A stretch of 44,129 nucleotides of DNA from an uncultured bacterium (GTDB lineage: Bacteria > Actinomycetota > Thermoleophilia > Solirubrobacterales > 70-9): positions 1 through 44,129 of the forward strand of contig CAIUSP010000075.1 of the NCBI GenBank assembly GCA_903901855.1, written 5' to 3'. This document shows, piece after piece, positions 1 through 44,129 of this stretch; position 1 is the first letter of the stretch; every line of letters starts with the position of its first letter. Made by a program: the position numbers and the translations under genes. Below the pieces are notes generated by a model. That model made no database searches, was not told the DNA's origin, and saw only the letters and a program-made list of their open reading frames with translations.

Positions 1-277
1 CCAAGATCAGGTCGAGAGCTGCTCAGGACCCGAGGCCGTCGATTTCCTCACCTACGGGACATTCGGCGATCAGGGAACGAGGGAGTTCTTCACACATGTC
101 AGGTTCCACAAGCACGATGGCGATCGAATCGTCGTACACCTGCTGGTCGAGCTCTACGCCCGCTCCACCGAGGAGGCCGCAGAGGTCCTCGAGGGAGCGG
201 CCAGGGGGACCTTGGAGATCACCTCGCTGGCGGAGGAGTCACGACCGCCTGCCCACGCGGCCGACGAGGCGCACTGA
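1..277 (+). CDS. C-terminal fragment of an unknown protein
   Basis: An open frame enters from the left edge (codons from base 2) and ends at TGA 275-277, leaving about 91 residues. The fragment is acidic, with a predicted strand-rich middle (VRFHKHDGDRIVVHLLVELY) and an acidic helix (STEEAAEVLEGAARG) before a short disordered tail. I do not recognise a family. Coding is supported by the in-frame run with no stop from the edge and by the stop lying just before the convergent GH15 gene. It overlaps no better frame. The start and most of the protein lie outside the window, so no function is assigned. Confidence 0.55.
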   Translation, partial: QDQVESCSGPEAVDFLTYGTFGDQGTREFFTHVRFHKHDGDRIVVHLLVELYARSTEEAAEVLEGAARGTLEITSLAEESRPPAHAADEAH

Positions 278-281
278 ACAA

Positions 282-2075
282 TCAGGCTGCCGGCGCCCGG
301 CGGCTGGCTCGGTCAGGATGGGTCAGGTTGTAGGCCGTATTGATCACCGCTAGATGGGTGAAGGCCTGCGGAAAGTTGCCGAGCAGCCGACCGGTCTGGG
401 GGTCGTACTCCTCGGAGATCAATCCGACGTCGTTCGCTATCGAGACCACCCGCTCGAACACCTCTTTCGCCTCCTCCCTGCGCCCACAGAATGCGAGCGC
501 ATCCGCAAGCCAACAGGTACATGGCAGGAACGCACCCTCGACACCCTTCAACCCGTCCACTGAACCCGCCGAAGACGCAGTCGTGTAGCGGCGCACGTAT
601 CCGTCGGGAACCAGCTCCTCCTGGATCGCATCGATCGTCCCGATCACTCGGGCGTCGTCCGGAGGCAAGAAGCCCACTGCCGGGATCATCAGGGTTGCAG
701 CGTCCAATTCGGTCGAGCCGTAGTACTGGGTGAAGGTGTTCCGCTTCGCGTCGTAGCCCTTCTCGCAAACGTCATCGTGGATCTCCTGACGGATCTCACG
801 CCAGAGATCCACCGGTCCCTCGGCGCCGAACCTCTCGACCGTCCTCACGGCACGATCGAATGCGACCCATGTCATCACCTTCGAATGAGTGAAGTGCCTC
901 CTCGGCCCCCGCACCTCCCAGATTCCCTCATCCGGCTCCTTCCAGGAGTCCACCAGGAAGGAGACGATCGCCTTCTGGGTCTGCCATCCGCGCGGCTCCA
1001 AGAATCCGGCTATCTCCCTGCCTCGAAAGCCGGCATCCATGACTTCTCCGAAGACGTCGAGCTGGAACTGATCAGCCGCTGCGTTTCCGACCCGCACGGG
1101 TGTGGATCCCTCGTAGCCCGAGAGATAGTCGAGAGTTCGCTCTGGAACCTGGCGCTCACCCGCGATTCCGTACAGGACGCTGACCTGACTGGGATCCCCT
1201 GCCACAGCCCTGAACATCCAGTCTCTGAACGCGAGCGCCTCCTCCCGGTAGCCACTCTCCATGAGTGAATCTATCGTGAGCACTGCGTCGCGTACCCAGC
1301 AATAGCGGTAGTCCCAGTTCCTCTCGCCTCCGATCGCCTCGGGCAGCGAAGTCGTCGGTGCCGCAACTACGGCTCCAGTCGGTTCATAGGTGAGCGCCTT
1401 GAGCACCAACAGCGACGAGCGGACTACCTCTCCGTACTCGTCCTCGTAACCGCATTTCGCCGACCATCGCTGCCACCACTCCTCGGTCGTCCGCATCGCC
1501 CAGATCGGATCGATCGCTCGAGGCTCTGGCTCGAAGGAAGGGCCCCAGGCGAGGGTGAACGGAGCTCGTTCTCCCTCTCTGACCGAGAACTCGGCGACCG
1601 TGTGGAGGTTCTCACCATGCGAACGGATCGGACTCCTCAGGTGGAGTGAGTCCGGGCCAGCCACGGCGATCAAACCCGTGGTGTGCCGCTCGACCCAGGG
1701 AATTGTCGCGCCGTAATCGAAGCGCATACACAGATCCATCCTCATCTCGACCTCACCCTCCAGGCCCTTGACGATGCGGACGATGCTGGTGACGTCGTCT
1801 GTGGTCGGCATCAGATCCGTGACCTTTGCCCTGCCGGCATCGGTCTCGAAGACCGTCTCCAGGATGAGTGTGTCGTCTCGGTAGTGCCGCTCAGTCGAGA
1901 TGGAGCCGTCCGCCGGCGCGATCTTCCAGTATCCGTTTCCCTGATCGCCGAGCAGGCATGCGAACACCGCGCTCGAGTCGAAGCGGGGAAGGCAGCACCA
2001 GTCGATCGAGCCGTCCCGCCCCACCAGCGCGGCCGCTCTCATATCCCCTATGAGCGCATAGTCCTCGATCAGCAT
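282..2075 (-). CDS. Glycoside hydrolase family 15 (glucoamylase/trehalase-like)
   Basis: A 597-residue cytosolic protein with no signal peptide. Residues 1-230 form the N-terminal beta-sandwich typical of bacterial GH15, opening with IEDYALIGD and DGSIDWCCLPRFDS. The rest is the (alpha/alpha)6 barrel. NWDYRYCWVRDA (253-264) is the family signature around the first catalytic glutamate region, and EGAFLPCTCWLADA plus SEEYDPQTG near the C-terminus carry the second acid/base region. Family members hydrolyse alpha-glucosidic bonds in maltooligosaccharides, or trehalose in many actinobacteria; the sequence alone does not decide which. It starts with ATG 14 bases after the MMPL stop, so the two are probably co-transcribed, although the functional link is unclear. 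Length is normal for the family. Confidence 0.9.
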   Translation of the reverse strand: MLIEDYALIGDMRAAALVGRDGSIDWCCLPRFDSSAVFACLLGDQGNGYWKIAPADGSISTERHYRDDTLILETVFETDAGRAKVTDLMPTTDDVTSIVRIVKGLEGEVEMRMDLCMRFDYGATIPWVERHTTGLIAVAGPDSLHLRSPIRSHGENLHTVAEFSVREGERAPFTLAWGPSFEPEPRAIDPIWAMRTTEEWWQRWSAKCGYEDEYGEVVRSSLLVLKALTYEPTGAVVAAPTTSLPEAIGGERNWDYRYCWVRDAVLTIDSLMESGYREEALAFRDWMFRAVAGDPSQVSVLYGIAGERQVPERTLDYLSGYEGSTPVRVGNAAADQFQLDVFGEVMDAGFRGREIAGFLEPRGWQTQKAIVSFLVDSWKEPDEGIWEVRGPRRHFTHSKVMTWVAFDRAVRTVERFGAEGPVDLWREIRQEIHDDVCEKGYDAKRNTFTQYYGSTELDAATLMIPAVGFLPPDDARVIGTIDAIQEELVPDGYVRRYTTASSAGSVDGLKGVEGAFLPCTCWLADALAFCGRREEAKEVFERVVSIANDVGLISEEYDPQTGRLLGNFPQAFTHLAVINTAYNLTHPDRASRRAPAA

Positions 2076-2089
2076 TCGAGGACCCGCCT

Positions 2090-4507
2090 CTACGAGCGCT
2101 TCTTGGGCTTGCGAGTCGCCGGCTTGCGCTTCGCCGTGCTCGCCTTACTCTTGGTGGCAGGAGCCGCCTTGCGTCCCTTGGACTTCGCGGCCTGAGCGGC
2201 CGAGAAGCCCTCGTCCTCTAGGCCGATATGCGGGACCGCACGATCCAGCCATCTGGGCATCCACCAGGCCTTGGCACCCAATTGATCCAGAAGCGCCGGC
2301 ATCAAAGTCAGGCGGATCAAGACGACATCGAGCAGAACCGCTACGGCCAAGCCGAGGCCGAACTGCTTGATCACCGGATCTCCGTTCAAGATGAAGCTCA
2401 GGAAGACCGAAACCATGATCGCTGCCGCTGCGGCGATCACGCTCGCGACCTTGGAGTAACCGTCGATCAGAGCCTTGCGCTCGTTGCGTTTGAACTCACC
2501 GCGCGCCTCAGAAATTCGACCGGTCAGGAAGACCTGATAGTCCATCGACAGTCCGAACAGCACCGCGAACATGATCAAGGGTACGTAGCTGACTATGGGT
2601 GTCGGGTGGTCGAGACCGACGATCTCGATCCCCCAACCGTTTTCGAATACGGCAGTGAGCACTCCGTATCCAGCTCCGACCGAGAACAGGATCAAGAGGG
2701 CGCTGATGGCCGGGAGAACCACCGACCTGAGGGCGATCAGCAAAACCAGGAAGCTGAGCGCGATGATCGTCCCGATCACCTGAGGCAGTTTGTCCGAGAT
2801 CGAAGTGCTCAGATCGATATAGCCAGCAGTCTGACCACCCACGTACGCCTTCGCGCCCTCACCCTTGGTCTGCTTGGGGATCACGTCATCTCGGAGCTCG
2901 TTGACCAGATCCTGAGTCTTCCAAGCCGAAGGAGCACTGTCAGCGATCACCGAGAAAACGGCGGCTTTGCCACCGCTACCGGTGACTGCAGGACCAGCAC
3001 TTTCGACGTTCTTGGTTTTGCTGATGGCGTTGATCAGATTCTGAATCCTGGAGTCTCCGGCTGGTGAGGACAGATACGACACTTGCTGCTCGAGGCTCGC
3101 CTCCTCGGACTCGAGCTGACTGGTCGGACCGTAGGTCGCAATCTCCTGCTGGACTTGGCTCAACTGAGCCTGCGCCGAGTCGGCCTGCGCAGGATCAGCT
3201 TCGGCCGGTGGACTCAGCTTCATCGCAACCGAGAGGGGGCCGTTGTATCCGGCACCGAACCCTTTGGTCATCAGGTCATATGACTTCTTGGTCTGGGTCG
3301 AATCCGGGAACTGGCTGTTGTCTTCCTGGCCGAGGCGCATGTTGAGCATCGGGATCGCGATCACGGTGAGAAGGGCCAGTACCCCGACGATGAACCAGAT
3401 CGGATGACGACAGATGAACTCGGCCCACCTCGTCCACCCATGCGGCCCCTTCTTGGCCTTGGCTCCCTTCTTCGGCTTCGATGAGCGGATAGCCAAGTGA
3501 TCGATCCGCGGACCGATCGCGGTCAGGATCGCCGGGAGCAGTGTGATGGCTACGAGCATGGCGCCGAAGACGGCTACGGCGGCAGCGAACCCGAGGGCGC
3601 TCACCAACGGGATTCCGGCTAGAGCCAGCGAACAGAGGGCAATGATCACCGTCGTTCCCGCGAAGACCACCGCGCTTCCCGAGCTGCCGGTGGCTCTTGC
3701 CACGGCTTCGCCCGGTTTCACACCGGCACGAACTAGCGCAAGGTGTCTGGAGACTATGAACAACGAGTAGTCGATCCCGACGCCGAGCCCGATCATGATC
3801 GCGAGCGTCGGCGCCGCTGTGGGAATGCTCATCGCGTGACCGAGGAAGCCGATCAGACACATGCTGAAGATCAGACCCAGTACCGCGCTCAGAACCGGTA
3901 CCCCCATCGCCACCGCCGAGCCGAAGGTGAAGAGGAGGATGATCAGGGCCATCACGAGACCGATCACCTCGCTGCTCTCGCTGGGTGGGTTCGAAACCTC
4001 AGAACCGACGTACCCACCTACCCCCACCTCGAAGCCCGCTTTGGTCGCCGGATTCGTGTGGTCGATGATCCGGTTGGCTTCCTTTTCGGTGATGTCAGCC
4101 TGTGAGATGTTCAGCGCGAGCGAGATGTAGCCGATGTCTCCGTCCTTGCTGAGTTGAGCGGCGCCCTCGGCAGAGAGCGGGCTGACCGCGGAGATCACGG
4201 CCTTGTCCTTCTTCAGCGAATCGAGGGTCTGGTTGACGATCTTCGAGTTCGAGGCACTGTCGAGGCGACCACTGGGTGCCTGCATGGCGACCGGAATGCT
4301 CCCGTTGGCCTTGTCCGGGATGTAGCGGTTGAGAGTGTCCTGAGCCTTCTGGGAATCGGTACCGGGAAGTTGCAGGTTGTTGTCGGTGGGGGCTCCTACC
4401 TGCGACACAGTGATCACGGCCGCAGCGATCAGCCCCACCCAGAACAAGATGACCAAGCGGTGGTGATCACGGATGAAACCGCCGAGACGGTAGAGGGCGC
4501 TGGTCAC
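2090..4507 (-). CDS. MMPL-family RND transporter
   Basis: An 805-residue polytopic membrane protein with the internal two-fold architecture of MMPL/RND exporters. It has one N-terminal membrane helix, a large extracytoplasmic loop (about residues 45-185), five helices, a second loop (about 385-560) and five more helices. Each half carries the conserved Asp-Tyr in the membrane, GVGIDYSLF in the first half and GLSMDYQVF in the second, the expected proton-relay residues. The last 40 or so residues are Lys/Ala/Arg-rich and probably a cytoplasmic tail. Actinobacterial relatives export lipids or lipopeptides; the substrate here is unknown. It starts with GTG (4505-4507) with no strong Shine-Dalgarno. 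It lies after the hairpin that follows the MaoC gene and directly upstream of the GH15 gene. Confidence 0.92.
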   Translation of the reverse strand: MTSALYRLGGFIRDHHRLVILFWVGLIAAAVITVSQVGAPTDNNLQLPGTDSQKAQDTLNRYIPDKANGSIPVAMQAPSGRLDSASNSKIVNQTLDSLKKDKAVISAVSPLSAEGAAQLSKDGDIGYISLALNISQADITEKEANRIIDHTNPATKAGFEVGVGGYVGSEVSNPPSESSEVIGLVMALIILLFTFGSAVAMGVPVLSAVLGLIFSMCLIGFLGHAMSIPTAAPTLAIMIGLGVGIDYSLFIVSRHLALVRAGVKPGEAVARATGSSGSAVVFAGTTVIIALCSLALAGIPLVSALGFAAAVAVFGAMLVAITLLPAILTAIGPRIDHLAIRSSKPKKGAKAKKGPHGWTRWAEFICRHPIWFIVGVLALLTVIAIPMLNMRLGQEDNSQFPDSTQTKKSYDLMTKGFGAGYNGPLSVAMKLSPPAEADPAQADSAQAQLSQVQQEIATYGPTSQLESEEASLEQQVSYLSSPAGDSRIQNLINAISKTKNVESAGPAVTGSGGKAAVFSVIADSAPSAWKTQDLVNELRDDVIPKQTKGEGAKAYVGGQTAGYIDLSTSISDKLPQVIGTIIALSFLVLLIALRSVVLPAISALLILFSVGAGYGVLTAVFENGWGIEIVGLDHPTPIVSYVPLIMFAVLFGLSMDYQVFLTGRISEARGEFKRNERKALIDGYSKVASVIAAAAAIMVSVFLSFILNGDPVIKQFGLGLAVAVLLDVVLIRLTLMPALLDQLGAKAWWMPRWLDRAVPHIGLEDEGFSAAQAAKSKGRKAAPATKSKASTAKRKPATRKPKKRS

Positions 4508-4531
4508 GGCTTCAGCCTATAAGAGCCGTCC

Positions 4532-4561
4532 ACGGGTTCCGGACGAGAGGTCCGAACCCGT
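4532..4561 (-). terminator. Hairpin between maoC-like and MMPL genes
   Basis: An inverted repeat forms a stem of about 12 pairs (ACGGGTTC + GGAC against GTCC + GAACCCGT) with one bulged C and a small GAGAG loop. It starts at the stop codon of the MaoC gene and ends about 25 bases before the GTG of the MMPL gene. No T-tract follows on the minus strand, so it may be a weak or Rho-assisted terminator, or an attenuator or RNA-stability hairpin, rather than a classic intrinsic terminator. Confidence 0.55.
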
Positions 4562-5088
4562 CAGGCAAGCGACTCTCCGGGGTTCTTCTTCGGGATCAAC
4601 GCGGTTCGCTTGAACTCGGCGACCAGGACACCGTCTTGGTTGTAGACACGAGTGTGGACCTTGACCAACCCGCGATCAGGCTTCGACTTGGACTCTCGAA
4701 CCTCGAGCACCTCCGATTCGCAGAAGAGAGTGTCTCCGTGGAACACGGGGTTGGGGTGGCTCAGCTCGTCGGTCGCCAGGTTCGCGATCGCCTTGCCAGA
4801 GAAGTCCGAAACGGACATACCCACGGCCAGCGAGTAGACGAGCGGACCGACCACGACGTTGCGGCCCTGCTGAGATGCCTTGGCATGCACATCGTTGATG
4901 TGCAGAGGATGGTGATTCATCGTCAGCAGGCAGAAGAGATGGTCGTCTGCCTCGGTCACCGTCTTCGCCGGCATGTGTTTGTAGATGGCACCCACCTCGA
5001 ACTCCTCCAGATAGCGGCCGTAAGGATGCGAACCCGACTCTTCGCGCTCAGCCTGGTTGGTGGTGAAGTCGTTCTTCTCATCGCTCAT
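4561..5088 (-). CDS. MaoC-family (R)-enoyl-CoA hydratase, candidate mesaconyl-CoA hydratase
   Basis: A 175-residue single hot-dog-fold protein. The hydratase region runs from GRYLEEFEVGAIY through the diagnostic stretch LLTMNHHPLHIND (about residues 60-72), where Asn and His take the place of the MaoC D-x(4)-H catalytic dyad. It then passes NPVFHGDTLFCESEV and the C-terminal strand VAEFKRTALIP. I chose ATG 5088, not an in-frame codon at 5157, because AAGGAG sits 10 bases upstream. It lies downstream of an acyl-CoA dehydrogenase on the same strand and opposite a malyl-CoA lyase. In ethylmalonyl-CoA loci such a protein hydrates mesaconyl-CoA to beta-methylmalyl-CoA. That role is inferred from neighbours; a general beta-oxidation hydratase is the alternative. 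The 111-base gap to the gene before it leaves operon membership open. Confidence 0.85.
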   Translation of the reverse strand: MSDEKNDFTTNQAEREESGSHPYGRYLEEFEVGAIYKHMPAKTVTEADDHLFCLLTMNHHPLHINDVHAKASQQGRNVVVGPLVYSLAVGMSVSDFSGKAIANLATDELSHPNPVFHGDTLFCESEVLEVRESKSKPDRGLVKVHTRVYNQDGVLVAEFKRTALIPKKNPGESLA

Positions 5089-5199
5089 CGTGCGTGTTCT
5101 CCTTGAGTGGAATTGAGGAAGCAGGTGACAACTGGAATCACCGACTGACGCGAGCAATCCTAGTCCTACTACGGCCCCGGGCGTCCGCTCGCGAACCGG

Positions 5200-5565
5200 T
5201 CAGCGAGACTTCTTCAACCTCGAGCGCTCGATCTGCCGCTCCACGACCTGCCCGATCAGCTTCTGGATGTTGGGGTCACCGGAGGCCTTGATCTCACCCT
5301 TCTCCCACGCTCTCCGGTAGCTCTCGAGAGTGCCCTTCTCCGCCAGGTCGTTGAATTCCGACCGATCGAACGTGACACTCACCCGGTCATCGTCCGGCTG
5401 CTCCTTGCTGACCTTCGGTCCGGGGACCTCCACTCTGAAGACCTGAAGGTCCCCCCTCCCCTTCAGTTCAAGCGCAAAGGTGAGTTTGAGTTCAGCAAGA
5501 GCAGGCACCTCCTCCTGAAACCGCTCGACGGCCCGAGTTACGAGCGCCGCGGTGTCAGACGACAA
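5200..5565 (-). CDS. Small SCP2-like (sterol-carrier/lipid-binding) protein
   Basis: A 121-residue soluble protein. The C-terminal half has the pattern of SCP2 domains: a strand with charged residues (RVSVTFDRSEFNDL), a Gly-containing turn (EKGTLESYRRAWEKGEI), then KASGDPNIQKLIGQVV, matching the usual G-x-I-x-x-x-G-D followed by an amphipathic helix. SCP2 domains bind acyl-CoAs or other lipids. The start is TTG at 5565 with a G-rich stretch just upstream. It lies 16 bases after the stop of the acyl-CoA dehydrogenase, so they share a transcript. A role in shuttling or sensing acyl-CoA for its neighbours is plausible but unproved. The family call is moderate because the protein is short and divergent. 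Confidence 0.65.
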   Translation of the reverse strand: MSSDTAALVTRAVERFQEEVPALAELKLTFALELKGRGDLQVFRVEVPGPKVSKEQPDDDRVSVTFDRSEFNDLAEKGTLESYRRAWEKGEIKASGDPNIQKLIGQVVERQIERSRLKKSR

Positions 5566-5581
5566 GTGCCTGCCCCCCGAA

Positions 5582-6793
5582 TTAGATCTTGTGCCGCTGG
5601 ATCAGTTTCTTGCCGATGACCATTCGCTGGATCTCGGATGTTCCCTCGCCGATGAGCAGAAGGGGTGCGTCACGGTAGAGCCGCTCGATCTCATACTCCT
5701 TCGAGTAGCCGTAGCCCCCGTGTATCCGGAAGCAGTCCTCCACCACCTCCTTGCCGGTCTCGGATGCGAGGAGCTTCGCCATTCCGGCCTCGAGATCAGA
5801 GCGCTCTCCGGCATCCTTCATCCGTGCAGCCTTCAAGGTCACCAGTCGCGCCGCCTCGACCTTCGTCGCCATGTCGGCGAGCTTGAACTGGATGGCCTGA
5901 TGCTCTGCGATCGGCTTGCCGAAGGTCTTGCGCTCCTGTGAGTACCGGAGCCCCAATTCCAATGCTCGCTGGGCGATACCGACACCACGGGCGGCAACGT
6001 TGACCCGACCTACCTCGAGTGCATCCATCATCTGCCTGAAGCCCTCGCCGAGCCCGTCCTCTTCGCCGCCGAGGATGCGACCGCTCGGGCACTTGTAGCC
6101 GTCGTAGACCAATTCGGTCGATTCGACGCCCTTGTATCCCATCTTCTTGATGGCCGGCGGGATGTTCAGGCCCGCGTACTCGCCAGTGTTCTCATGCTCC
6201 CAGGCCTCCTTCTCGGTGATGAAGCAGGTCATCCCCTTGTAAGGAGGATCGGCCTTGGGGTCGGTCTTCACCAGCAGGAATACGACGCTAGAACCCAGTC
6301 CGTTGGTGACCCACATCTTCTGTCCGTTGATGACCCAGTCGTCTCCCTCCTTGACCGCCGAGGTCTTGATCCCCTGGACGTCGGACCCGACCTCCGGCTC
6401 AGAGAGCGAGAAGGCGGCCCGAATCTCGCCGGTAGCCATCTTGGGGAGGAAGTAGTCCTTCTGCTCCTCCGTGCCGAACTTCATCAGCAGATATGAGCCG
6501 ATGAAGTGGGTGTTGACCACACCGGAGATGGAGATCCAGCCCCTGGAGAGTTCCTCCACGATCATCGTGTAGGTGGTCAAGTCGAGCCCCATCCCGCCGT
6601 ACTCCTCGGGGATGGTCACCCCGAAAAGACCGAGCTCCTTCATCTGCTCGACGATGGGCTCCGGAAACTTGTCCTCGTGGTCGTATTCTTCGGCGTTCGG
6701 GAGGATCTGCTCGTCGACGAACTGGCGGACCATCTCGATGATCGCCTTCTGCTCCTCGGTCTTGTCCTCGTAAGTACCGGTCGCTATGGCCAT
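5582..6793 (-). CDS. Acyl-CoA dehydrogenase (FAD-dependent)
   Basis: A 403-residue flavoenzyme that oxidises an acyl-CoA to the trans-2-enoyl-CoA and passes electrons to ETF. N-terminal helical domain: PEEYGGMGLDLTTY. Middle beta-domain: FSLSEPEVGSD and WVTNG, the FAD/substrate contacts. C-terminal helical domain: RKTFGKPIAEHQAIQ and the signature RIHGGYGYSKEYEIERLYRDA, followed by GEGTSEIQR, where the Glu is the usual catalytic base. ATG 6793 is preferred to the GTG one codon upstream because AGGAGG lies 7 bases before it. It is the first gene of a minus-strand group with SCP2-like and MaoC genes, and diverges from malyl-CoA lyase. Methylsuccinyl-CoA is therefore a candidate substrate (inference). 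A short-chain or isobutyryl/2-methylbutyryl-CoA dehydrogenase is the alternative. Confidence 0.93.
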   Translation of the reverse strand: MAIATGTYEDKTEEQKAIIEMVRQFVDEQILPNAEEYDHEDKFPEPIVEQMKELGLFGVTIPEEYGGMGLDLTTYTMIVEELSRGWISISGVVNTHFIGSYLLMKFGTEEQKDYFLPKMATGEIRAAFSLSEPEVGSDVQGIKTSAVKEGDDWVINGQKMWVTNGLGSSVVFLLVKTDPKADPPYKGMTCFITEKEAWEHENTGEYAGLNIPPAIKKMGYKGVESTELVYDGYKCPSGRILGGEEDGLGEGFRQMMDALEVGRVNVAARGVGIAQRALELGLRYSQERKTFGKPIAEHQAIQFKLADMATKVEAARLVTLKAARMKDAGERSDLEAGMAKLLASETGKEVVEDCFRIHGGYGYSKEYEIERLYRDAPLLLIGEGTSEIQRMVIGKKLIQRHKI

Positions 6794-6796
6794 CAC

Positions 6797-7001
6797 GATG
6801 CCTCCTTGCTGTGTTTAGCGGTGGATCGAAACCATTCCTTGGTATTCCGATTCCCCCAGTCGGGAATGAAGAAAGGATACTCCGGAATGCGACGCGAAAG
6901 GTGGCGATGGTCACCTTCGGCTGTTTGCCAGCCTGACCGCTCTGATTTGGTTCAGTTACCGTTCCATTCGTCCAGCCACTACGCACGAGACGGAGACCAA
7001 G
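6797..7001 (+). promoter_or_regulatory. Divergent promoter region, acyl-CoA dehydrogenase / malyl-CoA lyase
   Basis: This 205-base non-coding gap must hold promoters for both outward-facing genes. It contains several copies of ATTCC/GGAAT in both orientations between 6831 and 6890, including ATTCCGA...TCGGGAAT around a C-rich centre. This suggests an operator for a shared regulator, but no standard family site is recognisable. GGAG lies 6 bases before the ATG at 7002. No clear -35/-10 pair could be fixed by eye. Confidence 0.35.
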
Positions 7002-8057
7002 ATGAAAAACCCGCGTGAGTTCTTCAAGCCGATGGCGATCGACGCGCCAGATCCCGTTACCGAGATCCCTTTCCCGCCTTCACGGATGATCCACTTCTTC
7101 GACGCGTCGAACGAGAAGATGCGCGCAAAGGTCCCAGACATGGCCGCGCAGGCCGACATCTTGCTCGGCAACCTCGAGGACGCCGTACCGGTCGACAAGA
7201 AGGTCGCAGCCAGAGAGGGGCTGATCGAGGTTGCCAAGGAGGTCGACTTCGGGGACACGCAACTCTGGACGCGGATCAACGCTCTCGAGAGCCCATGGGT
7301 TTTGGATGACCTGACCGAACTGGTCACTGAAATCGGTGACCAGTTGGACGTGATCATGGTTCCCAAGGTCGAGGGCGACTGGGATATCCACTACCTCGAC
7401 CGGCTGTTGGCTCAACTCGAAGCAAAGGCCGGGTTGAAGAAGCCCCTTTTGATCCACGCGATCCTCGAAACAGCGCAGGGTGTGGTCAACGTGGAGGAGA
7501 TCGCCAACGCATCACCCCGTATGCAGGGGATGAGCTTTGGGCCTGCCGACCTTGCGGCTTCACGGCGGATGAAGACCACCCGAGTAGGTGGTGGACACCC
7601 GGGCTACCGAACGATCGAGGACCCCGACTCGGAAGACGAAACTGCTCCGAGAGCAAGCGCCCAGCAGGACCCATGGCACTACTCGATAGCCCGCATGGTC
7701 GATGCGTGTACTTCGGCGGGGATCCTCCCGTTCTATGGGCCCTTCGGAGACATCAAGGACGTCGAGGGCTGCGAGACCCAGTTCCGCTCGGCCTTCCTGC
7801 TCGGATGCGTCGGCGCCTGGTCGCTGCACCCGGTGCAGATCGACATCGCCAAGAAGGTCTTCAGTCCTGACCCCGACGAGGTCCTCTTCGCCAAGAAGGT
7901 GATCGAAGCGATACCGGACGGACGCGGCGTCCATATGATCGACGGCAAGATGCAGGACGACGCCACCTGGAAGCAGTGTCAGGTGATGGTCCAGCTGGCC
8001 GAGATGCTCGCCAAGAAGGATCCGGATCTCGCTGAGAAGTACGAGATGAAGGCCTGA
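7002..8057 (+). CDS. mcl: L-malyl-CoA/beta-methylmalyl-CoA lyase (CitE-like)
   Basis: A 351-residue TIM-barrel lyase of the HpcH/CitE superfamily. It resembles the Chloroflexus-type malyl-CoA lyase throughout, including the start ([13 protein letters not shown]), [35 protein letters not shown] and the C-terminal [12 protein letters not shown]. Mg2+ and substrate residues are present: Glu59-Asp60 in LEDAVP, Arg91 in RINAL, Glu156 in LETAQG and Asp183 in GPADLAAS. The enzyme reversibly cleaves malyl-CoA to acetyl-CoA + glyoxylate and beta-methylmalyl-CoA to propionyl-CoA + glyoxylate. The length and the long C-terminal segment fit malyl-CoA lyase better than the shorter citrate lyase beta subunit. 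GGAG lies 6 bases upstream of the ATG. It diverges from the dehydrogenase/hydratase genes that could supply its substrate. Confidence 0.92.
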
Positions 8058-8078
8058 GCCAGGCCTGTTCCACTCACC

Positions 8079-8492
8079 TTGCCTTCGGTCAGACACCCGC
8101 TTCGGGTCAGATACAGCGAATGCGACTCCCAGGAGGTCGTGTTCAACGCGAACTACCTCGCATACAACGACGTAGCAGCGATCGAACTCTGGCGCGCCGC
8201 TATCGGTGGATATAACGAGCTGCCGAGGGCCCACGGCGTCGATGTCCTGGTCGCGGAGATCAACATTCGCTATCTGGCGCCGCTGCGCTTCGAAGACGAG
8301 ATCGAGATCGAGATCGGAGTCCGAAAGCTGGGTGAGACCTCGATGAACCTAGGTGTCAGGATCTGGCGCGATTCCGAACAGACGACCGAGATCGCGACTC
8401 GGTCGGTCTTCATCGAGCCGGGTGGAAACAGCAAGACACCCATGCCAGACGCCGTTCGCGAAAAGCTGGAGGGATTCTCGATCGACTGGTAG
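8079..8492 (+). CDS. Acyl-CoA thioesterase (4HBT hot-dog)
   Basis: A 137-residue hot-dog thioesterase. The catalytic signature is VRYSECDSQEVVFNANYLAYND (about residues 10-31), with Asp at the 4HBT position and the NxxYxxxxD helix. Next comes VDVLVAEINIRYLAPLRFEDEIEI, typical of YbgC/FcbC-like enzymes. These hydrolyse acyl-CoA to free acid + CoA. The start is TTG at 8079, the only plausible initiator after the malyl-CoA lyase stop 21 bases earlier in the same frame; no Shine-Dalgarno is visible. Being directly downstream of mcl, it could hydrolyse malyl-CoA or relieve CoA trapping, which is an inference. A housekeeping thioesterase is the alternative. Confidence 0.85.
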   Translation: MPSVRHPLRVRYSECDSQEVVFNANYLAYNDVAAIELWRAAIGGYNELPRAHGVDVLVAEINIRYLAPLRFEDEIEIEIGVRKLGETSMNLGVRIWRDSEQTTEIATRSVFIEPGGNSKTPMPDAVREKLEGFSIDW

Positions 8493-8499
8493 TCGGAGA

Positions 8500-10311
8500 T
8501 CAGGCGTCGCCGGTGCGACGCTCGAGTTCATCGAGTTGTGCTCTGATCCCGGTGGGCAGCCGGTCTCCGAAGCTGGCCAAGTGCTCTGCCACCTGGCCTA
8601 GTTGGGCGCTGACGTCCAACGGGTTCACCGTAAGCAGCTCCTCCATCTGGGCAGCGGTTACATCAGCGCCCTCGATGTCGATCTCGTTGGCCGGAGGCAC
8701 CAAGCCGATCACGGACTCCTCCGCCTCTCCTCGGCCGTCGCAGCGCTCGATAACCCACTCGAGGACACGGATGTTGTCTCCGAAACCCGGCCAGATGAAG
8801 TTTCCGTCCGCGTCTTTCCTGAACCAGTTGACGAGGAAGATCTTCGGGAGTTTCGACTCGTCTGCCTTCTCCCCCATCTCGAGCCAGTGGGAGAAGTAAT
8901 CGCCCATGTTGTAGCCGCAGAAGGGCAGCATCGCCATCGGATCGAAGCGCAAGGCACCCACCTCACCCGCGGCCGCGGCCGTGGTTTCCACCGACATGGT
9001 CGCGCCGAGGAACACTCCGTGCTCCCAGCTGCGTGCTTCACTGACCAGCGGCACGACGGTTGCGCGTCGACCACCGAAGAGCATCGCATCGATCGGCACC
9101 CCGGCAGGGTCTTCCCAGTCGGGGCTGATCACGGGGCACTGTGCGGCCGCCACCGTGAAGCGGGAGTTGGGGTGAGCCGCCGGATGGTCTGATTCGGGTG
9201 TCCAATCCTGGCCGAGCCAATCGATCAAGTGCTCCGGTGCTTCCTCTGTCAGCCCCTCCCACCAGACATCCCCGTCATCGGTCAGCGCGACGTTGGTGAA
9301 GATCGTGTCACGGGCGATCGATTGGATCGCATTCGGGTTCGTCTTCTCGCCGGTCCCGGGAGCAACGCCGAAGAACCCGGCCTCAGGGTTGACTGCGTAG
9401 AGACGGCCGTCCTCGCCGAAGCGGAGCCATGCGATGTCATCTCCAACGGTTTCGACCTTCCAGCCTTCGAGCGTGGGAATGAGCATTGCGAGGTTCGTCT
9501 TGCCAGATGCCGACGGGAATGCCGCGGCGATGTTCTTGGAGACACCGTCTGGCGAAGTCACCTTGATGATCAGCATGTGCTCGGCCATCCAACCTTCGTC
9601 ATGTGCCATGGCAGAGGCGATCCGCAATGCCAGACACTTCTTGCCGAGCAGCGCGTTCCCGCCGTAGCCGGAGCCATAGGACCAGATCTCGCGAGTCTCG
9701 GGGTAGTGGACGATGTACTTCTCGGTGTTACACGGCCAAGGGACGTCCTCGGCGCCGTCACTCAAGGGAGCTCCGACCGAGTGGACGCAGGGGACGAAAT
9801 CACCGTCGGATCCGAGCGCCTCGAGCGCTGCGGCACCCATCCTCGCCATGATCCGCATCGATACCACGACGTACGGGGAGTCCGTCACCTCGACACCAAG
9901 GCGGGCGACCGGGGCGCCGATTGGTCCCATCGAAAACGGAATCACGTACATCGTCCTGCCCTTCATCGAACCAGCGAACAGCCCCTTCATCTGTTCCCGC
10001 ATCTCGGCTGGGTCTGACCAGTTGTTGGTCGGACCTGCATCGACCTCCTGCTCAGAGCAGATGAAGGTGCGGTCTTCGACGCGGGCGACGTCGTCAGGGT
10101 CCGACCGCGCGAGGAAGGAATTGGGTCTCTTCTCCTCAGAGAGCCTGAGGAAGGTTCCTGCCTCGATGAGCTCCTCGCAAAGCCGGTCGTACTCGGCCTG
10201 TGACCCGTCACACCAGTAGACCGAATCGGGCTGCGTCAACTCTGCGATCTCGTCCACCCACTCGACGAGTTTGGAGTTGTCGGTTGGCGGCTTGGTCGGG
10301 TTCTCACTCAC
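8500..10311 (-). CDS. pckG: Phosphoenolpyruvate carboxykinase (GTP)
   Basis: A 603-residue cytosolic enzyme interconverting oxaloacetate + GTP and PEP + GDP + CO2; it is the entry to gluconeogenesis or, in reverse, anaplerosis. The GTP-class fold is clear: the active-site strand [14 protein letters not shown] (213-226), the kinase-1a P-loop [12 protein letters not shown] (265-276) with the GTP-type reactive Cys replaced by Ser/Ala neighbours, then the kinase-2 Asp pair in VGDDIAWL. Length matches the family. The start is GTG at 10311 (an AGGAG lies about 14 bases upstream, further than usual). It ends 7 bases from the thioesterase stop (convergent) and shares a promoter region with the CoA-ligase operon. 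The setting beside malyl-CoA lyase and CoA ligases fits a role in C4-to-C3 flux. Confidence 0.96.
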
Positions 10312-10496
10312 GTTTCGGGGCTGCTCCTCTCGGATCGATCGTGGAAATTTTCACGGCGGCGGATCTAATTAGACGCCGGCAGTTTTCCATTCTTTACGAA
10401 ATCGACCAGCGATGACTTGCCGACCCTTGCGCAGCCCGGTCGGCTAGGGTTCTTCGACCGAAGTTCGGCACAACCATCCGGCTTTGGCTCTACCTC
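10312..10496 (+). promoter_or_regulatory. Divergent promoter region pckG / CoA-ligase operon with palindromes
   Basis: A 185-base gap between divergent genes. It contains a perfect 10-bp palindrome, TCTAATTAGA (10364-10373), in otherwise GC-rich DNA, and a near-palindrome GTGGAAATTTTCAC (10341-10354). Both are candidate operators or promoter elements for pckG. No recognised regulator consensus could be assigned. No Shine-Dalgarno precedes the ATG at 10497, so that gene may be translated from a short or leaderless mRNA. Confidence 0.4.
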
Positions 10497-11714
10497 ATGC
10501 GCTTCTACGAATTCGAATCCCGAAAGATCGTCGAACTGGCCGGCATCCCGGTCACCGAATACGGCTTCTGTAAGACGGCAGACGAAGCGAAGGCTGCTGC
10601 GGAACGAATCGGAGGACCTGTAGTGGTCAAGTCCCAGGTGCTTACCGGAGGCCGGATGAAAGCCGGTGGGGTGAAGTTCGCGGACTCACCTGAGGAGGCA
10701 GCCGCGCTCGCCGAGGAGATACTCCAGCTCGAGATCAACGGACACATCCCGAGAGGGGTTCTGGTGGACCCCAAGGCTCAGGTGAAGCAGGAGTACTACG
10801 CGGGTGTGGTCTGGGACGGAACAGCGAAACGGCCACTGATGCTGTTCAGCGACATGGGCGGAATCGACATCGAAGAGGTCGCCGAAAAGCATCCGGATCA
10901 CGTGGGCCGGGGACATGTCTCCAACCTCCTGCCGATCTCCGACTACGAGGCGAAGAAGGTAATCGCAGCAACCGGCGTGACAGGCTCACAGCTGAATCGC
11001 GCAACACCCGTTCTGGCCCGCTTGGCGCGTCTGTTCCGCGACAACGACATGACCCTTGCCGAGATCAATCCGTTGGCCGAACTCGAAGACGGCAGCTTCG
11101 TTGCCCTCGATGCACACATGGAGATGGAAGACGAAGCCAAGGGACGACAGAAACGACTGCTCGAGGGGGAACTCAGCATCGAGCCGGAAGACACGCGAGA
11201 GCCCTACGAGCCGAGCGAGTTCGAGCGGTCCGTCAAGGCAATCGACTCGGCCGATCACCGCGGAGTCATCCAGGGCAAGGACCACGGTTTCGAGGGGAAT
11301 CTCGGCCTGGTGATCGGAGCGGGTGGCGGCTCACTGACCCTCACCGATGCGGTACGAAGCCAAGGTGGCAAGCCAGCAAACTACTCGGAGATCGGTGGCA
11401 ACCCCTCAGTAGCCAAGGCGTGTGGCCTTGCCAAGGAGGTCCTCGGCAAGGAGGGCGTGGAGAAGATAGCCGTGATGATGTCGATCGTCTCCAATACCCG
11501 GGTGGACATAGTGGCCCGCGGAGTGATCAAGGCCTGCCTCGAGCTCGACAAGGATCCGGCCGAGACGATCGCGATCTTCCGAATACCGGGCGCATGGGAA
11601 GAGGAAGGCTTCAAGATCCTCGACAAGTACGGTGTCGAATACTGCGATCGATCCGTTTCGATGTGGGAAGCCGCCGGGCGGGCGGTCGCGAAGATCCAGG
11701 GAGCGGAGGCCTGA
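10497..11714 (+). CDS. SucC-like beta subunit of an acyl-CoA ligase (ATP-grasp)
   Basis: A 405-residue protein related to succinyl-CoA synthetase beta. The N-terminal ATP-grasp (about 1-235) shows VVVKSQVLTGGRMKAGG for nucleotide phosphate binding and LAEINPLAELEDG for the Mg2+ site. The C-terminal CoA-ligase domain (about 265-400) holds GNLGLVIGAGGGSLTL. The usual SucC substrate loop (PANFLDVGG) reads PANYSEIGGNP, and the N-terminus begins MRFYEFESRKI rather than the SucC-type HEYQAK. Substrate preference is therefore uncertain: succinate, malate (malate thiokinase), acetate or another acid. It couples acyl-CoA formation to NTP hydrolysis or the reverse. It is the first gene of a long plus-strand run, 3 bases before its alpha partner, and diverges from pckG. 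Confidence 0.88.
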   Translation: MRFYEFESRKIVELAGIPVTEYGFCKTADEAKAAAERIGGPVVVKSQVLTGGRMKAGGVKFADSPEEAAALAEEILQLEINGHIPRGVLVDPKAQVKQEYYAGVVWDGTAKRPLMLFSDMGGIDIEEVAEKHPDHVGRGHVSNLLPISDYEAKKVIAATGVTGSQLNRATPVLARLARLFRDNDMTLAEINPLAELEDGSFVALDAHMEMEDEAKGRQKRLLEGELSIEPEDTREPYEPSEFERSVKAIDSADHRGVIQGKDHGFEGNLGLVIGAGGGSLTLTDAVRSQGGKPANYSEIGGNPSVAKACGLAKEVLGKEGVEKIAVMMSIVSNTRVDIVARGVIKACLELDKDPAETIAIFRIPGAWEEEGFKILDKYGVEYCDRSVSMWEAAGRAVAKIQGAEA

Positions 11715-11717
11715 CAG

Positions 11718-12629
11718 ATGTCGATCCTGCTCGACAAGGACTTCACCTTCATCGTCCAGGGCATCACGGGCCGCGAGGCCGTAAACCTGACCCGGGAGTG
11801 CCTCGACTACGGCTCCAATGTGGTTGGCGGAGTCACCCCGGGACGCAAGGGGCGGGAGGTTCATGGGGTACCCGTCTTCGACACGGTCGAGCAGGCAGTC
11901 GAGAACCATGGCTCGCCGGTGGACGGCTCAGTCGTGACCGTACCCCCCGCCTTCACCAAGGACGCCGTCTTCGAGGCCCTGGAAGCTGGAATGAAGTTGA
12001 TCGTGATCGTCACCGAACGGATCCCCAGAGGCGACGTGGCCGAAATGGTCGAGCTTGCCGACTCGAAGGGCGCACGGATCATCGGCCCGAACTGCCTCGG
12101 ACTGATCGTGCCCGAGGTCTGCAAGATGGGCGGGATCGGTGGTCCGGCGAAAGACGCCGCAAAGGCCTACGCCCCGGGATCAGTCGGCGTGATGTCCCGC
12201 TCGGGAGGGATGACCACCGAGATCTCCTCCTCACTCACCGCTGCAGGCCTGGGAGTAAGTACCGCCATCTCGATCGGGGGCGATGCGATCATCGGGTCGA
12301 CCTACGCGGAGCTGATGCCGTTCTTCGAAGCAGATGAACAGACCAAGGCGATCGTGATCTACACGGAGCCGGGCGGTCGCATGGAGGCGCAGCTGTCGGA
12401 GTGGGTGTCGGAGAACGACTCACGCCTCCCCATCGTCGCGTTCATGGCCGGAAAGTTCATGGACGACGAGGAGATGAAGGGAATGAGCTTCGGACACGCC
12501 GGGACGATCGTCGAGGGCGCAGAGGACACAGCGACCCAGAAGATCGCGAGGCTCGAGGCAGCGGGTATAGCCGTGGTCGAGCGGATCGACGAGATCCCTG
12601 CCGCTGTGGCGGAGAGGATCGGGGGCTGA
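11718..12629 (+). CDS. SucD-like alpha subunit of an acyl-CoA ligase
   Basis: A 303-residue partner of the preceding beta subunit. The N-terminal CoA-binding Rossmann fold carries FIVQGITGREAVN (about 11-23) and VGGVTPGRKG. The C-terminal ligase domain carries the active-site phosphohistidine His260 in FGHAGTIVEGA. The loop GPNCLGLIVPEVCKMG (123-138) differs from classical SucD GPNCPG(I/V)ITP by Leu for Pro, a variant common in NDP-forming acyl-CoA synthetases of other specificities. It starts at ATG 11718, 3 bases after the beta subunit stop, and is followed after 2 bases by a ferredoxin-like gene. The complex phosphorylates His and transfers phosphate to or from an acyl-phosphate/CoA intermediate. 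Whether it serves the TCA cycle or malyl-CoA formation cannot be told here. Confidence 0.88.
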   Translation: MSILLDKDFTFIVQGITGREAVNLTRECLDYGSNVVGGVTPGRKGREVHGVPVFDTVEQAVENHGSPVDGSVVTVPPAFTKDAVFEALEAGMKLIVIVTERIPRGDVAEMVELADSKGARIIGPNCLGLIVPEVCKMGGIGGPAKDAAKAYAPGSVGVMSRSGGMTTEISSSLTAAGLGVSTAISIGGDAIIGSTYAELMPFFEADEQTKAIVIYTEPGGRMEAQLSEWVSENDSRLPIVAFMAGKFMDDEEMKGMSFGHAGTIVEGAEDTATQKIARLEAAGIAVVERIDEIPAAVAERIGG

Positions 12630-12631
12630 CC

Positions 12632-12880
12632 GTGGCCGGGGGCGACCTGTACGGCGTGTTCATCGAGGTGAGCATCGAGGATGCGGTCGCCTCGGACGCT
12701 GCGATCGCGGCAAAACTCGAGGAGGTGTGCCCGGTCGACATCTTCGCTGTCGTGGATGGCAAGGCCACGGTCGTGGCCGAGAACACCGATGAGTGCGTCC
12801 TCTGCGGGCTCTGCATCGAGGCTGCTCCGAGTGGCGGTGTGACCGTTCGCAAGCTCTACGACGACACCATTCTCGAGTAG
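12632..12880 (+). CDS. Small ferredoxin-like protein, single 4Fe-4S site
   Basis: An 82-residue protein starting at GTG 12632, two bases after the SucD-like stop. It has exactly four cysteines: Cys33 in EEVCPVDIF and Cys55, Cys58, Cys61 in CVLCGLC. In bacterial 2[4Fe-4S] ferredoxins three Cys of a CxxCxxC motif pair with a remote CP cysteine to bind one cluster. Here that set is intact, while the position that would serve the second cluster is Ala65 (C-I-E-A-A-P). One [4Fe-4S] cluster is therefore expected. A longer in-frame reading back to 12401 is a shadow of the SucD-like gene. Tight packing indicates co-expression with the CoA ligase. The redox partner is unknown. Confidence 0.8.
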   Translation: MAGGDLYGVFIEVSIEDAVASDAAIAAKLEEVCPVDIFAVVDGKATVVAENTDECVLCGLCIEAAPSGGVTVRKLYDDTILE

Positions 12881-12904
12881 CGCCGGTTCCTGCAGGACGC
12901 GCCA

Positions 12905-14380
12905 ATGCAGGGCGGCGTGGGTCAAACTGAGCCGATGAACTTCATCAACGATGTGGTCGAGTCCTTCCCTTCCGCGAAGAAGGCCGTGATCGCAATCGAC
13001 AGGCAAGGGGACGTGCGCTCCTGGCACTTCGGAGAGCTGTTCGCGATGAGCGCCGGTCTCTCGGGAGCGATGGTTGCCAGAGGCGTGAAACGGGGAGATG
13101 TGGTGATGACGCTCTGCGGCAGCCGGATCGAGTGGGTGCTCACCATGCTCGCCTGCTTCCGGATGGGCGCGGTCGCGATGCCCTGTAACCCGCAACTGCG
13201 CAGGGACGACCTCTCACACAGGGTCAGTGCCGCGAACCCCTCCCTCTGCATAGGCGAGGAGGAATTGCTGCCCGAACTCCCTGACGGCGTACCCCACTTC
13301 GACTTCTCTGATCTCGCGAGGATCTTCGACGAAGACCGACCCCAGGAACCTCCGGCGGTAGCAGAGGATCTCTCCGCGGACGATCCGGCCGCCATCATCT
13401 TCACCTCCGGGACCACGGGGGACCCGCGAGGAGTGCTCTACTCGCAGCAGTACCTCGCCGGCCAGCGGCTCCAGGCTGATCACTGGTTCGGAGCACGAGA
13501 GGGCGAGGTGGCCTGGTGCACAGCGGCGCCTGGCTGGTCGAAGAGCACCCGCAACTCGTTCATTGCACCCTGGCTCGGTGGGGCGACGGCAGTAATCCAC
13601 GACGGCCGCTTCGATCCAGTCGAAAGGCTCGACCTCATCGATCGGCTGGGTGTCAACGTCCTCTGCCAGGCGCCCACCGAGTACCGGATCATCGCTCGCC
13701 GTGCCGACCTGCGACCGCTGCCCTCGATCCGCCGAATGGTGACCGCGGGCGAGCCGATCAATCCGGAGATCGTCTCCGAGTTCCGCAATGTGGTCGGAGT
13801 CGGTCTCGCGGACGGCTACGGACAGACCGAGACCGGGCACCTGACCGGGATGCCTCTCGGAGAGGACGACCCTGCCCGGGACGGGGCGATGGGCAAACCG
13901 CTCCCCGGGATCCAGACTCGGGTCAACGACGGCGTCCTCGAGGTGCGGCCGGAATCGGTCCCCACCTTCTTCTCCCACTATCTGGACGAGGAACCCTTCG
14001 AAGGAGAGTGGTGGCACACCGGGGACCGAGTACGCGAAGACGCGGACGGCTATCTCTGGTTCGAGAGCCGCGATGATGACCTGATCATCTCCGCCGGGTA
14101 CCGCATAGGTCCTTTCGAGGTCGAGTCTGCGCTGATCGAGCATCCGGCAGTGGCCGAGGCGGCGGTGGTCTCGGCGCCAGATCCCGAGAGGGGATCGGTA
14201 GTCAAAGCCTTCGTGGTGGTTCGCCACGGGGAGCCCGACGACGCACTAGTCATCGCACTCCAGGAACACGTGAAGGCGGTCACCGCCCCCTACAAGTACC
14301 CGCGCGAGATCGAGTTCCTCTCGGAACTCCCGAAGACTCCCAGCGGAAAGATCAGGCGAGCGGAACTCCGCGGGGGCTGA
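12905..14380 (+). CDS. AMP-forming acyl-CoA synthetase/ligase
   Basis: A 491-residue member of the ANL superfamily that activates a carboxylic acid through acyl-AMP to acyl-CoA. Motifs in order: A3 P-loop IIFTSGTTGDPRG, the medium-chain/acetyl-type region CTAAPGWSKSTRN, A5 GLADGYGQTETG, A7 EWWHTGDR, A8 ISAGYRIGPFEVE, and A10 PKTPSGKIRR with the catalytic Lys. The pattern is closest to medium-chain or aryl acyl-CoA synthetases; the substrate cannot be read off. The start may be ATG 12905 (AGGA 7 bases upstream) or ATG 12935, 30 bases in. It is slightly shorter than typical ANL enzymes. Fourth gene of the ligase operon, 24 bases after the ferredoxin-like gene. Confidence 0.92.
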   Translation: MQGGVGQTEPMNFINDVVESFPSAKKAVIAIDRQGDVRSWHFGELFAMSAGLSGAMVARGVKRGDVVMTLCGSRIEWVLTMLACFRMGAVAMPCNPQLRRDDLSHRVSAANPSLCIGEEELLPELPDGVPHFDFSDLARIFDEDRPQEPPAVAEDLSADDPAAIIFTSGTTGDPRGVLYSQQYLAGQRLQADHWFGAREGEVAWCTAAPGWSKSTRNSFIAPWLGGATAVIHDGRFDPVERLDLIDRLGVNVLCQAPTEYRIIARRADLRPLPSIRRMVTAGEPINPEIVSEFRNVVGVGLADGYGQTETGHLTGMPLGEDDPARDGAMGKPLPGIQTRVNDGVLEVRPESVPTFFSHYLDEEPFEGEWWHTGDRVREDADGYLWFESRDDDLIISAGYRIGPFEVESALIEHPAVAEAAVVSAPDPERGSVVKAFVVVRHGEPDDALVIALQEHVKAVTAPYKYPREIEFLSELPKTPSGKIRRAELRGG

Positions 14381-14384
14381 GAGC

Positions 14385-15566
14385 GTGGACCGAGCCGATG
14401 AGGCGCATCGTCTGCAAGACGTTGGCCGTGAGCGAGCCGCGATGCGAGAGATCTTCCTCACGACCCTCTGCGGGCTCCTCTCGATCGGCGCCCTCCTCCC
14501 CGTTCTCCCGATCTACATCACCGAAGAGCTCGGCTTGGGCAAGGTCAGTGTCGGTTTCGCGATCGGCGCCTATGCCATCACCGGGATCGCCTTCCGGCCA
14601 ATAGCCGGATGGCTCGCCGATCACCGCAGCCGACGTCTGGTGGTGATCATCGGATCACTTACAACCGCCATCGCGGGCGGGCTCCTCTTCCTGCCACTCG
14701 GGTTCGTCTCTCTGGTCGCATCCCGCCTGCTGCTCGGTGCGGGCGAAGGCGCAGTTTTCACCGCCGGTTCGGCCTGGGTGATCGATCTGGCCCCGCCGGC
14801 ACGGAGAGCCAGACTGATCGGCCTGTACGGACTCTCGGTCTGGACCGGCCTGAGTATCGGGCCGCTCATCGGGCAGACGCTGTTCGATCTGGGTGGATAC
14901 GACCTCGTGTGGGGATTCGCCATCGCGGGCCCCCTCCTCGCCGCAATACTCGCGAGCCGGATTCCTGACCCCTTCAAGCCGAAGCACATCGAGGGAGAAC
15001 GCCGGAAGTTCATAGCGCGCGAAGCCCTCGGGCCGGGTGGCGCCTTGGCTCTTGCCTCGGTCGGATACGCGGCGATCGCCTCTTTCATCGTCTTGCACCT
15101 GAAGGCACAGGGGGTCGGACATGGTGCTCTCGTCTTCTCGACCTTTGCAGCAGCTCTGGTGATCACCCGCGTGATCGCCGGTGGTTTGCCGGACCGCCTC
15201 GGGCCACGCAGGGTTGCGGCCGTTGCCGCGGTGCTCGAGTCAGTCGGACTCGCGTTGATAGCGCTGGGTGGCGAGCTCAGCACCGACGTGATCGGCGCCG
15301 TGATCATGGGAACCGCATATTCGGTCCTGTACCCCGCGCTCTCGTTGATCGTCATCGAGAGGGTCCCACCGTCTCGGCGAGGAGCAGCCCTAGGTACGTT
15401 CACCGGTGCCTTCGACTTCGGTGTCGGTCTAGGCGCACCAATGGTCGGGGTGGTCTCGGCGCTGACCGGTTACTCCGGCGGATTCCTCTTCGCTGCCGTT
15501 CTCGCCCTCCTCCCCGCCCTGGCCTACCTGTTCACGCTGGTCAGGCGAGCACCCCGGGTAGCCTGA
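14385..15566 (+). CDS. Major facilitator superfamily transporter
   Basis: A membrane protein of up to 393 residues with about 12 hydrophobic helices. The MFS loop 2-3 motif appears as [10 protein letters not shown] after the second helix, and a second-half equivalent as [11 protein letters not shown]. The arrangement [16 protein letters not shown]...[23 protein letters not shown] is typical of drug/metabolite efflux-type MFS members. The start could be GTG 14385, four bases after the ligase stop, or ATG 14442, which leaves only a short tail before helix 1; neither has a decisive Shine-Dalgarno. Its place between an acyl-CoA ligase and a DUF255 gene suggests transport of a carboxylate or export of a related compound, which is an inference only. 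Confidence 0.88.
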
Positions 15567-15571
15567 CCCGT

Positions 15572-17593
15572 ATGCCCAACCATCTGACCGACGAGACCAG
15601 CCCCTACCTGCTGCAGCACCGTGACAATCCGGTCGACTGGTGGCCATGGTGCGAAGAGGCCCTTTCCCTCGCAAAGCGCGAAGACAGGCCCATCTTGCTT
15701 TCGATCGGATACTCCGCCTGCCACTGGTGCCACGTGATGGAGCGCGAGTCGTTCGAGGATCCAGAGACGGCGGCCGAGATGAATCGCGATTTCGTCTGCA
15801 TCAAAGTCGACCGCGAGGAGCGACCCGATGTAGATGCGATCTACATGGAGGCGGTCCAAGCGATGACCGGCCAAGGGGGCTGGCCGCTGACAGCCTTCTG
15901 TGACCCCGATGGCGTGCCCTTCTACGGTGGGACCTACTTCCCACCTGAGCCGCGCCAGGGGATGCCGAGTTTTCGACAGGTATTGACTGCGGTGATCGAG
16001 GGGTTCCGCGAGCGACGTGAGGAGATCGATGCCTCGGTCTCTCAGATCCGCGAACGCCTGGGAGTGACCGCTCAGATCGCGGATACCGGTCAAGAGATCC
16101 CTGCCGGTACATCGGCGAAGGCAGAGGCTGACCTCCTGTCGTCAGCCGACCGCCAGTTCGGCGGCTTCGGCGGTGCCCCCAAGTTCCCCCCCGCAAGCGC
16201 GCTCGAATTCCTGCTGGACAGGGATGAGACCGACGTAACCACCCAGACTCTCGACGCGATGCTCTGCGGTGGAATCTTCGACCAGCTTGCCGGAGGCTTC
16301 GCCCGCTACGCCGTGGATCAGCGCTGGCTCGTCCCGCACTTCGAAAAGATGCTCTATGACAACGCCCTGCTCGCCAGGTGCTACCTGTCGGGATGGAAGA
16401 CGACCGGAAGGGAGTCCTGGGCTGATGCCACGAAGCAGACCCTCGACTGGGCGCTGGCGGAGATGCGGGGTGAGGAGGGAGCCTTCTACTCGGCTCTGGA
16501 CGCTGATTCAGAGGGTCGGGAAGGCACCTTCTACATCTGGTCGGAGGAGGAGATGCGGGGAATCCTCTCTACAGGAGGACTGAGCGACCTCGAGGTAGAA
16601 CAGACCCTCGGGTACTGGGGAGTGAGCAAGAGTGGGAATTTCGAGGGCCAGAACGTACTCCACGTCGCCGCCGGCCCCAGCGCCTCTCCTCCCGATTGCC
16701 TCGACCGAGCTCGAGAGCTGCTCCTGACCGCAAGAGCGGCGCGTGTCAGACCGGGACTCGACGACAAACGCCTGTGCGCGTGGAATGCCCTGATGATCTC
16801 CGCTCTCGCAGATGCTGGCGCCGCGTTCCAAGATGAGAGATACCTCCAGTCCTCGATCGACTGCGCACGATTCATCCTCGACGAGATGCGCACCGAAGAG
16901 GGTCGCCTGCTCCGCACATGGAAGGAGGGACGGGCTTCCCTGAACGCCTATCTGGAGGACTACGCGTTCCTGCTCGAAGCGATGCTCGATCTCCACGCTG
17001 CCACTCTCGACCCCTACTGGTTCGACGAAGCCCGGGCGTTGGCCGACCTGATCATCGAGCACTTCGAGGACTCGGAGTCCGGCGGTTTCTTCACGACGTC
17101 ACATGACCATGAGCAACTGCTGGTTCGCCGCAAGGCCTTGGACGATCACCCCATTCCCTCCGCCACCTCGTCCACAGCCCTCGGTCTGCTCCGGCTTTCG
17201 CTGCTGACAGGCTCCGAGCACTACCGCCAATCGGCGCTCCGTGCGATCTCTCCTCTCGCCGAGATCGCAGCATCCAACGCGAATGGATTCGGGCACCTGC
17301 TCCAGGCGATCGACCTCGCCACCACGAACGCGCCGCAGGAACTGGCCATCGTCTATCCGAGCGAAAATCAGAGCAGTCCGTTCCCCGGCGGTGCGCTGGC
17401 CGCCGTGGCGGCGCGATCTGCGTTGGCCCACACAGTCGTCGGCGGAGGGCCGGAGGGTGCCGATCGTCCCGAGCTGCTCGAGGGAAGGACCTGCCTCGAA
17501 CAGATGCCGACCGCTTACCTCTGCGAAAGCTTCTCATGCCGGCGGCCGGTCGACCGTCCGGAGGAGTTGAAGGAGCAGCTCGAATCCAGCTGA
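15572..17593 (+). CDS. DUF255 / thioredoxin-fold YyaL-like protein
   Basis: A 673-residue protein of the YyaL / SPATA20 family. The N-terminal thioredoxin-like domain opens with the hallmark [14 protein letters not shown] and NPVDWWPW, then [18 protein letters not shown] with Cys50 and Cys53 as the CxxC-like pair. Next come [12 protein letters not shown] and [24 protein letters not shown]. Residues from about 190 on form an (alpha/alpha)6-barrel like those of N-acylglucosamine epimerases and glycosidases. The biochemical role of the family is not firmly established; redox and sugar-related roles have both been proposed. Length is normal. Six bases separate it from the MFS stop, so it belongs to the same transcript. 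Confidence 0.92.
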
Positions 17594-17625
17594 GGCGCGT
17601 CCGCGAGCGGGACTAGCGTGATCCC

Positions 17626-18360
17626 ATGCTCAGCGCAGCACTGTTCGGGGGCTTGGCGGCGACATCGCTTTTGCTGGGAGCGGCTCTCGGCCTGACCGGG
17701 CGGGTCAGCACGAGGGCGATGGGCCTGATCATGGCCTTCGGTGCGGGCGCCCTGATCAGCGCACTTGCCTTCGAGTTGACCGATGAGGCCTTTGCTCTCG
17801 GGGGAGGCGACGCAGTCGCCATCGGACTCGCCCTCGGGGCCATGACCTACTTCGTCGGCGACGAGTTGATCGCCCGCTCGATCGAGACCAGGAGGTCGCG
17901 CAGGAGGCACGGGAAACCTGATGCTGCGCAGGGGCCGAAGGCGTTGCTGCTGGGGGCCATTCTCGACGGCATCCCGGAATCTGTCGTGATCGGGATCAGC
18001 CTGCTCCACGGCAAGGGCGTGAGCATTCCGATCATCGTCGCCGTATTCCTCTCGAACTTCCCCGAAGCCCTCAGCTCTGCCCAGGGGATGCGCCAGGAAG
18101 GCCACTCCCCGGGCAAGGTATTCGGGGTCTGGGTGATAGTCTTAGGTGTCTCTGCGCTTGCTGCTGCGGTCGGGTATGGGGTCCTCGGGGGCGCCTCCGA
18201 CAACACCGTGGGGCTGATCCTCGCTTTCGCCGGTGGGGCGGTATTGACGATGCTGGCCGACACGATGATGCCTGAGGCATTCAGCTTCGGACATCGGGCG
18301 ACGGGCTTGCTCACGGTGCTGGGTTTCGCCTCGGCCTACCTGCTGTCTGCGGCCAGCTGA
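17626..18360 (+). CDS. ZIP-family metal transporter-like membrane protein
   Basis: A 244-residue protein with about eight hydrophobic helices and the ZIP fold pattern. The two metal-site helices read ILDGIPESVVIGIS and FLSNFPEALSSAQGM. Classical ZIPs have HNxPEG and HxxPEG there; the P-E core is kept but both histidines are missing (Asp and Ser instead). Metal coordination must therefore differ, and the substrate may not be zinc. A cytosolic loop rich in Arg/Lys (RRSRRRHGKPD) sits at about residues 88-100. The last gene of the plus-strand run, 32 bases after the DUF255 stop; it ends 8 bases from the convergent glutamine synthetase stop. Confidence 0.82.
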   Translation: MLSAALFGGLAATSLLLGAALGLTGRVSTRAMGLIMAFGAGALISALAFELTDEAFALGGGDAVAIGLALGAMTYFVGDELIARSIETRRSRRRHGKPDAAQGPKALLLGAILDGIPESVVIGISLLHGKGVSIPIIVAVFLSNFPEALSSAQGMRQEGHSPGKVFGVWVIVLGVSALAAAVGYGVLGGASDNTVGLILAFAGGAVLTMLADTMMPEAFSFGHRATGLLTVLGFASAYLLSAAS

Positions 18361-18368
18361 GGCTGTGC

Positions 18369-19748
18369 TCAGAGGATCGGCAGGAACTGCTCGATCTCGT
18401 AAGGCGTGACCCTGACTCGGTAGTCGTCCCACTCCTTGCGCTTGATCTCGACGAAGCGATTGAAGGCGTGCTCGCCAAGAACGCGGAGGACCAGCTCGGA
18501 GTCGGCAGCGATGTCTATCGCCTCGCCAAGGGTCGACGGCAGCTGTTCGATCCCCTCGCGGTGCCTTTCCTCGGGGGTCAGGTGATAGAGGTTCTGCTCC
18601 ATCGGCTCAGGCAGCTCGTACCCCTTCTCGATCCCCTCCAGACCGGCGTGGAGCATCCCCGCGAAACAGAGATAGGGGTTGCAGGCCGGATCGGGACTGC
18701 GGAGTTCGACCCTCGTCGTCTCCTCCTTGCCCGGGTGATAGAGCGGAACCCTGATCAGAGCCGAGCGATTCCTGCGTGACCATGCGAGGTAGACGGGCGC
18801 CTCGTAGCCCGGCACTAGGCGCTTGTAGGAGTTCACCCACTGGGCGAAGAGGGGTGAGATCTCTCTCGCATGCCGAAGCTGCCCGGCGATGAACGACTTG
18901 GCGGTGTCAGAGAGGAAGTACTGGTCGTCAGGGTCGTAGAAAGCGTTGCGGCCGTCACGCGACAGTGACTGATGAACGTGCATCCCGGAACCGTTCTCAC
19001 CTTGGAGGGGCTTGGGCATGAAGGTGGCATGCCAGCCGTACTTCATCGCGTATTCCTTGACCGTGATCCGGTAGGTCATGCAGTCATCCGCCATCGAAAG
19101 CGCATCCTTGTACCGCATATCGACCTCGTGCTGGGACGGCCCTACCTCATGATGGGTGTACTCGACATGGATGCCGAGCTGCTCGAGCGCCAGCACGGTC
19201 TCTCGACGAACGTCCGATCCTGCATCGAGCGTGGTCAGGTCGAAGTAACCACCCTCATCGAGCACCTCCGGTACCCCGCCTTCGGGGTTGGCCGACTTGA
19301 AGTAGAAGAACTCCAGCTCAGGGCCGACATTGAACGGCGTGAACCCCATCTCCTCGGCACGCTCGATCGCCCGACGGAGGATCCAGCGAGGATCCCCCTC
19401 ATAGGGGTCCCCCCCGGGCACTCGGACATCGCAGATCATCCGCGCCACACGCTTCTCATCCTCGGGTCTCCAGGGCAGGAGCCGGAAGGTGGATGGGTCA
19501 GGGAGAGCGATCATGTCGGATTCCTCGATCGGGTTGAATCCGGTGATCGAGGAGCCATCGAATCCCATGCCCCCCTCGAAAGCATCTTCAAGTTCAGAAG
19601 CGTTGATCGAAAAGCTCTTCAGCTGACCGAGGAGGTCGGTGAACCAGAGACGCACGAATCGGACGTCGTTGTCCGCGCAGAAGGCCAAGACATCAGCCGC
19701 GCTGGTCGGCTGGCTGGCTCCAGAGTCTCTTTCCTTTCCACGGCCCAT
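18369..19748 (-). CDS. glnA: Type I glutamine synthetase
   Basis: A 459-residue enzyme making glutamine from glutamate, ammonia and ATP, active as a dodecamer. The N-terminal beta-grasp domain reads VRFVRLWFTDLLGQLKSF, and the signature FDGSSITGF is followed by the Mg2+ ligands in GPELEFFYF and THHEVGPSQHEVD. The ATP region holds NGSGMHVHQSL and the C-terminal part carries LVPGYEAPVYLAWSRRNRSALIRVP. The segment EQNLYHLTPEERHREGIEQLP resembles GSI-alpha proteins. Tyr is present at the position adenylylated in GSI-beta, but the surrounding DKNLYDLP context is not kept, so adenylylation control is doubtful. Starts at ATG 19748; transcribed alone and divergent from the CMD-like gene. Confidence 0.95.
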   Translation of the reverse strand: MGRGKERDSGASQPTSAADVLAFCADNDVRFVRLWFTDLLGQLKSFSINASELEDAFEGGMGFDGSSITGFNPIEESDMIALPDPSTFRLLPWRPEDEKRVARMICDVRVPGGDPYEGDPRWILRRAIERAEEMGFTPFNVGPELEFFYFKSANPEGGVPEVLDEGGYFDLTTLDAGSDVRRETVLALEQLGIHVEYTHHEVGPSQHEVDMRYKDALSMADDCMTYRITVKEYAMKYGWHATFMPKPLQGENGSGMHVHQSLSRDGRNAFYDPDDQYFLSDTAKSFIAGQLRHAREISPLFAQWVNSYKRLVPGYEAPVYLAWSRRNRSALIRVPLYHPGKEETTRVELRSPDPACNPYLCFAGMLHAGLEGIEKGYELPEPMEQNLYHLTPEERHREGIEQLPSTLGEAIDIAADSELVLRVLGEHAFNRFVEIKRKEWDDYRVRVTPYEIEQFLPIL

Positions 19749-19843
19749 ACGTGCCTGTGGAACCTTAGAGATAGTCGCTCCGAGCGGTATTTAGGCGGAA
19801 CTGAGAGCGCCGAGCGAAACTTTCGGCTTGACGGCGGGTCTAT

Positions 19844-19860
19844 ACTTACATCAAGTAAGT
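19844..19860. promoter_or_regulatory. Palindromic operator candidate upstream of CMD-like gene
   Basis: ACTTAC-ATCAA-GTAAGT is a perfect 6-bp inverted repeat with a 5-base spacer, set in an AT-rich stretch that stands out from the GC-rich surroundings. It lies 53 bases before the ATG of the CMD-like gene and about 95 bases from the glnA start. The size and symmetry suit a TetR- or MarR-type repressor. A TTGACG and a TATACT lie nearby but only 7 bases apart, so they do not make a standard promoter pair. Confidence 0.5.
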
Positions 19861-19912
19861 TACTGGCTAAACGTAAAGTTAACAATCAAGCCACCAACAA
19901 GGGGTGAAGGCA

Positions 19913-20479
19913 ATGACGGTAAAGACTGATGTCAGCCGATTCCATATCCACGACGAGTTGACGGCGCCGGATCGCAGCGCGCCGATCCTGAAGAGCATCC
20001 AGACGGCCGGAGGAGCGGTATCCAAGTTCCTCGGAGTGATGGCAGAGGCCCCGAACGTGATTCGGGCCTACACGCGGATGCGCTCGGAACTGCGGCCAGG
20101 AAATCTCGACCCAGCCACCCGCGACCGTATCGGTCTCGCAGTGGCGGAACGGCGCGGCGATGCCTACACCCTCGCCCAGTTCGCGCGTACCGCACGGTCG
20201 TCGGGGCTCGGCCTGGATGAAGTGGCCAAGGCTCGGGAGTGGACCTCGAGCGACGAGAAGCACTCGCTGCTTCTCAGGCTGCTGAAGGAGACCCTCGACG
20301 CAGAGGAGAGACCTGCCCAGTATCTGGTCGAGGAAGCTCGCGAGGCCGGGTGGACCGACGAGCAGATCCTCGAGGCGATAGCCGAGATGGCGATGGTCGA
20401 GTTCCAGAGCATGATCGCTTCGGCCGCCGCACTACCGCTCGAGAGTTCGGATCCAGCAGTTCTCGCCTCGGCCGCTTAG
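19913..20479 (+). CDS. Carboxymuconolactone decarboxylase/AhpD-like protein lacking active-site Cys
   Basis: A 188-residue all-helical protein whose core (about residues 65-100, RIGLAVAERRGDAYTLAQFARTARSSGL) lines up with the CMD/AhpD motif, usually written xGCxYCxxAH. Here the two Cys positions are Asp83 and Thr86 and the His is Phe90. The whole protein has no cysteine. The second CMD-like helix pair (WTDEQILEAIAEMAMVEFQSMIA) is well kept, as in the peroxidase-related family. It is therefore unlikely to be a thiol peroxidase; a decarboxylase-like, binding or structural role is possible. ATG 19913 is preferred over GTG 19904 because AAGGGG lies 8 bases before it. Monocistronic, with a palindromic site upstream and rlpA convergent downstream. 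Confidence 0.75.
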   Translation: MTVKTDVSRFHIHDELTAPDRSAPILKSIQTAGGAVSKFLGVMAEAPNVIRAYTRMRSELRPGNLDPATRDRIGLAVAERRGDAYTLAQFARTARSSGLGLDEVAKAREWTSSDEKHSLLLRLLKETLDAEERPAQYLVEEAREAGWTDEQILEAIAEMAMVEFQSMIASAAALPLESSDPAVLASAA

Positions 20480-20507
20480 GGCTGGAGGCGACGAAGTCGA
20501 GTGACGG

Positions 20508-20532
20508 GCGCTACCCGACGATGCGGTAGCGC
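20508..20532. terminator. Hairpin between convergent CMD-like and rlpA-like genes
   Basis: GCGCTACC (20508-20515) and GGTAGCGC (20525-20532) form a perfect 8-bp stem with a 9-base loop, spanning the rlpA-like stop codon and located 28 bases after the CMD-like stop. It could end transcription from either side, but no T-run accompanies it, so the call is tentative. Confidence 0.4.
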
Positions 20533-20930
20533 ACCGTTGCCACGCCCTGATTGACGAAGCCGAGGCGCTTGGCGAGCTTGTAGCTGAGATCGAAGGTGCG
20601 GCCCCCGATGTACGGCCCCCTGTCCTGAACTACACCGATCTCTTGAGACCCATTCCTCGAGAAGAGGATCTTGGTGCCGCAGGGGAGCGACTTGTGGGCC
20701 ACCACCGAGTGCTTCTCGGAGTTGAAGGTCTTGCCGCAGGCGGTCTGGAAGGTGCCCTTTCCGTAGAAGCTCGCAACGCCCTTCTTCATCGGCCAGTTGT
20801 TCCCCTCACCCGGGATTCCTATGCCCGCGCCACTTGCTGCCAGCCCGAGTCCGGGAACCAGGAGCATGCTGGAGCAAACCATCGAGATGGCTCCGATTGC
20901 AGCGACCTTTTTCCGTATGGGGGTCTTCAC
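20511..20930 (-). CDS. Secreted RlpA-like double-psi beta-barrel protein
   Basis: A 139-residue exported protein. Residues 1-32 are a signal peptide: KKVAAIG... with a hydrophobic core and LGLAASG near the cleavage site. The remainder is a double-psi beta-barrel of the RlpA type: KKGVASFYGKGTFQTACGKTFN, VVAHKSLPCGTKILFS, GVVQDRGPYIGGRTFDLSYKLAKRLGF. The Asp of QDRGPY is the usual catalytic Asp of the RlpA/lytic-transglycosylase-like fold. Two Cys (TACGK, LPCGT) may form a disulfide. Probably acts on peptidoglycan during wall remodelling. The start is GTG at 20930; a c-di-AMP riboswitch lies directly upstream, so expression should track wall/osmotic signalling. Confidence 0.85.
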   Translation of the reverse strand: MKTPIRKKVAAIGAISMVCSSMLLVPGLGLAASGAGIGIPGEGNNWPMKKGVASFYGKGTFQTACGKTFNSEKHSVVAHKSLPCGTKILFSRNGSQEIGVVQDRGPYIGGRTFDLSYKLAKRLGFVNQGVATVRYRIVG

Positions 20931-20943
20931 TTTCTTTCTTTCG

Positions 20944-21068
20944 TTGCTTTCGGGGTTAGCTGTCGGGCTCGCGCTGAAAGTTCGCGCTAGGTGGTCGATA
21001 CCACCACTCGCCCCAATTCATTGGGTCCCCCGATCTCCGTACTCATACGGAGATTCAGCGGAAAGCAA
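20944..21068 (-). ncRNA. c-di-AMP riboswitch (ydaO/yuaA class)
   Basis: The 125-base leader of the rlpA-like gene. The outer P1 stem pairs TTGCTTTC (plus 21061-21068) with GAAAGCAA (plus 20944-20951), 13 bases before the GTG. Inside, reading the minus strand, are CGCTGAATCTCCGTA, a perfect 9-bp hairpin (21033-21054, loop four bases), then CGGGGGACCCA...TGGGGCGAG, a GGTGG/CCACC stem, and the class hallmark GAGCCCGACAGCTAACC. That 3' core is characteristic of ydaO-type aptamers. In this class c-di-AMP binding usually turns expression off. P1 closing next to the weak start region would allow control of termination or initiation. Homologous riboswitches precede cell-wall hydrolase genes in other actinobacteria. 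Confidence 0.88.
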
Positions 21069-21224
21069 GTAGATGCTAACACAATCTGGCGGCGGCGAAA
21101 CCATCTCCCGCTAGGTGTCTCGACAGTGTTTCACGCCTGAGACAGGCGTGGCACCACTCGAGTTACCCCTCTTGCATTCGTGAGCGAACCTTCTCGAGCC
21201 GCGCCTGAGGCCTAACCTGCTCTC

Positions 21225-22070
21225 ATGGAAGATGGAGAAGCAAAAGGCGCGCTCGTTACCGGCGCGGCGCGGGGCATTGGAGCGGCTACTGCCCTCCGGC
21301 TGGCCGAGGCCGGTTATGAAGTCTGCATATCCGACCTCGATCAGAATGCGTGCCAAATCGTGGCCGAGGGCATCGGCATGGGGGCCTGGGCACGACGACT
21401 CGACGTAACCGATCCGGAAGAGTGCAGACGAGCGGCCACAGAGGTGGCTGAGAGGAGCGGCGGTCTGTCTCTCTGGGTGAACAACGCCGGAATCCTCCAC
21501 AGCGGCAAGGCACAGGATCAGGAACCCGACGTCTACCGGAGCATGCTCGAGGTCAACACCATGGGAACCGTAAACGGGACGCTGGCAGCTCTCGCTCCGA
21601 TGCGGAAGGCCGGTAGCGGTCATGTGATCAACGTGGTCTCGTTGGCAGGACTGGTCGCGGCGCCCGGCGAAGTCGGCTACGGGGCGAGTAAACATGCGGC
21701 GATCGCCTTCTCGGTCGGCCTCCTCTACGACCTACGGAGATCGGGTATCAGCGAGATCGATATCTCCGTGATCTGCCCCGATGGGGTCTGGTCACCGATG
21801 ATCGCCGACAAGGTGAACGACCGAGACACGGCAGCCAGCTTCAGCGGTTCGATTCTCATGCCTGAGGATGTCGCGCGACGGATCGAGGCGGTGGCGAAGC
21901 GACCCAAGGTGGTGACGGCTATCCCCCGCTGGCGCGGGGCCATGCTGCGCCTCTTCGATGCCTTCCCGGGCCTCGGCCTCCGACTCCTGCCTGCACTACT
22001 GCGGGACGCCGAGCGTAAGCAGCGCAAGTTGGCCGAGCGGGTAGCCGCCGGCAAGTTCCCACCCGCCTGA
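21225..22070 (+). CDS. Short-chain dehydrogenase/reductase
   Basis: A 281-residue NAD(P)-dependent oxidoreductase. The cofactor motif is VTGAARGIGAA (about 11-21), followed by an Asp-containing loop (CISDLDQNAC) favouring NAD(H). NNAGIL marks strand 4, Ser lies in NVVSLAGLV and the catalytic Tyr/Lys in GYGASKHAA. The C-terminal 60 residues (VAKRPKVVTAIPRWRGAMLRLFDAFPGLGLRLLP) form the amphipathic extension seen in SDRs acting on hydrophobic substrates. The substrate is unknown. It starts at ATG 21225 and is not obviously in an operon: the riboswitch/rlpA unit diverges upstream and a hairpin pair plus the rnpB gene converge downstream. Confidence 0.9.
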   Translation: MEDGEAKGALVTGAARGIGAATALRLAEAGYEVCISDLDQNACQIVAEGIGMGAWARRLDVTDPEECRRAATEVAERSGGLSLWVNNAGILHSGKAQDQEPDVYRSMLEVNTMGTVNGTLAALAPMRKAGSGHVINVVSLAGLVAAPGEVGYGASKHAAIAFSVGLLYDLRRSGISEIDISVICPDGVWSPMIADKVNDRDTAASFSGSILMPEDVARRIEAVAKRPKVVTAIPRWRGAMLRLFDAFPGLGLRLLPALLRDAERKQRKLAERVAAGKFPPA

Positions 22071-22113
22071 CGCAAGGCTCGAGTATCTCTTCAGAGGACT
22101 GTCAGAAGACGGA

Positions 22114-22173
22114 GGGCCGCCCTTGCGGGCGGAGCGGGACTGGAAAGGGCCGCCCTTGCGGGCGGCCCTTTCC
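22114..22173. terminator. Duplicated GC hairpin between SDR gene and rnpB
   Basis: The 19-base core GGGCCGCCCTTGCGGGCGG occurs twice (22114-22132 and 22147-22165). The second copy is extended to a perfect 14-bp stem with a TTGC loop (22142-22173, GGAAAGGGCCGCCC / GGGCGGCCCTTTCC). The element lies between the SDR stop and the 3' end of RNase P RNA, which converge, so it can serve as a bidirectional terminator. The duplication is unusual for a plain terminator. Confidence 0.7.
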
Positions 22174-22176
22174 GTA

Positions 22177-22551
22177 GCGAACCTGTAAGCCGGATCTTGT
22201 CTTGGACGACCATCCATCTCGCCGGGTCTCTATCGAGAAGCGGCGGGCGCGCATTCTCTGCACGCCTGCGACCTACCTGGACCTCGTCGGGTAAAGAGTC
22301 AACGGTCCTGTTTGGCCTTGCACCGGGCGGGGTTTACCGTGCGCGCTCCGTCACCGAAACGCCGGTGCGCTCTTACCGCACCTTTTCAACCTTGCCTGTG
22401 CGCGACTCACGTGTGGCCGCGCCATCGGCGGTGTGTTTTCTGTGGCACTTTCCCGCGGGTTTCCCCGGGTGGGTGTTACCCACCGCCCTTACCCTGTGGT
22501 GTCCGGACTTTCCTCGAAGGCATCACCTCCGCAGCCGTCTGGCTCGCGTCG
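22177..22551 (-). ncRNA. rnpB: RNase P RNA, type A
   Basis: The catalytic RNA of RNase P, which removes 5' leaders of tRNA precursors. On the minus strand the 5' part holds the conserved GAGGAAAGTCCGGAC (complement of 22501-22515) and the 3' part GATCCGGCTTACAG (complement of about 22183-22196), the pairing partner of the P4 helix. P1 can be drawn between GCGAGCC (complement of 22541-22547) and GGTTCGC (complement of 22177-22183). The length of about 375 bases is right for a bacterial type A RNA. The CG-rich segments between these landmarks form the expected stems. Boundaries are accurate to about 10 bases. It is followed by a duplicated hairpin. Confidence 0.93.
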
Positions 22552-22603
22552 GACCAGTCTAGGCGAGTGCATCGGCCAGGAGGGGAAAACCCGTGCGACA
22601 GAG

Positions 22604-22837
22604 TCAGGCCACGATGCTCGAACCGCAGCTCGAACAACCATCGAACAGGCTCTCGCTGATGGCTCCACAGACCGGGCAGTCGGCCCGACCGCGGGCGTCG
22701 AGGTCCTCCCACACGCCGAGGATCATCCCCTCGAGCGTCAACCTCGACGGCCCGCAGTCAGCCACCGCCTCAAGACTGGCCTCGAGCAGGTCCTCCCCCT
22801 GCCCGGGCCCCTTCAGCGCGAGGGCGGCCGCGGTCAC
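22604..22837 (-). CDS. Small zinc-ribbon protein coupled to lexA
   Basis: A 77-residue protein ending in a zinc ribbon: Cys54-x2-Cys57 in ADCPVCGAI and Cys68-x2-Cys71 in DGCSSCGSS, the 10-residue gap being typical of short treble-clef/ribbon folds. The N-terminal half is helical and acidic (EDLLEASLEAVADCGPSRLTLEGMILGVWEDLDA). Its GTG start overlaps the lexA stop as GTGA (22834-22837), so translation is probably coupled. I do not recognise a named family. The context points to a partner or modulator of the SOS repressor, or a DNA-linked zinc protein induced along with it. The GC-rich N-terminus and overlap argue for a real gene rather than a chance frame. Confidence 0.7.
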   Translation of the reverse strand: MTAAALALKGPGQGEDLLEASLEAVADCGPSRLTLEGMILGVWEDLDARGRADCPVCGAISESLFDGCSSCGSSIVA

Positions 22838-23460
22838 GACACCCTCCTGAAGACTCCGACGACACTCCCCACGATGCTCACTTCGTTGGAGACGATCGCT
22901 TCGAGCTCGTCGTTTTCGGGCTCGAGGCGGACGTGGTCGTCCTGTTTGAAGAATCGCTTGACCGTTGCTTCTGAGTCGTCACCTACGAGCGCGACCACGA
23001 TCTCGCCGTCCTGAGCCAGTTGCGCTGGCCGCACGACCACGTAATCACCGTCCATGATCCCGACCTTCTTCATGGAATCTCCTCGGACCTTGAGGATGAA
23101 GTCACCGGTCTCTCCTCCGATAACTTGGGGTACTTGGAGGTAGTCCTCGATGTTCTCCTCCGCCACGATCGGAGAGCCTGCCGCCACGTGTCCGACCAGA
23201 GGCAGACCCGGATCCTGGGAGACAACCTGCTTGGCTTTCTCGACCAGGACCTCGATCGCTCGGGGCTTGGTCGGATCGCGTCTGAGCAGACCGAGGTCCT
23301 CGAGATTCGCCAGGTGCGAATGGACGGTCGACGAGGAGTGGAGGCCTACGGCCTTCCCGATCTCACGAACCGTGGGCGGATAGCCGTTGGTCGAGAGGTA
23401 CTTGCCGATGAAATCGAAGATCTCTCGCTGCCGCTTTGTGAGGTCTCCCAAGATGTCCAT
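22834..23460 (-). CDS. lexA: LexA SOS-response repressor
   Basis: A 208-residue repressor-protease. The N-terminal winged helix reads LTKRQREIFDFIGKYLSTNGYPPTVREIG and the recognition helix SSSTVHSHLANLEDLGLLRRDP. The C-terminal peptidase has its self-cleavage bond at Ala94-Gly95 (HVAAGSP), nucleophile Ser129 (RGDSM) and Lys168 (ATVKRF). RecA filaments stimulate cleavage after DNA damage and derepress SOS genes. ATG 23460 is used rather than an upstream in-frame codon because AAGGA lies 10 bases before it and LexA proteins begin this way. Two LexA boxes lie just upstream, giving autoregulation. The GTGA overlap links it to a zinc-ribbon gene. Confidence 0.96.
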   Translation of the reverse strand: MDILGDLTKRQREIFDFIGKYLSTNGYPPTVREIGKAVGLHSSSTVHSHLANLEDLGLLRRDPTKPRAIEVLVEKAKQVVSQDPGLPLVGHVAAGSPIVAEENIEDYLQVPQVIGGETGDFILKVRGDSMKKVGIMDGDYVVVRPAQLAQDGEIVVALVGDDSEATVKRFFKQDDHVRLEPENDELEAIVSNEVSIVGSVVGVFRRVS

Positions 23461-23497
23461 TGCTTTCGTTTCCTTCCGTTGGTTTCGTTCGGTGCTG

Positions 23498-23511
23498 CGA
23501 ACACATGTTCG
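23498..23511. promoter_or_regulatory. LexA box 1
   Basis: CGAACACATGTTCG matches the Gram-positive/actinobacterial LexA operator CGAAC-RNRY-GTTCG exactly. It lies 37 bases upstream of the lexA ATG, where bound LexA would block its own promoter. Confidence 0.9.
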
Positions 23512-23516
23512 CCGAT

Positions 23517-23530
23517 CGAACAGACGTTCC
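23517..23530. promoter_or_regulatory. LexA box 2
   Basis: CGAACAGACGTTCC matches the same operator at 13 of 14 informative positions. Its centre is 19 bases from that of box 1, close to two helical turns, so two LexA dimers could bind the same DNA face together. Confidence 0.75.
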
Positions 23531-23614
23531 TTCCCCGATTCGGACAATTCGTGATCGAACGTTCTCCGGCAACACTGCCGAGGTGGCTGCAGGGTTAGAA
23601 TCGTCCTTCCTCTG

Positions 23615-23698
23615 GCGGCTGTGGCGGAATTGGTAGACGCGCAAGCTTGAGGGGCTTGTGTCCGAAAGGACGTGGAGGTTCGACTCCTCTCAGCCGCA
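23615..23698 (+). tRNA. tRNA-Leu (GAG)
   Basis: A class II tRNA of 84 bases. The acceptor stem pairs GCGGCTG with CAGCCGC; the D-loop contains AATTGGTAGACGCG; the anticodon stem CAAGC/GCTTG holds loop TTGAGGG with anticodon GAG at 23649-23651. A long variable arm, GTGTCCGAAAGGACGT, and the T-arm GGAGGTTCGACTCCTC follow. The discriminator is A, as required for Leu. Only CC follows in the DNA, so the terminal A of CCA is not encoded. It reads CUC and CUU leucine codons. Confidence 0.95.
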
Positions 23699-23714
23699 CC
23701 TCTCTGTTGATCGC

Positions 23715-23748
23715 GGGGCTGGATGCCGGCTCATCCAAGCTCAGCCCC
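23715..23748. terminator. Hairpin between tRNA-Leu and secG
   Basis: GGGGCT (23715-23720) pairs with AGCCCC (23743-23748) and an inner GGATG/CATCC stem stacks inside it, with a 6-base loop and an asymmetric bulge. It lies between convergent tRNA-Leu and secG and could terminate either transcript. Confidence 0.45.
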
Positions 23749-23768
23749 ATCCTCGAAGCGCGGTCGGG

Positions 23769-23990
23769 CTAAAGCTCGAGGTAGATGATCGCGTTCAGTG
23801 CCCACAGCACCGAGAACACGACGGTCCAACGAGTGAGATTCCGCTCGACGAGGGAACCGCCGCCGAAGGCACCGCCGCCCCCGATGCCGAAGGCACCGGA
23901 CAGGCCCGCGTCCTTGCCTGAATGCAGGAGGACCAAGAAGATCACGATGACCGAGAAGATCACCTGCAGGATTCCCAAGACGACCGCCAT
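23769..23990 (-). CDS. secG: Preprotein translocase subunit SecG
   Basis: A 73-residue membrane protein, the small accessory subunit of the SecYEG channel. Two hydrophobic helices (about residues 4-22, VLGILQVIFSVIVIFLVLL, and 54-71, WTVVFSVLWALNAIIYL) flank the SecG hallmark loop: HSGKDAGLSGAFG followed by a Gly-rich stretch and ER-N-TRWT. Length is normal. It starts at ATG 23990, 12 bases downstream of the CcmI-like stop, so it is probably the last gene of the ccmE-ccmF transcript. Confidence 0.95.
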   Translation of the reverse strand: MAVVLGILQVIFSVIVIFLVLLHSGKDAGLSGAFGIGGGGAFGGGSLVERNLTRWTVVFSVLWALNAIIYLEL

Positions 23991-24002
23991 TGAGCCGGAA
24001 GT

Positions 24003-24326
24003 CTAGCCGCTCTTGGCGTTCAGGCCCAGTTGAGACCTGACCCGGTCGATCTCCTTCAGAACATCTGCTGCTTCTGCCCGGAGCTCACCGTCGAGGCGCT
24101 CGAAATCAGCATCGTCGAGCTTTCCTGCGGCACGATCCCCCTCGGCATCACGGATCTCTCGGTATCTGGCCGCCTTGCGGGCCTCCAGCTCAGCCAGCTC
24201 CGCTCGGAGTTCCTCTCGATCGAACGCGGCCTTTGCCGCAGCCTGATCCTCCTGCTCCCTGCGTAACGGGATCGTCACGAACGCAACCAGACAGACCAGC
24301 AGGATCGCCGCAATCGCGTAAGTCAT
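24003..24326 (-). CDS. Small membrane-anchored coiled-coil protein, CcmI-like
   Basis: A 107-residue protein with one N-terminal membrane helix (YAIAAILLVCLVAFVTIPL) followed by a charged, largely helical cytosolic-type segment rich in Glu, Arg and Ala (ELRAELAELEARKAARYREIRDAEGDRAAGKLDDADFERLDGELR). This matches the N-terminal part of CcmI, including the RdaE-D-AGKLdeaDYe-L pattern. CcmI helps CcmF/CcmH handle apocytochrome c; here the TPR domain is absent. ATG 24326 is preferred, since the longer reading runs through the ccmF C-terminus. It lies 7 bases after the ccmF stop. Confidence 0.7.
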   Translation of the reverse strand: MTYAIAAILLVCLVAFVTIPLRREQEDQAAAKAAFDREELRAELAELEARKAARYREIRDAEGDRAAGKLDDADFERLDGELRAEAADVLKEIDRVRSQLGLNAKSG

Positions 24327-24333
24327 CCCGGCT

Positions 24334-26499
24334 CTACGACCTGCCGCCGGGGTTTGCGCCCGAACCGCTCGCCTCCCTGGCGGCCTTTGCGGCCTTTGCC
24401 ACCTCGGCCCGCTGCCTCGACGAACTGGTCGGCCAGACCGCGAACAGCGCCCCGCCCACCACGAAGATTCCACCGATCCAGACCCAGATCACGAGGGGAT
24501 CCCAGATGACCCGGAAGGTTGCGGCCGGGGGATCGGCCGCATACGCATCCGCGATTGCGACGATTGCGATCCCCTGAGCGACGGGTCCAGCATCGGCAAG
24601 AGCCTTGTTGCCCGCCTCGACGTCTTCCTCGATCGGCGCGAGATCCGGCTGAAACGCAGTCCAGAGATCTCCGGTACCCGAGGTGCGAAGCCCGACCTCA
24701 CTCGTGGCCTCGCCCTCGAAGTAACGACCGATCGGACCCGCCGACGGATCTTGGGTCGGGTAGTACTGGCGTGCAGGTGTCAGGGTGCCGATCCGCTCAC
24801 CGTCTTTCGAGACGGCGAGACGGGCGTTGAACGCGATCCGCTCGTTATTGGGGTCTACGACGAGCTTCTCGTAGGAGAGGGTGTAGTCGTCGACCTTGCC
24901 GGACTGGCCTGGTACCAAGCGCAGATCCTCCTTGGTCTGGAAACTGGACGAGGCGGTGACGGCGATCAACAGCACCACTATCCCGAAGTGCGCTGTGTAC
25001 CCGCCATATCTCCGCCGGTTGCGAGCCATCGCGCTGCCGAGCGCCACCGGCAACGACTCGCCCGTGAGCGCCCTCCGAGTGATCGCCGCGCGGCCGAACT
25101 CCTGCGCGAGGGCAACGAAGGTGAACGCCGCAAACCCGAAAAGGAACAGCGCCCACGGACTCGAGGAAACATCGGTGAAGATCAAGAGTGAGATCACGGT
25201 CAGGACCGCCAGCGCAACGGGCCAGGCCAAGACCCTCAACGCAGCCGAACCGCTCAGCTGCCCCCAGGCGAACAGGGGGCCGATTCCGGTGAAGAGAACC
25301 AGCAGCACTCCGAGCGGGGCCACGTAATCGGCGAACCAGGGCGCGGCCAGAGAAGAACTGACACCGGTCACAGCTTCGGAGATCAAGGGGAAGAATGTCC
25401 CCCAGAAGATCACCGCGGTGAGCCCGACCAGCAGCAGATTGTTGATCAGGAAGATCGCCTCACGCGACAGAGGAGAACTTATGCGTCTCTCCGGTTGAAG
25501 GTCTTTGCGTCGTGACCAGATCAGCAGCGTTGATCCGAGTGAGGTGATCCCTATCAGCACCAGCAGAGGTCCGCCGACCGTCGAAGCGCCGAACGCGTGG
25601 ATGGACTGCAACACGCCCGAGCGAACCAGGAAGGTGCCGATCAGGCAGAAGACGAAGGTCGCGGTAACCAGCCCCGTGTTCCAGATCTTCAGCATCCCAC
25701 GGCGCTCCTGGACCTGGATTCCGTGCAGGAAGGCGGTCCCCAGCAGCCACGGCATCAGCGCTGCGTTCTCCACCGGATCCCATCCCCAGTAGCCACCCCA
25801 GCCCAACTCCTCGTATGACCATCGGGCGCCCAGCAACAAGCCGATCCCGAGGAATATCCAGGCCACCAGAGCGAACCGTCTCGTCGACCGTATCCAGGTG
25901 GTATCGAGTCTCCGAGTGATCAGGGCACCGATTGCGAAGGCGAAGGGGATCGAGAACAGCACGTAACCCGAGTAGATCATCGGGGGATGCATCGCCATGT
26001 AGGGGTTGCGGAGAAGCGGGGTCAATCCCGCGCCCTCGACCGGCACCGGATCGAGTCGGACGAACGGCGAGACCGAGAACAGCATCAGGCCACAGAAGAA
26101 TGCAGCCAACCCCATCAACACCGCGGTGGCCCACGGTGCCACCTGACGCTGTGAGTTACGTGTCAAGTAGAGGACCGCAGACGAGCCTATGGAAAGCACG
26201 AAGGCCCAGAGCAACAGCGAGCCCTCCTGGCTCGACCACATTGCAGTCATCTTGTAGAAGACCGGCGTGGTGGTGGAGGAATGCTCGGCCACCGTCTGGA
26301 ATGCGAAATCGTTGCGCAGGAATGCAATCTCCAAGACCAGGAAACAGATCACCATCAGACCCATGAACCCGTAGACCGCGAGACGCGACGAGTCCACCCA
26401 GCGTCGTTCCCTGCGGACGGCACCGTAGATCGCCGACCCAATCGCATAGAGGGTGGTCAGGAAACCAACGGCGAGCGCCGCGGCGCCGAGGGAGGTCAT
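24334..26499 (-). CDS. ccmF: Cytochrome c-type biogenesis protein CcmF (haem lyase core)
   Basis: A 721-residue polytopic membrane protein of the haem-handling superfamily. The WWD domain is WGGYWGWDPVENAA (234-247), and the histidine-bearing loops include NPYMAMHPPMIYSGY and the AEHSS segment. About 13-15 helices are predicted, with a large extracytoplasmic C-terminal domain (about 535-660, from SSFQTKEDLRLVPGQS). CcmF receives haem from CcmE and ligates it to CxxCH of apocytochrome c. It starts at ATG 26499, 43 bases after ccmE, and is followed by the CcmI-like gene. Length is slightly above the family norm. Confidence 0.93.
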   Translation of the reverse strand: MTSLGAAALAVGFLTTLYAIGSAIYGAVRRERRWVDSSRLAVYGFMGLMVICFLVLEIAFLRNDFAFQTVAEHSSTTTPVFYKMTAMWSSQEGSLLLWAFVLSIGSSAVLYLTRNSQRQVAPWATAVLMGLAAFFCGLMLFSVSPFVRLDPVPVEGAGLTPLLRNPYMAMHPPMIYSGYVLFSIPFAFAIGALITRRLDTTWIRSTRRFALVAWIFLGIGLLLGARWSYEELGWGGYWGWDPVENAALMPWLLGTAFLHGIQVQERRGMLKIWNTGLVTATFVFCLIGTFLVRSGVLQSIHAFGASTVGGPLLVLIGITSLGSTLLIWSRRKDLQPERRISSPLSREAIFLINNLLLVGLTAVIFWGTFFPLISEAVTGVSSSLAAPWFADYVAPLGVLLVLFTGIGPLFAWGQLSGSAALRVLAWPVALAVLTVISLLIFTDVSSSPWALFLFGFAAFTFVALAQEFGRAAITRRALTGESLPVALGSAMARNRRRYGGYTAHFGIVVLLIAVTASSSFQTKEDLRLVPGQSGKVDDYTLSYEKLVVDPNNERIAFNARLAVSKDGERIGTLTPARQYYPTQDPSAGPIGRYFEGEATSEVGLRTSGTGDLWTAFQPDLAPIEEDVEAGNKALADAGPVAQGIAIVAIADAYAADPPAATFRVIWDPLVIWVWIGGIFVVGGALFAVWPTSSSRQRAEVAKAAKAAREASGSGANPGGRS

Positions 26500-26542
26500 C
26501 TACCCGGGGTCCTCAGTGGCCCCGGCAGGTGCCGGGGACGGA

Positions 26543-26941
26543 TCAAGACTTCTCCTCTGCGGTGAACTTCGAGGGACACTTGGTGACCAGACTGTCCCTT
26601 TCCGCGACGAAGACTCCTCCTTGGAGGGAACCGGTGACGATGACCTCGCGGCCCTCGCGGAAGGCGTCCGGAATGGTCCCCGAATAGCTGACCGGAAGGT
26701 TTTCACTCCCCTCCCGATCTCTGATTCGGAAACGCAGGTCCTCTCCCCTGCGGACCACGGTGTCATTCACGACCTTCCCGGTCAGCTCGTAAGTGCTTCC
26801 CGAAGTCGAGCCAATGATCTCAGAGGGCTCGCGGGCCTCGGTCGAGGCGCTGAACGAGGTGTAGACGAGTCCCGCAGCCAGCAAGACGGCAACCGAGAGC
26901 GAAACCACGAGGCGGATCTTTCTCTTTCGCGAGGGGTCCAT
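26543..26941 (-). CDS. ccmE: Cytochrome c maturation haem chaperone CcmE, Cys-type
   Basis: A 132-residue protein with an N-terminal membrane anchor (about 10-30) and a periplasmic-side OB-fold beta-barrel: YELTGKVVNDTVV, LRFRIRDREG, LPVSYSGTIPDAFREGREVIVTGSL. In most CcmE the haem is bound covalently by His in HxxxY. Here the segment reads LVTKCPSKF, with Cys122 in the His position as in Cys-type CcmE of archaea, some Gram-positives and Desulfovibrio, and Phe126 at the usual Tyr. It starts at ATG 26941. Upstream is a gap with the divergent SDR. First gene of the ccmE-ccmF-ccmI-like-secG group. Confidence 0.88.
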   Translation of the reverse strand: MDPSRKRKIRLVVSLSVAVLLAAGLVYTSFSASTEAREPSEIIGSTSGSTYELTGKVVNDTVVRRGEDLRFRIRDREGSENLPVSYSGTIPDAFREGREVIVTGSLQGGVFVAERDSLVTKCPSKFTAEEKS

Positions 26942-27069
26942 GAACTGAAATGGATTATCGCAACCTCGCCTCCTCTACTGCGCCTCAGGCAGGGTTCAGG
27001 GTCGGTTTTCGGGTCCTGAGGAGCGATAGATGGCAGACTTGACCCATCGGCTCGGAACAGAAAACCCTC

Positions 27070-27753
27070 TTGATCACCGGCGCGTCATCGGGCATCGGAG
27101 CGGAGACCGCACGCCGCGCGGTGGACGAAGGCTGGTGTGTCGTACTCGGCGCCCGGCGCGAAGACAGGCTGGAGCAACTCGCCAGCGATCTCGGCGGTGA
27201 GGAGAAGGCGATCGCCCGACGCTGCGACGTGACCGACTGGGACGACCAGCAGGCGCTGGTGGCTGCCGGTATCGATGCCTTCGGCCGAATCGACGCGGTG
27301 TTCGCCAACGCCGGCTTCGGTGCCAAGAGGGGATTTCTCGAGGAGTCCGTAGAGCACTGGCGGGAGATGGTCCTGACCAACGTGTACGGGGCCGCCCTGA
27401 CTATCCGTGCCTCCCTGCCGACGCTGCTCGAGCAGGACTCCGGGCACTTCCTGATCACCGGCTCGGTCGCCGGGCGGGTTGCGCTGCCAGGGTCTCTCTA
27501 CTCATCGACCAAGTGGGCCGTCTCGGGAATGGGAGAGTCGCTGCGGTCGGAGTTACGGCAGATGCACCAGAACAGCTCGATCAGGGTGACCCTGATCGAG
27601 CCCGGAATGGTCGACACGGAGTTCTTCGACAACAGGCCCAGTAACGCTTTGAGCGATACGGACATCGCAAACGCGTGCCTCTACGCTCTCAGCCAGCCCG
27701 AGGGAGTGGACGTGAACGAGATACTGGTCCGGCCCTCGCATCAACCGATCTAA
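27070..27753 (+). CDS. Short-chain dehydrogenase/reductase, start uncertain
   Basis: An SDR of at least 227 residues: TGASSGIGAETA cofactor loop, GARREDRLEQL, ANAGF, Ser in ITGSVAGRV and catalytic LYSSTKWAV. The product resembles NADP-dependent YdfG-type SDRs; the substrate is unknown. The only standard initiator in frame is TTG 27070, which would cut into the first beta-strand (KTLLITG). The frame is open back only to a TGA at 27040. A well-placed ATG (27030, with GAGGAG 6 bases before it) is one frame off. A one-base slip between 27030 and 27060 would restore a normal N-terminus. So this is either a recent frameshift, an assembly indel, or a rare start codon. The stop touches the tRNA-Gly gene. 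Confidence 0.8.
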   Translation: MITGASSGIGAETARRAVDEGWCVVLGARREDRLEQLASDLGGEEKAIARRCDVTDWDDQQALVAAGIDAFGRIDAVFANAGFGAKRGFLEESVEHWREMVLTNVYGAALTIRASLPTLLEQDSGHFLITGSVAGRVALPGSLYSSTKWAVSGMGESLRSELRQMHQNSSIRVTLIEPGMVDTEFFDNRPSNALSDTDIANACLYALSQPEGVDVNEILVRPSHQPI

Positions 27754-27825
27754 GCGGACGACGGGACTCGAACCCGCTACCTCGAGCTTGGGAAGCTCGC
27801 GCTCTACCAGGTGAGCTACGTCCGC
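27753..27825 (-). tRNA. tRNA-Gly (CCC)
   Basis: A 73-base cloverleaf on the minus strand. The acceptor stem pairs GCGGACG with CGTCCGC; the D-arm is GCTCACCTGGTAGAGC; the anticodon stem CGAGC/GCTCG encloses loop TTCCCAA with anticodon CCC (complement of 27790-27792); the T-arm is GCGGGTTCGAACCCCGT. The discriminator is U, as is usual for bacterial tRNA-Gly, and it coincides with the last base of the SDR stop codon on the other strand. CCA is not encoded. It reads GGG codons. Confidence 0.95.
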
Positions 27826-27896
27826 AGGTGCTGTGAGGAAAGTCTAGGCATTGACGAGAGGTGGCAGGAACTCCCGGCCCACTAGCCTTTGAAACC

Positions 27897-28427
27897 GTGA
27901 GCGCCAAGGGATTCACAGCGACACTCTCCGTCCTCGCACTGATCGGTCTGCTGGGATTCGGCCTCCTGACCAAGGGCGGGGAGAATCTCGCCATCGGCGA
28001 CCCGGCTCCCGACAAGACTCTCCCCTACCTCGACGGCTCGGGCGAAGGCAGGATTTCCGACTACCGAGGCCGATGGGTACTGGTCAACTTCTGGGCCTCC
28101 TGGTGTGAGCCGTGCAGAACGGAGGCGCCTGCACTGGAGGAGTTCTATCGCGCAAATCGTGGGGGTGGATTCCTGGTGCTCGGGATCGATCTGGATGATG
28201 CATCGCCCGACGCAGAGGCATTCGTCGAAGAATTCGGTCTCACCTACCCGCAATTGCGCGACGGGGACGGCAGGGAGAGGCGCGACGCATTTGGCATGAC
28301 GGGGTTCCCCGAGTCATTCCTGGTCGACCCCGAGGGGAAGATCGCACTGATTCGTCGCGGTCCAGTGACCGCTGACTACCTGAACCGCTATATCGAGCCG
28401 ATCATCAGCGGAGAGGCCACCAAGTGA
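27897..28427 (+). CDS. Thiol:disulfide oxidoreductase CcmG/ResA-like
   Basis: A 176-residue membrane-anchored thioredoxin-fold protein. The anchor is about residues 5-24 (GFTATLSVLALIGLLGFGLL). The active site FWASWCEPC has Cys70 and Cys73; the cis-Pro loop is GMTGFPESF; VLGIDLDDASPDAEAFVEEFGLTYP is the CcmG/ResA insertion. It would keep apocytochrome haem-binding cysteines reduced outside the membrane. GTG 27897 is preferred; a GTG 36 bases upstream (27861) would only add a polar N-terminus. Its end overlaps the CcmH start as GTGA, and it faces the ccmE-ccmF group across an SDR and a tRNA. Confidence 0.88.
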   Translation: MSAKGFTATLSVLALIGLLGFGLLTKGGENLAIGDPAPDKTLPYLDGSGEGRISDYRGRWVLVNFWASWCEPCRTEAPALEEFYRANRGGGFLVLGIDLDDASPDAEAFVEEFGLTYPQLRDGDGRERRDAFGMTGFPESFLVDPEGKIALIRRGPVTADYLNRYIEPIISGEATK

Positions 28428-28891
28428 GACCACACCTTCGAGCCTTGACAGCTGCCCTGGCGTCCTTCGCCTTGATCGCCGTCGCAGCGGCGCCTATCGC
28501 GGCCGCTGAGCAGGCTTCCCTGCCCGACATCGAAGACGAAGTGATGTGCCCGATCTGCGGCACCATCCTCGAGGCCTCCAACTCTCCGCAGGCGGAGCGA
28601 GAGAGGGAATTCATTCGTGCTCAGATCGCTCAGGGGAAGAGCAAGGAAGAGATCCAGGATGCTCTCGTCGTCGAGTACGGACCCGATGTCCTCGCGGTCC
28701 CCGACTCGAAAGGATTCGACCTCGTGGCCTGGGTCGTGCCCATCCTGGGGTTCCTCGTCGCAGTCGGACTGCTCGGCGTCGCGCTATGGAGGATCAAGCG
28801 CAAACCCGCGGACGAGGCGGAGACGGTCAACCGCGTGGGCAAAGAGGAGAACGAACGGATCGATCGAGAGATCGGGAACTCCGATCTCTGA
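28424..28891 (+). CDS. ccmH: Cytochrome c-type biogenesis protein CcmH
   Basis: A 155-residue protein. Signal peptide or anchor at about 8-28, then the CcmH domain: DIEDEVMCPICGTILEASNSPQAE with redox Cys42 and Cys45 (the usual LRCPxC), REFIRAQIAQGKSKEEIQDALVVEYG and VLAVPDSKGF. One membrane helix follows (about 104-124), then an acidic tail. CcmH works with CcmG and CcmF to reduce and present apocytochrome c. GTG 28424 overlaps the ccmG stop. It ends 12 bases from the convergent beta-propeller gene. Confidence 0.93.
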   Translation: MRPHLRALTAALASFALIAVAAAPIAAAEQASLPDIEDEVMCPICGTILEASNSPQAEREREFIRAQIAQGKSKEEIQDALVVEYGPDVLAVPDSKGFDLVAWVVPILGFLVAVGLLGVALWRIKRKPADEAETVNRVGKEENERIDREIGNSDL

Positions 28892-28903
28892 GAAGCCGCA
28901 GGC

Positions 28904-31252
28904 TCAGCCGCGCTTGCGCTTGATCGCCCACGAGTAACTGGCGACCGGCCCGGTGAGCGAATTGGCAATCGCGCGCACACGGAAGATGTGTTGCCCGAAG
29001 GGAATCGACTTGTAGGTCTTCGGTGATGCGCAAGAGGTCCAGGCTCTCCCGTCGAGGCGGCACTGGAAACTCGAGTTGACGATGTCGGACTGGAACCTGA
29101 ACGTGGCCGAGTTCGAGTTGGCCGCCTTTCGCGGTTTGGAGGTGATGCTCGCTACAGGCGGCACCGGGTCGATGCCTTCTCCAGAGAGGGAGACCGTCTC
29201 GTCTCCGTACGGACTGTTGGTGGCTGGAATCGTCATCTCGGCCAACTTGGCCCCGATGGTCGACGGTCCGAAGGCCACCGAGATGGAACAGGTGCCGCCC
29301 GGCGCGACCGCCGCCTGGGAACAGGTGTCGGAGGAGATCTCGAAGCTCGCAGCCGATTCGCCAGTGAGGAACGGGGCACCCACGATCAGGGGTTCGAGTC
29401 CGGAATTCGTGACGGTGACCACTTGGGGAGCGCTGGGTGGGTCATCGATATCCCTCTCTCCGAAGCCGACGCTGGGGCTGTCCAGCGACATGTCGGGCGT
29501 GGGTTCGGCCAGCGCAACGCCGATCGGGTCAGCCAACCCCGTGACGAACCCGCCTTCAGGCGTACTCGAGCCGCTGATCGGGGCCCGCCCGATCACATCG
29601 TTGGCGTAGTCGGCCCAGTAGATGTAGCTGCCATCTACCGCGATGCCGGTGGGAGCGGGTGTAACTGGAGCCGCGATGCCGGTGCTCAGATTCGAGACGT
29701 GATCCGTCACCTCCGTGCCGTCCGCCTTGGTGACGCGCCCGATCTGCGCGGTGGTGCGATCGGCGAAGTAGACGTAGTTCGCATCCGAAGCCAAGCCTTC
29801 GATCTGCGAACCCGACAGGGTGGCCCAGAGCGCAGCGTTCGACCCGGTCGTGTCTGCGCGCCAGATCTCCTCTCCGCGCGACCAGTAGATCCCACTCGAA
29901 TCCGCCACGATGGCGGATGCGTAGCTCCCTATTCCCGGGATGAAGGCTCCGTTATGGCTCTCGGTCACCAGATCGACTCGGCCGATCGCCTCGCTGTCTC
30001 GGTTCACCCAGTAGAGGTTCCGACCATAGGTCGCGACGGCACGGCGGTCCTGCGCGGCGGTCCCGAACACCTTCCAGGCCCCGTCGGTGTCGGTGCCGTC
30101 CAGCAACGCACGCCCAATCCGAGTATTCCCGGTTGCGTAAGGCATCTCGGTCCCCCAGTAGACGTAGTTGGGACCTCCAGCCATCAAGCCCGCAGTGCCG
30201 CTCGCATCGGAGGCGAATTCTTGGTCCACACCGTCGCCGTTGCTGAGGGCACGGCCGACATCCAGCGCACCGGGGATCTGTGAACCGGCCGATATCGCGT
30301 CCTGGGTCCAGAACAGGAACTTCCCGTCCCATCCTGGATCGGTCACTGCCACTCCGAAGGGATCGATGGCACCGGTGACGAAATCCGCCTCCGGCGCGTT
30401 GGAACCTGCGATCGGAGCACGACCGATCACGTCGTTTGCCGGATCGGCCCAGTAGATGTAGTTCGAGTCGATCTCGATTCCGTAAGGAGTCGGTGTGGCC
30501 GGGGAACTCAAGCCGGTGCCGAGGTTGATGATGAAGTTCGGCTCTACCGTGCCGTCCGACTTGGCGATTCGCCCTATCCGCGCGTTGGTTCGGTCGGCGT
30601 AGTAGACGTAGTTGGCATCGACTGCGACTCCCTCTATCGCAGTTGCTCCCGATGGAGAGACCCAGGCAGCGACGTTCGACTGGTTGACGGTTCCCTTGGC
30701 GGCTCGGTAGATGGCTGCGCCCTTGGACCAGTAGAGATTCGTGTCGTCGTGGGCCACGTCGGTGGGCGCGTCCGCCTGGGCAGCGCTCCAGGTCGCGATG
30801 TTCTGACGGCCGGTCGCCACATTCGAAAGAGCAACCCTCTGAACCTTCTTGCCGGAGCTGCCGGTTCCGCTCGCGTTCTGGTCGGTCCAATAGACGTATG
30901 TGGAATCGACCGATACTCCGGGCTTGGGGGTCTGGGTATTGAACCCCATGAAGGATCCGTTCACCGAGCTGCCGGCAAGGTCAGCACGACCGATCACCGC
31001 GGTGATTCCGCTGACCGTGGAGCCCCAGTAGACGTAGCCGTCTGCGACGTCCATGAACTGCGGGGTCCCGGTCAGCCCCGTTGCAAATGTCTGGGAAACG
31101 CCCGAACCGTCGTGGTTGGCCCGCCCGATACTCGGAGCGCCGCCCGAGTTCGTGTTGGACCAGAAGACGTAGGCCGAAGACGAGGCCGGGATGGCGAGCA
31201 GGCTTGCCGATATCGCCAAGGTGGCAATCAGGGTCCTGCGCGGGAGTCTCAT
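28904..31252 (-). CDS. Secreted YWTD-type beta-propeller protein with anchor-like C-terminal domains
   Basis: A 782-residue exported protein. Signal peptide 1-27 (RRTLIATLAISASLLAIPASSSA). About 28-590 is a run of 40-50-residue repeats of the form xxYIYWADxxxDVIGRAxxxGS, resembling LDL-receptor class B/YWTD blades, enough for two propellers. Two blocks, about 206-306 and 484-584, are near duplicates. About 595-700 is a choice-of-anchor/ASPM-SPD2-Hydin-like beta-sandwich (VTVTNSGLEPLIVGAP, GTCSISVAFGPS), and 705-782 an Ig-like domain with ATFRFQSD...FQCRLDGRAWTSCASP. Function unknown; surface recognition or binding is plausible. ATG 31252 is chosen over GTG 31270 since the signal peptide begins there. 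Monocistronic. Confidence 0.82.
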   Translation of the reverse strand: MRLPRRTLIATLAISASLLAIPASSSAYVFWSNTNSGGAPSIGRANHDGSGVSQTFATGLTGTPQFMDVADGYVYWGSTVSGITAVIGRADLAGSSVNGSFMGFNTQTPKPGVSVDSTYVYWTDQNASGTGSSGKKVQRVALSNVATGRQNIATWSAAQADAPTDVAHDDTNLYWSKGAAIYRAAKGTVNQSNVAAWVSPSGATAIEGVAVDANYVYYADRTNARIGRIAKSDGTVEPNFIINLGTGLSSPATPTPYGIEIDSNYIYWADPANDVIGRAPIAGSNAPEADFVTGAIDPFGVAVTDPGWDGKFLFWTQDAISAGSQIPGALDVGRALSNGDGVDQEFASDASGTAGLMAGGPNYVYWGTEMPYATGNTRIGRALLDGTDTDGAWKVFGTAAQDRRAVATYGRNLYWVNRDSEAIGRVDLVTESHNGAFIPGIGSYASAIVADSSGIYWSRGEEIWRADTTGSNAALWATLSGSQIEGLASDANYVYFADRTTAQIGRVTKADGTEVTDHVSNLSTGIAAPVTPAPTGIAVDGSYIYWADYANDVIGRAPISGSSTPEGGFVTGLADPIGVALAEPTPDMSLDSPSVGFGERDIDDPPSAPQVVTVTNSGLEPLIVGAPFLTGESAASFEISSDTCSQAAVAPGGTCSISVAFGPSTIGAKLAEMTIPATNSPYGDETVSLSGEGIDPVPPVASITSKPRKAANSNSATFRFQSDIVNSSFQCRLDGRAWTSCASPKTYKSIPFGQHIFRVRAIANSLTGPVASYSWAIKRKRG

Positions 31253-31368
31253 GTTCAAGGTTTTTTCCACTCGGTTGATTCGCGTCCCTGCCGGAGCGAC
31301 TTGCGCACATTACCCGTCATAACCCGGCAGAGGTAGAAAGTTGCGACTCGTGTACAGCCTCTCCATTC

Positions 31369-33009
31369 CTACATCCGCTCCGGAGCGGAGATGCCGAGGA
31401 GCCCGAGAGTCGTTGCCAGCGTCTGACGCGTTACTCCGCAGAGCGCCAGGCGACTGGCCTCCACGCCGTCGCCCTCGGCACCGACTACCTGACAGTCTCG
31501 GTAGAAGGCGTGGAAATCAGCGGCCGTCGCCATCGCGTAAGCGCAGATGCGGTGTGGTGCTCGGCGCTCGGCAGCCTCCAAGACCTCTGCAGGCAGCTCG
31601 GCGATGCGCTTGATCAACTGACGCTCTGAGGGATCGACCCCGCCTTCGAACCCACCGGCATCGGGGGCGGCAGCCCCCTCCGCGGCGGCCTTGCGCAGGA
31701 TGCTCGAGATGCGTGCGTGGGCGTACTGGACGTAGTAGACCGGATTGTCGGATGAGGTCTGGCGAGCGAGATCGAGATCGAGATCGACCGTGGTGTCATT
31801 GCTTCGCTGGAGCATGAAGAAGCGGGTCGCGTCCGGACCGATGTCCTCGATCAGAGACTCCAGCGTCACGAACTCACCTTTGCGCTTCGACATCTGGGCC
31901 TTCTCACCGCCCTCGACCACGTTGACCAACTGCATGATCGAGATCTCCAGTCGATCGTCGCCGAAGCCCAGTGCCTCGACACTGGCTTTGATCCTGCTCA
32001 CGTAGCCGTGATGGTCGGCGCCGAGCACGTCGAAGAGCGTCGCTTCCGGATAGCGCTCGAGCTTGTCGCGGTGGTAGGCGACGTCGCCCAAGAAGTAGGT
32101 GGGCTCTCCCCCTGACCGCAACAGGACCCGGTCCTTGTCGTCACCGAACTCGGTGCTCCGGAGCCACGTGGCGCCCTCTTTCTCGTAGATGTGTCCGTGC
32201 TCGGCCAGATCATCGAGTGCCCGTTGCAGGGACCCGGCATCGTGGAGAGCCCGCTCAGATGACCAGTGGTCGAACTCGACTCCGAGGCCCGACAGGGTGT
32301 CCTTTATCCCGGAGACGATGATCTCCTCGCCGGCCAGCGAGAGGGCATTCGGGTCGTCGGCGCCCATTCCATCGGCGACCAGGCGCTCGGCGATCTCGAC
32401 CACATAGTCACCTTCGTATCCGTCCTCGGGCACGCCCTCTCCTTTCATCCGAGCAGCGATCGAGAGACCGAAGCGTTCCATCTGGGCGCCCATGTCGTTC
32501 ATGTAGTACTCGCGGATTGCCCGGGTACCGGTGAACTCCAGCAGTCGAGCGACCGCATCTCCGTACGAGGCGTGACGCCCCGCTGCAGCGGTCAGCGGCC
32601 CGGTGGGGTTGGCCGAGACGAACTCGATCAACAGCGTCCCACCAACACCCTGCGGCGGGCGACCGAGATCTTCACCTGCTGCCGCAAGCTCGGCAGCCGT
32701 CCCTCGGTACCAGGCGTCGGACATGAACAAGTTGAGGAAGCCGGGGCCGGCTATCTCGATCCTCTCGATCCGGTCGCTCAAGGTCTCGCTCAGCTTCGAG
32801 GCGAGTTCCTCGGCTATCTCACGGGGACTGCGATCGAGCACCGGGGCCAGCAGCATCGCGGCATTGGTCGAGTAGTCACCGAACTCGGCCTTGGGCGGAC
32901 GCTCGAGACTCGGGACACCGCCTCCCTCTAGAGAGCCTCCGCGGAGATCCTCCACGCAGGAGATCACTGCCGCGCGCAGCTCGGTTACCGGATCGACGGG
33001 ACCGCTCAC
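31369..33009 (-). CDS. argS: Arginyl-tRNA synthetase with altered HIGH motif
   Basis: A 546-residue class I synthetase charging tRNA-Arg. The N-terminal tRNA-binding domain (KAEFGDYSTNAAMLLAP), catalytic Rossmann core (FVSANPTGPL, EYYMNDMGAQ, LGDVAYHRDKLER, GADHHGYVSRIKAS), KMSKS-like loop MSKRKG (373-378), and DALR domain (YVQYAHARISSILR to the C-terminus) are all in place. The HIGH motif, normally HVGH right after PTGPL, reads Thr140-Ala-Ala-Ala143, so neither histidine is present. The reading is clean in the DNA (complement of 32581-32592), with the frame intact on both sides. Length is normal. I see no other sign of decay, so the gene is probably functional. Confidence 0.95.
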   Translation of the reverse strand: MSGPVDPVTELRAAVISCVEDLRGGSLEGGGVPSLERPPKAEFGDYSTNAAMLLAPVLDRSPREIAEELASKLSETLSDRIERIEIAGPGFLNLFMSDAWYRGTAAELAAAGEDLGRPPQGVGGTLLIEFVSANPTGPLTAAAGRHASYGDAVARLLEFTGTRAIREYYMNDMGAQMERFGLSIAARMKGEGVPEDGYEGDYVVEIAERLVADGMGADDPNALSLAGEEIIVSGIKDTLSGLGVEFDHWSSERALHDAGSLQRALDDLAEHGHIYEKEGATWLRSTEFGDDKDRVLLRSGGEPTYFLGDVAYHRDKLERYPEATLFDVLGADHHGYVSRIKASVEALGFGDDRLEISIMQLVNVVEGGEKAQMSKRKGEFVTLESLIEDIGPDATRFFMLQRSNDTTVDLDLDLARQTSSDNPVYYVQYAHARISSILRKAAAEGAAAPDAGGFEGGVDPSERQLIKRIAELPAEVLEAAERRAPHRICAYAMATAADFHAFYRDCQVVGAEGDGVEASRLALCGVTRQTLATTLGLLGISAPERM

Positions 33010-33060
33010 TGGGTCGATTATGGAGAGCCTCGACGACGCGAGAATTCAAGAGGGGTTCGA

Positions 33061-33477
33061 TCAGTAGTGATACGACTCGCCGGCGAGGATCTTGGTGGCC
33101 CGGAAGAGTTGTTCGAGAAGCACCGCGCGAGCCAACTGGTGGGCCATGGTCTGCGGACCGAGCGAAATGCGTTGATCGGCCCGGTCCAGAGCATCAGTCG
33201 CGAGTCCGTGAGGGCCTCCGATCAGAAAGCAGAGGTCGACTGCGGCCAACTTGCGAGAATCGAGCCACTCGGCCCACTGCTCAGATGACATGGCGGCGCC
33301 ATCGGCGCTCAGCGCAACGACATGAGCGCGTTCGGGTATGCGCGCAGCAAGGGATTCGTCGTCACGTACCTCGATCAACTCGACCGGCAACCTCCTGGAC
33401 AGCAGCTTCAGGTAGTGGGCGTCGGCTTCGGCGAACGGCATCTTGGCTTTGCCGACCGCGATCAACATCGTCCTCAC
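33061..33477 (-). CDS. rlmH: 23S rRNA (pseudouridine-1915-N3)-methyltransferase RlmH
   Basis: A 138-residue SPOUT-class methyltransferase that acts on helix 69 of 23S rRNA in assembled ribosomes. Motifs: MLIAVGKAK at the start, CFLIGGPHGL (the SAM-binding trefoil knot), ISLGPQTMAHQLARAVLLEQLFRA and the C-terminal SYHY, where the family ends in YH. The start is GTG 33477, which overlaps the upstream M48 protease stop as GTGA; an internal ATG (33468) is a less likely alternative. Length is normal. Confidence 0.95.
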   Translation of the reverse strand: MRTMLIAVGKAKMPFAEADAHYLKLLSRRLPVELIEVRDDESLAARIPERAHVVALSADGAAMSSEQWAEWLDSRKLAAVDLCFLIGGPHGLATDALDRADQRISLGPQTMAHQLARAVLLEQLFRATKILAGESYHY

Positions 33478-34748
33478 CGTGGCCTCTCTCCTCTCTGCCA
33501 GGAAAGCGCCAGTCCTATCCGCTGATCGGTGGTGGGGTGCGTGCCGAAGAGGAACTGACTCCAGCCGGGAGGATCGGGCTGAGCGAGGTTCGTCTCGGCG
33601 AGCCTGCGCTGCAGGCCGATCAGTGCACCGGGTGAATCGGTCAGCTCCAGGGCGCGAACGTCGGCATTCCGCTCGACCGAACGCGAGAGACCGTTCCCGA
33701 CCGTCTGTATGGCTGTGATCGCGATTGCGATCGCGAGTACGAGAGCCGGGAGGGCTTCCGGCAACCCTCGCGATGAAGCCCGTCCAGGCGCAAGCCGGTC
33801 ACCCATCAGCGCGACGAACAGGACCGCGAGCGGGCAGACGATCGCCACCCAGAGCAGGCCCCGCCAGAGGTCGTTTCGCTCGGCATGCGCGAGTTCGTGT
33901 GCGATGACCGAGCGCCGCTGATTTGCAGGAAGCCCGGCGATCAGCGTGTCATAGAGGACGACCCGTTTGGTGGTGCCGATCCCGTCGACGAATGCATTGA
34001 TGCCCGTGGTCCTGCGGCTGGCATCCACCCGATAGATACCGCCTACGTCCACACCCGTTGCCTCGGCCAGGCGGAGGACATCGGTGCGAGCCGGACCTTC
34101 TTCGAGCTCCTCATAGTCGTTGAAGATCGGCGACAACACCGCCGGACCAGCCCATGTGATCAACACCGCTGTCGCGATCACGCCTGCCGCGCCGGGTATC
34201 CACCAGCGAGCACCGAACCTGCGAGCCAGCCAGAGGGCACCCATGAGGATCGCGCTCCCGATCGCGACGAAGATCACGGTCGCCAAGAGCCAGTCGACGA
34301 ACCAGGCTCCGAAGCCCTGAGTGGACAGCCCGACCTCCGCTGCCCTCTCGTGACTCGCGATCGCGAACGGCAATCCCACGGTCTGCAGTGCCAGCAACAG
34401 CGAAGCGGCGACTGCGACGCCGTAGAGGGCGGGCCGGGTGGCCGCCCGGCCAGTAAGGAGTCCGCGCAGACGCCTGGACAGAGGGCCTACCACCAGTGCC
34501 AGCAGGAAGAGGGTCTGCGCGAGTAGCTGGCATACGTAGAGCCAGCGCTGTCCATCTCGGAACGACGTGGAACTACTCAGGAACTCTGCATCGAACCAGT
34601 CAGAGACATCCACCGCCGCGGGAGAGATACCCGTCTTCGGTGCCATCAGCCACGCAGCCACTATCGCGAGGGTGACCGCTGCCCCTGCCACTGCCAGAAT
34701 GCCGAGTCCGCCTGGCTTGGCAGGGCGATTTCGGGCCGCCCGTTCCAT
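33474..34748 (-). CDS. M48-family (Ste24/CAAX-protease-like) membrane metalloprotease
   Basis: A 424-residue integral membrane zinc peptidase. Six or so hydrophobic helices lie in the first 205 residues, then the cytosolic-facing catalytic part: VDASRRTTGINAFVDGIGTTKRVVLYDTL, the zinc motif HELAH (284-288) in VIAHELAHAERND, and a downstream Glu in the helix holding NGLSRSVERNADVRALEL as third ligand. The layout follows Ste24-type enzymes; bacterial members are membrane quality-control or peptide proteases. ATG 34748 is chosen because the longer reading to 34838 would run into the divergent phosphoesterase promoter. The stop overlaps rlmH. Confidence 0.88.
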   Translation of the reverse strand: MERAARNRPAKPGGLGILAVAGAAVTLAIVAAWLMAPKTGISPAAVDVSDWFDAEFLSSSTSFRDGQRWLYVCQLLAQTLFLLALVVGPLSRRLRGLLTGRAATRPALYGVAVAASLLLALQTVGLPFAIASHERAAEVGLSTQGFGAWFVDWLLATVIFVAIGSAILMGALWLARRFGARWWIPGAAGVIATAVLITWAGPAVLSPIFNDYEELEEGPARTDVLRLAEATGVDVGGIYRVDASRRTTGINAFVDGIGTTKRVVLYDTLIAGLPANQRRSVIAHELAHAERNDLWRGLLWVAIVCPLAVLFVALMGDRLAPGRASSRGLPEALPALVLAIAIAITAIQTVGNGLSRSVERNADVRALELTDSPGALIGLQRRLAETNLAQPDPPGWSQFLFGTHPTTDQRIGLALSWQRGERPR

Positions 34749-34808
34749 ATGCCTACGATAGTCATCAGTGTCGAACCCCTCGCAGGCAGGGGGCACGACT
34801 TTCAGACA

Positions 34809-35552
34809 ATGCGCATCGCTGCGATTACGGACATACACGGCAATCTGCCCGCCCTAGAGGCGGTCCTTTCCGATATCGAGAAGGCTGAGATCGAGCGGAT
34901 CTGGTGTCTGGGTGACACCGTGGGGTATGGCGCCTTCCCGAACGAGTGCGTGAATCTCGTCCGTGAGAGGTGCGAGGTGAGCCTGGTTGGAAACCACGAC
35001 CTGGCCGTGACAGGTGAGATCGACACCGGACTCTTCTCCCCCTCGGCGGCGGAGGCGGTCAAGTGGACGCAAGGAGAGATAGGCAAGGAGGCGCTCGAAT
35101 TCCTTACCGGCCTCCAGCCCGAGACGACTCTCGACGAGGCGTCGCTCTACCACGCCTCGCCGAGAGATCCGGTTTGGGAGTACGTACTCGGAGGGGAACA
35201 GGCCGAGGCCTGCCTCGAGGTTCAGGCGCGACCCATCTCGCTGATCGGCCACTCCCACGTCGCGCTCTTCTTCTCGAACACGAGCGGAGAGAGCGCGGAT
35301 CTCGACGGCGGACAGTGTCCTGAAGGAACCGAGCACGGGGTCGACGAGGGCCGCTGGTTGCTCAATCCGGGGAGCGCAGGACAGCCACGCGACAACGACC
35401 CCAAGGCCGCATGGCTGGAGCTCGATCTCTCCGATGCCGGACGGGTGGCACGTTGGCGTAGATGCGAATACGACATCGATCGTGCGGCTCAGGCGATCAG
35501 GGACGCAGGACTTCCCGCGATGCTCGCAGAAAGGCTCTACTCAGGGCAATGA
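34809..35552 (+). CDS. Metallophosphoesterase (YfcE/diadenosine tetraphosphatase-like)
   Basis: A 247-residue calcineurin-like phosphoesterase. Metal-binding motifs in order: D-x-H in AITDIHGNL (about 5-13), GD in CLGDTVGYG, GNHD in LVGNHDLAV, H in YHASPRDP, and GHSH in LIGHSHVAL. NPGSAGQPRDNDP precedes the C-terminus, as in YfcE-type and ApaH-like proteins that hydrolyse phosphodiesters or dinucleotides. The substrate is not assignable. The start is ATG 34809; the upstream reading from 34749 lacks similarity to the family. Its stop overlaps the lipoprotein start as ATGA, so it heads an operon with the lipoprotein and kinase. Confidence 0.88.
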   Translation: MRIAAITDIHGNLPALEAVLSDIEKAEIERIWCLGDTVGYGAFPNECVNLVRERCEVSLVGNHDLAVTGEIDTGLFSPSAAEAVKWTQGEIGKEALEFLTGLQPETTLDEASLYHASPRDPVWEYVLGGEQAEACLEVQARPISLIGHSHVALFFSNTSGESADLDGGQCPEGTEHGVDEGRWLLNPGSAGQPRDNDPKAAWLELDLSDAGRVARWRRCEYDIDRAAQAIRDAGLPAMLAERLYSGQ

Positions 35553-36019
35553 ATTCCACGACTAGGATCAAGCGGATGTGGCGGCGAGTCCTCACAGGCG
35601 GTACGGGCATGGTGATTGCGATCGCCATCAGCGCCTGCGGCAGCAGCCCTAGCAACGGCCTGAATCAGACTGACTCGGACGTACTGCTCTCCGAGCTCGA
35701 CCAGATCCGATCCTTCCTCGCTGCCGGCAGTTGTATCTCTGCGGGATCTCACGCGCTCACCTTCCTCTCGGAGGTGCAGACTCTGCCGGCGGACACCGAC
35801 CCCGACCTGCGTCAGGCGCTCGAGAACGGCGCCCAAAATCTCACCGTGCTCCTGGACGACCCTGCGAACTGCAGCGCGCCTGCCCCCACCACGACCACCA
35901 CCCCGTCCACCACGACCACCACCCCGTCCACCACGACTACTCCTCCGCCCACGACCACGACTACACCGACCACTACCACCACTCCTGGGGGCGGGGGCAG
36001 TGGAGGGATCAGTCCCTAG
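35549..36019 (+). CDS. Predicted lipoprotein with Thr/Pro-rich tail
   Basis: A 156-residue exported lipoprotein. Basic N-terminus, hydrophobic core, and lipobox ISAC with lipidated Cys30 followed by GSSPSNG. Residues about 40-110 form a small acidic helical domain (SDVLLSELDQIRSFLAAGSCISAG), with two further Cys that may bond. About 112-148 is almost pure Thr/Pro in repeats, a probable cell-wall-spanning or O-glycosylated linker, ending in GGGGSGG. No known family. ATG 35549 overlaps the phosphoesterase stop and its own TAG abuts the kinase ATG, so the three are co-translated. This suggests it may be a partner or sensor for the kinase. Confidence 0.75.
   Translation: MNSTTRIKRMWRRVLTGGTGMVIAIAISACGSSPSNGLNQTDSDVLLSELDQIRSFLAAGSCISAGSHALTFLSEVQTLPADTDPDLRQALENGAQNLTVLLDDPANCSAPAPTTTTTPSTTTTTPSTTTTPPPTTTTTPTTTTTPGGGGSGGISP
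35889..35930 (+). repeat. Tandem 21-bp repeat encoding Thr/Pro linker
   Basis: Two exact tandem copies of a 21-base unit beginning CCACGACCACC (35889-35909, 35910-35930), then degenerate ACC/ACG repeats to about 35990. The unit is a multiple of three, so copy-number change would lengthen or shorten the lipoprotein linker without a frameshift. Confidence 0.85.
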
Positions 36020-37252
36020 ATGGCGATCGAGCGACGCGGCGAGATGATCGCCGACAGATACAGGGTCGAGGGAAGGCTTGGCTCAGGGGGGATGTCGAGC
36101 GTCTTCGAGGCCGTAGACACGATCCTCGAGCGCCGCGTAGCCGTGAAGGTGTTGGCTGAGCACCTCTCGGATGACGAACGGTTCGTGGCGCGCTTCCGGC
36201 GCGAGGCACTTGCAGTGGCCAAGTTGGTGCATCCGAACATCGTTCAGGTCTATGACACAGGCATCGACGCAGGCAGGCACTTCATCGTGATGGAGTACCT
36301 CCGAGGCAAGTCCGGGGCTCAGATCCTGCAGGGCAAACGCGAACTCGATGTGGATACGGCGGTGGAGATCGGCATTCAGGCCTGCGCGGGGCTCGACTAC
36401 GCCCACCGCCACGGAATCATCCACCGTGACGTCAAACCCGGGAACCTGATGATCCTCGGTGGCAGCGCGGTGGGAGGAGGCGAGATGAACGTGAAGATCG
36501 CGGACTTCGGCATCGCCCGTGCCAGCGAGCAGTCGAGGATCACACAGGTCGGGTCGGTCGTCGGAACTGCCGCTTATCTCGCGCCGGAACAGGCCAGAGG
36601 CGAGGAGGCGACGCCCGCTTCGGACGTCTACGCGCTCGGCGTGGTCCTCTATCAGTTCCTCTGTGGACGACTTCCCTATGAGGGGGCGACCCTCTCCGAG
36701 CTCGCCGTCCGTCAACAGAGTGAGCAGCCGCTCGCACCAGAGACCTACAACGCCAATGTTCCCCACGGGGTGAGTGAGGCCGTCCTGGTGGCTCTCGAGA
36801 GCGATCCGGAGCGGCGATTCGCATCTGCAGGTGAGCTCGCCGACGCACTCGGTCGAGGACTTCGCGGGGAGTTCGAAGACTCGTCATCCGAGGCGACGAC
36901 GCGGCTCGCAGCCGGAACCGAAGCCGCCACGAGGATCGCACGGGACGAGACGAGCACGACCGTACAACCGCGGGAACGAAGGAGGCGCCAAGCACCCCCG
37001 CCCCGCCGCCGGATCCCGCGCGACGAGTCCCGGAGGGAAGCGCGTCAGCCTCGGGCGAAGAGGTCGGGCAACGCAGCGAAGAACCTCGGCGCGCTGATCG
37101 TGTTGATGCTGCTGGCCGCCGTGGTAGCGGGGTTGGTTGTTCTCACCACCGGCGACAGTTCCCAGAAGGTCGATGTCCAGAACGTAGTGCGAGACGACGT
37201 CCAAGAGCAGATCAATGCGCTCGAGCAACTGGTCCGCGACAACCAGCGCTGA
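36020..37252 (+). CDS. Membrane Ser/Thr protein kinase (PknB-like, no PASTA)
   Basis: A 410-residue Hanks-type kinase. Gly-rich loop LGSGGMSSVF (20-29), ATP Lys43 (VAVKV), catalytic HRDVKPGN (135-142, Asp137), DFG (162-164) and APE (188-190): all catalytic elements intact. Residues about 280-350 are a basic/Pro juxtamembrane stretch with Thr clusters, probably autophosphorylated. One membrane helix (about 356-377) and a short outside tail of 30 or so residues follow, with no PASTA domains. It follows the lipoprotein gene directly (TAG then ATG), so the lipoprotein may act as its external sensor. It ends 8 bases from the convergent tgt gene. Confidence 0.93.
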   Translation: MAIERRGEMIADRYRVEGRLGSGGMSSVFEAVDTILERRVAVKVLAEHLSDDERFVARFRREALAVAKLVHPNIVQVYDTGIDAGRHFIVMEYLRGKSGAQILQGKRELDVDTAVEIGIQACAGLDYAHRHGIIHRDVKPGNLMILGGSAVGGGEMNVKIADFGIARASEQSRITQVGSVVGTAAYLAPEQARGEEATPASDVYALGVVLYQFLCGRLPYEGATLSELAVRQQSEQPLAPETYNANVPHGVSEAVLVALESDPERRFASAGELADALGRGLRGEFEDSSSEATTRLAAGTEAATRIARDETSTTVQPRERRRRQAPPPRRRIPRDESRREARQPRAKRSGNAAKNLGALIVLMLLAAVVAGLVVLTTGDSSQKVDVQNVVRDDVQEQINALEQLVRDNQR

Positions 37253-37260
37253 TACCGCCG

Positions 37261-38469
37261 TCAGCCCTCAGTTTCCCAAGGGGATGCGCCCGAGAGGATC
37301 GAGCGTTTGAAGTCTTCGTATCTTCCGTCGGCGATGGCTGTTCGGGCAGCCGAACCGAGCTGCTCCATGAAGGTGAGGTTGTGGATCGTGAGCAACTTGA
37401 CCGCCGTCAGGTCCTCACCCCGGACCAAGTGGGCGAGGTAGAGGCGGCTGTGATCGGTGCACGCCTCACAGGGGCAGCCCTCCACCAAGGGCCCTTCGTC
37501 GGTCGTATACCGGGCACGGCGTAAGTCCAACCTGAAGCGCGATTCGGGTTCCGGGGCAAGTGCGGTTCCGTGACGAGCCAGCCTGGTCGGAACAGCACAG
37601 TCGAGGGTGTCCACACCTCGGGAAACCGCCTCGAGCACATCGTCTACCTCTCCGATCCCGAGCAGATGACAAGGCGCCTCGGGAGGGAGCAACGCGGTGG
37701 TGATGCCGACCACCTCGTACATCTGTGACTTCTCTTTGCCGAGGCTGCCTCCGATGGCAACACCGTCGACGCCCGAAGCGCAGATGTACTCGACCGACTC
37801 GCGTCGGAGGTCCTCGTAGATCCCGCCCTGCACAATCCCGTAGACGGCTTGACCTGCCGGACCGTTCTCGAGATGCCAAGTGAGGCAGCGATCCAGCCAA
37901 CGGTTGGTCCGTTCCATGGAATGAGCCGTGTAGTCGCGATCGGCGTGGAAGGGCGTGCATTCGTCGAAGACCAACGCAATGTCGGAGCCGAGCTTCGCCT
38001 GGATCTCCATCGATTCCTCCGGGCCGATGAACTGCTCGGATCCATCGGAGAGCGAACGGAACGAGACTCCGCGCTCGGTGATCTCGACCTTCGCTCCTGA
38101 GCCTGGCATCTCGCCACGCCGACCCTTGATCTCATCGGCTACGCCGCCGTGCGCCAGTGAGAAGACCTGGAACCCACCGCTATCGGTGATGATTGCCCCG
38201 TCCCAGTTCATGAATCCGTGAAGACCTCCGGCCCGTTCGATCAGATCGGGACCCGGAGCTGCCAGCAGGTGGAATGTGTTGCCGAGGACCATCTGGTAGC
38301 CGAGCCCGTCGACCTCGCGGCTGGTCAACCCCCGAACCGAACCTTTCGTCGCAAGCGGAACGAAAGCCGGGGTCTCGACCGGTCCGTGCGGAGTCTGCAG
38401 CACACCTGTACGGGCTTCGCCGTCGCGAGCGGAGATCTCGAACCTCAGACGAGCAGGGTCGCTGCGCAC
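37261..38469 (-). CDS. tgt: tRNA-guanine transglycosylase
   Basis: A 402-residue TIM-barrel enzyme exchanging G34 for preQ1 or queuine in tRNAs with GUN anticodons. Motifs: TPAFVPLATKGSVRGL, catalytic Asp in IITDSGGFQVFSL, LGIGEVDDVLEAV, the second Asp in TLDCAVPTRLARHG, and the zinc site CPCEACTDH...TIHN. Length is normal. The start is GTG 38469, six bases after the gpmI stop, so it sits at the end of the glycolytic operon. No other queuosine genes are visible nearby. Confidence 0.95.
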   Translation of the reverse strand: MRSDPARLRFEISARDGEARTGVLQTPHGPVETPAFVPLATKGSVRGLTSREVDGLGYQMVLGNTFHLLAAPGPDLIERAGGLHGFMNWDGAIITDSGGFQVFSLAHGGVADEIKGRRGEMPGSGAKVEITERGVSFRSLSDGSEQFIGPEESMEIQAKLGSDIALVFDECTPFHADRDYTAHSMERTNRWLDRCLTWHLENGPAGQAVYGIVQGGIYEDLRRESVEYICASGVDGVAIGGSLGKEKSQMYEVVGITTALLPPEAPCHLLGIGEVDDVLEAVSRGVDTLDCAVPTRLARHGTALAPEPESRFRLDLRRARYTTDEGPLVEGCPCEACTDHSRLYLAHLVRGEDLTAVKLLTIHNLTFMEQLGSAARTAIADGRYEDFKRSILSGASPWETEG

Positions 38470-38475
38470 GAGCGC

Positions 38476-40041
38476 CTATCCGCCTTCGGCGGAAGTCTGC
38501 AGCAAGCTCACTCCGGTCATCTGGCCGGGCTGGGCGATCCCCAGCAGGGACAAGATGGTGGGTGCGACGTCGGCGAGGATTCCACCGTCTCGCAATGCCA
38601 CTCCATGGGAAGTGCAGATGAAGGGCACCGGGTTCAGCGAGTGAGCCGTGTTGGGCGAACCGTCCGGCTCGAGCATCTGTTCGGCATTGCCGTGATCCGC
38701 AGTCACCAGACAGACCCCTCCGCTCTCGTGGACAGCCGCAACCACCTCGGCGAGCCTGCGGTCCACCTCCTCTATCGCAGTCACTGCAGCCGGGATGACC
38801 CCGGTGTGGCCGACCATGTCGGGGTTCGCGAAATTGATCACGCCGAAGCGGAACACGCCTTCCCTCCACCTCTCGATGAAGCTGCCCGCTGCGTCGGCCG
38901 CGCTCATCTCGGGACGCTCGTCATAGGTCGCAACGTCTCGCGGTGAGTCGACGAGAGCGCGCTCCTCCCCCTCCCACTCCTGCTCCTCACCGCCGTTGAA
39001 GAAGTAGGTGACATGTGCGTACTTCTCGGTCTCTGCGGCGTGGAGTTGGCGCCCACCAGATGCGGAGATGACCGACGCGAGCGTCACCTCGGGGCGCTCG
39101 GGCGGGAAGGCGACCGGGTGATCCCACTCGTCTCGATAGCTGGTCATCGTGGTCACCGAGAGCAACGGTGCTGTCTTCCTCGGGAAACCATCGAAGTCGG
39201 CGCTCGACAACGCTTCGGTGAGCTGCCGGGCGCGATCAGGGCGGAAGTTCAGGAAGATGACCGGATCCCCCTCGGCTGCTCCGTCGTAGTCGCCGATGAC
39301 GGTAGGCGCGATGAACTCGTCTGTCTCTCCTCGCTCGTATCCGGATTGGACGGCCTGCATGGCATCGGGTGCACGCTCGCCCTCTGCGTGCACGATCGAG
39401 TCATACGCCCTCTGGGTGCGCTCCCAACGACGATCCCTGTCCATCCCCCAGTAGCGACCGCCTACCGTCCCGAAGCGACCTGCGCGCCGTAGCCAGCGCG
39501 TCGCCTCTTCCACGTATCCCGCGCCGGACGATGGAAGCGTGTCGCGACCATCAGTCATCGCGTGCAGCACCAGGTCAGGCACTCCGCGGTCAGCTGCCAT
39601 CTCGACCATCGCTTCGATGTGCTCCCAGCCGGAGTGCACGCCTCCGTCGGAAAGCAGGCCGATCAGATGCAGCCGGCCCCGCGCCTCTATCGCCTGCTGG
39701 CATGCGGCGAGGAGGGCGGGGTTCTCGAAGAAGCTCCCGTCGGCAATGGCCGCGTCGATTCGCGCGAGGTCCTGCTCGACGATCGCCCCCGCGCCGAGGT
39801 TGAGGTGTCCCACCTCGGAATTCCCCATCTGGCCCTCGGGCAGACCAACGTCCGGTCCGCTGGTCGAGAGAGTCGTGTGGGGGTATCTCTCCCACAGTGA
39901 GTCGAAAGCAGGGGTCTGAGCCAGCGTGACGGCGTTACCGGGGCCTTCGTCAGCCAAGCCCCACCCATCGAGCACGATCAGGCAGACCGATGTGACCGGA
40001 GTCGAGTCAGGACCCGGTGGGATATCGATCTCGGCACTCAC
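38476..40041 (-). CDS. gpmI: 2,3-bisphosphoglycerate-independent phosphoglycerate mutase
   Basis: A 521-residue Mn2+-dependent enzyme of the alkaline phosphatase superfamily converting 3- to 2-phosphoglycerate. Motifs: LIVLDGWGLAD, the phosphoserine Ser75 in QMGNSEVGHLNLGAG, HAMTDGRDTLPSSG, YWGMDRDRRWERT, and the C-terminal metal set VGHTGVIPAA and TADHGNAE. Length is normal. GTG 40041 overlaps the tpiA stop as GTGA, so translation is coupled. Fourth gene of gap-pgk-tpiA-gpmI. Confidence 0.97.
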   Translation of the reverse strand: MSAEIDIPPGPDSTPVTSVCLIVLDGWGLADEGPGNAVTLAQTPAFDSLWERYPHTTLSTSGPDVGLPEGQMGNSEVGHLNLGAGAIVEQDLARIDAAIADGSFFENPALLAACQQAIEARGRLHLIGLLSDGGVHSGWEHIEAMVEMAADRGVPDLVLHAMTDGRDTLPSSGAGYVEEATRWLRRAGRFGTVGGRYWGMDRDRRWERTQRAYDSIVHAEGERAPDAMQAVQSGYERGETDEFIAPTVIGDYDGAAEGDPVIFLNFRPDRARQLTEALSSADFDGFPRKTAPLLSVTTMTSYRDEWDHPVAFPPERPEVTLASVISASGGRQLHAAETEKYAHVTYFFNGGEEQEWEGEERALVDSPRDVATYDERPEMSAADAAGSFIERWREGVFRFGVINFANPDMVGHTGVIPAAVTAIEEVDRRLAEVVAAVHESGGVCLVTADHGNAEQMLEPDGSPNTAHSLNPVPFICTSHGVALRDGGILADVAPTILSLLGIAQPGQMTGVSLLQTSAEGG

Positions 40042-40802
40042 GCGGAGGCCGCGGATGAGGCGATCGCGGCGAAGTCCTCGGGATCGAGGCTGGCACCACC
40101 AACCAGCCCGCCATCGACGTCTTCGAGCGAAACCAGCTCGGCCGCGTTCTCGGGCTTCATCGATCCTCCGTAGAGAATCCTGAGTGCATCCGCTCCCTCG
40201 TCGCTCCGGCCTGCGAGCAACGCCCGGATGAGCCCACAGGCCTCCTGCGCCTGTTCGGGGGTTGCCGTCTGACCGGTACCGATCGCCCAGATGGGCTCGT
40301 AGGCGATCACGATCTGTGCGAGATCTCCCCCGGAGACGTTGGCCAGATCGGCCCGCACCTGATTCGCCAGCACCTCATCTGTCTTGCCTCCGCTCCGCTC
40401 CGCCTCGGTCTCACCGACGCAGAGAATCGGGGTCAGCCCGGCCTCCAACGCGGCCGGGACCTTCTCTGACAGCGACTCGTCGGACTCTCCGAACAGCTCT
40501 CGCCGCTCGGAGTGGCCGAGCACGACCGCATGTACACCGAGGTCGGAGAGCATCGCCGCCGATACCTCGCCCGTGAAGGCTCCCGACTGCGCCTGGTGCA
40601 TGTTCTGGGCCGCGACCTGTATCCCCGACCCTTCACAGGTCGAGACCGCTGCCTCGAGGGATGTGAAGGGCGGACAGATCACGACCTCCACCTGATCGAG
40701 TGGCGGTTCGAGGCCGATGAACGCCTCCACGAACTCGCGGGTCTCGGCGCGGTTCTTGTGCATCTTCCAGTTGGCTGCCATCAGTGGCTTGCGCTCTGAC
40801 AT
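40038..40802 (-). CDS. tpiA: Triose-phosphate isomerase
   Basis: A 254-residue TIM barrel interconverting dihydroxyacetone phosphate and glyceraldehyde 3-phosphate. Active site: AANWKMHKN with Lys13, VLGHSERRE with His97, and AYEPIWAIGTG with catalytic Glu169; the phosphate loops ILYGGSMKPENA and DGGLVGGASL follow. Length is typical. ATG 40802 lies 4 bases after the pgk stop. Confidence 0.98.
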   Translation of the reverse strand: MSERKPLMAANWKMHKNRAETREFVEAFIGLEPPLDQVEVVICPPFTSLEAAVSTCEGSGIQVAAQNMHQAQSGAFTGEVSAAMLSDLGVHAVVLGHSERRELFGESDESLSEKVPAALEAGLTPILCVGETEAERSGGKTDEVLANQVRADLANVSGGDLAQIVIAYEPIWAIGTGQTATPEQAQEACGLIRALLAGRSDEGADALRILYGGSMKPENAAELVSLEDVDGGLVGGASLDPEDFAAIASSAASA

Positions 40803-40806
40803 CTCG

Positions 40807-42033
40807 TCAATCCTCCTCTACCGGAAGCAAAGCCGCAACCCCCGGGAGGGTTTCGTCCTCGAGCAGCTCGAGCGAGGCGCCGCCACCCGTAGACACCCAG
40901 TCGATCCTGTCCGCGAGCCCGAACTCATCGACCGCGGCAACCGAATCCCCTCCACCGACCAGGGTCCGGCCTGGGGCGCTGGCTACCGCCTCGGCAACGG
41001 CCTTGGTACCTGCAGCGAAAGGCTTCAGTTCGAATGCACCCATCGGCCCGTTCCAGAGTACGGTCCCCGCCCCGGCGATCCTCTCCGCATAGGAATCAGC
41101 GGTGTTCGGACCGATATCGAGGCCCATCCAGCCATCCGGCACCTCCGTACCCTCGAGGTAGCGGGTCTCGGTTTCAGCGGAGAAGTCACGACCAAGTTCG
41201 AGATCGACCGGGAGGAGCAGTTCACAGTCTGAGTCCGTCGCGTCCTCCATCGCACGGCTCGCCATCGCGATTCCATCCTCCTCCACCAGCGAGTCTCCGG
41301 TGCTCTCTCCCCGGGCCGCGTAGAACGGAAAGCACATGGCCCCACCGATCAGGATCTCATCGGCGGTGTCGAGGAATCGATCGATCACTCCGATCTTGTC
41401 GCTCACCTTCGACCCGCCGAGGATCACACAGAGCGGCCGGGTGGCGTGATCGCGGACCGAGACGATCTCGCTCACCTCCTTCTCGAGCAAGAGGCCGGCA
41501 TAGGCATCCAGCAGATGGGCCACGCCTTCGGTCGTCGCATGGGCGCGATGCGCGGCTCCGAATGCGTCGTTCACGTAGAGATCTGCCAGCGATGCGAGCT
41601 CCGCGGACAGCTCTGGATCGTTTGTCGTCTCTCCCGGCTCGAACCGGCTGTTCTCCAGCAACAGAACATCTCCAGGAGCAAGGGCCTCGGCCGCCGTGCG
41701 GACCTCGTCGCCTACCACGGCATCTGCCCTGCCGACCTCGACTCCGAGGAGATCAGCCAGGCGGTCCCCCACCGGTCGCATCGAAAGGTTTGGGTCTGGG
41801 GCACCGTCGGGTCTTCCGAGATGCGAGACCAGGACCACCGAGGCGCCGCGCTCACGAAGATGCTCGATCGTCGCCAGTGAGGCGCGTATCCGGGAGTCGT
41901 CAGCCACCCGTTGGCCCGGGCCGGCAGGGGTCAACGGAACATTCAGATCCGCTCGCAGCAGGACGCGTTTGCCCTCGACCGGAGCGTCACGGACCGAGCG
42001 GCGATCGAAGCTGAACTCACCGTCCTGCGGCAA
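40807..42033 (-). CDS. pgk: Phosphoglycerate kinase
   Basis: A 408-residue two-lobed kinase making ATP from 1,3-bisphosphoglycerate. Motifs: VLLRADLNVPL, SHLGRPDG, NDAFGAAHRAHATTEG, CVILGGSKVSDKIGVI, ILIGGAMCFPF, LWNGPMGAFE and GGGDSVAAVDEFG. The start reads as TTG at 42033, with an AGAGG 9 bases before it. Length is normal. 35 bases after gap and 4 before tpiA. Confidence 0.97.
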   Translation of the reverse strand: MPQDGEFSFDRRSVRDAPVEGKRVLLRADLNVPLTPAGPGQRVADDSRIRASLATIEHLRERGASVVLVSHLGRPDGAPDPNLSMRPVGDRLADLLGVEVGRADAVVGDEVRTAAEALAPGDVLLLENSRFEPGETTNDPELSAELASLADLYVNDAFGAAHRAHATTEGVAHLLDAYAGLLLEKEVSEIVSVRDHATRPLCVILGGSKVSDKIGVIDRFLDTADEILIGGAMCFPFYAARGESTGDSLVEEDGIAMASRAMEDATDSDCELLLPVDLELGRDFSAETETRYLEGTEVPDGWMGLDIGPNTADSYAERIAGAGTVLWNGPMGAFELKPFAAGTKAVAEAVASAPGRTLVGGGDSVAAVDEFGLADRIDWVSTGGGASLELLEDETLPGVAALLPVEED

Positions 42034-42068
42034 CTAGGATCGCCTCTCCCTGCGTCAGCCGAGCCGGA

Positions 42069-43127
<1,059 letters not shown>

Positions 43128-43201
43128 TCAGGCTCCGGCGACTTCTCACAAGGGAAACTTACGCAAAGACGCACCATCGGCGCCCGCCGCCTCCCACCCG
43201 G

Positions 43202-43561
43202 TCAGTTCGAAACCGAGACCTCCACCACGTAACCATCTGGATCTCGAAGTTGGCAGGCGTAGTTGCCCGATCCCATGCTTGGAGACGCTCCCGGCTCGGA
43301 CACCGACTCTCCTCCAGCAGATATCGCTGCTTCGTAAGCCGCGCGGACGGCGGGGATGCTGTTGCCCGGAAAGGAGATCATTCCCCAGCCGGGCCGGACG
43401 GCGTCGGACTCGACTACGTAGAAGGCCGGCTTCTGGAGGCCCCAGCAGGCGGAGGCGCTCCCTTCGGAATGCCGGCGCCAGCCGAGCGGAGCGAGCATCG
43501 CGTCGTAGAAACCCGCGCTGCGGTCGAGTTCCAGCACGTTGATTTGAACGTAGTTGAGCAT
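43202..43561 (-). CDS. VOC-superfamily (glyoxalase/dioxygenase-like) protein
   Basis: A 119-residue vicinal-oxygen-chelate protein. N-terminal strand MLNYVQINVLELDRSAGFYDAMLAPLGW is the standard VOC opening, and the C-terminal half has NYACQLRDPDGYVVEVSVSN with the typical DPDG-x-x-x-E metal Glu. No His-containing first metal strand is obvious, since the opening has Gln-Ile-Asn instead of x-H-x, so metal binding may be altered. Substrate unknown. It lies upstream of gap on the same strand, with a 125-base gap, so probably its own transcript. Confidence 0.85.
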   Translation of the reverse strand: MLNYVQINVLELDRSAGFYDAMLAPLGWRRHSEGSASACWGLQKPAFYVVESDAVRPGWGMISFPGNSIPAVRAAYEAAISAGGESVSEPGASPSMGSGNYACQLRDPDGYVVEVSVSN

Positions 43562-43658
43562 TCAGGTCGTGTTAGAGGCTGCGCTTGCCGCCTCAGTAAC
43601 TCCAAGCCACCCTAGCGCCCCAGCAGGTGGAACTTGGAGTAGCAAGTGCGGAGCGTGA

Positions 43659-44129
43659 CTAGCCCCGAGGTTCCCACTTGAAGAAGCGGATCGCCAGTAC
43701 GAGGGCAACGAGGCCCCATGCGAGGACCACCGCGAGGTCGAGCCACTCGACCCCCGATCCCGTCGGCCCGGGATCCCATGCACCGAGGAACGCCTGGAAG
43801 AAGTGTCTGATCGGAAAGAGGTCGGCGAAGCTCAAGACGCCCGATGGGATTTCACCCTCGGGGATGAAGATGCCGGATATGAAGTAGAGCGGCAGGATCA
43901 CCGCGTTGCTGATCGCGGGTGCAGACTCCTCCGAGGGAATCAGAGCCGCAAGCGCGAAACCGATACAGCTGAACGAAAACGCTCCGATCGCCAAGGTCAC
44001 CAACACAGCCGGGATGTTCGCCCAAGGGACTTCTACTCCCCACACGAGCCGCCCGAGCACCGTCACCAATACGACCATCATCACCGAGACCACGAGTGAG
44101 TTGCCCACGCGTCCCGCGATGAATACCCA
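43659..44129 (-). CDS. ABC-2-type transporter permease, C-terminal fragment
   Basis: The frame is open to the right edge (minus strand, opening with WVFIAGRVGNSLVVSVMM), so the 5' end is outside the window. About 156 residues remain with four to five hydrophobic helices, including SFSCIGFALAALIPSEESAPAISNAVILPLYFISGIFIP, the segment conserved in ABC-2 permeases of the DrrB/NodJ type, and the last helix DLAVVLAWGLVALVLAIRFFKWEPRG. The GTG at 44108 is internal rather than the true start. The ATPase partner would be expected further upstream (to the right). Substrate unknown. Confidence 0.88.
   Translation of the reverse strand, partial: WVFIAGRVGNSLVVSVMMVVLVTVLGRLVWGVEVPWANIPAVLVTLAIGAFSFSCIGFALAALIPSEESAPAISNAVILPLYFISGIFIPEGEIPSGVLSFADLFPIRHFFQAFLGAWDPGPTGSGVEWLDLAVVLAWGLVALVLAIRFFKWEPRG

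What the first reader, a model, noticed from the sequence alone, without database searches (positions are those of the whole stretch)
32581..32592. Arginyl-tRNA synthetase without either HIGH histidine
Seen: after FVSANPTGPL the catalytic HVGH of ArgRS is replaced by Thr-Ala-Ala-Ala, with frame and all other ArgRS motifs (DHHGY, MSKRKG, DALR domain) intact. Known: the HIGH histidines stabilise the adenylate transition state in class I synthetases and are almost invariant. Inference: the active site has been remodelled, perhaps with compensating residues (the new His in GRHASYG two turns on could take the role), or ATP handling is different in this lineage. A synthetase that still works this way would be a notable exception.
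Basis: partly seen in the sequence, partly recalled or inferred. Interest (0 to 1): 0.72.

Follow-up and report, generated by a model that had tools for sequence, protein, structure and literature searches.

The report
Arginyl-tRNA synthetase lacking HIGH signature
The only enzyme found to attach arginine to tRNA in this bacterium, and in many relatives and an unrelated bacterial class, has lost the histidine signature that textbooks call essential, apparently because a second catalytic lysine is always kept; this makes it testable how much of that signature an essential enzyme really needs.

Summary
The sole argS of this genome (31369-33009, - strand, 546 aa) reads NPTGPL-TAAA-GRH where HIGH should be; all other ArgRS features are intact. 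It is not an assembly error or an oddity of one genome. Across most of the window's class (Actinomycetota, Thermoleophilia) HIGH reads TAAS, TAAG, TVAS, TVGS, VAAS, VVSA, LVSH, PVSS or HVGG. Independently, every KMSK-type ArgRS sampled in one class of Bacillota reads NVVN, VVVQ, GVVN and the like. Of 167 sequences without the first His, 157 have no His in the motif and 145 lack the Gly. Nearly all checked genomes carry one argS. The one strong pattern is an either-or rule: the second Lys of KMSK (K375) is kept in 167/167 HIGH-less enzymes, and every enzyme lacking that Lys (37 in the counted set) keeps both HIGH histidines. I propose that HIGH His and KMSK Lys2 are partly redundant in ArgRS, so either can go but not both. 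The closest precedent is IleRS2 with G/AxHH (PMC10485003), where a His moved within the motif; here none remains. Activity is inferred, not measured.

The parts
31369..33009 (-). argS, arginyl-tRNA synthetase, 546 aa, GTG start; the only argS found in the genome
   Evidence: ORF; TIGR00456 386 bits over cut-off 262; Pfam domains; single copy
32581..32592 (-). HIGH-motif position, residues 140-143 = TAAA (ACC GCT GCA GCG): neither His, and Ala in place of Gly
32593..32613 (-). ANPTGPL loop before HIGH, residues 133-139; Thr136 corresponds by position to TyrRS Thr40; Gly137 shows there is no HIGH-loop lysine (NPTG, not NPTK)
   Evidence: the TyrRS correspondence is from my own knowledge
32572..32574 (-).
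31876..31896 (-). KMSKS loop QMSKRKG, residues 372-378; Lys375 is the second KMSK lysine, kept in all 167 HIGH-less enzymes
32002..32022 (-). GADHHGY motif, residues 330-336; Asp332 and His333 invariant in HIGH-less enzymes
31372..31731 (-). DALR anticodon-binding domain, residues 427-546
   Evidence: Pfam PF05746, 114.6 bits

Best explanation
This is the cell's only ArgRS, and it should be active although it has no HIGH histidine. In ArgRS the first HIGH His and the second Lys of the KMSK loop both act on the ATP phosphates in the activation step, and they are partly redundant: an enzyme that keeps KMSK Lys2 (Lys375 here) can lose the HIGH histidines, and an enzyme that lost Lys2 must keep them. 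In the window enzyme the work is carried by Lys375 and Arg376 of the MSKR loop, by Thr136 and the backbone at the start of the HIGH helix, and by Asp332/His333, probably helped by the tRNA that ArgRS needs for activation anyway. HIGH has therefore drifted, and changed more than once, in Thermoleophilia and separately in a class of Bacillota. Shown here: sole copy, lineage-wide erosion, near-invariance of the rest of the active site, the either-or pattern. Inferred: activity, redundancy as its cause, and the role of each residue.
For: Sole argS in the own genome and in nearly all relatives checked. HIGH-less states across most families of the class and in the Bacillota class of G311 (56 of 154 genomes by pattern; all KMSK-type copies sampled). 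Other active-site residues invariant or nearly so in 167 HIGH-less enzymes, including Lys375, Arg376, Asn134, Arg145, Asp332 and His333. Either-or: of 304 rows, 159 lack the first His and keep Lys2, 37 lack Lys2 and keep the first His, none lack both (Fisher p 8e-14 without correction for kinship; crude dependent-versus-independent model LR 27.9, p 1e-5). Sharpest case: in genus g55, MSRR (Lys2 lost) occurs in 4 of 5 HVAH enzymes and in 0 of 6 TVAS, TVAH, LVSH or PVSS enzymes. In the Bacillota class, KMSK-type copies are all HIGH-less while KMSK-lacking copies (such as MSGRKG with NPNK) all keep HIGH. Other class I synthetases of the genome that could be read keep HIGH or HIGN. ArgRS needs tRNA for activation (PMC7373986).
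Against: No activity has been measured. Correlation is not mechanism: independent losses of Lys2 are few (about four groups; 9 minimum changes on the tree) and most fall on ancestrally HIGH backgrounds, so the Fisher p overstates the case. The window enzyme keeps a Thr at the first position, as TrpRS (TIGN) does, so part of the His role could be taken by Thr there; but 72 of 167 have neither His nor Thr. Lineage-specific compensation that my screens missed cannot be excluded.
Confidence: 0.5

Rival explanations
1. Inhibitor escape: the HIGH residues, above all the Gly against which adenine packs, were replaced under pressure from a natural product that occupies the ATP site of ArgRS, as in mupirocin-resistant IleRS2. 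The catalytic cost is small.
For: IleRS2 with G/AxHH gains up to 1000-fold mupirocin resistance with little catalytic cost, arose at least twice and reverted once (PMC10485003). Here the third position is not Gly in 145 of 167, and states switch repeatedly.
Against: No such ArgRS inhibitor or producer was identified; it does not explain the either-or pattern with Lys375; loss of both histidines is more than is needed to block an inhibitor.
Confidence: 0.2
2. A different residue compensates: His146 in GRHASYG, or Thr at the first position, takes over the role of the HIGH His in this lineage.
For: His146 is enriched in HIGH-less Solirubrobacterales (f2 VAAS 10 of 11, f3 5 of 5); Thr is the commonest replacement in the class, and TrpRS naturally has TIGN (PMC10201369).
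Against: His146 is absent in 126 of 167 HIGH-less enzymes; 72 have neither His nor Thr at the first position; independent-pair tests are not significant; residue 146 lies six residues up the helix, away from its tip (inference).
Confidence: 0.15
3. The HIGH His is simply of little importance in tRNA-dependent ArgRS of the KMSK type, and the sequence drifts almost neutrally; the link with Lys375 is due to kinship.
For: Many different states coexist even within one genus (g55: HVAH, TVAH, TVAS, LVSH, PVSS). Amino acid activation by ArgRS depends on tRNA (PMC7373986).
Against: HIGH is kept in most other ArgRS, including Bacilli and Thermoleophilia families f5, f8 and f9; Lys2 loss never coincides with HIGH loss, also not inside the HIGH-less clade.
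Confidence: 0.12
4. The gene is a decayed or repurposed paralogue and another enzyme charges tRNA-Arg.
For: None beyond the motif itself.
Against: No second argS in the genome or in near-complete relatives; strong conservation of every domain and of the other active-site residues; the NrtL model of ArgS relatives scores far under its cut-off.
Confidence: 0.02

Closest known systems
IleRS2 with non-canonical G/AxHH motif (Brkic et al. 2023, PMC10485003)
   Same: Essential class I synthetase with a naturally altered HIGH motif; more than one origin and at least one reversion; first His and Gly changed.
   Different: [quoted passage not shown] here no His remains in the motif. There the change confers mupirocin hyper-resistance; no such link is known here.
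Bacterial TrpRS with TIGN (for example E. coli TrpRS, PMC10201369)
   Same: Thr at the first HIGH position and no His in the motif.
   Different: TrpRS keeps Gly at the third position and Asn at the fourth; the window enzyme has Ala at both, and relatives have Val, Leu, Gly, Asn or Pro at the first position.
KMSK-lacking ArgRS with HIGH-loop lysine (Sekine et al. 2001, J Biol Chem 276:3723; cited in PMC8318970, not read in full)
   Same: ArgRS in which one of the two class I signatures is degenerate.
   Different: The mirror image: that group lacks KMSK Lys2, keeps HIGH and has a Lys before it (NPNK, AKEMHVGH; L250-L252, L327-L334). The window enzyme lacks HIGH, keeps Lys2 and has NPTG.
Actinomycete ArgRS with HIGG (Mycobacterium, Blastococcus, Corynebacterium)
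   Same: KMSK-type ArgRS that has lost the second HIGH His.
   Different: The first His and the Gly are kept.
C. jejuni ArgRS, PDB 3fnr
   Same: Nearest solved structure in sequence and fold, KMSK type.
   Different: Canonical HIGH.

Membership tests
Arginyl-tRNA synthetase (TIGR00456, bacterial KMSK type) | Whole-protein profile match over the curated cut-off | tested here: met
   386.3 bits, cut-off 261.65
Arginyl-tRNA synthetase (TIGR00456, bacterial KMSK type) | N-terminal Arg_tRNA_synt_N, catalytic and DALR domains in order | tested here: met
   fold matches ArgRS structures 3fnr and 2zue
Arginyl-tRNA synthetase (TIGR00456, bacterial KMSK type) | HIGH signature (H-x-G-H) | tested here: not met
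   TAAA. The feature proves not to be defining for ArgRS: its first His is absent in 167 sequences aligned here
Arginyl-tRNA synthetase (TIGR00456, bacterial KMSK type) | KMSK loop with second lysine | tested here: met
   QMSKRKG; first Lys is Gln, second Lys375 present
Arginyl-tRNA synthetase (TIGR00456, bacterial KMSK type) | Aminoacylation of tRNA-Arg | not testable with these tools
   needs purified enzyme or complementation; inferred from being the only argS
IleRS2-like G/AxHH non-canonical HIGH | His moved to the third motif position | tested here: not met
   third position is Ala; no listed HIGH-less ArgRS state has His there
KMSK-lacking ArgRS with HIGH-loop lysine | Lys in the loop before HIGH and no KMSK Lys2 | tested here: not met
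   NPTG and Lys375 present
NrtL, ArgS-related anticodon-binding protein (NF045898) | Profile match over cut-off 340 bits | tested here: not met
   134 bits

The most novel reading that the evidence does not exclude
In ArgRS the two class I signatures are mutually replaceable: HIGH His and KMSK Lys2 back each other up, so whole bacterial classes run protein synthesis with no HIGH histidine in ArgRS, lineages have re-acquired the His, and loss of Lys2 follows only where the His is present.
Probability: 0.4. Interest if true: 0.85.

Novelty: new variant of a known kind. Interest (0 to 1): 0.74.

Why it matters
HIGH defines class I synthetases, and its first His is held to give about a thousand-fold rate gain (cited in PMC10485003). 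A natural series from HVGH through HVAH, TVAH, TVAS and TAAS to VAAS and VVVN in sole, essential copies suggests that ArgRS can do without it, and gives ready-made pairs for kinetics. The either-or pattern with the KMSK lysine turns a long-standing question, how the two signatures share transition-state stabilisation, into a direct double-mutant test. It also warns annotators against calling synthetases dead because HIGH is missing. I found no paper describing HIGH-less ArgRS in the held library, though most subscription papers are not in it.

Tried and rejected
Assembly or reading error: rejected, related states in dozens of genomes. Second canonical argS: rejected. Dead paralogue or NrtL: rejected. 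GRH histidine as compensator: not supported. A search over all columns for residues that change together with the first His found no shared compensator; position 377 (extra Arg/Lys after MSKR) looked enriched, but independent pairs do not support it. First KMSK Lys, position 372: no link. Recombination as the source of regained HIGH: windowed identity scans show no clear mosaic for L007 or L175 and only a weak local bump for L212, so it is not excluded there. The second AF2 job was not used, since coordinates cannot be read and no ligand can be placed.

Full report
What is there. The ORF at 31369-33009 (- strand) encodes a 546-aa arginyl-tRNA synthetase with a GTG start. It passes the curated argS model and carries the three ArgRS Pfam domains. 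Codons 32581-32592 read Thr-Ala-Ala-Ala at residues 140-143, between NPTGPL and GRHASYGD. Solved ArgRS have HIGH there, and the AF2 model (pLDDT 87.7, pTM 0.89) shows the usual strand, loop and helix start at that point. Foldseek returns ArgRS structures first. The KMSKS loop is QMSKRKG: the first Lys is missing, the second, Lys375, is present.

It is the only argS. A Pfam search of the own genome (1.66 Mb, 92% complete) and a protein search of 60 relatives find one argS per genome, apart from genes split over contigs or alignment pieces. Seven genomes reached through other loci, all with an altered motif, also have exactly one copy each. A few exceptions with two copies or pieces, or a replaced argS, are listed under 'noticed'. 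The genome's other class I synthetases found with PF00133 keep the motif where it could be read: HMGH, HVGH, HLGH and HIGN; one further hit (L230) had no readable motif in the stretch held. The erosion is thus seen in ArgRS only, as far as tested.

It is lineage-wide. One search names relatives as Solirubrobacterales and other Thermoleophilia (Actinomycetota). A pattern search of 299 genomes of the class and an alignment of 320 ArgRS show, by family code: f1 (the window's) TAAS, TAAG, TVAS, TVAA, TTAS, TAAQ, but HVGG/HVGT in two genera; f2 VAAS, TAAG, TVAH, but also HVGH and HVGG; f3 TVAS with one HIGH; f7 TVAS, TVGS, TVAA, VVSA, LVSH, PVSS and some HVAH; f10, f11 and f12 TVGS, TIGS, TVAT, VAAS; f5, f8 and f9 canonical or HAGH. 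Independently, a class of Bacillota reached from MAGs L063, L068 and L077 has NVVN, NVVS, GVVN, VVVQ, IVVQ, LVVN, MIVN and so on: 56 of 154 genomes by pattern, and every KMSK-type copy whose motif was read. Actinomycetes have HIGG and one Chloroflexota MAG TVGN. In total 167 sequences lack the first His, 157 have no His in the motif, 145 lack the Gly and 72 have neither His nor Thr at the first position.

How often it changed. On a 76-row maximum-likelihood tree built without the HIGH columns, the first-His state needs at least 8 changes. The cheapest history is one loss at the base of the clade of Solirubrobacterales plus f7 and f10-f12, and several re-gains. Holding the f1 Thr-type rows together without the HVGG rows is disfavoured (p-AU 0.017), and holding all His-less rows of the order or of the class together is rejected far more strongly (p-AU 7e-5 and 4e-54). 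Re-gain by mutation or by recombination cannot be told apart with confidence; a weak local bump is seen in L212 only.

What compensates. Screening every column for a residue that appears when His is lost gave no shared compensator. What does stand out is a permissive condition. Lys375, the second KMSK lysine, is present in all 167 HIGH-less enzymes. All enzymes without it keep both histidines: MSTR enzymes of Thermodesulfobacteria, Desulfobacterales and a Synergistales MAG, MSTR enzymes of family f8, MSRR enzymes of genus g55, and the KMSK-lacking ArgRS, most of them with a HIGH-loop Lys. Of 304 rows none lacks both (Fisher p 8e-14, not corrected for kinship; a simple Pagel-type comparison gives LR 27.9, p 1e-5, itself crude). 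Two contrasts are the most telling. In genus g55, inside the HIGH-less clade, Lys2 is lost in 4 of 5 HVAH enzymes and none of 6 others. In the Bacillota class, the KMSK-type copies are all HIGH-less while the KMSK-lacking copies all keep HIGH.

Mechanism. From established knowledge, the first HIGH His and KMSKS Lys2 both stabilise the ATP phosphates in the transition state of activation, and the HIGH Gly makes room for adenine (His and Gly: PMC10485003; Lys2: own knowledge of Sekine et al. 2001). ArgRS needs tRNA for activation (PMC7373986). My reading is that in ArgRS these two contacts are partly redundant, so that a KMSK-type enzyme can shed HIGH, and shedding Lys2 requires HIGH. Lys375, Arg376, Thr136, the helix-tip backbone and Asp332/His333 would carry the window enzyme. 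These residues are invariant or nearly so in the HIGH-less set; their roles here are inferred. Some f7 and Bacillota enzymes have also lost Thr136 (Ala or Val in 10), so even that contact is not strictly needed.

Known or new. IleRS2 with G/AxHH is the published precedent for an altered HIGH motif in a working synthetase, including a reversion (PMC10485003). There a His remains and takes over; here none does. TrpRS TIGN shows that Thr and Asn can stand in (PMC10201369). Sekine et al. 2001 (known to me, cited in PMC8318970) described the mirror case, ArgRS without KMSK. I found no report of HIGH-less ArgRS. I rate this a new variant of a known kind. Activity must still be measured.

Noticed in passing
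L175, L177, L179, L287 and L288 (genus g55 of the same class): HVAH enzymes within an otherwise His-less clade; four of the five have lost the KMSK second lysine (MSRR), the best single natural test of the either-or rule.
   Followed up: partly
L137, L264, L266, L267 (NPAG) and L308, L310, L314, L322 (NPVG): Enzymes that lack the first HIGH His and also the otherwise conserved Thr136 of NPTG.
   Followed up: no
L124-L126, L128, L141, L142, L258-L261, L272-L277 (family f8): All read NPNG-HVGH with MSTR: Thr136 to Asn and Lys2 to Thr together, HIGH intact.
   Followed up: partly
L250, L251, L252 (genomes G210, G129, G232): argS replaced by an E. coli-like KMSK-lacking type (AKEMHVGH), apparently by horizontal transfer, within the same class.
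   Followed up: partly
L027, ArgRS: DHGSH where nearly all others have DHHGY, together with TAAS.
   Followed up: no
genomes G405, G430, G400 (Bacillota class); G221, G374: Two argS copies or pieces; G405 and G430 seem to hold one HIGH-less KMSK type plus one divergent type.
   Followed up: no
genomes G145, G121, G005: No argS found by protein or TIGR00456 search although 83-93% complete; probably missing from the assemblies.
   Followed up: partly
window 33061-33477 - strand; 36020-37252 + strand; 35462-36019 + strand: By eye from the translations: an RlmH-like small protein next to argS, a PknB-like serine/threonine kinase with a C-terminal membrane segment, and a protein with a Thr/Pro-rich tail before it.
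   Followed up: no
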